Program-made: the position numbers and the translations under genes
Assembly (NCBI GenBank): GCA_003246455.1
Contig: QKAF01000023.1
Coordinates: forward strand, 1-40,693
DNA length: 40,693 nt
Direction: 5' to 3'
DNA from: Bacteroidota bacterium
GTDB taxonomy: Bacteria > Bacteroidota > Ignavibacteria > SZUA-365
Notes under the pieces: model-generated
The model's input: only the letters and a program-made list of their open reading frames with translations
What the model was told of the DNA's origin: nothing
Databases searched by the model: none
In this document: one piece after another, positions 1 through 40,693 of the stretch
Numbering within the stretch: position 1 is the first letter of the stretch
How the letters are laid out: every line of letters begins with the position of its first letter

Positions 1-44
1 CATGGCATTGTACCCGGTTGCCGCAGAATGTCCCGCTCTGAATA

Positions 45-73
45 TTGCTTTTCACTCAGGTGTGTTGTACCTT
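45..73 (+). promoter_or_regulatory. sigma70-like promoter of tRNA-Ser
   Basis: TTGCTT (45-50) and TACCTT (68-73) are separated by 17 bp. The predicted transcript start near 80 lies about 19 bases before the tRNA. The spacing and box sequences match the pattern found upstream of many other genes in this window. Confidence 0.6.
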
Positions 74-98
74 TGAAATCAGTCTTTTAGGCTCCCCC

Positions 99-187
99 GG
101 AGAGGTGGGTGAGTGGCTGAAACCAACGGTTTGCTAAACCGTCGTAGTGGGAAACTGCTACCGAGAGTTCGAATCTCTCCCTCTCCG
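99..187 (+). tRNA. trnS: tRNA-Ser (anticodon GCU)
   Basis: The acceptor stem GGAGAGG (99-105) pairs with CCTCTCC (180-186), followed by discriminator G at 187. The anticodon stem is ACGGT/ACCGT (126-130 and 138-142) with loop TTGCTAA, which puts anticodon GCT at 133-135. The T arm is GAGAG, loop TTCGAAT, CTCTC (163-179). A long variable arm lies between 143 and 162, as expected of class II serine tRNAs. The CCA end is not encoded (CGA follows). The 89-base length fits tRNA-Ser reading AGC/AGU codons. Confidence 0.96.
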
Positions 188-194
188 CGACCCG

Positions 195-225
195 AGACCC
201 CGTCAACTGACGGGGTCTTGTCGTT
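195..225 (+). terminator. terminator after tRNA-Ser
   Basis: A perfect 10-bp stem, AGACCCCGTC (195-204) and GACGGGGTCT (209-218), encloses loop AACT and is followed by a modest T-rich tail (TTGTCGTTT). It starts 8 bases after the tRNA. Confidence 0.8.
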
Positions 226-274
226 TCCGGCCCCCGTGTCGCCGGTTCATCGGCGAGACGGACGGCGCAAGGTT

Positions 275-610
275 CTATCGGGTATGCAGTGCATGCAGGG
301 AGAAGATGCCGACGAGCATGACCACGGTGGCAATTGCAAACAGACTTTCTCTCGATGGCCTCTTCGTGGGAAGCGTCCTCACGTAGCGAAGCAGCGGACG
401 CCAGTTATACGCCAGATGCACGAGGGTGAAAATGGTGAAGAGGATGGCCGTCATGTTGTGGATCGCCATCCACAGGTGCCTGGCGGCGGTAAGAGGATCC
501 GTCTGCAGTTCGTGGTTCATGATTCCCGAGATCGGCAGGAACAGCAGCGAAGTTACCATTCCGTAGGAGACGAAAGCTCTTCTGTTAAAAGCCTGTTTTT
601 CCCGTTTCAT
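275..610 (-). CDS. DUF4405-like small membrane cytochrome b-type protein
   Basis: This 111-residue integral membrane protein has about three hydrophobic helices: YGMVTSLLFLPISG (residues ~14-28), the stretch after HLWMAIHN (~44-65) and FAIATVVMLVGIFSLHAL (~90-107). Histidines sit at the helix edges (MNHEL, RHLW, IHN, LVHLAYNW), as in DUF4405 and related two-histidine cytochrome b-like proteins, which are thought to bind heme and pass electrons in the membrane. The start at 610 is preferred to an upstream one at 763, because residues begin MKREKQAF with a weak purine-rich AAGGGCAGG upstream and the extension has no membrane-protein character. The gene stands alone, divergent from the 823 hydrolase. 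The fold assignment is good; heme binding is inferred from the histidines. Confidence 0.82.
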   Translation of the reverse strand: MKREKQAFNRRAFVSYGMVTSLLFLPISGIMNHELQTDPLTAARHLWMAIHNMTAILFTIFTLVHLAYNWRPLLRYVRTLPTKRPSRESLFAIATVVMLVGIFSLHALHTR

Positions 611-663
611 TAGCAAGCCTGCCCTTGGTTGATACAAACATTCGACGCGAAGATGCAGAAGGA

Positions 664-693
664 AACATAAAGAAAAGCAGTATAAGGTGGCAA
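664..693 (-). promoter_or_regulatory. possible promoter of the DUF4405-like gene
   Basis: On the minus strand TTGCCA (693-688) is followed after 18 bp by TATGTT (669-664). The predicted start lies about 50 bases before the ATG at 610. Confidence 0.4.
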
Positions 694-735
694 TTCTCCG
701 GCACCATTCGCCGGTCCGAGGCAACCTGCCGCGAC

Positions 736-764
736 TTGCTTCCTGCGGTGATTCCGGATACATT
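736..764 (+). promoter_or_regulatory. sigma70-like promoter of the S9-type hydrolase
   Basis: TTGCTT (736-741), 17-bp spacer, TACATT (759-764). The predicted start near 771 gives a leader of about 50 bases before the ATG at 823. Confidence 0.55.
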
Positions 765-822
765 ATGTCCGTCTATCCTGAATAAGCAACGGTCTGATCA
801 CATCGGAATCCGTGAGGTGCGC

Positions 823-1803
823 ATGGTGTCGTATTGGAATACAGGACGCTTCACTTTACTGTTCTTGCTCTTCGTCTTGTTCGGTGCCGCCGGCATGGCA
901 CAGGGAAACCGTGACGGGGAGATCGTGGAGAGGAAAAGGGTGGTCCTTTCAGAGGAGGAACGCAGCACGTTCCTTGAACGCAACCCGGGGCGTGACGGAC
1001 TGCTGGATTCGATCAGGGTGGAGGCGATTACCTATCTCAGTGACGGACTGCGCGTGAAAGGGTACCTGGTCGTCCCGATCGGGGACGGACCGTTTCCCTG
1101 CATCATTTCGAATCGCGGCGGGAACCGGGAATTCGGTGCCATCTCGAACGTGATCGCGGTGAGCCGGCTGGGCAGGATGGCGCAATGGGGATACGCGGTC
1201 GTCGCCAGCCAGTACCGGGGTGTCGCCGGCGGCGAGGGCACGGAGGAATTCGGGGGAGCCGACGTCGACGACGTGCTGAACCTCATTCCCCTGCTGGAAT
1301 CGCTCCCCGAAGCGGACGCCACGCGGATCGGAATGTGGGGAGGAAGCCGCGGCGGTCTGATGACCTACCTTGCGCTGACAAAGACCGATCGGATTCTCGG
1401 CGCGGTCGTGTCCTCGGGAGCGAGCGATTCATACAATTCCGTTCTCCGCCGACCGGAGCTGGAGACGAACGTGTTCGCGGAACTCGTCCCCGGCTGGGAG
1501 AATGATCGGGAAGCAGCCCTGACCGCCCGCTCGCCCGTTCGCTGGGCCGAAAAACTCCATCCCTCCACACCGCTTCTCCTGCTCCACGGCACTGCCGACT
1601 GGCGCGTGGATCCGATACAGGCCCTCGGCATGGCCAATGCCCTTTTCGCGTTGAAACACCCGTTCCGCCTGGTCCTCTTTGAAGGTGCGGACCACAGCCT
1701 GAGCGAATTTCGGCCCGAGGCCGATCGCGTCACCCGCGAGTTTCTCGATCGCTACGTCCGTGACAGGAGCCCCCTCCCCGATATGGAGCCGCACGGGCGG
1801 TAA
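823..1803 (+). CDS. secreted alpha/beta hydrolase, prolyl oligopeptidase (S9)-type
   Basis: A 326-residue exported serine hydrolase. Residues ~10-26 form a signal peptide (LLFLLFVLFGAAGMAQ). The mature part is an alpha/beta-hydrolase of the S9/dipeptidyl-aminopeptidase-like class. The nucleophile elbow is GGSRG with Ser175, and the likely triad is completed by Asp259 (HGTADWRVDP) and His291 (EGADHS). No N-terminal beta-propeller is present, so this is a stand-alone catalytic domain that could act on peptides or esters in the periplasm. ATG at 823 is chosen because a GAGGTG Shine-Dalgarno element precedes it and the signal peptide begins there; an in-frame ATG at 625 lies upstream of the predicted promoter. 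The substrate cannot be read from sequence. Confidence 0.9.
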   Translation: MVSYWNTGRFTLLFLLFVLFGAAGMAQGNRDGEIVERKRVVLSEEERSTFLERNPGRDGLLDSIRVEAITYLSDGLRVKGYLVVPIGDGPFPCIISNRGGNREFGAISNVIAVSRLGRMAQWGYAVVASQYRGVAGGEGTEEFGGADVDDVLNLIPLLESLPEADATRIGMWGGSRGGLMTYLALTKTDRILGAVVSSGASDSYNSVLRRPELETNVFAELVPGWENDREAALTARSPVRWAEKLHPSTPLLLLHGTADWRVDPIQALGMANALFALKHPFRLVLFEGADHSLSEFRPEADRVTREFLDRYVRDRSPLPDMEPHGR

Positions 1804-2016
1804 CGTCCTTCCTGATGAAAACGCGTCCATGACCGGGTCGCCGGGCACGGCGCTCGCGAGGAGGGGGAAAGCCCGCAGGGGTCGGGGAGCTAGACGGGCG
1901 GCGTGAATTGCTTTCGCCGGAACAATTCAATAGGTTGGCGGAGCCGAGAGCAGGGCAGCGGCGGGGACGTGATTCCAGGAGGATACGCGTCGACGCCTGT
2001 CTTAACTGCCATGTCA

Positions 2017-2036
2017 CTGTCCTGAACAGGGGACAG
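2017..2036 (+). promoter_or_regulatory. inverted repeat in the leader of the methyltransferase operon
   Basis: CTGTCC (2017-2022) and GGACAG (2031-2036) are perfect inverted arms around TGAACAGG, 26 bases before the GTG start at 2063. It could be an operator or a leader hairpin; no function is shown. Confidence 0.3.
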
Positions 2037-2062
2037 CTTACATCCATAACGCAAGGGTCATT

Positions 2063-2833
2063 GTGAAAAACGAAGATCGGACCATCATCAAGGATGACAT
2101 TATCAAACTGTATGATGACGAGGCGGCATCGTATGATAACGCGGAGTGGATGGCGCGGGGCGACAGCGCCCGCGTTCCGGAATCGGCGGCGTCCCTCTAT
2201 TTCATCGGGAGAAAAGTGGAAAAGGCCCTCGAGCTGAGTCCGAAGAACCGGGCAGCCCGCGCACATGAGATCGGGTGCAGCTTCGGACACATGACCTCGC
2301 TGCTTGCAAAGGAATATGACCGGCTGACTGCTTCGGACATTTCGCCGAAAAGCATCGAGATCGCGAGAAAACGTCTCGCGCATTATGGCGTTTCGAACGT
2401 GACCTTCGAAGTCGCGGATGCGGAAGCACTGACCCCGTTCCCGGATTCTTCATTCGACATTACCTATTCGTTTTCGACCATCCGGTTCTGCCCGAACCCG
2501 GAAAAGGCGCTCACCGAGATTCATCGCACCCTCGCTCCCGGCGGTACGCTCGTGGTCGATTTTCCCAACAGGTACTCGCCGTGGCATTTTCTGCTCAAAC
2601 CGCTCTCGGGCATCAGGCCGCATATGCACGATACACTGTATTCGAAGCGCACGGCGGCTGATCTCCTCGCGTCCGCCGGGTTCGTGGATATTGCCGTGGT
2701 GCCGTTTCTGTTCACCACGAAACGCCTGCCGAACGCCCTGCTTCCCCTGTTCCGCCTGATCGATCGAGTGTTCGAGCGTACGCCCCTGCGGAATTTTGCC
2801 GGTATCATCATGGTGCGCGCGAAGAAACCATGA
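2063..2833 (+). CDS. class I SAM-dependent methyltransferase (type 11)
   Basis: A 256-residue cytoplasmic methyltransferase. Motif I is HEIGCSFGH (68-76), with Ser in place of the second Gly/Cys of the usual GCGxG loop. The acidic residue after strand beta2 is Asp92 (ASDIS). VADAEAL (118-124) is the usual base/SAM contact segment and LAPGGTLVVDF (157-167) is the post-motif strand. The C-terminal ~70 residues, rich in Pro and hydrophobics, probably cap the acceptor site. The gene starts with GTG after AAGGGT and ends in ATGA overlapping the next start, so the two products are translationally coupled. The partner is a NodB-fold protein, so a saccharide or lipid-linked acceptor is plausible but not shown. 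Confidence 0.88.
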   Translation: MKNEDRTIIKDDIIKLYDDEAASYDNAEWMARGDSARVPESAASLYFIGRKVEKALELSPKNRAARAHEIGCSFGHMTSLLAKEYDRLTASDISPKSIEIARKRLAHYGVSNVTFEVADAEALTPFPDSSFDITYSFSTIRFCPNPEKALTEIHRTLAPGGTLVVDFPNRYSPWHFLLKPLSGIRPHMHDTLYSKRTAADLLASAGFVDIAVVPFLFTTKRLPNALLPLFRLIDRVFERTPLRNFAGIIMVRAKKP

Positions 2834-4185
2834 CGACCGTTCGTTTGATCTGGCCGCCGGCTCCTTTCGCCGCCGGATTTACGATTGTCGACGATACAGA
2901 CGCGGCGACCCGCGAACAGGTCGTGGCGGTGTACGACTTCCTGACGGAGCGGAATTTCCGGATTACGAAAACGGTGTGGGCATTCGCACCGGAGGAGAAA
3001 TGCGGCATCCCCGCGCTGCCGGATTCCACCCTGCGAGGCGTCACGCTGGAGGATGGGGAGTATGCGCGCTACTGCAGGGAGCTTGTCGCCGGGGGATTCG
3101 AGGTGTGTCTTCACGGCGCCTCCGCGGGCAACAACGATCGCAGCCGGCAGCAGGCGGCCCTGAAACTCATCCGCAGCGAGTACGGTGATCCCGGGGCGTT
3201 CATCTGTCATTCCAAGAATGCCGACAACCTGTACTGGGAGGAGAAGGTGACGGCGCTACAGCCGTTTCGCTTTCTCCTGGGAAGGTACTCGAAGCACCAG
3301 TGCTCGGGAGAAATTCCGGGCACGAAGTATTTCTGGGGCGATCTGTGCCGGGAGCAGGTGCGGTACATCCGGCTGCTTCGAACGCGGAACACCAACACCC
3401 TGGCGGCGAATCCGTCGATGCCCTACCACGATCCGGCGAAGCCCTTCGTGCGGTACTGGTTCTCGGCGACGAAACGGTCGCTCCGGGATTGCGCGACGGA
3501 GGAGGCCCTCGGCCGCCTGCGACGGGAGAGCGGACTGACGGTACTGTATCAATATCTGCACCGCTATGCCGATCCCCGCACCCTGGCCCTGAATCCGGAC
3601 CTGGTGGAGGCCGTCGATCGAATCACGGAACGCGGCGATATCCTGGTCGCGCCGGTGAGCACCGTGCTGGCGCGGCTGCAGTCCATGCAGCGCGTGTTCG
3701 TCTTCCGACGTGACGATGAATACTGGCTGGCCAATCTGAACGATCATGACGTTTCCGGAATTCAGCTGGCAGGCGATCCGCCAGCGGACGAGCGATGGGA
3801 ATTGCCCGTGATGAAGGCACAGGCGCTGACCGGACTCGAACTTCCCAAGCGGACAAGAATTGCCGGTAAGCGGGTGATTCCCCTGAAAAACAACGGCACG
3901 GCGGCGTACCGAATGCCATCGGGAACGCTGTACGTGAACTGCTCCGGCGAGAGCCGGCGCGTCGCGGGGAGGAAGTCCGTGGCCCCATACTCCTTCGTCC
4001 TGGAAATGACGGACCGCGCGGGGGACGAACATCTCTCCCTCCTCCGAAGGTCCGAGGAAGCGCGGCTGCTGCTCGGACAGTCGGCGATCATTCTGCGTGA
4101 ATTCCTGTTCAAGGGACGCAGCGTCCATCCGGATAAGTATCTCGGCAGCGAAAAAATCACGCTCGAAGACCACGCAAACTGGTAA
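2830..4185 (+). CDS. polysaccharide deacetylase-like (NodB-fold) protein with C-terminal beta domain
   Basis: A 451-residue protein without a signal peptide. The N-terminal ~230 residues look like the NodB/CE4 (glycoside hydrolase/deacetylase) barrel. FTIVDDTD (17-24, Asp21/22/24) resembles the TFDDG motif, CLHGASAG (93-100, His95) sits where the H(S/T)xxH metal motif is expected, and CHSKN contains His127. The second histidine of the classical motif is not evident, so metal binding or activity may differ. Residues ~300-430 (VFVFRRDDEYWLANLND onward) look like a beta-rich accessory domain. It overlaps the methyltransferase by 4 bases (ATGA). The two genes probably form one unit acting on a glycan or glycoconjugate. 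Only the fold call is moderately sure. Confidence 0.75.
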   Translation: MTTVRLIWPPAPFAAGFTIVDDTDAATREQVVAVYDFLTERNFRITKTVWAFAPEEKCGIPALPDSTLRGVTLEDGEYARYCRELVAGGFEVCLHGASAGNNDRSRQQAALKLIRSEYGDPGAFICHSKNADNLYWEEKVTALQPFRFLLGRYSKHQCSGEIPGTKYFWGDLCREQVRYIRLLRTRNTNTLAANPSMPYHDPAKPFVRYWFSATKRSLRDCATEEALGRLRRESGLTVLYQYLHRYADPRTLALNPDLVEAVDRITERGDILVAPVSTVLARLQSMQRVFVFRRDDEYWLANLNDHDVSGIQLAGDPPADERWELPVMKAQALTGLELPKRTRIAGKRVIPLKNNGTAAYRMPSGTLYVNCSGESRRVAGRKSVAPYSFVLEMTDRAGDEHLSLLRRSEEARLLLGQSAIILREFLFKGRSVHPDKYLGSEKITLEDHANW

Positions 4186-4639
4186 CGCCTCTCGCGATCA
4201 AGAGCCCATGCTCCATGGTCCGGGCAAACCCGGCATCGGCATCGAGGTGAAGAAATACTTCCTGCACGATCGCGCCGCCGCCGCCATGTTTTTTCAATTG
4301 TATCGTTTTCGGACAGGAAGAGCGAAATACGATTCGCATTGCGGACGGATGTCCGCGAAACGGGAGCCGCGGAAAGGGAGATGATTCGCGGTCGGCTTTC
4401 CGTATCGACCGGGAACCCGCTGTACGGCGGGGCGGGGCCGGGGCGCCGCCGCGATTCCCCCGGTCGGTCCCGATGAATATTCAAAAAAGGTCAGAGAATC
4501 CGGATCTGCATTAAAAATTATTGCTTTCGTCAAGAATTAATACTGCAGGGGCTTGTCTTAAATCGAAAATTCTCGTAGCATTGCGGTATAAGGTTCCATA
4601 CATCGTTCCCATAGCCTAATCTCGCAAGCAGGAGGTGTT
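4186..4639. other. intergenic region with promoter, no gene seen
   Basis: 454 bases without a supported coding region. The left half is GC-rich and contains a GCGGAC/GTCCGC hairpin (4341-4356) without a T-run. Around 4475-4600 it becomes AT-rich, with the palindrome GAATATTC at 4475-4482 and a promoter-like pair at 4553-4581. No clear terminator follows the 4185 stop. Confidence 0.5.
4553..4581 (+). promoter_or_regulatory. sigma70-like promoter of the dockerin/T9SS gene
   Basis: TTGTCT (4553-4558), 17 bp, TAGCAT (4576-4581). The predicted start near 4588 is about 50 bases before the ATG at 4640, which has an AGGAGGT ribosome site at 4630-4636. Confidence 0.45.
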
Positions 4640-6982
4640 ATGTCCTATTTGTCGCTCACGGTTCGCAGACAAGGAGCGTGGCCGTGCATTGCCATCGCGC
4701 TTCTTCTCCTCGTCCTGGCCGTACCTGCCTCGGCGCAGAATATTGCCACGAACTATACGTTCAGCCAGAGTACCGGAAATACCTACACCCCGATCACCGG
4801 GGGAACGGTGTACGGTACGACCAACAATGACGACGAAGACTGGCCCAACGTGCCGATCGGGTTCAATTTCAACTTCAACGGCACGGTTTTCGACCATGTG
4901 AGCATCCAGACCAACGGGTATGTTGTCATGGGACCCACGATCGGCGGCTACAACTATCAGAATCCGATCTGCTGCGGCTCCAACGACAACCTGGTCTGCG
5001 GTCTGTTCCTGGATCTCCAGGCCCAGCCGGGATCGGAAATCATGTCGAAGACGGAAGGGACCGCACCCAACCGGGTGTTCGTCGTCCAGTGGACGAACTA
5101 CCGCAATTACGGCGCGACGCCCGGGCTGGATAATTTCAATTTCCAGATCCGGCTTAACGAGAACGCGCTGCATACCATCGAGGTCATCTACGGGACGATG
5201 ACGAACGGCTCCAATTACACCCATATCAATCCGCCGCCCGCGACGGTGATCCTCGATCCGCCTGTGGGACTGCGCGGCATGGGCAATACGGACTACAACG
5301 TCCGGAAGGCCTCCAGCGGCGTGAATACCTGGGCGACCTCGACCGCGGGAACGACCGTCAACGATGTCTGCCAGTTCACCAATACCTATGGTCCTCCCTC
5401 GGGACTGAAATACACCTGGGATCTGACGACGATTCCGCCGCCTCCTCCTCCGACACACTGGGTCACGATCGCGCATCCGATCGGATCGATCACGCCGGGG
5501 AATCCCGCGACGCTCATCTCATGGCCCGTCTACTATTTCTGGTGGAGCAGCAAATCCGAGTCCATCTACCGCGACAATGAGTTCGTGCTCGGCGGCTGGG
5601 GCGGCGGCGACGGAATGATCACCAAGGTCGGATGGTCGGTGGGTCAGACGTCGACCTTCCAGAACGGCATGCTGTATATCTATTTCGCGAACATCACCAA
5701 CGGCACGGCCAGTGCCGGTGTCACTGCCGGACCGGAAACTCCCGATAACAACATGACGCTCGTCTACTCCGGCGCTTCCCCGGCGTTCAGCACGTTCGGC
5801 TGGAAGGACTTCACCCTCCAGACACCGTTCCTCTATACAGGAGAGGGTCTGCTCGTCAAGGTAGTGCACGACGGAACAGCGTGGAGCACGGCTGCCTATT
5901 TCCAGGCGACCAATACCGGGACAACCCCCTATCTCCACCGCTACGCCTACAATGACGTGCCCGCATCGTCCCTGCCCACGCTGCCGTACGTGTACACCTA
6001 CCGTCCGGATATTCGTTTCGACGTCTGCATCGACCCGGATCCGACCGTGGTCGACTGCACCGTTCCCGCATCGCTGGAGATTCCGGCAGCGATTCCCATC
6101 ACGTACAGCCTGCTGGACCCGGACGACGACTATACGGCGGATCTCACCTTCAATTTCCGCACTCCGGGCGGCGTGCTGGCCTATACGCATGCCATTTCGG
6201 TGGATGTCCATGCCGGTGTTCAGCTCAACGGCACAATGAACATCCCGAGCAGCGTCCTCAGCCCGGGATATTACGTGGTTGAGACGGTGTTCCACGTGCT
6301 CGACAACTGCAAGGGCATGACGGATGTGACGGTACGGCGGGTGGTCATGGTTCTCGCTCCCGGAAATGTGCCCTGCCTGGTTTGGCCCGGCGACGTGAAC
6401 AACGACGCCATCGTCAATTACGGAGACCGCAGCGCACTGAACACCTACATCCACGACGCCAACATGAGTCCGATCTGGCTCCAGGGTCCCGCCCGCTACC
6501 GCGCGGATGCGGCAACGAACCCGCTGACCTACCTGACGTGGGAAGCGCAGCCGGCGATTCCGTGGCAGACCGCGATGGGGTGCTACATGGATGCCGACGG
6601 CAACGGTGTGGTCAACAACTTCGACTATATCGCGATCAAGATTAACTGGTACCGCTACACGGGCGTCATTCCCCCGAAGCAGAATCATGCCGGAAGCACG
6701 ATCGACTTCGAACTGGGGCAGAACTACCCGAATCCGTTCAACCCCAGCACCACGCTGGACTTTGGCGTACCCGAGCGCAGCGACGTGCAGCTCACGGTGT
6801 ACGATCTGTTCGGCCGCGAAGTCACGAAGCTCGTCAGCGGCGAGAAGGCGGGCGGCATGTACAGCGCGACCTTCGACGCACAGAATCTGCCGAGCGGACA
6901 GTATCTCGCGCGGATCTCCGTCACGGGTCTCGAAAGCGGCATGACGTACACGAAGACCGTGAAGATGACGCTGTCGAAGTAA
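4640..6982 (+). CDS. T9SS-exported protein with dockerin-like Ca-binding segment and type A sorting domain
   Basis: A 780-residue secreted protein. A signal peptide (LLLLVLAVPASAQ, ending near residue 33) is followed by beta-rich, Asn/Gly/Thr-rich modules. The first (FSQSTGNTYTPITGG onward) ends in a poly-Pro linker near residue 270. Residues ~578-606 (GDVNNDAIVNYGDRSALNTY) and ~647-670 (MDADGNGVVNNFDYIAI) each carry a DxNxD-type loop and form a dockerin-like pair of calcium sites. The C-terminal ~90 residues, from ELGQNYPNPFNPST (~688), are a T9SS type A sorting domain ending in MTLSK. It is therefore likely delivered to the cell surface or medium by the Por system. The dockerin-like part is widespread outside cellulosomes, so cohesin binding should not be assumed. 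The gene is monocistronic between a promoter and a strong terminator. No enzymatic motif is recognised. Confidence 0.9.
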   Translation: MSYLSLTVRRQGAWPCIAIALLLLVLAVPASAQNIATNYTFSQSTGNTYTPITGGTVYGTTNNDDEDWPNVPIGFNFNFNGTVFDHVSIQTNGYVVMGPTIGGYNYQNPICCGSNDNLVCGLFLDLQAQPGSEIMSKTEGTAPNRVFVVQWTNYRNYGATPGLDNFNFQIRLNENALHTIEVIYGTMTNGSNYTHINPPPATVILDPPVGLRGMGNTDYNVRKASSGVNTWATSTAGTTVNDVCQFTNTYGPPSGLKYTWDLTTIPPPPPPTHWVTIAHPIGSITPGNPATLISWPVYYFWWSSKSESIYRDNEFVLGGWGGGDGMITKVGWSVGQTSTFQNGMLYIYFANITNGTASAGVTAGPETPDNNMTLVYSGASPAFSTFGWKDFTLQTPFLYTGEGLLVKVVHDGTAWSTAAYFQATNTGTTPYLHRYAYNDVPASSLPTLPYVYTYRPDIRFDVCIDPDPTVVDCTVPASLEIPAAIPITYSLLDPDDDYTADLTFNFRTPGGVLAYTHAISVDVHAGVQLNGTMNIPSSVLSPGYYVVETVFHVLDNCKGMTDVTVRRVVMVLAPGNVPCLVWPGDVNNDAIVNYGDRSALNTYIHDANMSPIWLQGPARYRADAATNPLTYLTWEAQPAIPWQTAMGCYMDADGNGVVNNFDYIAIKINWYRYTGVIPPKQNHAGSTIDFELGQNYPNPFNPSTTLDFGVPERSDVQLTVYDLFGREVTKLVSGEKAGGMYSATFDAQNLPSGQYLARISVTGLESGMTYTKTVKMTLSK

Positions 6983-7006
6983 GTCCGCAGTTCGATAACG
7001 ACTCAA

Positions 7007-7036
7007 AATCCCGCCGGAAACGGCGGGATTTTTTTT
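7007..7036 (+). terminator. bidirectional terminator between convergent genes
   Basis: A perfect 10-bp stem, AATCCCGCCG (7007-7016) and CGGCGGGATT (7021-7030), with a GAAA tetraloop, runs into eight T residues at 7029-7036. It serves the gene ending at 6982 and probably the minus-strand gene ending at 7035, whose end it overlaps. Confidence 0.93.
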
Positions 7037-7388
7037 ACGCAGAGATGTTCTCCGTCCAGAGACTCATCTGGTTCATCAGCGCATCACCTGTGACGCCGTT
7101 GATGAAGCTGATCCCGTCGAGATGGAAGCCGGCGCGGACCACGTGGCGCATCCACTCGTCTGACTGCTGCATGGCCCCCAGCTTCTGACCGTCACCGAGG
7201 ATGAGGAAGAATCCGTTCACGGCATTGGGGCCGCTGGGGGTAAGAAACACCGGGATGAAGCTGTCTATCACGCCGCTCTGCTGCTGGGCTGTCAGCCAGC
7301 CGACGAACTCGTCGAAGTGGCCCCTGCTCAGTTGTTCGCGACCCGGAATGGACCGGTTCCAGGAAAAGAAAATCGCGTAGTCACTCAT
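7035..7388 (-). CDS. small conserved protein, probable dimeric alpha/beta-barrel (YCII-like) fold
   Basis: A 117-residue cytosolic protein with no signal peptide. The pattern of a first strand (YAIFFSW), a helix with FDEFVGWLTAQQQSG, a strand (FIPVFLTP), a strand (NGFFLILGD) and a helix with SDEWMRHVVRAGF resembles dimeric ferredoxin-like alpha/beta-barrel proteins. The exact family is not recognised and no catalytic residue stands out. The start has a clear AAGGAG ribosome site 5 bases upstream (7394-7399). It is convergent with the T9SS gene and shares its terminator. Confidence 0.8.
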   Translation of the reverse strand: MSDYAIFFSWNRSIPGREQLSRGHFDEFVGWLTAQQQSGVIDSFIPVFLTPSGPNAVNGFFLILGDGQKLGAMQQSDEWMRHVVRAGFHLDGISFINGVTGDALMNQMSLWTENISA

Positions 7389-7603
7389 GGCGGCTCCTTG
7401 AAATTGTTGGGTGGAAAAAGACGTGGCGCGAGGGCACGCGATCGGGCTGCCGCGCCGGTCGGGTGCATTCGTGCTGTAATTCGGATAGGAAATATCGGGT
7501 TACGTCGGGATAGTACATAAACCCGGAGGGAATGTCAAGGGAATGCAGGGGAACCGCGAGCCATGAATGGCTGCTCCCGACCGGTGGGGACGGGGAAGTG
7601 CCG

Positions 7604-7632
7604 TTGCGGTTATCATACGATAACCAGATATT
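7604..7632 (+). promoter_or_regulatory. weak promoter candidate of the outer-membrane barrel gene
   Basis: TTGCGG (7604-7609), 17 bp, GATATT (7627-7632). The -10 box lacks the leading T, and the leader to 7743 would be about 100 bases. Confidence 0.3.
7609..7624 (+). promoter_or_regulatory. operator-like palindrome GTTATCATACGATAAC
   Basis: Six-base perfect arms GTTATC and GATAAC flank ATAC. The site lies inside the spacer of the candidate promoter at 7604-7632, where a bound repressor would block RNA polymerase. The regulator is unknown. Confidence 0.4.
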
Positions 7633-7742
7633 GCGATCAGCATATCTCCATTCGTACGCGACCTCGATGGGCGGGATGTGGACGCAGCGCTCAGGGTGCC
7701 GCGCGGGGAGAGGAACTTATCCATTTACTTCGCGGAGTTTCC

Positions 7743-8375
7743 ATGACACGAAAGACTGTTCTCATGTTTCTGGTCATTTTCGCCGTTTCAACCGCGGCGC
7801 TCACCGCGCAGACCTATCTCGGTATATACGGTGGGGCGAATTTTGCGAATGTCTCGGTGGACCCGGACGTAACACACGATGGTTCGGTTCTTCCCGTGGC
7901 GGGGCTGCTCTGCGAGTTCACCGTGGCCAGCAATCTGACGGTATCGCTGCAGCCGACGTACATGCAGAAAGGGTCGGTTGCGCTCGATCAGGGGTGGTAT
8001 GACGAAGTGCCGTTCGTGGCCGACTATCTCAGTCTCCCGGTCATGGCCGCGTATCGCTTCGATGCCGGCTGGGTGAAGCCGTACGTAACCGCGGGATTCA
8101 GCGTGGATTTCCTTCTGGCCGCCAGGGAGAAACTCAATACGAAATGGTACGCGATCGACGACTACGTCGAGAAAACGGATCTGACGCTCAACATCGGCGC
8201 GGGCGCCATGCTCCCCATGGGCGACAACGCGCTGTTCGTCGAGCTGCGCTATCTCCACGGACTTCCGAATCTGAACGCGAAAAAGGGAGAGAGGATCTGG
8301 TTCGGACCGTCACTGGATTTCGAACTGATGTCGCGCAACGTGGTCGCGCTCGTCGGATATAAAATCGCGCTTTGA
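7743..8375 (+). CDS. PorT-like outer-membrane beta-barrel protein
   Basis: A 210-residue exported protein. A signal peptide (VLMFLVIFAVSTAALTAQ) ends near residue 21. It is followed by alternating polar/hydrophobic strands typical of the outer membrane protein beta-barrel family (Pfam OMP_b-brl_2): YLGIYGGANFANVSV, LTVSLQPTYMQKG, YLSLPVMAAYRF, KPYVTAGFSVDFLL, LTLNIGAGAMLPM, ALFVELRYLHGL and NVVALVGYKIAL. Roughly eight strands fit the length. The start at 7743 is chosen because the signal peptide begins there; the in-frame extension back to 7563 is not protein-like. This fold includes accessory barrels of Bacteroidota such as PorT, so a role in the envelope is likely but the partner is unknown. 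Confidence 0.87.
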   Translation: MTRKTVLMFLVIFAVSTAALTAQTYLGIYGGANFANVSVDPDVTHDGSVLPVAGLLCEFTVASNLTVSLQPTYMQKGSVALDQGWYDEVPFVADYLSLPVMAAYRFDAGWVKPYVTAGFSVDFLLAAREKLNTKWYAIDDYVEKTDLTLNIGAGAMLPMGDNALFVELRYLHGLPNLNAKKGERIWFGPSLDFELMSRNVVALVGYKIAL

Positions 8376-8468
8376 TGAGGAAGGGGGGAAGGGAGCGGCA
8401 TCACCGCGGGCACGGAAATTCTGATCCGCAAGGTCATCCGTCGATGATGAGATAAAATCGGTTTCGGC

Positions 8469-8497
8469 TTGATTTCCCATCGCAGACGGAGTACTTT
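8469..8497 (+). promoter_or_regulatory. sigma70-like promoter of the NIPSNAP-like gene
   Basis: TTGATT (8469-8474), 17 bp, TACTTT (8492-8497). The predicted leader to the ATG at 8548 is about 44 bases. Confidence 0.5.
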
Positions 8498-8547
8498 GTG
8501 CGCACAGTCACTGCCATCACATACATTCTCCAGGAAAGGAACGAGCC

Positions 8548-8853
8548 ATGATACTCGTCCGTGATGTCTTTCGTGTCCGTTTCGGACAGATGAAGGGCGC
8601 CCTCGCCTCCCTTCGCGAACTCTCCTCCACGCTTGCCGCTGCCGGCGAAGCGTTTCCCATGCGCGTGCTGACCGACCGCAGCGGTCCGTTCTATACTCTC
8701 GTGCTGGAAGGCCGCTTCAAGGACCTGGCCTCGTACGAAGCCATGATGAGCACGGAGATGGCCACGCCCGAGTGGAAGGAATGGTACAGTACCTTCGCGC
8801 CATTTCTCGAGGACGGGCATCGGGAATTCTTCACCATTGAAATAGACGACTGA
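8548..8853 (+). CDS. small dimeric alpha/beta-barrel (NIPSNAP/ABM-like) protein
   Basis: A 101-residue cytosolic protein. The order is strand (ILVRDVFRVRFG), helix (MKGALASLRELSSTLAAAG), strand (MRVLTDRSGPFYTLVLEGRF), helix (DLASYEAMMSTEMATPEWKEWYSTFAPFLEDG), strand (HREFFTIE). This is the NIPSNAP/antibiotic-biosynthesis-monooxygenase-like ferredoxin fold, which forms dimers. Such proteins range from oxygenases to small-molecule binders, and no active-site residue is diagnostic here. An AAAGGA ribosome site precedes the ATG. It is flanked by its own promoter and by the promoter of the next gene, so it is probably monocistronic. Confidence 0.85.
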   Translation: MILVRDVFRVRFGQMKGALASLRELSSTLAAAGEAFPMRVLTDRSGPFYTLVLEGRFKDLASYEAMMSTEMATPEWKEWYSTFAPFLEDGHREFFTIEIDD

Positions 8854-8902
8854 CCGGGAGCGCTCGCCGCGGTACGGAAAGCAGTGAGCACTTCGGCGGG
8901 AT

Positions 8903-8931
8903 TTGCCTCCGTGCCGATTCTCGTGTATACT
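8903..8931 (+). promoter_or_regulatory. strong sigma70-like promoter of the SGNH-like T9SS gene
   Basis: TTGCCT (8903-8908), exactly 17 bp, TATACT (8926-8931). Transcription would start near 8938, leaving a leader of only about 14 bases that holds just the GGAGG ribosome site (8941-8945) before the ATG at 8952. Confidence 0.7.
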
Positions 8932-8951
8932 TCCGCGCACGGAGGCCGCTC

Positions 8952-10154
8952 ATGAAATCTTCCTTCCCGGTACTGCTGTTCCTGCTCACCTGCACGCCGC
9001 TGTCGGCGCAGCGCATTCTCGTCGATCATAACGCCGTCGCGCTGTTCGAGCATATCCCGCCGCAGTACGTCGACGCGGCAAAGGAACTGCGCATGCTGTT
9101 CATGGACCGCTCGGTCGGCGGCAACATCAATGACGCGCTCAGCTGTCTCTCGTATCCGCACGTCGCGGCGCCCAATTCCTGTAAACGCTACCAGCACCGG
9201 GATTCCGCGTACGCGGTGAGTCCGTCCGAAGTGTACTGGGAAGGAAGCTGGGACCGCAGCCGCTGGCGCTACGAATTCTGGCCCTCGGGCTGCAGCGAGG
9301 ACGCCGACTGTTTCGTCGATTTCATCGAACCGCGCATCGACTCCTTCGATGTGGTGGGATTTCAGTTCAGCTATCTCGCGGTGATGCCCGGTTCGAACAT
9401 CATTCATCCCGTGGACGGATTTTTCGGATCCCGTCTTGATCGCGGCACGGCGACCAGCTATTCCGCCTTCGCGGACAGGCATCCCGGGAAAACCATTCTC
9501 TGGTGGACCACCTCGCTCGCGCGTGGTATCGGCAGCGAAGAATCGCAGGTGTTCAACGCGGCCATGCGCGAGTACGCGCGCGTGCATGACCTGGTGCTTT
9601 TCGATGTCGCGGACATTCTCTCCCACGATCCTGCCGGGAACCCGTGTTTCGACAACCGGGACGGCGTGGAGTATCTCGACGAGAACCATCCGGACGACGG
9701 ACTGGACATTCCCGCAATCTGTCCGCAATACACGACGGAAACGGAGGGCGGGCATCTCGGTTCGATTTCCGCGGGCGGCATCCGCGTCGCCAAGGCATTC
9801 TGGGTGCTGATGGCCCGGATCGCGGGCTGGGACGGCGCAGTGAACGCGGTGCGCGATCCCGCGGCATCCGCCTTCCCCACACGCTTCGACGTTCAGCTTT
9901 CCCCGAACCCGGTTTCAGAATCCCTGACGGTTTCCTTCTTTCTCGCGCACGGGACGTTTGTCACGATGGAACTGTTCGACCTGCTCGGGCGACGCGTCGC
10001 GGAGCTGTACGCCGGGCAGCGTCCTGCCGGTGCGCAGCAGCTGTTTTTCCGACGCCCGCCGTCGCTGGCTCCGGGAAGGATCTACTTCCTGCGCGTGCAT
10101 TCGGCGGTCGCGAGCGGCGTGGCCAGGATAGTGACCGACCGCGATCCGCAGTAG
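8952..10154 (+). CDS. secreted SGNH-hydrolase-like protein with T9SS sorting domain
   Basis: A 400-residue exported protein. A signal peptide (VLLFLLTCTPLSAQ) ends near residue 20. The catalytic-like part has LRMLFMDRSVGGNINDAL (residues ~47-64), with Ser in the place of a GDSL nucleophile. A late GGHLGSISAGGIRVAKAFW (~272-290) resembles the SGNH block V His. NHPDDG and several Cys pairs (SCKRY, GCSEDADC, PCFDNRD) suggest disulfides. Residues ~313-397 (FDVQLSPNPVSESLTVSF through YFLRVHS) are a T9SS C-terminal domain. Esterase or glycan de-esterification activity is inferred only from motif layout; the family is not one I can name with certainty. It ends just before a bidirectional terminator. 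Confidence 0.82.
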   Translation: MKSSFPVLLFLLTCTPLSAQRILVDHNAVALFEHIPPQYVDAAKELRMLFMDRSVGGNINDALSCLSYPHVAAPNSCKRYQHRDSAYAVSPSEVYWEGSWDRSRWRYEFWPSGCSEDADCFVDFIEPRIDSFDVVGFQFSYLAVMPGSNIIHPVDGFFGSRLDRGTATSYSAFADRHPGKTILWWTTSLARGIGSEESQVFNAAMREYARVHDLVLFDVADILSHDPAGNPCFDNRDGVEYLDENHPDDGLDIPAICPQYTTETEGGHLGSISAGGIRVAKAFWVLMARIAGWDGAVNAVRDPAASAFPTRFDVQLSPNPVSESLTVSFFLAHGTFVTMELFDLLGRRVAELYAGQRPAGAQQLFFRRPPSLAPGRIYFLRVHSAVASGVARIVTDRDPQ

Positions 10155-10160
10155 ACAAAA

Positions 10161-10188
10161 AAAAGGCGACCCCGCGGGGCCGCCTTTT
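10161..10188 (+). terminator. bidirectional terminator
   Basis: AAAAGGCGACCCC (10161-10173) and GGGGCCGCCTTTT (10176-10188) pair with one mismatch. The A-run at 10157-10164 and T-run at 10185-10188 give T tails in both directions. It separates the convergent genes ending at 10154 and 10214. Confidence 0.88.
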
Positions 10189-10213
10189 CGATTCTGATCG
10201 CGCGCGCATCAGC

Positions 10214-11698
10214 TCAGGATGCAAGCTTCGCGATGGCCTTGTTCCGGATCAGTGCATACTCGAGACCGTTGAAGTCCCAGTCCGCGACTTCCTTGAAGAG
10301 CGCGTTGGCCGTTTCCATGTCACCCAGCGCTTCCTGCGCGAGCGCCGTGTAATATTTCACCGTGATCCAGTCGTTGCTCGACGCCTGGAAATGTTTCAGG
10401 GCCGCCTGTGGATTTCCCTCGCGCAAGGCGATGATGCCGCGCAGGTAATGCACGCCGTTGAGAGCGCCCGGGTTGTTCAGCCCCTGCGCCGCTTCCTCGG
10501 CTTTATCCGCCATGGTCACCGCTGCGGCGTAATCGCCTTTCGATACCGCCATGAGTCCTTCGAGCTCCGCGAGCTGCATTTCGTTCGATTTCGTGAACGC
10601 GGCGTTGTTCATGTTCGCCGCGATATGACGCCGGATCGCGGCATGCTTGGTGAAGGCGTCCGCGGCGAGATCGAAGTCTCCCGCTTCGCAGGCGATGCGG
10701 CAGCGGTCCTCATAGCACGAAGCCAGCGCCTGCTTCTGCTGGTTCTCGTCGGCCGTCAGCATGGCGATGTCGTCGATGACCGCCTGATTGGCCGTGAGCG
10801 CAGCGGCCGGATCTCCGGCATACAGCCAGGTGTACACGCCGAAGTTCTTCGCTCCGACTTTCCATGTCTTCGCGGTTTCCGCGGCCTTGTCGAAATCCGC
10901 GCGCGCCGCGTCGAAATTGCCGAGGAAGGTTTCGACATGTCCTTTCTTCGTCAGCGCCACCGAACTGGAGGGATCCGCTTCGGCGGCCTTCTTGTACTCG
11001 ACGCGCGCCTGCTCGAGATTGACCTCGGCGCGATAGACGTCGCCCAGCATGATATGCGCATCCGCCTCCTCGGGCTTCAGCTCCACGTACTTCGCCGCAT
11101 ACTTCTGTGCTTTCGCCAGATCACGCGGGTCTTCGAATACGTATGAACTGGCGAGCGCGCGCTGGGGTACCGGCCATGACGGATCGAGTGTCATGGCTTC
11201 TTCCATTTCCCTGCGGGCTTCCGCAACGTTCTGCATTCCGTCGTATGTTTCCGCAAGCGTCTGATGCGCCCGTGCGGACTTCGGGAATTCTTTTACCAGC
11301 TGTTGCGCGAGATCGAGTTCCTTGTCGAGGTCATTTTCCATGATCGCGGTGAGCATGTCCACGAGTTTCTGTTCACCCGGACTCGCGTTTTCCCGGTTCG
11401 CCACGGCCAGATCGGCATAATGTTTCCAATCCGGTGCAGAGGTGCCGCAGCGCGCCCGCATCATGTATGCCATGGCGAACGAAGCGTCGGCGGCGATGGC
11501 CTTGTCGAAGAGCGCGCGTGCATCGTCGGTGCGCCCGACTTCAAACGCGGCGCGTCCTTCGATGAAGGCTTCGCGGGCTTCATCCGAAGCCGTGGTGATG
11601 GGGATATCGTTGCTCTCCGCTGCCGGACGCCCGCATGCCGCGACGAGGACGCCCGCAGCCAGGCAGAGGGCAAGACTGAACATACGTAATGGTCTCAT
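10214..11698 (-). CDS. TPR-repeat lipoprotein
   Basis: A 494-residue lipoprotein. Residues 1-22 form a lipoprotein signal ending in the lipobox LVAAC (Cys22). The mature part is built of tetratricopeptide repeats, for example EAREAFIEGRAAFEVGRTDDARALFDKAIAADASFA (~40-75), ARAHQTLAETYDGMQNVAEARREMEEAMTLDPSWP, EADAHIMLGDVYRAEVNLEQARVEYKKAAEADPSSS and a C-terminal repeat NPQAALKHFQ. TPR arrays of this kind act as protein-binding scaffolds in the periplasm or on the outer membrane. The start has GGAGAT upstream and a promoter at 11804-11832. There is no operon partner, so its client is unknown. Confidence 0.9.
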   Translation of the reverse strand: MRPLRMFSLALCLAAGVLVAACGRPAAESNDIPITTASDEAREAFIEGRAAFEVGRTDDARALFDKAIAADASFAMAYMMRARCGTSAPDWKHYADLAVANRENASPGEQKLVDMLTAIMENDLDKELDLAQQLVKEFPKSARAHQTLAETYDGMQNVAEARREMEEAMTLDPSWPVPQRALASSYVFEDPRDLAKAQKYAAKYVELKPEEADAHIMLGDVYRAEVNLEQARVEYKKAAEADPSSSVALTKKGHVETFLGNFDAARADFDKAAETAKTWKVGAKNFGVYTWLYAGDPAAALTANQAVIDDIAMLTADENQQKQALASCYEDRCRIACEAGDFDLAADAFTKHAAIRRHIAANMNNAAFTKSNEMQLAELEGLMAVSKGDYAAAVTMADKAEEAAQGLNNPGALNGVHYLRGIIALREGNPQAALKHFQASSNDWITVKYYTALAQEALGDMETANALFKEVADWDFNGLEYALIRNKAIAKLAS

Positions 11699-11803
11699 GG
11701 TGCATCTCCATGCTGTTGGATAAAGGATCAGGCACCAACTCCGACCCGGGGAGGGCGGGGAGGACTTCCGGCCTGCTATCGTATTTAATTTGGATTACGT
11801 CTC

Positions 11804-11832
11804 AATATCGCGATTTCGCCCCGTCATGTCAA
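11804..11832 (-). promoter_or_regulatory. promoter candidate of the TPR lipoprotein
   Basis: On the minus strand, consensus TTGACA (11832-11827), 17 bp, then GATATT (11809-11804). The -35 box is perfect; the -10 box lacks the first T. Confidence 0.45.
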
Positions 11833-11886
11833 GCGCATGCCGGAGAAAAACCGGGATGGCCGCTTGCGGTCCGGCAGGGCGCCGGA

Positions 11887-11915
11887 TTGGCCTGAAACGC
11901 TGAAAACCGTACATT
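11887..11915 (+). promoter_or_regulatory. sigma70-like promoter of the hybrid histidine kinase
   Basis: TTGGCC (11887-11892), 17 bp, TACATT (11910-11915). The -10 box is identical to the one at 759-764. The leader to 12011 is about 90 bases. Confidence 0.5.
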
Positions 11916-12010
11916 GCTTCACAGGCGTCAAGGTTTCCCTCATCGGAGCATCGAGGCTGATGCCGTCCATCTTTCCATGACGGGAGGGAAGAGAAACACC
12001 CGAGGCGCGT

Positions 12011-14620
12011 GTGATAAGTTGGTATACGTTCATTTCCGGGCTGCTGAGCGGCCTGTTCCTCCTGAGCGGTTTTTTCAGCCTGTTCCTGTTTTTCCGCCGC
12101 GTCGAGCGGGAAATCAACATTGCATACTTCTATCTCGCGCTATCCCTGGGAGGCGCGCTCACCTTCGGGCTTTTCGGGAGCGCGAGCGCGGAGGTATCCG
12201 TTTCGGTCCTTTACGACAAGCTGGTGAACAGTTTCCTCTGCTTTTCCGGTATCGCGTTTCTCGCGCTGACCGCCTCCATTACCGGCTACCGTCCGCGCTG
12301 GCTGATACGCGCATTCAGCGGGGGGCTCCTGGCATTCCTGATCATCAACTGGCTGCTGCCGTACGGCATCACCTTTTCCCGCGTGCACGGTGTCGTGACC
12401 ACCCAGCTGATCTGGGGCGAAACGCGGCATCAGCTGAGCGGAGAGCCGGGCCTGACCAACATCATTGCCATCGGCTTCATTCTCGGCATGCTGCTTTTCA
12501 CCGGGCTCGCGGTGCGGCATCTGCTGCGCAACGGCGAGAAAAAGCACGCATGGGGACTGCTGGGCGTGCTCGGTGTGGGGATCACGGGGATCCTCGTCGA
12601 TACGATCATGATCGAGCTGGAGATTCCGACCATCGGCATCCTCGACGACATCGGCTTTTTTGCGTTCGTGTTCCTGATCGGCCATCGCAACTTCCATAAC
12701 CTCATTCGCTCGAACGAACTGGTGCGCGAGAGCGAGGAGCGTTCGATCCGCCTCACCGAAGCGGCGTTTGAAGGAATCGTGTTCTCGGAAAACGGGACCA
12801 TCGTCGATGTGAACCGGCAGCTCGCCGACATGCTCGGCTACGACGCCGCGGAGATGATCGGGCGTCCGGCAGACGATTTCGTGGCCCCGATACCGGTGGC
12901 GAGCCCTGCCGACGGGGATGAGGGCATCACCGAACAGATCGCCAGGACGAAGAACGGAAGGCACGTTCCGATCGAAGTGCGGGTCAAGAATATTTCGACC
13001 AAGGACGGAATCGTGCATGTCACCGCCGTCCGCGACATTGCGGACCGAAAGCGCACCGAGGAACAGAACCTCCTCCTCGCGCAGACCCTGAAGTCGGTGC
13101 GCGACTGCATTTCAATCACCGACCTCGACGACAATGTCATTTTCGTCAACGACGCGTTTCTCACGACCTACGGCTACACCGAGGAAGACGTGCTCGGGCG
13201 GAACATCACCATGTTTCGTTCCCCGAATAACTCCCCGGTATCGACCGACCGCATTTTCCCGACGACGCAGGAGGGAGGCTGGCACGGGGAAGTGCTCAAC
13301 ATGCGCAAGGACGGGACGGAGTTCCCGATCGAGCTGTGGACTTCGGTCGTCACCGATCCGTCGGGAACCGTGCTCGCCCACGTCGGCGTGGCGCGCGACG
13401 TCTCCGACCGCAAGGCCGCCGAGGAGGCGCTGATCGCGGAGAAAAACCGCGCCGAGCGGTCGGACCGGCTCAAGGATGCCTTCATCGCCAATATTTCCCA
13501 CGAGGTGCGCACACCGCTCAACATCATTCTCGGGTATACGGGACTCATCTCCGAGAGTGTGATGCCGAAGGCGACCGAGGAGGAAATTTCCTATTTCGAC
13601 AGCGTGCAGCGCGGGGCGCACCGCCTCATGCGCACGGTGGACATGATCCTGAGCACCTCGCGTCTGCAGGTCGGTGATTTCGAAATCACCCCGGTGACGC
13701 TCGTGCTCGGGGACATCGCGGGACAGATCGTGAGCGATTATCATTCGGCCGCCCGGCAGAAGGGGATCGAGCTTTCTCTGCAGACGGATGCGGAAGGCGT
13801 CTACATCGTCGCCGACGAACACAGCGTGGTGCAGTCGCTGCACAACCTGCTCGACAACGCTCTCAAGTACACCCACGAGGGCGCCATCGCCGTCCGCGTG
13901 TTCCGTTCGGAAACGGGCAACGCCTGCATCAGCGTCACCGACACCGGCATCGGGATTTCCCGCGAGTACCTCCCGGCGGTTTTCAATCCGTACACCCAGG
14001 AGGAATCCGGGTACACGCGCGGGTACGAAGGAATCGGGCTCGGGCTGTCGCTGGTGAAACGCTACGCGGAACTGAATCACGCAGCCGTGGAGATTTCGAG
14101 CGAGAAGGGGAAAGGCACCACGGTGACGCTTGCTTTCGAGAAGCTCGCATCGGCGCCCGCTCCCGAAATCCGGACGGATGAAGAAGCCCTACCCGTGCCG
14201 ATGCACGTGCGGGCCGCCGGTAAGGAACAGCGCTGTTCGCTGCTGGTCGTGGAAGACGATGCGCTGACCATCGAATTCATGCGCACCATTCTTGCCCGCG
14301 AGTACACCCTTCGCATCGCGCGTTCCGCGGATGAAGCGATGGCGGCGCTCGAAGCACAGCCGGTGGATGTGATACTGATGGATGTCTCGCTGAGCGGGGA
14401 AAAGAACGGACTGGAACTCACCGGTGAGCTGAAAGCGTCGCCCCGGTGGGGACGGATACCCGTGGTGGCGACGACGGCGCACGCCTTTCCCGGGGATCGC
14501 GAGCGCTGCCTCGAGGCGGGATGCGACGCCTATCTGAGCAAACCTGTTCAGAAGCGGCGTCTGGTTGAAATCATCGATCAGCTCCATGAATCCGTCACGG
14601 GGGAGACGTCATCGAGCTGA
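12011..14620 (+). CDS. hybrid sensor histidine kinase (7TM, PAS-PAS, HisKA, HATPase, receiver)
   Basis: An 869-residue membrane kinase. Residues 1-230 hold about seven hydrophobic helices and form the sensor. PAS domains follow at ~245-345 (FEGIVFSENGTIVDVNRQLADMLGY) and ~360-465 (ISITDLDDNVIFVNDAF...MRKDGTEFPIELW), then a HisKA dimer helix with phospho-acceptor His497 in NISHEVRTPLN. The ATPase has N-box Asn616 (LLDNALKY), G1 DTGIGIS (644-650) and G2 GIGLGLS (674-680). A C-terminal receiver (~743-860) has Asp749/750, phospho-acceptor Asp791 (ILMDVSL), Thr821/822 and Lys844. All key residues are present, so it should be active. The start is GTG with GAGGCG upstream. No partner regulator is nearby, and the convergent neighbour's stop is 8 bases away. 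Confidence 0.94.
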   Translation: MISWYTFISGLLSGLFLLSGFFSLFLFFRRVEREINIAYFYLALSLGGALTFGLFGSASAEVSVSVLYDKLVNSFLCFSGIAFLALTASITGYRPRWLIRAFSGGLLAFLIINWLLPYGITFSRVHGVVTTQLIWGETRHQLSGEPGLTNIIAIGFILGMLLFTGLAVRHLLRNGEKKHAWGLLGVLGVGITGILVDTIMIELEIPTIGILDDIGFFAFVFLIGHRNFHNLIRSNELVRESEERSIRLTEAAFEGIVFSENGTIVDVNRQLADMLGYDAAEMIGRPADDFVAPIPVASPADGDEGITEQIARTKNGRHVPIEVRVKNISTKDGIVHVTAVRDIADRKRTEEQNLLLAQTLKSVRDCISITDLDDNVIFVNDAFLTTYGYTEEDVLGRNITMFRSPNNSPVSTDRIFPTTQEGGWHGEVLNMRKDGTEFPIELWTSVVTDPSGTVLAHVGVARDVSDRKAAEEALIAEKNRAERSDRLKDAFIANISHEVRTPLNIILGYTGLISESVMPKATEEEISYFDSVQRGAHRLMRTVDMILSTSRLQVGDFEITPVTLVLGDIAGQIVSDYHSAARQKGIELSLQTDAEGVYIVADEHSVVQSLHNLLDNALKYTHEGAIAVRVFRSETGNACISVTDTGIGISREYLPAVFNPYTQEESGYTRGYEGIGLGLSLVKRYAELNHAAVEISSEKGKGTTVTLAFEKLASAPAPEIRTDEEALPVPMHVRAAGKEQRCSLLVVEDDALTIEFMRTILAREYTLRIARSADEAMAALEAQPVDVILMDVSLSGEKNGLELTGELKASPRWGRIPVVATTAHAFPGDRERCLEAGCDAYLSKPVQKRRLVEIIDQLHESVTGETSSS

Positions 14621-14628
14621 CGCCGGCA

Positions 14629-15021
14629 TCAGTACGGACCGCTTCCCTGACGGTCGCGGTCTTCGTACGAACAGGGCTCCAGTTCACGATGCCCCTTGTA
14701 CTGAATATCCAGCGTTTGCTTGTAATGCTCCTCGAGGGCGTGGCAGATTTCCGGACGCTCGAGCCATCGTCCGTTCCCGTCGACGCAGAACTGCACGTCA
14801 AGCGGGATCTCCCGGTCGAGATACAGACCGCAGAGGTGGACATCCGACGGTTCGACGTTGTTTGCGTCGAGATAGTCGATCAGCCCGCAGATCGTGTCGG
14901 CGAAGAAGGCGTTGGTCAGATCGTCCACACCGTCGATGATGCGGACGCGTGCCACGTAGGTATAGGGGAGCGATCGGTCGTACTTCGAGCGCGGACCGAA
15001 AAGGGAACTGTGCAGGTTCAT
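14629..15021 (-). CDS. unrecognised conserved-looking cytosolic protein
   Basis: A 130-residue protein without signal peptide or membrane helix, not recognised. It starts MNLHSSLFGPRSKYD, then has a predicted strand (YTYVARVRII), a helix (FFADTICGLIDYLDANN), a short strand (HLCGLYL) and a Cys/His-containing half (QFCVDGNGRW, ICHALEEHYKQ, EPCSYEDRDRQG). Four cysteines and several histidines in acidic surroundings could bind a metal, but no known motif is matched. GGGAGG lies at the usual distance upstream of the ATG and a very good promoter at 15101-15129, so it is a real, separately expressed gene. It is convergent with the hybrid kinase with no room for a terminator. Confidence 0.85.
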   Translation of the reverse strand: MNLHSSLFGPRSKYDRSLPYTYVARVRIIDGVDDLTNAFFADTICGLIDYLDANNVEPSDVHLCGLYLDREIPLDVQFCVDGNGRWLERPEICHALEEHYKQTLDIQYKGHRELEPCSYEDRDRQGSGPY

Positions 15022-15100
15022 GAAAACCTCCCGTCAATGCTATCGGCGATGGCCGCACGCGCCGGCGCGGCCAGAATTGTCCTGTGACGTTGGTACCCGG

Positions 15101-15129
15101 AATATAGAACCCGGGTGGAACGGAATCAA
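15101..15129 (-). promoter_or_regulatory. strong sigma70-like promoter of the 130-residue protein
   Basis: On the minus strand, TTGATT (15129-15124), 17 bp, TATATT (15106-15101). The predicted leader is about 73 bases. Confidence 0.65.
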
Positions 15130-15152
15130 GGGAAAACGGATAGACAACTCCG

Positions 15153-16124
15153 TCATAGCCAGTCATTCTCCCGATACCACGCCAGCGTCGATTCCATCCC
15201 GGCCGCGAGCGACACCGCGGGTGCGTAGCCGATGCGATCCCGCGCCTTGCCGATCGAACAGGTCCACGCCTTCTGCACCGCCTCGCGCACTTTCTGCGCG
15301 TTGAAGAAGACCTGGCGCCGCGCCAGCCGGCCGAGGGCCTCGCCGGTGTAGCCGACGAGATAGAGGACGGGTTCGGGCAGGTGGAGCACCAGCGGCTGTC
15401 TGTGCATCGCCTCCGCGATCGCGCCGCACACCCTCTCGGTGCGGTAGTTTTCCTCGCTTCCGATGAAGAACGCCTCGTTCACTGCCGCGGGATGTTCCGC
15501 CGCGCGGAGAATGCCCTGCACCACGTCTTCGACATGCACAAGGTTCACGAGATTCGACCCCGATCCCATCAGGAGTTCGAGACCGGATTTGATCATTTTG
15601 AAATACCGGTAGAGATCGCGATCCCGCGGCCCGTACACCGCGCTGGGACGAACGATGGTGACGGGCATGTGCGCGGCGGCCTCCATGACTTCGATTTCGG
15701 CCAGCATCTTGCTGCGCCCGTAGTGCGAGACCGGGTGGTAGCGGCTGTTCTCGGTCAGTTCGGCGCTTCCCAGCCGCGGACCGACCGCGGTCAGGCTGCT
15801 CACGTACACGAAGCGCCGCAGTCGTTCGCCATGCCGCCGGCAGGCACAGAGCAGATCGTGGGTAGCGACATGATTCCCGGTGTAATACTCCGTGTTGCGG
15901 CGCGCGCGCGTCAGTCCCGCGAGATGAAAGACGACGTCGACGTCGCGCAGGAGCGGCGCGAGCGCATCGCAGTCGCGGAGGTCCGCGTATACGATATCCG
16001 CACCCAGTCCGTCACCGAACATCCGGTCCCTGGCGATGATGCGCAAGTCCCAGTTTCTTCGAATGAGCGCTTCGACGAGGTGGCTTCCAATGAAGCCGGT
16101 TCCTCCGGTCACGAGGGCTTTCAT
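15153..16124 (-). CDS. NAD(P)-dependent extended SDR (epimerase/dehydratase/reductase) 2
   Basis: A 323-residue cytoplasmic extended short-chain dehydrogenase. The Rossmann motif is TGGTGFIG (6-13), with VFHLAG (65-70), the catalytic Ser pair 109-110 (YVSS) and Tyr135-x3-Lys139 (YGRSK). VRPSAVYGPRD (~157-167) is the usual extended-SDR substrate loop. The family covers sugar-nucleotide epimerases, 3beta-hydroxysteroid-dehydrogenase-like enzymes, HpnA-like proteins and bacterial ceramide reductases; the sequence alone does not decide. The start at 16124 has GGAGG upstream and overlaps the preceding gene by 4 bases (ATGA). A longer in-frame start at 16457 is rejected because it would run through the PAP2 gene. 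It is the last gene of the five-gene operon. Confidence 0.92.
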   Translation of the reverse strand: MKALVTGGTGFIGSHLVEALIRRNWDLRIIARDRMFGDGLGADIVYADLRDCDALAPLLRDVDVVFHLAGLTRARRNTEYYTGNHVATHDLLCACRRHGERLRRFVYVSSLTAVGPRLGSAELTENSRYHPVSHYGRSKMLAEIEVMEAAAHMPVTIVRPSAVYGPRDRDLYRYFKMIKSGLELLMGSGSNLVNLVHVEDVVQGILRAAEHPAAVNEAFFIGSEENYRTERVCGAIAEAMHRQPLVLHLPEPVLYLVGYTGEALGRLARRQVFFNAQKVREAVQKAWTCSIGKARDRIGYAPAVSLAAGMESTLAWYRENDWL

Positions 16125-17074
16125 ATGAACCTCCAGGCTGGAATGCGAAAGGACGGGCGCAGTCGGGTTCTGATCGGGAGAAGGCCACGCGCGTCGACGC
16201 GGGACGCGGATGGGGCGCGGCGCAGGGCGGTGGTCAGTGCGAACACCGCGATGCCGATCGCGATGCCGAGAAGGCCGTCGGAAATGTAGTGGAAGCGTCC
16301 GTATACCGTGCTCGGGAGTATGCACACGAGCATCGGCAGAAAGGCATACGCCCAGCGGCGGTGGTGACGCCAGAGGGTCAGGAGCACGACCGTGCCTGCC
16401 GCATTGTGCGGGCTCGGCAGACTGCCGCCGGGGAAATGCTGCGTGGCGCGCACCCACTCCGCGGCCATGGTGAACGGGCCGCCGGTCAGCGCCACCGAGT
16501 ACTGCCCCGGGTCATAAAAAAGCTGACTCGCGACCGGGAAGAGTACAAAGCCGGCGTCGCAGAGGAGATTCACTCCCAGCAGGGCGAGGATGTACTCGTA
16601 CACCGCGTGCTCCCCGGCGCAGCGATAGCAGATCCATGCCGTGAACGGCAGCAGCGGGATGTAGATGACGTAGGAGAACATCATCCATTCGGTGAGCGCG
16701 GGGTGCACGAAGCGTTCGAGCCAGTGCGACAGCTCGATTCCCGTGAATGTCGTTTCGAAGCGGATGATCGTGTCGTCGAACCAGCCGTCGAACAGCAGGT
16801 GCTGGACTCCGGACACGGCACCAAAAAGGAAGGAGACGAGCGCGAGTCCTCCGGCCGCGCGCACGGCGGTCCTCCACCGCTCCGGAAGACGGACGCTGAC
16901 GGCGGCGACCAGCATCACCAGGGCCAGCGCCAGCGCGCAGGAACGCAGCAGCGCGGGAGCGTCGTCGATGCACGCGGGAAATGCCAGCGCGAGGACGACG
17001 AGCAGCGTCAGCGCGGAAGCCGCGAGACGCACCGCTGTGCGGAAGGGCCGGGATGCCGGATTCCAGGGTGTCAT
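16121..17074 (-). CDS. PAP2-superfamily membrane enzyme, AUR1/inositolphosphorylceramide-synthase-like
   Basis: A 317-residue membrane protein with about eight hydrophobic helices. The PAP2 catalytic pattern is PSPH (His223 in GGSLPSPHNAAG, 217-227) followed by GRFHYISD (259-266, His262, Asp266). This spaced SxH...HxxxD pattern and the seven or so residues around it match the PAP2_3/AUR1 type, which moves phospho-headgroups between lipids or removes phosphate from lipid phosphates. The first PAP2 motif (KxxxxxxRP) is not evident, as is usual in AUR1-like members. A four-base overlap couples it to the SDR at 15153-16124; the CPBP gene ends 9 bases upstream. A role in lipid headgroup transfer is likely, but acceptor and donor are unknown. 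Confidence 0.87.
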   Translation of the reverse strand: MTPWNPASRPFRTAVRLAASALTLLVVLALAFPACIDDAPALLRSCALALALVMLVAAVSVRLPERWRTAVRAAGGLALVSFLFGAVSGVQHLLFDGWFDDTIIRFETTFTGIELSHWLERFVHPALTEWMMFSYVIYIPLLPFTAWICYRCAGEHAVYEYILALLGVNLLCDAGFVLFPVASQLFYDPGQYSVALTGGPFTMAAEWVRATQHFPGGSLPSPHNAAGTVVLLTLWRHHRRWAYAFLPMLVCILPSTVYGRFHYISDGLLGIAIGIAVFALTTALRRAPSASRVDARGLLPIRTRLRPSFRIPAWRFI

Positions 17075-17083
17075 GTCATGCCT

Positions 17084-17794
17084 CTACATCGAGACGGAAA
17101 TGGACAGATCGGTGACGACCCCGATGCCCGCATGAAGGAGCCATGGCCAGAGAATCGAACGCGTGCGAATGGCCAGCCAGCCGAATAGCAGTCCGGCCGC
17201 GATCGATGCGTACAATTCCCCGGTCGGATACCCGACGTGCCACAGCGCGGAGGGGAGCACCTGGATGCAAATGGCCGTGATGTCGCCGACAGAATCGCGG
17301 AGTCCGAAGAGCAGGAAACCGCGGAAGAAGAATTCCCAGGCGATGAAATAGAGCACCACGCGGCCCGCGGCATACGGGAGGAAGCGTGCCAGGGAATCGG
17401 CGGCGGCCTTGTCGATCGGATAGAAGGCGCGCATGTCATCCATCTGCGCGGCGGGGAGAAGGAACGCAGCAGCGATGATCGGAAGCAGGACGGCGTTTGC
17501 CGCGAGCCCGAAGCGCCAGTCACCGACCGACACCCCGAACTCCCTCAGCGGTTTTTTCCAGACGCGCCGGATGAGCACATAGGGCACCGCCCCGAACAGC
17601 ACGGCGGTGCAGAGGAAGTACAGCCAGACGCGCGCGGTTTCCGTCGTGAGAAGTCCCACCACCGGCAGGTTGTCGACTCCGCAGGCCTGCCGGTGGAGCG
17701 TGGTCAGGGTGACGCCGCAGAGAATGGCGACGGCGGAGAGCATTTCTTTTCGCTGCATCGTCGCAGCCTGGGGAAAGAGCGACAGGGCATTCAT
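17084..17794 (-). CDS. CPBP-family intramembrane protease-like protein
   Basis: A 236-residue multi-pass membrane protein of the CPBP (CAAX protease and bacteriocin-processing, ABI) family. Motif 1 reads WEFFFRG (153-159: Glu154, Arg158), where the first Glu of the classical EExxxR is Trp. Motif 2 is SALWHVGYP (His186) and motif 3 is LLHAG (His221). Glu154 with the two histidines keeps the core of the intramembrane glutamic-protease site. The start overlaps the upstream SDR by 4 bases (ATGA at 17791-17794) and 9 bases separate its stop from the PAP2 start, so it is firmly in the operon. A protease sitting between lipid enzymes is odd and may process a prenylated or membrane partner, possibly the 59-residue leader peptide. 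Confidence 0.88.
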   Translation of the reverse strand: MNALSLFPQAATMQRKEMLSAVAILCGVTLTTLHRQACGVDNLPVVGLLTTETARVWLYFLCTAVLFGAVPYVLIRRVWKKPLREFGVSVGDWRFGLAANAVLLPIIAAAFLLPAAQMDDMRAFYPIDKAAADSLARFLPYAAGRVVLYFIAWEFFFRGFLLFGLRDSVGDITAICIQVLPSALWHVGYPTGELYASIAAGLLFGWLAIRTRSILWPWLLHAGIGVVTDLSISVSM

Positions 17795-18798
17795 GACCGC
17801 TCCTCCGGGTCTTCACGGCCCGTGCGCAGCCAGCGCATCGTGGCCAGGACCGCGTCGGCAATCGGGGTCGTTTCGTAGCCGATCTCCCGCTCCGCGAGCG
17901 CGCTGCTGCAGAGCCAGTCGTCGTAGAACACATCGACCCACGCCGGCGTGATGACCGGGTTCATGATCCCGAGGCGGCCGAGTTTTTCCTGCACGACCGC
18001 CGCCCCGCGTGCCAGCGCTTTCGGTACCGGGAGCAGGCGGCGGCGCTTACCGATGGCCGCGGCGAGGATGTCGAAAAATTCGGTGAAGGTGAGATTCGCG
18101 CCGCCGAGGATATAGTGACGGCCGGGATGTCCATGCTCCATCGCATTGATGCAGCCGCGGACGACGTCGTCGACGTAGACGTAATTCCCTGCCGCCGTGC
18201 CGTCCCCGGGCAGCAGGCGATAGGTGCCGCGCAGGTACTGCCGCATGAGAATCGTCGTCGAGTTTGCCTCGGAAAGCAGGCCGGGACCGAACACCCGCGA
18301 CGGATGAACGGTCACCACGTCAAGGCCGTCGGCGATGGCGCGATCGACGACTGCTTCGCCACGGATTTTCGATTCCTCATACAGCGTGCCGCAGGGCACG
18401 GAGCGCTGTGTCTGCTCGTTGACCGGCCGTCCGTTGGAGGGACCGTACACCATGACCGTGGACGTATAGAGCACGCGCCGGACCCGCAGCGTCAACGCCG
18501 TAGTCAGTACGTTTTCGAGTACATCCCGGTTGACGCGATGCACCTCCTCCGGATAGCGCGACCAGTTTTTCGCAAACGCCGCAAGATGGTACACCACGTC
18601 GCAGCCCGACATGGCGTCGCGCATGTCGTCGGGTGAGGCCAGGTCGCCGCGGAATATCCTCACCGGGGTGTCGAGGAGCTGCGCGGTGTCGGATGTCGGC
18701 CGGCAGATGATGGAAACATTCACCCGTTTCCGCTGAAGCGCGCGGACGAGTCGGGCGCCGATGAAGCCGGTCGCGCCGGTGACCAGGGCGTTCATCAT
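17791..18798 (-). CDS. NAD(P)-dependent extended SDR (epimerase/dehydratase/reductase) 1
   Basis: A 335-residue extended SDR. The nucleotide motif is TGATGFIG (7-14), with VYHLAA (69-74), STVMVYGP (113-120) and catalytic Tyr140-x3-Lys144 (YEESK). VHPSRVFGPG is the family's substrate loop. It is a paralogue of the SDR at 15153-16124, but clearly diverged, so the two probably do different steps. Dihydroflavonol-reductase, HpnA, 3beta-HSD and ceramide-reductase types are all possible. The start MMNAL follows GGGGAGGTGC, so the first ATG (18798) is chosen. It lies 66 bases after the 59-residue peptide gene and overlaps the CPBP gene by 4 bases. Confidence 0.92.
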   Translation of the reverse strand: MMNALVTGATGFIGARLVRALQRKRVNVSIICRPTSDTAQLLDTPVRIFRGDLASPDDMRDAMSGCDVVYHLAAFAKNWSRYPEEVHRVNRDVLENVLTTALTLRVRRVLYTSTVMVYGPSNGRPVNEQTQRSVPCGTLYEESKIRGEAVVDRAIADGLDVVTVHPSRVFGPGLLSEANSTTILMRQYLRGTYRLLPGDGTAAGNYVYVDDVVRGCINAMEHGHPGRHYILGGANLTFTEFFDILAAAIGKRRRLLPVPKALARGAAVVQEKLGRLGIMNPVITPAWVDVFYDDWLCSSALAEREIGYETTPIADAVLATMRWLRTGREDPEERS

Positions 18799-18864
18799 GC
18801 ACCTCCCCGGCCCGGCATCGAGAACGGAAGGTACGGGCAGTGCTCCGGCCCGGGATGCGCGCGC

Positions 18865-19044
18865 TCATTCATGGCGCACCATCCTTTCCCTGTTTTCTTC
18901 CTGCCAGAGGAAGGCACAGGCACCGGACCGGCGTATGGTGCGGCATATCACGCAGCCTGCGCTGACGATGATCCCCAGCGAGAGGATCGCCGTGATCGCA
19001 TATGCCAGAATCGTCACGAACGAATTCGAGAAGAGGTTTTCCAT
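18865..19044 (-). CDS. 59-residue single-pass membrane peptide heading the lipid-type operon
   Basis: A small protein with one hydrophobic helix (SFVTILAYAITAILSLGIIVSAGCVI, ~8-33), followed by a basic, Cys-containing tail (CRTIRRSGACAFLWQEENRERMVRHE). The ATG at 19044 has a strong AAGGAG site 8 bases upstream, which supports real translation; an in-frame start at 19086 lacks this. It is the first gene of the minus-strand operon and 66 bases before the SDR. Three Cys near the membrane exit could be lipidated or redox-active. No family is recognised. Confidence 0.72.
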   Translation of the reverse strand: MENLFSNSFVTILAYAITAILSLGIIVSAGCVICRTIRRSGACAFLWQEENRERMVRHE

Positions 19045-19154
19045 GACCGATCTCCTTCGCGAGTGCTGTCTTTTGGGGGGACTCACGAAAAGCTATGGAT
19101 CCGGGCACTCCCTTATGTCATGGAATTGTCACGGTTTCGCGGGAGGACAGCGAT

Positions 19155-19658
19155 TCAGGTCCACTGCGGTGCAGGCCGTCCGAACCAGAGCCAGCCGATA
19201 TAATCGACCATGGGCGGTTCGCCTTCGAGTTCGCGAAGCCGCGCGTTGACCTGCCCCCGATGGTAGGTGCTGTGCATGATCACCTGGTGCATCGTTTCAT
19301 GCAGGGTCGTGTCTTCCGGCGCATGCCCGTACTGTTTCTCCATGAACCGGGACCAGGGCACCGAAACGATACGCTCGAGATCCCCGGAGTCGATGCTCGA
19401 GAGAACCGAGGGAAGTTCCGCGTGGTAGGTCCGTCCCCAGTCGGCGATCTGCTGCATGGACACGAACTGGTCGCGTTTCGGGAGGGCGATGGGAGACTGG
19501 GTCCAGACCGCGAGAAACGCGCGCTGGACGGAGTGGATGTGATAGAAGAGATTGCTGATTTTTTCGTCCGCAGCGGCGGTTTCCGTCGCGAGCACGGCGG
19601 TCCAGACCTTGGCGTCGGCCCAGTGCATGTGGTAGAAGAGGTCGTTGAGAGTATTCAT
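19155..19658 (-). CDS. DinB-like four-helix-bundle protein
   Basis: A 167-residue cytosolic protein of the DinB/YfiT superfamily. It has the typical pattern of MHWADAKVW (helix 1), NLFYHIHSVQRAFLAVW (His40/42), WGRTYHAELPSVLSSID and a C-terminal helix MHQVIMHSTYHRGQVNARLRELEG with His124, His129 and His133. His42, His129 and His133 fit the usual three-His metal site. Members are metal-dependent thiol transferases or stress proteins; the substrate is unknown. The start at 19658 has only a weak ribosome site. The longer in-frame extension to 20963 is antisense to another gene and not real. Confidence 0.88.
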   Translation of the reverse strand: MNTLNDLFYHMHWADAKVWTAVLATETAAADEKISNLFYHIHSVQRAFLAVWTQSPIALPKRDQFVSMQQIADWGRTYHAELPSVLSSIDSGDLERIVSVPWSRFMEKQYGHAPEDTTLHETMHQVIMHSTYHRGQVNARLRELEGEPPMVDYIGWLWFGRPAPQWT

Positions 19659-19740
19659 CCGTTTGCGGTACAGCTGGTGGTGAAACGGTTGCGGATTCGG
19701 CGAAGGCGGTGTGTCTGCTTCCGTGGAAACGGGAGAGCAC

Positions 19741-19769
19741 TGGAAAATGATCGCCGAATCCAGTACAAT
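19741..19769 (+). promoter_or_regulatory. promoter candidate of the Asp-box T9SS protein
   Basis: TGGAAA (19741-19746), 17 bp, TACAAT (19764-19769). The -10 box is near consensus; the leader to 19908 would be about 130 bases. Confidence 0.4.
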
Positions 19770-19907
19770 GTAGGCATTCCGCGCATCTTTTGCCGCCCCG
19801 GGCGGGAAAAACGCCAGCAGACGCAGTCGCCCGGCACCCGGCAGGAGTGTTTTTTGTGCTTTCTTCGCCTGATTCGTAAGTTTTTCCAAATTCAGAACAG
19901 AGGCTCC

Positions 19908-22010
19908 ATGCGTACGATTCTCCCATGTGTGATGACGCTGATGCTGATTTCCGCGGCGACCGCGGCGGCACAGCCGGTATGGGAGTATGAAAACGGTCCC
20001 TGCGGCGGGACCTTCCGCTGGATCGTGCCCCACGACGGCGGCCTGGTCGCCGCGCCGTATTTCCGGTCGTACGTGCTGCTTGGAAATGCCGAAGGGGATT
20101 CGTGGCGGCAGGTCGATCTTCCCGACCCGGCCGCGCAGCCATTCAGTCTGTATTCGGCCGGAGGGCGCCTTCTGGCCGGGGGCTTCGGACGGGTCTACCG
20201 AACGGACGACGACGGGGCGACGTGGCGCGAAACGGCGATCCCGGAACTGCAGAGCGCGCAGATCACGCGCCTGACCGGAAGCGGCGACACGGTATACGCA
20301 TGCGGGGGGACGCTGCTCCTGCGCAGCATCGACCGCGGGGTGCGCTGGGATACCGTCGGCACCGGACCATGCCGTGATGTGCTGATGACCGGCGGCGGAC
20401 ATGTCGCGGTCGCGGAGGATCAGCGGATTCTCGAAAGTACGGATGGGGGTGAGACCTGGTTCTCGCGCGAGGGGAGTCCGGCCGGTATAGAAAAACTGCA
20501 TGTCGGCGCGGGCACGATCTGGGCGGCCCGCCCGGTATCCATCCAACAGCCGGCAGCGGCTGCGCTTTTCCGCCTGAACGGCGGCGCGGCGGACTGGGAC
20601 GCGGTGTCGCTGACCGAGCCGTTTGTCACCTCGATGACCGAGCGCGACGGAATCCTTTACGCGGGAAGCGATGTCGCGCCGGGACCGCAGCTGCTGCGGT
20701 CGTACGACGGCGGCATGCAGTGGCAGCCGATGGATCTGACACAGCCGCCCTTTCCGCGTCCGCAGGCGATCTCCGCCCTCCATGCCGTCGCCGGAGGGAT
20801 ACTCGCGGGGGTGACGCATCTCGGCATCTGGCAATTCGGCGAGAATGCCCCGCGCTGGCGATACGTGACCGACGGCTTTTTCCCCGTCGGCGTCGCACGC
20901 GTGGGATTCATCGGTTCGCGTGTCATCGCCTACAGCATGAAAGAAAACTTCGTCGCGTATCACGACGCCCGCGATGATCCATGGCAGCTGCTCCCGTATG
21001 CGGAGGAGACGCGTCCCGGCGATATGCTCGTCCGTGACGGTCGGGTAATGCTCGGGTCCGCATCGGGTGTCCGCTCGACATCCGACTTCGGTCTGCAGTG
21101 GGAATTCGGCGCGGTCGGCGACGGCTCACGCAGCGTACAGGCCCTCGGAGCCGTCGGGCAGCGGTTCATCGCAGGCGCGGAAGAAGGAATCGCCGCGTGG
21201 TCCGACGACGGCGGGGTGAACTGGAGTGTCACGAGTGCCGCCGGGGTGCGGACGTGGTACACCTTCGCGGAAGCGCCCACCGGAACCGTGTTCGCCTCCA
21301 CGGCGCCGATCGGACTCCTGTCATCGGGGGACGGCGGCGAGAGCTGGAGCCATGTTCCCCTCGCGACCATGGATGGCGCGATTTTCGATGCCGTGTGGTG
21401 GGGCGGCCTGCTCTACGTCGCCTCGAGCCGCGGCATTGCCGCATGGTCTCCGTCCGCCGGGGCGACTCCTCCCGTGTATTCGCATCCCGCCTACCGCCTC
21501 TGCGCCACACCGCACGGGCTCGTGGCAGCCACGCAGGACGACGGCATCATCCTCTTTCCCGACTTCGGACCGCAGTGGGGAACGCTGAACCAGGGACTGC
21601 CCGAGGCGCATTTCGCCACACCGGATGTCTGCCGGATCGCCTTCGCGTTCGCCGGCGGCCGCCTTTACTTCGGGAACTGCGGTATGCCCGGGCTTTGGTC
21701 GATTGCGCTTGCCGGGGCTGTGGGTGTCCGCACCGCTCCGGCACCGGGAGCGGCGGAAATCGCCGCGGTGTTTCCGCTGCCGCTCTCGTCGCATGGGACG
21801 ATCGTGCTGCGCACTCGCGAAGGCGCCGCTTGCCGTCTCGTCCTATATGACATGCTCGGCCGCCGTGTCCGTACCCTGCATGACGGCGCCGCGGCCCATC
21901 CCGCGCTGCGCCTCGCATTCGATGCGTCAGCGCTTCCTCCCGGCCTTTACCGTCTCGAAATGGACGGGGGCGGGAGGCACGATACAAAGATCATTTCCGT
22001 CATCCGCTGA
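19908..22010 (+). CDS. T9SS-exported beta-propeller protein with Asp-box (sialidase-type) repeats
   Basis: A 700-residue exported protein. A signal peptide (VMTLMLISAATAAAQ) ends near residue 22. Most of the length is beta-propeller with at least six Asp-box-like repeats, including RTDDDGATW, ESTDGGETW, RSYDGGMQW, STSDFGLQW, SDDGGVNW and SSGDGGESW, as in sialidases and HCF136/Ycf48-type proteins. From ~619 to the end (FPLPLSSHGTIVLRTREG, LYDMLGRRVRTL, LPPGLYRLEM) it carries a T9SS sorting domain. The sialidase catalytic Arg triad was not identified, so a binding or structural role is as likely as enzymatic action. The start at 19908 follows AGAGG and begins the signal peptide; a much longer in-frame ORF upstream runs antisense to the DinB gene and is rejected. 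Confidence 0.88.
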   Translation: MRTILPCVMTLMLISAATAAAQPVWEYENGPCGGTFRWIVPHDGGLVAAPYFRSYVLLGNAEGDSWRQVDLPDPAAQPFSLYSAGGRLLAGGFGRVYRTDDDGATWRETAIPELQSAQITRLTGSGDTVYACGGTLLLRSIDRGVRWDTVGTGPCRDVLMTGGGHVAVAEDQRILESTDGGETWFSREGSPAGIEKLHVGAGTIWAARPVSIQQPAAAALFRLNGGAADWDAVSLTEPFVTSMTERDGILYAGSDVAPGPQLLRSYDGGMQWQPMDLTQPPFPRPQAISALHAVAGGILAGVTHLGIWQFGENAPRWRYVTDGFFPVGVARVGFIGSRVIAYSMKENFVAYHDARDDPWQLLPYAEETRPGDMLVRDGRVMLGSASGVRSTSDFGLQWEFGAVGDGSRSVQALGAVGQRFIAGAEEGIAAWSDDGGVNWSVTSAAGVRTWYTFAEAPTGTVFASTAPIGLLSSGDGGESWSHVPLATMDGAIFDAVWWGGLLYVASSRGIAAWSPSAGATPPVYSHPAYRLCATPHGLVAATQDDGIILFPDFGPQWGTLNQGLPEAHFATPDVCRIAFAFAGGRLYFGNCGMPGLWSIALAGAVGVRTAPAPGAAEIAAVFPLPLSSHGTIVLRTREGAACRLVLYDMLGRRVRTLHDGAAAHPALRLAFDASALPPGLYRLEMDGGGRHDTKIISVIR

Positions 22011-22092
22011 GGAACGATGCATTACCTCCTCCGAAAAGCAGTTCATGGGATCAGTCCCCTTCCGCGCGGTGCGGACAGGTATTTCTGCCCTC

Positions 22093-22121
22093 TTGCTCCA
22101 TTATCGTCTGAACGTTATATT
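22093..22121 (+). promoter_or_regulatory. strong sigma70-like promoter of the short sensor kinase
   Basis: TTGCTC (22093-22098), 17 bp, TATATT (22116-22121). The transcript start near 22128 rules out an in-frame start at 22017 and supports 22155 or 22173. Confidence 0.65.
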
Positions 22122-22172
22122 CCGGGCAGTCTCAATTATTACACACAGTATTTCATGCGCGGTACGGACTGC

Positions 22173-23210
22173 ATGTTACCCATGTGCCGGATACTTCCTG
22201 CGTTTTTCAGCGCCGGGATGTTTTTTCTGTCGACGATGCGTTCCGCAGCGGCACAGGTTCCGACCGCGATGAGAAATGGGGATGACGGATCGATGAACAC
22301 CATGCTGCTGATTGTTGCTGCTGCCGCGGTGCTGCTGAGTGCGATATGTCTCTGGTTACGCTTCACAGGGCAGCGCCGGCGCGAGAATGACGAAGAACGC
22401 GCCCTGCTCCAGAAACGTCTCGAGGCGGCACAGCGTCAGCTGATCGAGCGGGAGAAACTCGCATCGCTCGGACAGCTGACCGCGGGAATCGCGCATGAGA
22501 TAAAGAATCCACTGAATTTCGTGACGAATTTTTCCGATCTTTCCCGGGAGTTTTTACAGGAGCTTCGCTCAGCCGTATCGGAAGAGGAGCGGGAAGAAAT
22601 TCTCATCTCCCTGCAGCAGAACCTCGCGAAGATCTCGGAGCACGGCCATCGGGCCGATGAAATCGTGCGCGGCATGATGCTGCATGCCCGCGGAGGAAGC
22701 ACCGAACATGAAGCCGCGGATCTGAATGCGCTCATCACCGAGTCGGTGCATCTCGCATATCATGCCATGCGCGCGCAGCAGGACGGCTTCAACTGTACCA
22801 TAGAGCTCGAACTCGACGAGAAGCTCCCGCATCCGCCCATCGTTCGGCAGGATATTGCACGTGTGCTGCTCAACATCACCCAGAACGCGATGCAGGCAGT
22901 CCACCAACGCAAAAAAGGAGGCGATCCCGGGTTCGCTCCCATGGTCTGGGTGCGCAGCTCGATGAAAGACGATATGGTACTCATCAGCATCCGCGACAAT
23001 GGTCCGGGAATCCCCGATGCGCTCAAGCAGCGCATCTACGAACCGTTCTTCACGACCAAGGCCGCGGGTACGGGCACGGGGCTCGGCCTGTCGATTGCCG
23101 CGGACATCGTGACCAAGGGCCACGGAGGTCATCTCCGCATCCAGGATGCCGTGGACGGGGGTGCCGAGTTTGTCATCGAACTGCCGCTGCAGCGTCCGGA
23201 AACGAGTTGA
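22173..23210 (+). CDS. sensor histidine kinase without a recognisable sensor domain
   Basis: About 345 residues from the ATG at 22173; 22155 and 22182 are close alternatives, and none has a good ribosome site. Two hydrophobic segments, LPAFFSAGMFFLSTM (~8-22) and MLLIVAAAAVLLSAICLWLRF (~44-64), enclose only about 20 residues, so there is no real periplasmic sensor. A coiled coil (ENDEERALLQKRLEAAQRQLIEREKLASL) leads to GIAHEIKNPLNFV with His108. The ATPase has NITQNAMQAV (N-box), RDNGPGIPD (G1) and GTGLGLS (G2). It should be an active kinase. The core is closely similar to that of the next gene, and no response regulator is near. Confidence 0.88.
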   Translation: MLPMCRILPAFFSAGMFFLSTMRSAAAQVPTAMRNGDDGSMNTMLLIVAAAAVLLSAICLWLRFTGQRRRENDEERALLQKRLEAAQRQLIEREKLASLGQLTAGIAHEIKNPLNFVTNFSDLSREFLQELRSAVSEEEREEILISLQQNLAKISEHGHRADEIVRGMMLHARGGSTEHEAADLNALITESVHLAYHAMRAQQDGFNCTIELELDEKLPHPPIVRQDIARVLLNITQNAMQAVHQRKKGGDPGFAPMVWVRSSMKDDMVLISIRDNGPGIPDALKQRIYEPFFTTKAAGTGTGLGLSIAADIVTKGHGGHLRIQDAVDGGAEFVIELPLQRPETS

Positions 23211-23247
23211 CCGGCAACGCCGTTTCCGTGGGAGACGCCAGCCGGCC

Positions 23248-23276
23248 TTGCGGATGGGTCTCGAAATCCGTACTGT
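23248..23276 (+). promoter_or_regulatory. promoter candidate of the Reg_prop sensor kinase
   Basis: TTGCGG (23248-23253), 17 bp, TACTGT (23271-23276). The leader to 23315 is about 32 bases and has no clear ribosome site. Confidence 0.4.
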
Positions 23277-23314
23277 ATGCATAGTCGTCATTTCTCAATT
23301 TTCATATTCATCGT

Positions 23315-26300
23315 ATGCGTGCCGCTGCACTGAGCCGTGCCTGTGTCATCATCGCATTGTGGGGACTGAGTGGAATTCTCGTTCCGCCCGTGCGGGCGCA
23401 GTCTCCGATTCCGTCCGCCGGAACCGCTGCAGTGCAGTATGCGGACGTGGGCGAACCTCTGATCGAGAACATTTCCACGAGTGTTCTGGGCTTCGGGGCG
23501 ATGAACTGGTCCGTCGCTCGCGATGCGTCAGGCATCCTCTACGTCGGCAACAACGAAGGAATCCTCGAATACGACGGTGTGTCCTGGAACATGGTCCGGT
23601 CGGTCAACGGTTCAGCGGTATTCTGCCTCACAAGCAGTGACGACGGGACGATCTATTTCGGACTGTACGGAGGATTCGGGCGTCTCGTCACCGGACCGAA
23701 CGGGCGACATCAGATGGAACTGCTCAGCGATCTGCTCCCGAAGAAGGAGCAGGGGTTCACCTACGTGTACGGTGTCCACGCCATCGGGAACACCGTCTGG
23801 TTTCGGAGCGAGGAAGGACTGTTTCGATGGGACGGATCCAATCTGACGACTATTCACGCGCGTGGTCCGTTCAAGCAGTCGCATGTCATAGACGGACTAC
23901 TGTACGTGCTTGTCGAGAATGTGGGATTGCATCTCGTCGGCCGGAACGGCATCACGCTCGCGCCGGGGGGGGGGCAGCTGAAGCAGGAAGGCGAGCGCGC
24001 CTTCTTCATGCTGCCTGGTCCCGATGGCAGGATCCTGGTCGGCACGAAGTACCAGGGACTTCTCTACTACGATTACAAATCATTCACTCCCGCCTGGTCG
24101 GCTGCCGTCCGTGCAAGGCACCCGAAGGAGATCTACTGCGGTACGCTCCTCTCCGACAGCAGCTGGGCCATCGGCACGCTGCGGCAGGGAATATGGATCC
24201 TCGGTCGGGACGGCATGATCCGAAAGATCATCGACGACAACAACGGTCTTCAGAACAACGCCGTCGTCGCCCTGCTCGCCGATCGGGAGGGCATGCTTTG
24301 GGCGGCGCTGGACAACGGTCTGAGCCGCATCGAATGGCCCTCCAACATCACGGTCTTCGGCCGCGACAGCCGGCTGACGGGAACGAACCTGGACGTGACG
24401 TACTTCAAGGACCGCCTGTACGTTTCCACCACCCAGGGACTGTTCCGTCTGCGGCAAGGCGACAGGGGACCAACCGAAGGAGGGCACGGGGCGAACAGGG
24501 TATTCGAACTGCTGGAGTCGCTGCCCTGGCAGGGATTCGATCTCCAGGTCTGCCACGATCAGCTTCTCATCGCCGCGGCTGCCGGCGTCTATTCGTATGA
24601 CGGCAGGAATGCAAACCGGATCATCATGAGTCCTTCCCGGAGACTGCATCGCATCCACGGATCGAATGACAGCATCCTCGTCGGGATGGAAGACGGCATC
24701 CTGCTGCTTGTGCGCAGCGGTGCGAAATGGAACGTCGTGACGCCCGCGGTTAAGGTCGAGGGATTTGTCATGGCCATCCGTGAGACTCCGGACGGTACGA
24801 TCTGGCTCTCATTCCTGGGCGGGAAGATCACCTCGCTGGAGACCGGCGCCGGTTTCAAACAGTGGCGTGCGACCAATTTCAACGGATTCGTGGACGGGAG
24901 GCTGAATCCGCCGACCGGTCTCAGCGTGATTCGGGGCACCCTCTGGTTCTGGACGGAAGATACCCTGTGCATGTACGATGCGAAACGGAAATCCTTCCTG
25001 CCGAATCCAGAGTTCTGGCATGATCTGGGCGTTCCCCCCGAGTGGACGGTGCGACTCCCCATCGAGGACGGAAACGGGAATGTCTGGATGCAGCTTTTCA
25101 CCCCGGAACGTCTCTACGGCTGTTCCTTCCGAGGCGGCAGGCGGGACGACGAACTGACGCTGCTGACGCAGTTGAACATGAAAAACGTGGTCATGATCCG
25201 GTCGACCGTCGACGATGTGATCTGGTTCGGTACGGACTCGGAGCTGTTCCGCTTTCAGAGGATGGACGGGGAATCACCAAGGCGTTCATTCCCGGTATTC
25301 GTCCGTTCCATCGTCAGCGTGAACAACCAGATCTATGTTCCAACCATCAGGAGCGAGGATACGACCATCGAACTGCGGTACAGCGATCAGGGAGTACGGA
25401 TCAATTTCGCCGCTCCGTCGTTCATACGCAGCGACCTGATGCAGTATCGGTGGAAACTGGTCGGACTCAATCAGACCTGGGGTGAGTGGTCGCATCTCCG
25501 GTCGATGGATTATCCTGCGCTCTCCGAAGGGCTCTATACTTTCCACGTTATCGCGCGGCGCGCCGACGGCGCGGTGTCGGACCAGGCCACCATCCAGATA
25601 CGCATCCTGCCGCCGTGGCAGCGAAGCTGGTGGGCATATCTCCTCTATTTTTTCATCGCGTCCCTCATCTTTGCCGTCGTCCTCCGCTACCGCACACGCA
25701 GCCTCGAGGAGCGCAGCCGGGACCTCGAGACGACCGTGCGGGAGCGCACCCAGGAGATCAGCAACCAGGCGGCGAAGATCCGCAGCCAGGCCGAGGAACT
25801 CGAAACGCTCGATTCCATTGTCCGCACGGTGAACAAGGAAGTGCGTCTGACCGATCTGCTCTCCGCGCTGCTGCAGCAGACGCTGCTTCTTTTCCCGCAT
25901 GTCGACGTTGCCGGGTATTTCCAGAGAAGCGCGGAGGACGGTCTGTTCCGGCTGGTCGCCACTGTCGGGGTTTCGCTCGAACACATCGAAGCGCATGCAT
26001 TCTCCCTCGCGGAGCTGATCGACGATCCCAGCAATTCGATACAATCCATACAGGACGGTGTGTACGTCCTCCGCGGCCTGGAAAAGCACTGGAACCTCCA
26101 CGAAGAGTCGCTGCTGGTGCGGCAGAAGGCGTTCATGGGAATGAGCGACATGCAGCACGGTCTCCTGCGGGGATTTCTCATCCTCGGATCCGAGCGCATG
26201 CAGAATTTCTCAGCCGATGACCTGCGCCGGCTCCTGCGCCTGCGCGAACACGTTTCCTCGGCCGTCGCCAAGGCCGTCGCGATTCGGGAGCTCGAAACCA

Positions 26301-27127
26301 AAAACGCGCAGCTCGATACGTCGAACAAGCAGCTGCGGGAAACGCAGCAGCAGCTGATCGTCCACGAGAAGCTTGCCGCGCTGGGTGAACTGACAGCCGG
26401 GATCGCGCATGAAATCCAGAATCCGCTGAATTTCGTCAACAACTTTTCCTCCCTCTCGCTCGAACTGCTCGACGAACTGGAGGAGGACCTCGGCCGCGCG
26501 CTGAAGACGGAGAACACCCCGGTGTTCAATCTCATCGCGACGGTGCGCGGGAACTGCGAACGTATCCGGGAGCACGGGATGCGCGCGACGTCCATCGTCA
26601 GCGCGATGCTCATGCACACCCGCAAAGGCAGCGCGCGGCGGGAGATGATCGCCTTCAACGAATTCCTCGACCAGTTCGTCATGCTGTCGTATCACGGCAT
26701 GCGCATGCTGCATCCGCAGTACGAACTGAAGCTGCATACCGAGTATGACCGCAGCATAGAAGGCGTGCATCTCTCCCCCCAGGAGATGAGCCGCGTCATC
26801 GTCAACGTGTGCAACAACGCCTGGGAGGCCGCGATCGACCATGTGGGCGTCAACGGCGAAGTGCAGTATCCCGAGGTGACCGTCCGCAGCGTCGCCGCGG
26901 GAGAAAACGTGCGCATCCTCGTGCGCGATAACGGCGCGGGGATCCCCGACGAGCTGCGCGGGCGCATTTTCGAACCCTTTTTCACCACCAAGCGCAGCGG
27001 CAACAACGCCGGGCTCGGACTCTCGATGAGCTACGAGATCGTCACCCAGATGCACAAGGGCAGTCTGGTCGTGGAATCGGAAGCGAACAGGTATTCCGAA
27101 TTCATCATTGAAATCCCCCTGAAGTGA
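23315..27127 (+). CDS. giant sensor kinase: Reg_prop propellers, Y_Y_Y, TM, GAF-like, HATPase
   Basis: A 1,270-residue membrane kinase. A signal peptide (VIIALWGLSGILVPPVRAQ) is followed by ~650 residues of Reg_prop beta-propeller repeats (GILYVGNNEGILEYDGVSW, GTIYFGLYGGFGRLV, GMLWAALDNGLSRIEW, GTIWLSFLGGKITSL and others). Y_Y_Y follows at ~685-765 (IELRYSDQGVRINFAAPSF, YRWKLVG, WSHL), then one TM at ~772-792 (WWAYLLYFFIASLIFAVV), a coiled coil (~795-835), a GAF-like domain (~836-985), a second coiled coil and a kinase core with His1032 (GIAHEIQNPLNF). N-box NVCNNAWEAA, G1 RDNGAGIPD and G2 GLGLSMS are intact. This architecture matches Reg_prop sensors that read extracellular oligosaccharides in Bacteroidota. 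No DNA-binding or receiver output is fused. Confidence 0.95.
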   Translation: MRAAALSRACVIIALWGLSGILVPPVRAQSPIPSAGTAAVQYADVGEPLIENISTSVLGFGAMNWSVARDASGILYVGNNEGILEYDGVSWNMVRSVNGSAVFCLTSSDDGTIYFGLYGGFGRLVTGPNGRHQMELLSDLLPKKEQGFTYVYGVHAIGNTVWFRSEEGLFRWDGSNLTTIHARGPFKQSHVIDGLLYVLVENVGLHLVGRNGITLAPGGGQLKQEGERAFFMLPGPDGRILVGTKYQGLLYYDYKSFTPAWSAAVRARHPKEIYCGTLLSDSSWAIGTLRQGIWILGRDGMIRKIIDDNNGLQNNAVVALLADREGMLWAALDNGLSRIEWPSNITVFGRDSRLTGTNLDVTYFKDRLYVSTTQGLFRLRQGDRGPTEGGHGANRVFELLESLPWQGFDLQVCHDQLLIAAAAGVYSYDGRNANRIIMSPSRRLHRIHGSNDSILVGMEDGILLLVRSGAKWNVVTPAVKVEGFVMAIRETPDGTIWLSFLGGKITSLETGAGFKQWRATNFNGFVDGRLNPPTGLSVIRGTLWFWTEDTLCMYDAKRKSFLPNPEFWHDLGVPPEWTVRLPIEDGNGNVWMQLFTPERLYGCSFRGGRRDDELTLLTQLNMKNVVMIRSTVDDVIWFGTDSELFRFQRMDGESPRRSFPVFVRSIVSVNNQIYVPTIRSEDTTIELRYSDQGVRINFAAPSFIRSDLMQYRWKLVGLNQTWGEWSHLRSMDYPALSEGLYTFHVIARRADGAVSDQATIQIRILPPWQRSWWAYLLYFFIASLIFAVVLRYRTRSLEERSRDLETTVRERTQEISNQAAKIRSQAEELETLDSIVRTVNKEVRLTDLLSALLQQTLLLFPHVDVAGYFQRSAEDGLFRLVATVGVSLEHIEAHAFSLAELIDDPSNSIQSIQDGVYVLRGLEKHWNLHEESLLVRQKAFMGMSDMQHGLLRGFLILGSERMQNFSADDLRRLLRLREHVSSAVAKAVAIRELETKNAQLDTSNKQLRETQQQLIVHEKLAALGELTAGIAHEIQNPLNFVNNFSSLSLELLDELEEDLGRALKTENTPVFNLIATVRGNCERIREHGMRATSIVSAMLMHTRKGSARREMIAFNEFLDQFVMLSYHGMRMLHPQYELKLHTEYDRSIEGVHLSPQEMSRVIVNVCNNAWEAAIDHVGVNGEVQYPEVTVRSVAAGENVRILVRDNGAGIPDELRGRIFEPFFTTKRSGNNAGLGLSMSYEIVTQMHKGSLVVESEANRYSEFIIEIPLK

Positions 27128-27152
27128 AACGGACGGTCAATGACCGTCCGTT
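27128..27152 (+). terminator. hairpin between convergent genes
   Basis: AACGGACGGTCA (27128-27139) and TGACCGTCCGTT (27141-27152) are perfect complements around one base, so the effective loop is a few bases. No long T-run is present, so termination strength is uncertain. It starts at the stop of the kinase at 27127. Confidence 0.55.
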
Positions 27153-27185
27153 CGTAATCCCGCTGTCCCTCCGCCGGTATATCTA

Positions 27186-27728
27186 TCAGATGTCTTTCCG
27201 CCAGATGACTTTGACCTTTTTTCCCTTGGGGCTGCCGTCATCGGCCCAGGAGAACACCGCAGGATACGCCCCGACGGTCGTTTCGCCGCCCGTGCTGTCC
27301 GCCTGCGTAGCCTGATCGTTTTCGCACGGCGCGGCGGGAGGACTGTCTATGCAGGTGAAATAAAGCGTCACTGACCGGTTCCCGCTCTTGTCGAGCGGCA
27401 GCCACGCCGAGTCCGGTGAGACGACCGGCGAGGTCACCCGGACACTCACGTCATTGTCCACCACCTCCTGAGTGCCGGAATCTCCCGAGGAAAGACAGAA
27501 CTGGCCATCGGAACAGAGCGCGAGAGAACTGCCGTCGCTCGCCTCCATGCGGCACTTGCTGACGGTACCGTCACCCTCCGGCAGGGGAGAGCCTTTGTCG
27601 ACTTCCATTTCCAGGATGACTGCACCGTTCGCAATACCGCTGTAGTCCGAAACGGATACGAGGATAATGTCCGGTTTGGGTTTCGATGAAAACGCGATTT
27701 TATACCACGTGTCCAGTGACAGGGCCAT
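27186..27728 (-). CDS. unrecognised 180-residue Cys-containing protein
   Basis: No signal peptide or membrane helix is seen (MALSLDTWYKIAFSSKPKPD) and no family is recognised. It alternates short beta-strand-like stretches (DIILVSVSDYSG, AVILEMEVDKG, VSVRVTSPVV, RSVTLYFTCID, KKVKVIWRKDI) with polar, Gly/Ser/Asp-rich loops. Cysteines at CRMEA, ALCSDGQFC, FTCID and PCEN could form disulfides or bind metal. This suggests a small all-beta protein. ATG at 27728 has a strong GGAGG site, and a consensus-quality promoter lies 48 bases upstream, so it is surely expressed. It is divergent from the T9SS tandem pair. Confidence 0.87.
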   Translation of the reverse strand: MALSLDTWYKIAFSSKPKPDIILVSVSDYSGIANGAVILEMEVDKGSPLPEGDGTVSKCRMEASDGSSLALCSDGQFCLSSGDSGTQEVVDNDVSVRVTSPVVSPDSAWLPLDKSGNRSVTLYFTCIDSPPAAPCENDQATQADSTGGETTVGAYPAVFSWADDGSPKGKKVKVIWRKDI

Positions 27729-27775
27729 GATGCCTCCTCTGAGTGTGAAGTATGTCGTGTGGAAATGTGGATTAC

Positions 27776-27804
27776 AAGGTAAAGATATCGCATGTGCGTG
27801 TCAA
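27776..27804 (-). promoter_or_regulatory. near-consensus promoter of the 180-residue protein
   Basis: On the minus strand, TTGACA (27804-27799), 17 bp, TACCTT (27781-27776). The leader to 27728 is about 40 bases. Confidence 0.65.
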
Positions 27805-27850
27805 GGCCGAAGGGAGGCCGCGGGCGGTACGGGGCGGATCAGCGGCGCGC

Positions 27851-27879
27851 TTGCATTTCCGTGTGGAATACAATAGGTT
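27851..27879 (+). promoter_or_regulatory. promoter candidate of the first tandem T9SS protein
   Basis: TTGCAT (27851-27856), 17 bp, TAGGTT (27874-27879). The -10 box is weak and the leader would be about 170 bases. Confidence 0.3.
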
Positions 27880-28059
27880 CCGCAGTAGGAAATCCTGTCC
27901 TCCGGAATAGAGGTATTCACGGACGGATGGATCCCGGGGAGGGAACAGGGGAACGGACGGCGGAGACCGGCGAACCGGTGTAACGGAAAGTGCCGCGTCG
28001 TGTCCAGTGTGCATCAATCCGTTTCCGTCATTTCAGGTGCATCCACAGAGGAGGGGACC

Positions 28060-31000
28060 ATGCGTTTCTTGATTGCCGTTCTCATGACGATGTTGTCAGC
28101 CGTCTGTTTGGGACAGAGCCGCGGGGGAGCCGAGGGTACGGGCACGATGAAGAACGATCAATGGGATTTTATCAGTACCAACAGAATGCTGATGTGGGTC
28201 AGCAACAACGGGCGGCTCTCGCACAACCCGCTGACGTCCGGACCGGGGTTGATCTGGCCTGCGGGCACCGGGAAGTCTCTCGCGTATGCAGAGGGACTTG
28301 TCTACGGCGGGACCCCGTTTGGAGAAGTCCGTGTCGGTGGGGCGACCTACATCGCAGGATGGCAAGCCGGGAGCATCCTCGCTGACGGTGGCGCGGAGGA
28401 TCCGAGCGCGCCCGGGGTCCGGATCTATCGCGCGCATCGTTTCGACGCGGGATGGTGGGACACACTCGCCCAGTACAAACGGACGGTCATACTTACAGAC
28501 CTGATCAACTGGCCGGTTGCATCCGGCGCCCCGTGGACGGACGCGAATCACAACGGGGTGTATGATCCTGACACCACGGTCTGGCTCAATGGCGGGGGTG
28601 GCGATTCCCCGAATATTCCCGGCGATGAAGCGTTATGGTGCGTCAGCAACGATCTCGATTCCCGCAGGGTGCGGGATCTGTACGGAAGCACGCCGATCGG
28701 AGTGCAAATTCAAACCATGATCTGGGCATCGGCGGGACATCCGCTGCTGGACAACGCTGTGTTTCGTGAGTATACCCTGATTATCAAAGGAATCGGAATC
28801 GCGGAGAATTTTACCGTCGGTGCGTGGGAAGACGTCGACATGGGCGAACCCTTCGACGACTTGTGCGGGGTGGATACCGCCCTCGGGTTGGCGTATGCCT
28901 ACAACGGGAGAGGCGATGACGATACGTACGGCCTGCCTCCCGCGACGGGGACCCTCTGGCTGCAGACGCCTGTCGTCCCGAAGCCCGGGGCGACGGCGCG
29001 CTTCGGCACCGGTTCGCGCACGGACTATGAAAATCTCCCCCTCTCCGCATTCGTCCATTACATCGGCGGCAGCAGCACCTATCGCGATCCCCAGCTGGGG
29101 AATCCCGACGGTGCACTACAGATGATGAACAACCTCGAGGGCCGCATGCATGACGGCGGCACATTCCTCGATCCTGTCTCGGGTCAGACGACGCCGCTGC
29201 TGCTGGCCGGAGACCCGGTACTGGGGAAAGGGTGGATCGACGGAATCGTGAATCCTCCCGGTGACCGCCGCTTTCTCTCCGCCTCAGGTCCTGCGACACT
29301 CGAGCCGGGAGATACTCAGAAAGTCGTTCTGGCGCGTATCGCCGCCGAAGGAGGGAATCGCCTGCTCAGCGTCCGCGCGCTGCGCAAGGCCGCGCGGCAG
29401 GTGAAGGACATCTACCGCAACATGCCGCTCGGATCCGAGGCCCCGGTATTCTCCTCCGCCCTGGCATACGGGGTATCGCCGGGATATTACGAAGTACGGA
29501 CCACGGGCGGGCCGTTTCCCGCGGGGACAACCTCCGCCGCTGCCATCCTGCGCAATTCTTCCGGCAGGGAAATCCAGCGCGGGATGATGTTCGACGACGG
29601 CCAGCATGACGACGGGGCCGCGAACGACGGTGTGTACGGCGCGATCCTCCACGGTTCGGATCAGTCGTCCGGTGCGGATCTCTTCGTCGTCACAGAGGAT
29701 GCCGGCGGAGAGAAGGAATGGTTCGTCGAAAGCGAGATCGCGCTGCCGGGTCCCGTAACGGTGCGCTTCACTGACATCGTCCTCGACAGTCCGAAACTCG
29801 ACGGCAGGGCCCAGCCCGGCGAGTACGTTCGCCTGCGCCTGCGCATCGACAACGGGACCGCGACGGATATGGGACCGCTGCATCTGTTTTTCCGCGGCGA
29901 ACCGTCCCTGAACGTCGACCGGGTGGTTGCGCGTTACCCCGGAACCGTTCCCGCAGGCGGATCTTTCGAGCCGGAGTACGATCCGAACACGTCGGAAACC
30001 TGGATCGGTGTCGACATCCCGGCGGACGCGGCGCCCGGCAGCTATGTCATCCCGGTCACGCTGATCAGCGAACAGCACTGTCTCTGGGAGCAGGATCTGA
30101 CGATCGAGATCGATTCGCTTCCCTCCGCCACGGCGAACGGACTGCTGGCGCATGTCGAAGGCCTGGCCTCGGGTTCCCTGGGATATACGCTGCTCAATCC
30201 CGAGGCTCTCACCGACCACGATTACCGCGTGAGTATCGAGGGAGAGGATGCGGGTGCGAAGACGATGTTCGTCGAGGATGTCACCCTCGGCACGACACTG
30301 TACCGGGGCATTCCCGTCCCGAATTCCTTCGCACCCTATTCTCCCCAGATCGACGGATGGGCGGTCACGATCGGTACCGCAATAGACGAACTCGTGTACG
30401 ATGCGCAGGGACAGCGTCTCGAATCCTTCACCCACGATTACACGGCGGCATTCTCTGAGCCCTCGCGCGAGTGGTTCCGTCTCTATAACAGTGAAATCTC
30501 CATGGCCGGAGAATCCTATCTCCCGTCGCTGAGCACACAGTATGATCTCTTGCCCGTGCGCCTTGTCTTCGACCGCATGAACGGGCAGAAAGCTCCACTG
30601 TATGTGCGCGGCGCGAATCCCAACTACTCCTGTGTAGGAGTATTCGATATTCCCGTGCGAGCCTATGACATGAGCGATACGGCAAACCCGCGGCAGATCA
30701 TGCTCGCCTTCGGAGAGCAGGTGAACATGCCCTCCAACGACAGCGCCTACATGCCGACAGACAATGTCAATTCCCGGGAATTCCTCCTCGTCTTCGCCGA
30801 TGACTACCATGAGCAGCCGGATGCGAAATTCCTCGTACCGTTGAACACCAGGAATCCCACGCTGGAGCTGCTCTATCTCGTCTGGGCGCTGCGCGACAGC
30901 ACACTGCCGATGTTCGAAGACGGGGACGCGTACACCATCATGCCGCGCGTCCCGGTGAGCCGCCGCGACGTATACATCCTCGCCAGGCCGCGTCTTCTCG

Positions 31001-31311
31001 ACGTGCGCAGCGAAGCTGCGCAGCCCGAGGCGATCGCCCTGCACCCGAACTATCCGAACCCCTTCGGTCCGGGAAGCGCGGGAAGCAGCAGCGGAACGAA
31101 TATTCGCTTCGACACCCCGCATGCGGGCCATGCGCAGCTTGCGGTTTACGACATGCTCGGCCGAAGGATCATGATGCTCGTCGATCAGGAACTCCCCGCA
31201 GGCACACACACGGTGCGTCTCGACGCCGCGGGACTGCGCGGGGGAAGCTACGTCGTCGCGCTCGATGGATACGGGTCGCGGCAAACGATCCGGATCTGTG
31301 TGCTGCGCTGA
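28060..31311 (+). CDS. large T9SS-exported protein, tandem copy A
   Basis: A 1,083-residue secreted protein. A signal peptide (FLIAVLMTMLSAVCLGQ) ends near residue 19. The first ~450 residues start with DQWDFISTNRMLMWVSNNG and repeat themes such as PWTDANHNGVYDPD (calcium-like DxNxNG), GVDTALGLAYAYNG and LQTPVVPKPG. A FDDGQHDDGAANDGVYGA segment near residues 509-530 matches the choice-of-anchor-X-type motif. A beta-sandwich follows, and from ~990 (ALHPNYPNPFGPG) the T9SS type A sorting domain. The real start is 28060, with a GAGGAGGGG site; an in-frame start at 28000 lacks one. It is followed after 105 bases by a paralogue. No catalytic motif is seen; a surface adhesin or scaffold role is a guess. 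Confidence 0.92.
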   Translation: MRFLIAVLMTMLSAVCLGQSRGGAEGTGTMKNDQWDFISTNRMLMWVSNNGRLSHNPLTSGPGLIWPAGTGKSLAYAEGLVYGGTPFGEVRVGGATYIAGWQAGSILADGGAEDPSAPGVRIYRAHRFDAGWWDTLAQYKRTVILTDLINWPVASGAPWTDANHNGVYDPDTTVWLNGGGGDSPNIPGDEALWCVSNDLDSRRVRDLYGSTPIGVQIQTMIWASAGHPLLDNAVFREYTLIIKGIGIAENFTVGAWEDVDMGEPFDDLCGVDTALGLAYAYNGRGDDDTYGLPPATGTLWLQTPVVPKPGATARFGTGSRTDYENLPLSAFVHYIGGSSTYRDPQLGNPDGALQMMNNLEGRMHDGGTFLDPVSGQTTPLLLAGDPVLGKGWIDGIVNPPGDRRFLSASGPATLEPGDTQKVVLARIAAEGGNRLLSVRALRKAARQVKDIYRNMPLGSEAPVFSSALAYGVSPGYYEVRTTGGPFPAGTTSAAAILRNSSGREIQRGMMFDDGQHDDGAANDGVYGAILHGSDQSSGADLFVVTEDAGGEKEWFVESEIALPGPVTVRFTDIVLDSPKLDGRAQPGEYVRLRLRIDNGTATDMGPLHLFFRGEPSLNVDRVVARYPGTVPAGGSFEPEYDPNTSETWIGVDIPADAAPGSYVIPVTLISEQHCLWEQDLTIEIDSLPSATANGLLAHVEGLASGSLGYTLLNPEALTDHDYRVSIEGEDAGAKTMFVEDVTLGTTLYRGIPVPNSFAPYSPQIDGWAVTIGTAIDELVYDAQGQRLESFTHDYTAAFSEPSREWFRLYNSEISMAGESYLPSLSTQYDLLPVRLVFDRMNGQKAPLYVRGANPNYSCVGVFDIPVRAYDMSDTANPRQIMLAFGEQVNMPSNDSAYMPTDNVNSREFLLVFADDYHEQPDAKFLVPLNTRNPTLELLYLVWALRDSTLPMFEDGDAYTIMPRVPVSRRDVYILARPRLLDVRSEAAQPEAIALHPNYPNPFGPGSAGSSSGTNIRFDTPHAGHAQLAVYDMLGRRIMMLVDQELPAGTHTVRLDAAGLRGGSYVVALDGYGSRQTIRICVLR

Positions 31312-31416
31312 TCCGGAACCGCGGTGCGGACGAACAAGGACTTCGCCCTCGTTCGCCCTGGGTTCGGCAGCTGATGAATGGCATTCCATATTACAAGCAA
31401 GGACAAGGAGGTTGGC

Positions 31417-34400
31417 ATGCGTTTTTTGTTGTTCGGAATGATGCTGCTATCGGCTGTATGGACCGGACAGGCGCAGGGGACAAAGGGCGGGGACGAAACC
31501 GCCGCCGGGGTCAACGATCAATATGATTTCATCGACGTGAACCGGATGCTGATGTGGATCAGCAACAACGGGTCGACATCGCACGATCCCGGGACCGATG
31601 GGAACGGATGCGAATGGCCGCGAGGGAGCGCGAAATTTGTTGTGTACGAGGAAGGGCTCGTGATCGGCGGTATGGTATCAGGTGAACCCCGTGTCGGCGG
31701 ATCGACCTATCGGCATGGTCTTCATGCCGGGCATATCATGGCGGACGGTTCCGCATCCGATCCGGGAGACCCGACGTCGCGCATATTCAAGGCGCATCGC
31801 TTCGACGCCGCCTGGTGGGACGGACTCTCCCAGGCCGAACAGGATCGCTTCCTTGCCGATCTGCGCGAATGGCCGGTGATGCGCGGCGCTCCATGGGTAG
31901 ATGCGAATGCGAACGGAATCTATGATCCGGATCCCGTGTCGTGGGCGGTGGGCGGCCCGAGCGATACGCCGTTTCTGCCGGGGGACGAAGTGCTCTGGTT
32001 TGTAAGCAATGACCTCGATCCCGCCCGCACTGCGAGTCTGTATGGCAGTTCTCCCGTCGGACTGGAGGTGCATACGATGGTCTGGGCAAGTACGGGACAC
32101 CCGCTGCTCGAGAACGTCGTGTTTCGGGAATATACCATCATCAACAAGGGCGTCCCCACCCTCGAAGATACGTATCTGGGACTTTGGGAGGACGTGGATT
32201 TAGGCAGTCCTTTCGACGATCTCGTGGGCGTGGACACCACGCTCGGACTGCAGTACGACTACAACGGAACGACGAATGACGGGGTTTATGGAATCCCTCC
32301 TGCCACGGGCGTCGTATGGCTGCAGACGCCGGTCGTTCCCGCTGCAGGCCGGACAGCACGCTTCGGTCTTGGTAGCAGGGACGACTACCGCAACCTGCCG
32401 CTGTCGGCTTTCGCGTTCTACGTCAATTCGAGTCCGGTGTACCAGGACCCCGATCTCGGGAATGCGCTGGGGAGCCGCCAGATGCTGAACCAGCTTTCCG
32501 GTCGGACCTATGACGGCAGCTCCTATGTCGATCCGGTTGCCGGAGGATCGACGACAATGCCGCTCGCGGGCGATCCCGTGCTCCATCATGGTTGGATCGA
32601 CGGCATCGTCGATCCCGCAGGGGACCGTCGCGGCATGTCAAGCAGCGGCATGTTCACCCTCGCTCCGGGCGATACGCAGAAAGTCGTTGTCGCCAGGGTG
32701 GTCGCCGAAGGACAGAACCATCTCCTCAGCGTGCGCGCCTTGCGCAACGCCGCGCGGCAGCTGCACGATATCTATCGCAACCTCCCGGTGGGTGCGACGG
32801 CGCCTGTATTCGCGTCGACCGTCCGGTATCCGACGTCGGATTCCTACGCGGTGCATGTGAGCGGCGGACCCTTCCCCGCCGGGATGACGCAGGTCGAGGG
32901 CGTGCTCCGCGGTGTCGGCGACATTGAAATCCAGCGCGTCACGCTGTTCGACGACGGCACGCATGGCGACGGCGCCCCGGCCGACGGCGTGTACGGCGGG
33001 ACGCTGTCCGGTACATCCCTGCCCAGCGGGGCCGATCTGCTTGTCGTCACCGGTGACGGAAGTCTGAACCAGGAATGGTTCGTCGAAGGCGAAATCGCGC
33101 TTCCCGGTGCGGTGAGCCTGTCGGTCAGCGAGGTCTCCTCCGACAGCCGCAATTACGACGGCCACGTCAATCCCGGCGAAAACGTGCGGCTGCGTCTGCG
33201 CATCGATAACCACAGCGGGACGGGACTGGGTCCCTGGCATCTGTTCCTCCGCGACGATATCTCGCTGCTTGCCGATCAGACGGAGTTTCGCTACGACGTC
33301 ATGACTGGCGGCGGCAGAAGCTTTGAACCTTCATATGATGCGAAGGACGGAAACAGCTATCTCGGCCTCACGATCCCGGACGACATGCCGCCCGGAACCG
33401 TTCTCCGGATCCCGATCACGATCATCTCCGAAAACCGGTGCCTGTGGAATGACACGCTCACGGTCGCAGTGGAAGAATTTGCCGCCCCGCCGATCGAAGG
33501 ACTGCTGGCGCACGTACAGGGCAAGGCCAGTGGTTCGCTGGGCTATCGCGTCGTTGATCGCGCGGCGCTCACCGACCATGATTACCGTGTCAGCGTCGAG
33601 GGCGAGGATTTCGGGACAAAGACGCTGGTGGTCGAGGATCTGACCCTCGGGACTACCCTGTTCACCGGGCTTCCGATGCCGGACCGCCTCGCGCACGACG
33701 GGAGTACCTTCGACGGGTGGAGATTGAATTCCGGAACGGCCATGGACGAACTGTATTATGATCAGGCCGGCGAGATTCATCCGAGTTTCGAACCGACGGT
33801 GACCGGGGAGTTCTCGGAACCGTCGCGCGCCTGGTTCGCGCCCTATGCAGGATTTCTTCTCACGGGAGAAGAATTTTTCGGCTCGACCGTCAGGCTCTAC
33901 GACCAGGTACCGGTGCGGCTGGTCTTCGACAGGACGAACGGTCAGCAGGCGATGGCCTGGCTGAGGGGAGTTTTTCCCAATTATGCCTACCAGGGGTATT
34001 ATCCGATCCCCGTCCGCGCCTATGATATCAGCGACAGCACGCAGCCGCGGCAGCTGATGGTCGGTTTTGTCGAGCAGGTTGATTCTCCCGAGCGGGACAA
34101 TACGTGGCGGCCGTCAGTGTTGGGAGGCCGGGAATACCTTTTTGTTTTTGCAGACGATTATTCCGCCACCGTCGATCCGAAGTTTCAGAATCCGCTGCTT
34201 GCCAACTCTGAGGGACTCGATGTGCTCTATGGGCTGTGGGCTGTGAAGTCATCACCGGAAGTGGAGTATCAGGACGGCGATTCGTACACGATCACGCCGA
34301 ATATCCCCGTCAGCAACCGTGATGTCTACATTTTCCCGAAGCCCCGTCTGCTCGGCATCGAAAGTGCGCCCACGCATCCCGCCGCGATCGCGCTGCATCC

Positions 34401-34659
34401 CGCGTATCCGAATCCGGTCGGGTCCGGCGCGGCGTCGGCATCGGCAGAGATCCGTTTCGACATCCCGCGTGAAGGCAATGCGCGGCTCTCCGTGTTTGAC
34501 ATGCTCGGACGCTGTGTTGCCGTGCTCGTCGACCAGGCGCTTCCGGCGGGAACGCACACGGTGCGTCTCGACGCGGCCGGTCTGCGTGCGGGAACGTATG
34601 TTGTCGCGCTGGATGTGCGGGGAGAAAGGGTGACCAGGCTTCTGTCGGTTGTCCGATGA
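31417..34659 (+). CDS. large T9SS-exported protein, tandem copy B
   Basis: A 1,080-residue secreted protein, paralogous to the preceding gene along its whole length: DQYDFIDVNRMLMWISNNG, PWVDANANGIYDPD, GVDTTLGLQYDYNG and FDDGTHGDGAPADGVYGG correspond one for one, and the C-terminal sorting domain begins ALHPAYPNPVGSG (~991). A signal peptide (LLFGMMLLSAVWTGQAQ) ends near residue 19. The start at 31417 has AAGGAGG 7 bases upstream; the in-frame ATG at 31378 lacks a site. No convincing promoter lies in the 105-base gap, so it may be co-transcribed with copy A. It ends before a strong bidirectional terminator. Confidence 0.92.
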   Translation: MRFLLFGMMLLSAVWTGQAQGTKGGDETAAGVNDQYDFIDVNRMLMWISNNGSTSHDPGTDGNGCEWPRGSAKFVVYEEGLVIGGMVSGEPRVGGSTYRHGLHAGHIMADGSASDPGDPTSRIFKAHRFDAAWWDGLSQAEQDRFLADLREWPVMRGAPWVDANANGIYDPDPVSWAVGGPSDTPFLPGDEVLWFVSNDLDPARTASLYGSSPVGLEVHTMVWASTGHPLLENVVFREYTIINKGVPTLEDTYLGLWEDVDLGSPFDDLVGVDTTLGLQYDYNGTTNDGVYGIPPATGVVWLQTPVVPAAGRTARFGLGSRDDYRNLPLSAFAFYVNSSPVYQDPDLGNALGSRQMLNQLSGRTYDGSSYVDPVAGGSTTMPLAGDPVLHHGWIDGIVDPAGDRRGMSSSGMFTLAPGDTQKVVVARVVAEGQNHLLSVRALRNAARQLHDIYRNLPVGATAPVFASTVRYPTSDSYAVHVSGGPFPAGMTQVEGVLRGVGDIEIQRVTLFDDGTHGDGAPADGVYGGTLSGTSLPSGADLLVVTGDGSLNQEWFVEGEIALPGAVSLSVSEVSSDSRNYDGHVNPGENVRLRLRIDNHSGTGLGPWHLFLRDDISLLADQTEFRYDVMTGGGRSFEPSYDAKDGNSYLGLTIPDDMPPGTVLRIPITIISENRCLWNDTLTVAVEEFAAPPIEGLLAHVQGKASGSLGYRVVDRAALTDHDYRVSVEGEDFGTKTLVVEDLTLGTTLFTGLPMPDRLAHDGSTFDGWRLNSGTAMDELYYDQAGEIHPSFEPTVTGEFSEPSRAWFAPYAGFLLTGEEFFGSTVRLYDQVPVRLVFDRTNGQQAMAWLRGVFPNYAYQGYYPIPVRAYDISDSTQPRQLMVGFVEQVDSPERDNTWRPSVLGGREYLFVFADDYSATVDPKFQNPLLANSEGLDVLYGLWAVKSSPEVEYQDGDSYTITPNIPVSNRDVYIFPKPRLLGIESAPTHPAAIALHPAYPNPVGSGAASASAEIRFDIPREGNARLSVFDMLGRCVAVLVDQALPAGTHTVRLDAAGLRAGTYVVALDVRGERVTRLLSVVR

Positions 34660-34721
34660 ACCCCGATTCCTGGTACGGCGCGTACCAGGCAGCATCGCGC
34701 CGGGCGTGAGTGCCCGGGTAT

Positions 34722-34754
34722 GACAAAACCCCGCGGAGTCCGCGGGGTTTTGTC
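34722..34754 (+). terminator. bidirectional terminator
   Basis: A 14-bp perfect stem, GACAAAACCCCGCG (34722-34735) and CGCGGGGTTTTGTC (34741-34754), with loop GAGTC. The A and T runs inside the arms give termination in both directions. It separates the T9SS tandem pair from the leftward DUF2339 gene. Confidence 0.93.
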
Positions 34755-34779
34755 TGTCATGCCGATTCGTGGATGAGGG

Positions 34780-36453
34780 TCAGGACTTCTGTCCGACGGC
34801 GCTGCCGCTTTCTTCTCCGGTGCTTTCCTCCACTGCGCCGGCCTTCCCGGTGTTCTTGAAATACCAGAGCGACACCCCGAGAAGGACGATCCCGAGGACG
34901 ATGAACGAAATGATCCTGTACGTGGGTTCGAACGACGTCGTACCGATGATCATCACGTGCATCACCGCCATGAGCAGGGTGGCGATGGCCATCCAGCGGT
35001 ACTTGAAATTGGAAAGCAGTTTGCTCAGTGCGTAGTACGCGAGCGCCACGCCGGCCCAGGAGAGACTGACCCAGACGCCCGGGAGTACGTGATGCAGCGC
35101 CCACGGGATGACGAAGAGCGCCGTGATCAGGTAGGAATTGCGCAGCATGTCCGCCCGGAGTTCGAGCCGGTCACGCTGCCAGTTCATGATGCGCGCGCTC
35201 ATCAGGGCGACGACGCCGAAGACCATGAGGATGCCGTTGATATTCGGCGCCATCACGATGTAGGCGATGAGGATGCTGATGAAGATGCCGAAGTTCGCGA
35301 TCACGATGAAGCGTGAACGGAACCAGATGGCGAGGGAGATGACGAGAAAGCTCTGCAGACACAGCCAGAGAAACGCCGAGGGCACGGCGAAGGTCGTGAA
35401 GATCGCCACGCTCAGCGCCAGGTTCCCCGCCATCGTGTAGAAGAACGTCGCGAAGCGCGCCGCGGCACGGATCCAGAACGCCTGCGCGAGGGCCAGGAAG
35501 ACGACCGCGAGTGCGAGGTGGAGTCCCCCGATCGCATCGGGCGCGGAGGCCAGCGCCAGGCCGAACAGCAGGAGGAAGGGCATCGCCGTGTTGAGAAGCG
35601 ACGCGATAACCTGGCCGTTCTGTTCCGTGCCCGGTTCGGCCATCTGCCATGCCGCGAGTCCATACACCAGCGTGTACAGCAGGATGAAGACGAAATGCGC
35701 GAAGGGTTCGGTCGCGAACGCCGCGGCGCCGCTGAAGAAGGGATTGCCGATGCCCCAGAGCAGGTGTGCGAAAATCGTCGTCACGATGCCGAACGGCAGG
35801 AGAAACGGCCAACGGTAACGCAGGACGATCGCCACTGTGCCGCCGGCGACCACGAGATTGCCGAAGAGAATCAGCCAGGCAGAGGGACCCGTGAGCACCG
35901 CGGCGCACGCCATGGCCAGGCTCAGCGCGGCGAGGTATGACGAGCGCGTGCGCAGCGCGAGGAAGATGTTGATGCCGGAGATGGCCAGCAGCAGCACGAA
36001 GGTCAGCATGCCGTCGGCGATGACGGGATTCTCGCCGAAGTAATGCAGGCGCATCGCCGAGAAAAACAGCAGCAGCAGTGCGCTGCCCGACATGTAGCGG
36101 GAAAACTGCTCCATGGTCTTCGCCCAGTAGCGGGAGAGGAGCAGAAAGACCCCGGAGAGCAGGAAGCCCAGCGTATTGGCGACCAGCGCCGGAAGGACGC
36201 TCAGCGGAAGCGTGAGCAGGAAGGCGACACCGGCGGTGAGCACGATGACGCCGAGCTTCGGAAGCCAGTTCCTTCCGATTCTGTATTCAAGCGACTCGCG
36301 GACGACGGGCGGGGCTTCCGCCGCCCCGGCCTCGTCGGCGGGCAGGGAGCCCGGCTGCTGAAGGCGCTCTTCGATTGCCTGCAGGCGCCGCTCGAGGGCT
36401 GCGAGTGTATTCAGGATGCGTTCGTCCTGTGAACCCTGGTATGCAGTCGGCAT
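34780..36453 (-). CDS. DUF2339 multi-pass membrane protein
   Basis: A 557-residue integral membrane protein. The N-terminus is cytosolic with a short coiled coil (ERILNTLAALERRLQAIEERL, ~11-31). ESLEYRIGRNWLPKLGVIVLTAGVAFLL (~53-80) is the signature start of DUF2339 proteins. About fourteen or more hydrophobic helices follow to ~535, then an acidic tail. The function of DUF2339 is unknown. It lies 69 bases downstream of the 11-heme cytochrome with a GGAGG site, so it is probably co-transcribed with the respiratory genes. It might be part of, or assist, that complex, but this rests only on position. Confidence 0.88.
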   Translation of the reverse strand: MPTAYQGSQDERILNTLAALERRLQAIEERLQQPGSLPADEAGAAEAPPVVRESLEYRIGRNWLPKLGVIVLTAGVAFLLTLPLSVLPALVANTLGFLLSGVFLLLSRYWAKTMEQFSRYMSGSALLLLFFSAMRLHYFGENPVIADGMLTFVLLLAISGINIFLALRTRSSYLAALSLAMACAAVLTGPSAWLILFGNLVVAGGTVAIVLRYRWPFLLPFGIVTTIFAHLLWGIGNPFFSGAAAFATEPFAHFVFILLYTLVYGLAAWQMAEPGTEQNGQVIASLLNTAMPFLLLFGLALASAPDAIGGLHLALAVVFLALAQAFWIRAAARFATFFYTMAGNLALSVAIFTTFAVPSAFLWLCLQSFLVISLAIWFRSRFIVIANFGIFISILIAYIVMAPNINGILMVFGVVALMSARIMNWQRDRLELRADMLRNSYLITALFVIPWALHHVLPGVWVSLSWAGVALAYYALSKLLSNFKYRWMAIATLLMAVMHVMIIGTTSFEPTYRIISFIVLGIVLLGVSLWYFKNTGKAGAVEESTGEESGSAVGQKS

Positions 36454-36522
36454 ATCCGGTCCTCCTGGATGGATGTATGATCAGATTTTTCCTTTCCGTA
36501 ACCGTCTGGGGAGAGGCGGCGG

Positions 36523-37995
36523 TCAGACCGCCGCCTGTTTTTTCTCGATGTGCCGGATGAAGAAGAACAGCAGGACAATGGTCAGCGTGATGATCAGCGT
36601 CACCACGGCCAGCCCCACCCGGCGGTACACGTACTCCTCGTTCGCGGCGTTGGCGTCGCTGAGCGACGTCGTGGCGATGCGGAGACCGGGGTCGAGCACT
36701 TTGCTGAACTCTTCGAGGTTGAATGCGTGCACCGCCGTGCGCGACTGCAGGCGGGCCTGGTTGGCGTCGCGCAGGGCGAAGCGGATGTCGTCCACTTCCA
36801 TGCCTTTCTGCTCCGCTTCGTCAATGCGCCGTTCGGCCATGGCGATCGTGCCGACGAGACTGTCGAGCATGGAGCGCATCTTCAGCGCCGTTTTGTAGCC
36901 GACGGGGGCGCGATCGGGGCCGTGGCACTTCCCGCACACGCCGTCCCGGTCAAAGGAGAACATCGCCTGCGTCGCGGGCTGGACGCCATGATTGCCGTGA
37001 CAGGTTTCGCATTCGGGTTTGCCCATGCGGTCGAATTCCACCTTGTGACGGCTCTGACGGAAGAGTTCCGCGTTCAGCGCGTGGCAGGTCCCGCAGACGT
37101 TCGAAATCGACTCGACGTTCGGCGGCGCGGCACCGTGATTGCCGTGGCAGTCGTTGCAGGACGGTGCGCTCGCGTCGTGTTTTTCGAGCAGCGCCTTGCC
37201 GTGCACGCTGGATTTGTATTCGGCGAGCTGCGTCGTGGGAATGCCGTAGGGTTTCATGCGGTCGGCGTCGGAGTGGCAGCGTCCGCAGGTCGTCGGAATG
37301 TTGAACGCGTTCACGCTCGAGGTGGTCTCTTCCGCAGGACGGATGGAATGGCCGGTGTGGCAGTCCGCGCAGGTCGCCACGCGGGTGTCGCCCGCGCCGT
37401 TCTTCATGCCGTGCACGCTGGTGCGGTATTTCGCGAGCTGATCCGTGGCGAGCGCCGGGTTGAAGCGGCGCATGTAATCCGGATTGCTGTGGCAGGAGGA
37501 GCAGAGTCCGACTACGCGCAGCGGCGATACCGGCGACTCCGGATCGTCGTGCCTGCGCACGCCGTGCGCGCCGTGGCAGTTCGTGCACTGCATGATCAGG
37601 GCATCTGTGGCCTTGGTGCCGAAGCTGTGCGCGCTCGCGCGCAGGGCCTTGAGCTGGCCGGTTTCGCCCTTGAATCCCGCCTTGCGCATGCGTTCTTCGT
37701 CGTCGTGGCACTTGCCGCAGGTTTCCGCGATGGCGTTGCCCTTGGGCACGCCGACGAAGCCCTTGTTCTTGTTCATGGCGATTTCCATGTCGTCGCTCCG
37801 GCGGTCGCCGCCGTGGCAGTCGGCACAGCTCAGGCCGGCGGACCGGTGCACGTCGCTGCGGAACGCAGCGGACGGTTTGTCGTCCATCGACGCGTGACAG
37901 CTGATGCACTGATCCTCGGTCTGTGCGTGCGCCCCGAACTGCGGCAGGAGAATGAACATGACGAGTGCCGTGAGGAGTGGTAGGAGTTTTTTCAT
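36523..37995 (-). CDS. 11-heme cytochrome c with C-terminal membrane anchor
   Basis: A 490-residue exported multiheme cytochrome. A signal peptide (LLPLLTALVMFILLPQFGAHAQ) ends near residue 25. Eleven CxxCH heme-binding motifs start at Cys30, 57, 93, 137, 165, 209, 237, 280, 301, 329 and 354. Spare histidines (for example RSDVHRS, ASAHSFG, SVHG twice, SRHK) are spaced as expected for bis-His ligands. Residues ~365-455 are helical and heme-free, then one helix (VGLAVVTLIITLTIVLLFFFI, ~460-480) anchors it facing the periplasm. The start codon overlaps the cytochrome b stop (TGATG), so translation is coupled. It most likely replaces cytochrome c1 as the electron acceptor of the complex. In-frame extension upstream to 38637 is antisense-like and rejected. 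Confidence 0.95.
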   Translation of the reverse strand: MKKLLPLLTALVMFILLPQFGAHAQTEDQCISCHASMDDKPSAAFRSDVHRSAGLSCADCHGGDRRSDDMEIAMNKNKGFVGVPKGNAIAETCGKCHDDEERMRKAGFKGETGQLKALRASAHSFGTKATDALIMQCTNCHGAHGVRRHDDPESPVSPLRVVGLCSSCHSNPDYMRRFNPALATDQLAKYRTSVHGMKNGAGDTRVATCADCHTGHSIRPAEETTSSVNAFNIPTTCGRCHSDADRMKPYGIPTTQLAEYKSSVHGKALLEKHDASAPSCNDCHGNHGAAPPNVESISNVCGTCHALNAELFRQSRHKVEFDRMGKPECETCHGNHGVQPATQAMFSFDRDGVCGKCHGPDRAPVGYKTALKMRSMLDSLVGTIAMAERRIDEAEQKGMEVDDIRFALRDANQARLQSRTAVHAFNLEEFSKVLDPGLRIATTSLSDANAANEEYVYRRVGLAVVTLIITLTIVLLFFFIRHIEKKQAAV

Positions 37996-39068
37996 CACAT
38001 CACCCATCCGAGTATGGTGAAAAACAGGATAAACACGATGACGAAGATCCCGAGATACGTGATCAGTCTGTTGTTCTGTCCCCGCTGCGAGGCGCGGTCC
38101 CAGAACGGCACCAGCACCCAGAGCAGTCCGGCGACGCCGAAAAAGAGGATGCCGAAGACTTCGCCTTCGATGAACCAGATATGCGCCGGCAGCAGCTTGA
38201 GGATCTGGAACATGAAGAGGAAGTACCATTCGGGAAGGATGCCCGCGGGTGCGGGAGCGAAGGGATCCGCCTTGACGCCGAGTTCCCAGGGGAAGAACAC
38301 GGCAAGGATCGCCAGGATGTTGAGGACGATCAGCCAGAGCAGGAGATCGCGGAGAACGAAGTTCGGGAAGAACGGCATCGACTTCTCCTCTCCGTGTTCC
38401 GCGGCGCCGATCGGCGAACTCATGCCCTGTTTCTGCACGAGCAGGAGGTGAATGGTCAGGAGCACGGTGAAGATCGCCGGGAACAGCGCGACATGGAAAC
38501 CGAAGAAGCGGGAGAGGGTCGCGCCGCCCACGTCGGGTCCGCCGCGCAGGAGCTGCATGATCGGCTCTCCGACCAGCGGCACGGAGCCGGCGATGTCGGT
38601 GCCGACCTTGGTGGCGAAGAACGCCAGCTCGTTCCACGGCAGCAGGTAGCCGCTGAAACCGAAGGCGAGCGAGAGGAAGAACAGCAGCATGCCGCTGACC
38701 CAGGTCACTTCCCGCGGTTTGCGGTATGCCTTGGTCAGGTAGACGCTGAACATGTGCACCGCCGCGGCGAGCACCATCAGGTTGGCCGACCAGCTGTGCA
38801 CCGAGCGCATCAGCCAGCCGAACTGCACCTTGGTCATGAGAAAGCGAATGCTCTCGAAGGCCGTGTCGGCACCGGGGCGGTAGTAGAACAGCAGGAGGAT
38901 GCCGGAGATGACCTGGACGATGAAGAGGAAGAGGGTGACGCCGCCGAAGTAGTACCAGACGGAATGCCGGTTTTTCGGGACGCTTTTATGCTGGATAAAC
39001 TCCTTGACGCCGCTCAGGTCAACGCGTTCCTCTACCCAGCCGGACAATGCGGTACGAATGGATTTCAT
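37995..39068 (-). CDS. cytochrome b of a bc/b6f-type quinol oxidase, with fused subunit-IV part
   Basis: A 357-residue membrane protein with about eight helices. Heme ligands are His91 and His105 in helix B and His192 and His207 in helix D. Fourteen residues lie between the helix D histidines, which is the b6-type spacing; mitochondrial cytochrome b has thirteen. The quinol-site motif PEWY is at 279-282 ([15 protein letters not shown]), in a C-terminal part corresponding to subunit IV, here fused to the b6-like half. Members take electrons from quinol and pass them to Rieske and c-type partners while moving protons. It sits 16 bases after the Rieske gene, and GGGAG precedes the ATG. The following cytochrome c overlaps by one base. 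Confidence 0.95.
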
Positions 39069-39084
39069 ATGCAGCTCCCGTTGG

Positions 39085-39528
39085 TCAAGTTTGCGTTACA
39101 TGAACTTCGTCGCCCTTGACGACCACCTCGAACGGATCCAGCGGGCGGGGCGGGGGACCTTCTATGTTTTTCCCGTTCAGATCGTATTTGCCGTTATGGC
39201 ACGCGCACCAGATCAGGCCCATGTCTTCGCGGTACTGTACCGTGCAGTCGAGATGCGTACAGGTGGCGGTGAAGGCCTTGAAGCTGCCGTTCGGAAAACG
39301 CAGCAGGATGCCCGGTTTGTTGCCGAAGCGGAACAGCGTGCCGGAGCCCGGGGCAAAGTCCTCGACTTTGCCGACCAGGACGCTCGTCACCTGTTCACCG
39401 GTCACTTCCGGCGGTTTCAGGTAGGCGACGATAGGATACACGATCGCCGCTCCGAGGGCCGTGGCGCCCGTTCCCAGCAGCGTTTTCAGTGTTCTCCGTC
39501 TGCCTTCCGAGGGTGCAGGATCAGCCAT
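39085..39528 (-). CDS. Rieske iron-sulfur subunit
   Basis: A 147-residue Rieske protein. An N-terminal [25 protein letters not shown] (10-34) is a Tat-type signal anchor. The [2Fe-2S] site is CTHLDC (90-95) and CACHNG (108-113): ligands Cys90, His92, Cys108 and His111, with Cys95 and Cys110 placed for the usual disulfide. GPPPRPL (124-130) is the Pro-loop. It passes electrons from quinol to the c-type partner. It is the first of three consecutive complex genes and has a CAGGAGG ribosome site. It lies 127 bases after the lipoprotein gene. Confidence 0.96.
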
Positions 39529-39602
39529 ACGAAATCCTCCTGTGGTGATGAAAGATTGCGGAACCGCGGCTTGCGCCCCCCGACCGCCCGTACAGGATCA
39601 GG

Positions 39603-39621
39603 GATCCGCCTGAGGCGGATC
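39603..39621. repeat. 8-bp inverted repeat between lipoprotein and Rieske genes
   Basis: GATCCGCC (39603-39610) and GGCGGATC (39614-39621) form a hairpin with a 3-base loop and no T-run on either strand. It could set relative transcript levels of the two genes. Confidence 0.5.
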
Positions 39622-39655
39622 GCCGACCCTTTGGGTTACCGACGCGTGTGTTGGA

Positions 39656-40225
39656 TCACTCTTTCGGGCGATAGGTCACCTGGATCCGGGTGCGGTAGTT
39701 CTTCAGAAACGCCGGATCGACGTCCTGCATCTCCGCTGCCTCGGAATTGAGGTGCATCACGCTGACGAATGGGGTGTTGTGCAAGATGAATTCGTTTCCC
39801 TTTCCGGGTTGAAAGACGTGGTATTGATCTTCGTAGGTCCAGCCGCGGTCCTTGCCGAGCCGGTCCTGGTAATAGTCGATCACCGCTTCGTATGAATCCT
39901 CGCAGATGAGCGTGACGAAATGCAGCCTCGCCGCGCCCTCTCCCAGTGTGCCGCTGCGCACGATATGCGCGCCGGGGAAAGGCGGAATGTCGATTTCATT
40001 TTTTCGGGGCGCGTCTTCCGGGTGGACCGACGGATAGGCGTCGCCTTTCATGAGCGCCCAGGGGGCGTAGGCATCGGGAATGACGGTCGGGAAATCGCTC
40101 GCGGCCGCGGTGTAGCCTTCAATCTCCGACGCGGAATCGATCGGCTCCGCTTCCTCGCGTGCCGAATCGCCGCAGGCTGCGGTAAAAAGGACTCCGGTGC
40201 AGAGAATGACCAACAGCTGTTTCAT
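39656..40225 (-). CDS. unrecognised lipoprotein upstream of the Rieske gene
   Basis: A 189-residue lipoprotein. The signal (LLVILCTGVLFTAACG) ends in the lipobox FTAAC at Cys18. An acidic linker (DSAREEAEPIDSASEIEG) follows, then a globular part of strands and helices (IPPFPGAHIVRSG, ARLHFVTLICEDSYEAVIDYYQDRLGKDRGW, FILHNTPFVSVMHL, YRTRIQVTYRPKE). The family is not recognised. The repeated His/Cys and the location ahead of the bc genes may point to an envelope partner, but the 127-base gap with a hairpin leaves co-transcription unproven. The start at 40225 has AGAGG upstream; the in-frame ATG at 40300 is outside the signal peptide and rejected. Confidence 0.83.
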   Translation of the reverse strand: MKQLLVILCTGVLFTAACGDSAREEAEPIDSASEIEGYTAAASDFPTVIPDAYAPWALMKGDAYPSVHPEDAPRKNEIDIPPFPGAHIVRSGTLGEGAARLHFVTLICEDSYEAVIDYYQDRLGKDRGWTYEDQYHVFQPGKGNEFILHNTPFVSVMHLNSEAAEMQDVDPAFLKNYRTRIQVTYRPKE

Positions 40226-40244
40226 AGGTATGCCTCTGTATTGG

Positions 40245-40401
40245 AAAAGGTGCGGTTGTGTCGCAGGGAGCGAAACGCGGGCGGCGCATGCTGCGCACAA
40301 CGCCGTCGGCGGTATCGCATGCGGTCAGGTCACGCGGACGAATGTGCGGGGCGTCGCGTCTGTTCCGGTTCCGGATCTACTAGATACAAAAAGGTGCGGT
40401 T
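40245..40401 (-). repeat. pair of 13-base direct repeats upstream of the lipoprotein gene
   Basis: AAAAGGTGCGGTT occurs at 40245-40257 and 40389-40401, 144 bases apart start to start. The near copy ends 20 bases from the lipoprotein ATG. It may be a regulator site for the minus-strand operon. Confidence 0.45.
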
Positions 40402-40635
40402 ATCTTAAATAATGGCGCCGCGAATCGCGCCTGATGTACAGCGTGCGCATGTTGCGCGAGGTGCTCGATGAGGGGGGAAGGTGCGTATTTGAACTATTTG
40501 CCTTGTAAATACCAAAAAATCATGTCGTTGTCAAGTGCGGCGTTCGGCGGGCGCACGGCGGGCGCACGGCTCGCCAGGGAAGCCCTGCCCGGGCGCCGAA
40601 CGCGGGCCGGGAGAAACGCCCGTGTCCGCGCGCGG

Positions 40636-40664
40636 TTGACATTCAGGCGGATAATGCGTAATTA
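40636..40664 (+). promoter_or_regulatory. promoter-like site for a gene beyond the right edge
   Basis: TTGACA (40636-40641), 17 bp, TAATTA (40659-40664). The -35 box is consensus but the -10 box is weak. No start codon follows within the window. Confidence 0.4.
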
Positions 40665-40693
40665 ATGCCCACCGTGAGAAAATTCGGTCAATA

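Follow-up and report, generated by a model that had tools for sequence, protein, structure and literature searches.

What does a run of coupled genes for lipid-type enzymes make when one of its members is a CPBP protein, and does that member act there as a protease? The question is raised by five minus-strand genes in a 40,693-nt stretch of DNA (the window; contig QKAF01000023.1, assembly GCA_003246455.1) from a genome of the Ignavibacteria, here called G000. The original prediction, made from the sequence alone, was a lipid- or glycolipid-modifying pathway with built-in proteolytic control. All five predicted ORFs are present, and a short additional reading frame lies among them. In operon order, the features are:

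18865..19044, minus strand: single-TM peptide of 59 aa, first gene of the operon, with an AAGGAG ribosome site upstream
18795..18872, minus strand: DUF3108 remnant of 25 codons, whose start and end match an intact gene in genome G003
17791..18798, minus strand: SDR1, an extended short-chain dehydrogenase/reductase of 335 aa (PF01370, 143.9 bits)
17084..17794, minus strand: CPBP (Rce1/SpdC fold) membrane protein of 236 aa (PF02517, 46.3 bits)
16121..17074, minus strand: PAP2_3 (AUR1-like) protein of 317 aa, a putative lipid phosphotransferase or phosphatase (PF14378, 49.4 bits)
15153..16124, minus strand: SDR2, a CerR-like extended SDR of 323 aa, so classed by its position in the SDR tree

The junctions are as first described, with 4-base overlaps between SDR1 and CPBP and between PAP2 and SDR2, and a gap of 9 bases between CPBP and PAP2. 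Families related to that of the window keep the order SDR1-CPBP-PAP2(-SDR2), and other phyla show it in rearranged versions, so the arrangement did not arise by chance; this cassette of coupled membrane-lipid genes is present in many bacterial phyla. Its most constant pair is SDR1 and the CPBP gene, which always occur together in two architectures, A (that of the window) and C; in a sister architecture, type B, the same CPBP family stands beside another SDR, usually together with a PAP2 gene. The conserved gene order and the tree placement of SDR2 both support the predicted lipid pathway, which thereby withstood the two checks that had been named as able to refute it, and we hold with considerable confidence that this is a lipid operon.

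To which lipid the operon is devoted is indicated, in part, by its two SDRs, both of which match Epimerase/3Beta_HSD in Pfam. SDR1 forms one clade of 30 rows in the SDR tree (support 100/97); its nearest neighbours are reductases of lipids or phenolics, HpnA-like ones among them, and it is not CerR-like. SDR2 falls among SDRs linked to serine palmitoyltransferase (SPT), together with NDUFA9; these represent the CerR side of the tree, for which neighbourhoods of SPT, bacterial ceramide synthase (bCerS) and an SDR in Aureispira and Rubrobacter served in place of a named CerR sequence. A branch with support 100/99 parts this group from SDR1, the type-B SDRs and the sugar-nucleotide epimerases, and an epimerase assignment for SDR2 was accordingly rejected. 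Caulobacter CerR has been reported as NDUFA9-like (PMC11087976). Two alphaproteobacterial SPT-like matches from plasmid records were also considered as a CerR reference and set aside, as they belong to polyketide-type clusters and not to a ceramide operon. Because it belongs with SPT-linked, NDUFA9-like SDRs, which are CerR candidates, SDR2 probably reduces a 3-keto-sphingolipid.

Physical linkage points in the same direction. An SPT and/or bCerS-like gene is found in 15 of the 36 type-B loci, and the planctomycete locus L075 combines a window-type cassette with SPT and bCerS as well as a gene resembling SDR2; for architecture A, direct linkage of this kind comes from L075 only. G000 itself carries SPT and a bCerS-like gene on another contig, such that its SDR2 gene is not beside them; such linkage is seen in other genomes, for instance at L075. 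Across 50 cassette-bearing genomes, bCerS is present in 43 and SPT in 33, compared with SPT frequencies of about 9% for Chloroflexota, 13% for the phylum to which genome G104 belongs and 21% for that of genome G062. Some cassette genomes (e.g., G080 and G089) have no clear SPT, several of these being small or incomplete assemblies. Within the class of the window, nearly every genome encodes SPT and bCerS, with or without the cassette, so that their presence there does not set cassette genomes apart. A CPBP-profile search of 301 Chloroflexota genomes gave a strong match in only 1, too few to cross-tabulate CPBP against SPT. Given that the CPBP family is linked to SPT and bCerS, we narrow the lipid to ceramide or sphingolipid and consider it reasonably likely that the operon is sphingolipid-linked.

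A competing explanation is that the operon acts on a non-sphingolipid substrate, such as a hopanoid, a glycolipid or another isoprenoid or acyl lipid, and that ceramide genes co-occur with it because both belong to diderm lineages rich in lipids. The affinity of SDR1 to HpnA-like and phenolic reductases would fit such a substrate, as would the absence of cassette A from many SPT-bearing relatives, but the linkage of the CPBP family to SPT and bCerS in type-B loci and at L075 and the grouping of SDR2 with SPT-linked SDRs argue for sphingolipids. Furthermore, HpnA, which had been named among possible identities for the SDRs, was dismissed together with a hopanoid assignment, as SDR1 (217.9 bits) and SDR2 (142 bits) both score under the curated cut-off of 367.65 (NCBIfam TIGR03466). 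We therefore regard a non-sphingolipid substrate as a minority possibility and retain the sphingolipid reading.

The PAP2 protein matches PF14378 and keeps the AUR1-type catalytic motifs, with P220, S221 and H223 as well as H262, Y263 and D266 invariant in 8 sequences; it also aligns with AUR1 over the catalytic core, in a weak sequence match (E 0.099). On the strength of these motifs, it probably takes a phospho-head group off a phospholipid and attaches it to a ceramide-type lipid. Inositol was discarded as the head group, given that no myo-inositol-phosphate synthase was found in G000 or in the single-contig genome G007.

The CPBP protein scores well above the cut-off of 22.4 for PF02517 (Rce1-like), and its fold best matches SpdC (Z 15.7), with MmRce1 at Z 13.4; a search by sequence found no solved relative. 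With the register of catalytic positions fixed by a separate comparison, the canonical EExxxR is replaced by WExxxRG, placing W153 at the first catalytic Glu (Glu140 of MmRce1) in all 56 sequences, and H221 of HxxxN is kept, while the oxyanion Asn (the Asn231 equivalent) is G225, again in 56 of 56 aligned members. With two catalytic positions thus replaced in every aligned member of the family, the built-in proteolytic control of the original prediction is unlikely, and these residues leave us fairly sure that CPBP is not a classical protease. WE-type CPBPs are also found outside the cassette, and none of the CPBP relatives was found on a plasmid.

Might the altered site nonetheless be active? 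E154, R158, H186, E193 and H221 are invariant over the 56 sequences, beyond what a mere scaffold would need, and esterase activity has been reported for the CAAX homologue DidK, so that CPBP could be a hydrolase or an acyl- or phosphotransferase that uses these five residues on a lipid or a lipidated protein. Trp and Gly at the Glu140 and Asn231 equivalents throughout the family speak against such an enzyme, as do reports that positions of this set are essential in MmRce1 and MrtX, and we consider it improbable. Two CPBP proteins of S. aureus, SpdC and LnsB, reportedly serve as partners of other enzymes without proteolysis, and CPBP probably helps to build or handle sphingolipids, as judged from its residues and gene company, and not to cut proteins; a literature search on CPBP or CAAX and sphingolipids returned no paper connecting them.

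The 59-residue peptide has no family match in Pfam or NCBIfam, but single-TM homologues of 42–65 residues occupy the same position in eight relatives; they carry an SGxG-type C-terminal motif, all eight having SG near the C-terminus. Comparison with its nearest homologue gives a dN/dS of ~0.44, and the peptide very likely represents a real gene, which may encode an accessory subunit. It had been proposed as the substrate or organiser of a CPBP protease that controls the lipid enzymes. The genes are indeed adjacent and coupled in one operon, and the PF02517 score does exceed the cut-off, but the catalytic positions are lost family-wide, and the peptide is confined to close relatives and one further family, whereas the CPBP family spans many phyla. 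The peptide is thus unsupported as a protease substrate, and we give this model very little credence.

Between the peptide and SDR1 lies the 25-codon ORF (18872-18795), which shares 8 bases with the peptide gene and 4 with SDR1. It is an in-frame remnant of a sixth gene, encoding a DUF3108 protein of ~290 aa, that G003, a member of the same genus, retains in full. Intact DUF3108 (PF11306) genes occupy this position in G003, G004, G005, G007, G008, G009, G016 and G031; in the window, only the remnant was found there. Structure comparison shows a LolA-like carrier fold for DUF3108, and a search of solved structures by sequence returned no convincing relative.

We tentatively propose, at somewhat less than even confidence for the assignment as a whole, that this gene set tailors and exports sphingolipids (ceramides) with the help of a CPBP partner that is not proteolytic; all biochemical steps, the head group and the role of CPBP are what we infer from sequence. 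The ceramide-forming enzymes, SPT and the bCerS-like protein, would be supplied from elsewhere in the genome, SDR2 would carry out the reduction and PAP2 the head-group transfer. Having kept the Rce1/SpdC fold and lost two catalytic positions, CPBP would probably act, by analogy to SpdC or LnsB, either as a scaffold in the membrane or as a partner that holds the lipid and makes it available to SDR1 and PAP2, with the small membrane peptide as a probable accessory subunit. In most close relatives, the operon is completed by the DUF3108 protein, which, as a LolA-like carrier, would take the product across the periplasm.

If so, a conserved cassette that in many phyla brings together two SDRs, one of them CerR-like, with an AUR1-like transferase, a carrier of LolA fold and a CPBP pseudoprotease offers direct candidates for bacterial ceramide reduction, head-group addition and transport to the outer membrane. 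It also suggests that one branch of the CPBP family, which is large and poorly understood, has a lipid role other than proteolysis. A bolder and rather doubtful extension is that WExxxR-type CPBPs are an unrecognised membrane component of sphingolipid synthesis, binding ceramide intermediates or translocating them across the inner membrane and passing them to the SDR and the AUR1-like PAP2. According to the Caulobacter authors, no flippase or transporter had been identified and the electron source for periplasmic CerR was unclear (PMC11087976); as a ceramide-handling component, these CPBPs would be candidates for the missing translocase or an enzyme platform.

Several known systems share parts of this design. 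With AUR1 and the Bacteroides phosphoinositol dihydroceramide synthase, the window PAP2 shares PF14378, the PSxH and HYxxD motifs and, weakly by sequence, an alignment over the AUR1 core, but it has no NCBIfam NF052609 match and different operon partners, and its genome yielded no inositol-phosphate synthase. SpdC (SagB-SpdC) and LnsB (LnsA-LnsB) likewise have a CPBP fold with an incomplete catalytic set and are encoded to work with another enzyme; the window CPBP differs in its SDR and PAP2 lipid-enzyme partners and in the invariant WExxxRG/E193/G225 signature peculiar to its family. Myxosortase and archaeomyxosortase (MrtX and MrtA) share the CPBP fold, but the match to MrtA (NCBIfam NF040590, 73.1 bits) is below the cut-off of 200, and the EExxxR and HxxxN of MrtX are not conserved. 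A further parallel is the bacterial ceramide pathway Spt-bCerS-CerR of Caulobacter (PMC11087976, PMC11324152): SDR2 falls on the CerR/NDUFA9 side of the tree and the genome encodes SPT and bCerS, whereas the window operon contains neither and instead adds SDR1, CPBP, PAP2, the peptide and, in relatives, DUF3108, all outside the pathway as described.

The five minus-strand genes described at 15153-19044 in the original prediction are present. Domain searches identified their products as two extended short-chain dehydrogenases/reductases (SDR1 and SDR2), one CPBP/Rce1-like protein and one PAP2_3 protein, and returned no family match for the 59-residue peptide. SDR1/CPBP and PAP2/SDR2 each overlap by 4 bases, and CPBP and PAP2 are 9 bases apart. 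A DinB-like gene lies directly upstream on the same strand (19155 to about 19700) and also 5' of the operon in G001 and G003; none was detected near the operon at the other loci compared, and given this restricted occurrence, it is probably not part of the operon. Elsewhere in the window, adjacent plus-strand ORFs at 28000-31311 and 31378-34659 encode 1103 and 1093 residues with similar signal-like starts, and are possibly tandem secreted paralogues.

As anticipated, gene order is conserved in relatives, where it reads peptide-DUF3108-SDR1-CPBP-PAP2-SDR2 (loci L035-L038), and the full set including DUF3108 recurs in another family of the class (G031, L039). SDR1-CPBP-PAP2 occurs without SDR2 in G016 and G044; in G001, G003 and G009 the contig ends within or just past PAP2. 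The peptide, for which a role as substrate or organiser was originally suggested, has homologues of 42-65 residues that contain a single hydrophobic segment and end in sequences such as SGPGSFMWHD, but an upstream scan did not find it 5' of cassettes (CPBP with SDR and usually PAP2) in more distant phyla. At the DUF3108 position, the window carries a short frame:

18872-18795, minus strand, 25-codon ORF between the peptide gene and SDR1, overlapping both

Comparison with the intact 295-codon DUF3108 gene of G003, from the same genus (L047 6116-7000), showed that this ORF, which keeps the first and last codons, is an in-frame remnant; in G001 the gene is missing (L041, about 1931-2042). One distant DUF3108 paralogue is found elsewhere in the window's genome (C107), and its kind is also present in operon-less relatives, e.g. 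G006 and G010. The predicted DUF3108 model (pLDDT 77.7) matches DUF1849 (6ntr, Z 15.9), LolA (Z about 8-9), LolB, RseB and LprG, consistent with a periplasmic lipid carrier, although a shared fold is no proof of function.

When the CPBP alignment was run against some 85,000 species genomes, 80 loci were recovered, in Bacteroidota, Ignavibacteria, Calditrichota, Aminicenantes, Chloroflexota, Planctomycetota, Acidobacteriota, Nitrospirota and others. Three architectures were recognized: A has SDR1-CPBP-PAP2, to which DUF3108 and SDR2 may be added; B consists of PAP2-CPBP-SDR, its SDR belonging to another clade; and C, DUF3108-PAP2-SDR1-CPBP-SDR2, occurs mostly in Ignavibacteriales. PAP2 is present at 23 of the 27 SDR1-bearing loci and DUF3108 at 11; the 36 type-B loci include PAP2 in 24 cases, a bacterial ceramide synthase (bCerS)-like gene in 15 and serine palmitoyltransferase (SPT) in 10. 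Assuming a 1% chance of occurrence within 8 kb, the bCerS-like count has a binomial probability of 5e-21, which kinship among the loci makes less extreme. Type-B SPT neighbours scored 613.8 and 515.7 bits against NCBIfam SerpalmtaseCFB, below the cut-off of 640, and are thus close relatives rather than formal members; from its position beside SPT and weak GNAT similarity, we infer that the accompanying GNAT-type protein is bCerS. Architecture A is tied to ceramide genes as well, because planctomycete locus L075 unites SPT, bCerS, an SDR2-like SDR, SDR1, CPBP and PAP2.

The window's genome encodes both ceramide enzymes on another contig:

C112:2352-3536, SPT
C112:3674-4783, bCerS

Each is present in 60 of the 61 genomes searched in the class, so that this near-universality provides no test of association there. 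Other collections supplied 50 cassette genomes, of which 43 carry bCerS and 33 SPT (>470 bits). SPT occurs in 4/5 CPBP-bearing Chloroflexota genomes (binomial 3.5e-4) and 3/3 from Acidobacteriota/Aminicenantes; with the centre genome excluded, the background at the same threshold is about 28/300 for Chloroflexota, 31/246 for the G104 phylum and 51/246 for the G062 phylum. All of these figures are rough, because most of the genomes are metagenome-assembled. Three planctomycete genomes (G089:C440, G105:C101, G107:C235) have bCerS-like genes without ordinary SPT, and contain SPT/AOKS-like domains within open frames of about 1155-1188 residues, possibly multidomain SPT substitutes. In several genomes of the window's class, SPT and a bCerS-like N-acyltransferase are fused in one frame of about 800-916 residues, as checked in six (L224-L229; G027, G045, G033, G017, G060, G036). 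Whether acylation or reduction comes first in bacterial ceramide synthesis is debated (PMC11087976), and fusion of the first enzyme to the N-acyltransferase favours a route in which 3-ketosphinganine is acylated first.

In a 97-row SDR tree, built without any named ceramide reductase (CerR), SDR1 (30 rows, 100/97) and the type-B SDRs (37 rows, 100/100) each form one clade. A 100/99 branch separates SDR2, all SPT-linked SDRs outside CPBP pairs (including the one that adjoins SPT and bCerS in Rubrobacter) and two NDUFA9 proteins from SDR1, the type-B SDRs and sugar epimerases. SDR2 thus does not group with sugar-nucleotide epimerases, the placement regarded as contrary to the original prediction. 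Relations within its group are poorly resolved. Caulobacter CerR has been reported as an NDUFA9 homologue (PMC11087976), which makes SDR2 a candidate CerR-type enzyme.

PAP2 retains the PSxH and HYxxD motifs, and its core aligns weakly with AUR1 (E 0.099). Since neither the window's genome nor single-contig G007 yielded a myo-inositol-phosphate synthase, an ethanolamine- or glycerol-type head group appears more likely than inositol. In the pathway we envisage, SPT and bCerS would make ceramide or keto-ceramide, which the CPBP protein would present to SDR1 and PAP2; SDR2 would perform a CerR-type reduction, PAP2 would attach the head group, and DUF3108, where present, would transport the lipid. 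Gene content and order, motifs, linkage and predicted folds are established by the sequence analysis; the reactions, the contacts among the partners and any role of the peptide are predictions.

The confident AF2 model of the CPBP protein (pLDDT 96.2) has only two clear solved fold relatives, SpdC (Z 15.7) and MmRce1 (Z 13.4). With the register fixed by alignment to a canonical CPBP from the same genome, Trp occupies the MmRce1 Glu140 position and Gly that of Asn231, positions reported as essential or as parts of the oxyanion hole in MmRce1, MrtX and DidK. W153, E154, R158, H186, P190, E193, H221 and G225 are invariant over 56 sequences, and the protein may be an enzyme whose remodelled site relies on E154, H186 and E193. 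Given the replaced catalytic positions and the precedent of SpdC and LnsB, however, it is best interpreted as a non-proteolytic partner, in place of the protease control originally proposed. The Trp-Glu (WE) substitution alone does not imply a sphingolipid function, because WE-type CPBPs also occur outside the cassette, at L004 in the window's genome and in several Chloroflexota. A second WE-type CPBP (L045 9512-10339, contig C16; L046 9758-10576 in G007) adjoins a putative pdxJ and a secreted PorV-like gene in both genomes, and its relatives are found across the class.

No paper linking CPBP proteins to sphingolipids was found in the open-licence literature. The cassette is a widely conserved, sphingolipid-associated and undescribed combination of known enzyme families, in which the CPBP pseudoprotease is the surprising part; like Staphylococcus aureus SpdC and LnsB, CPBP proteins that serve as partners to other enzymes, it lacks the full catalytic set.
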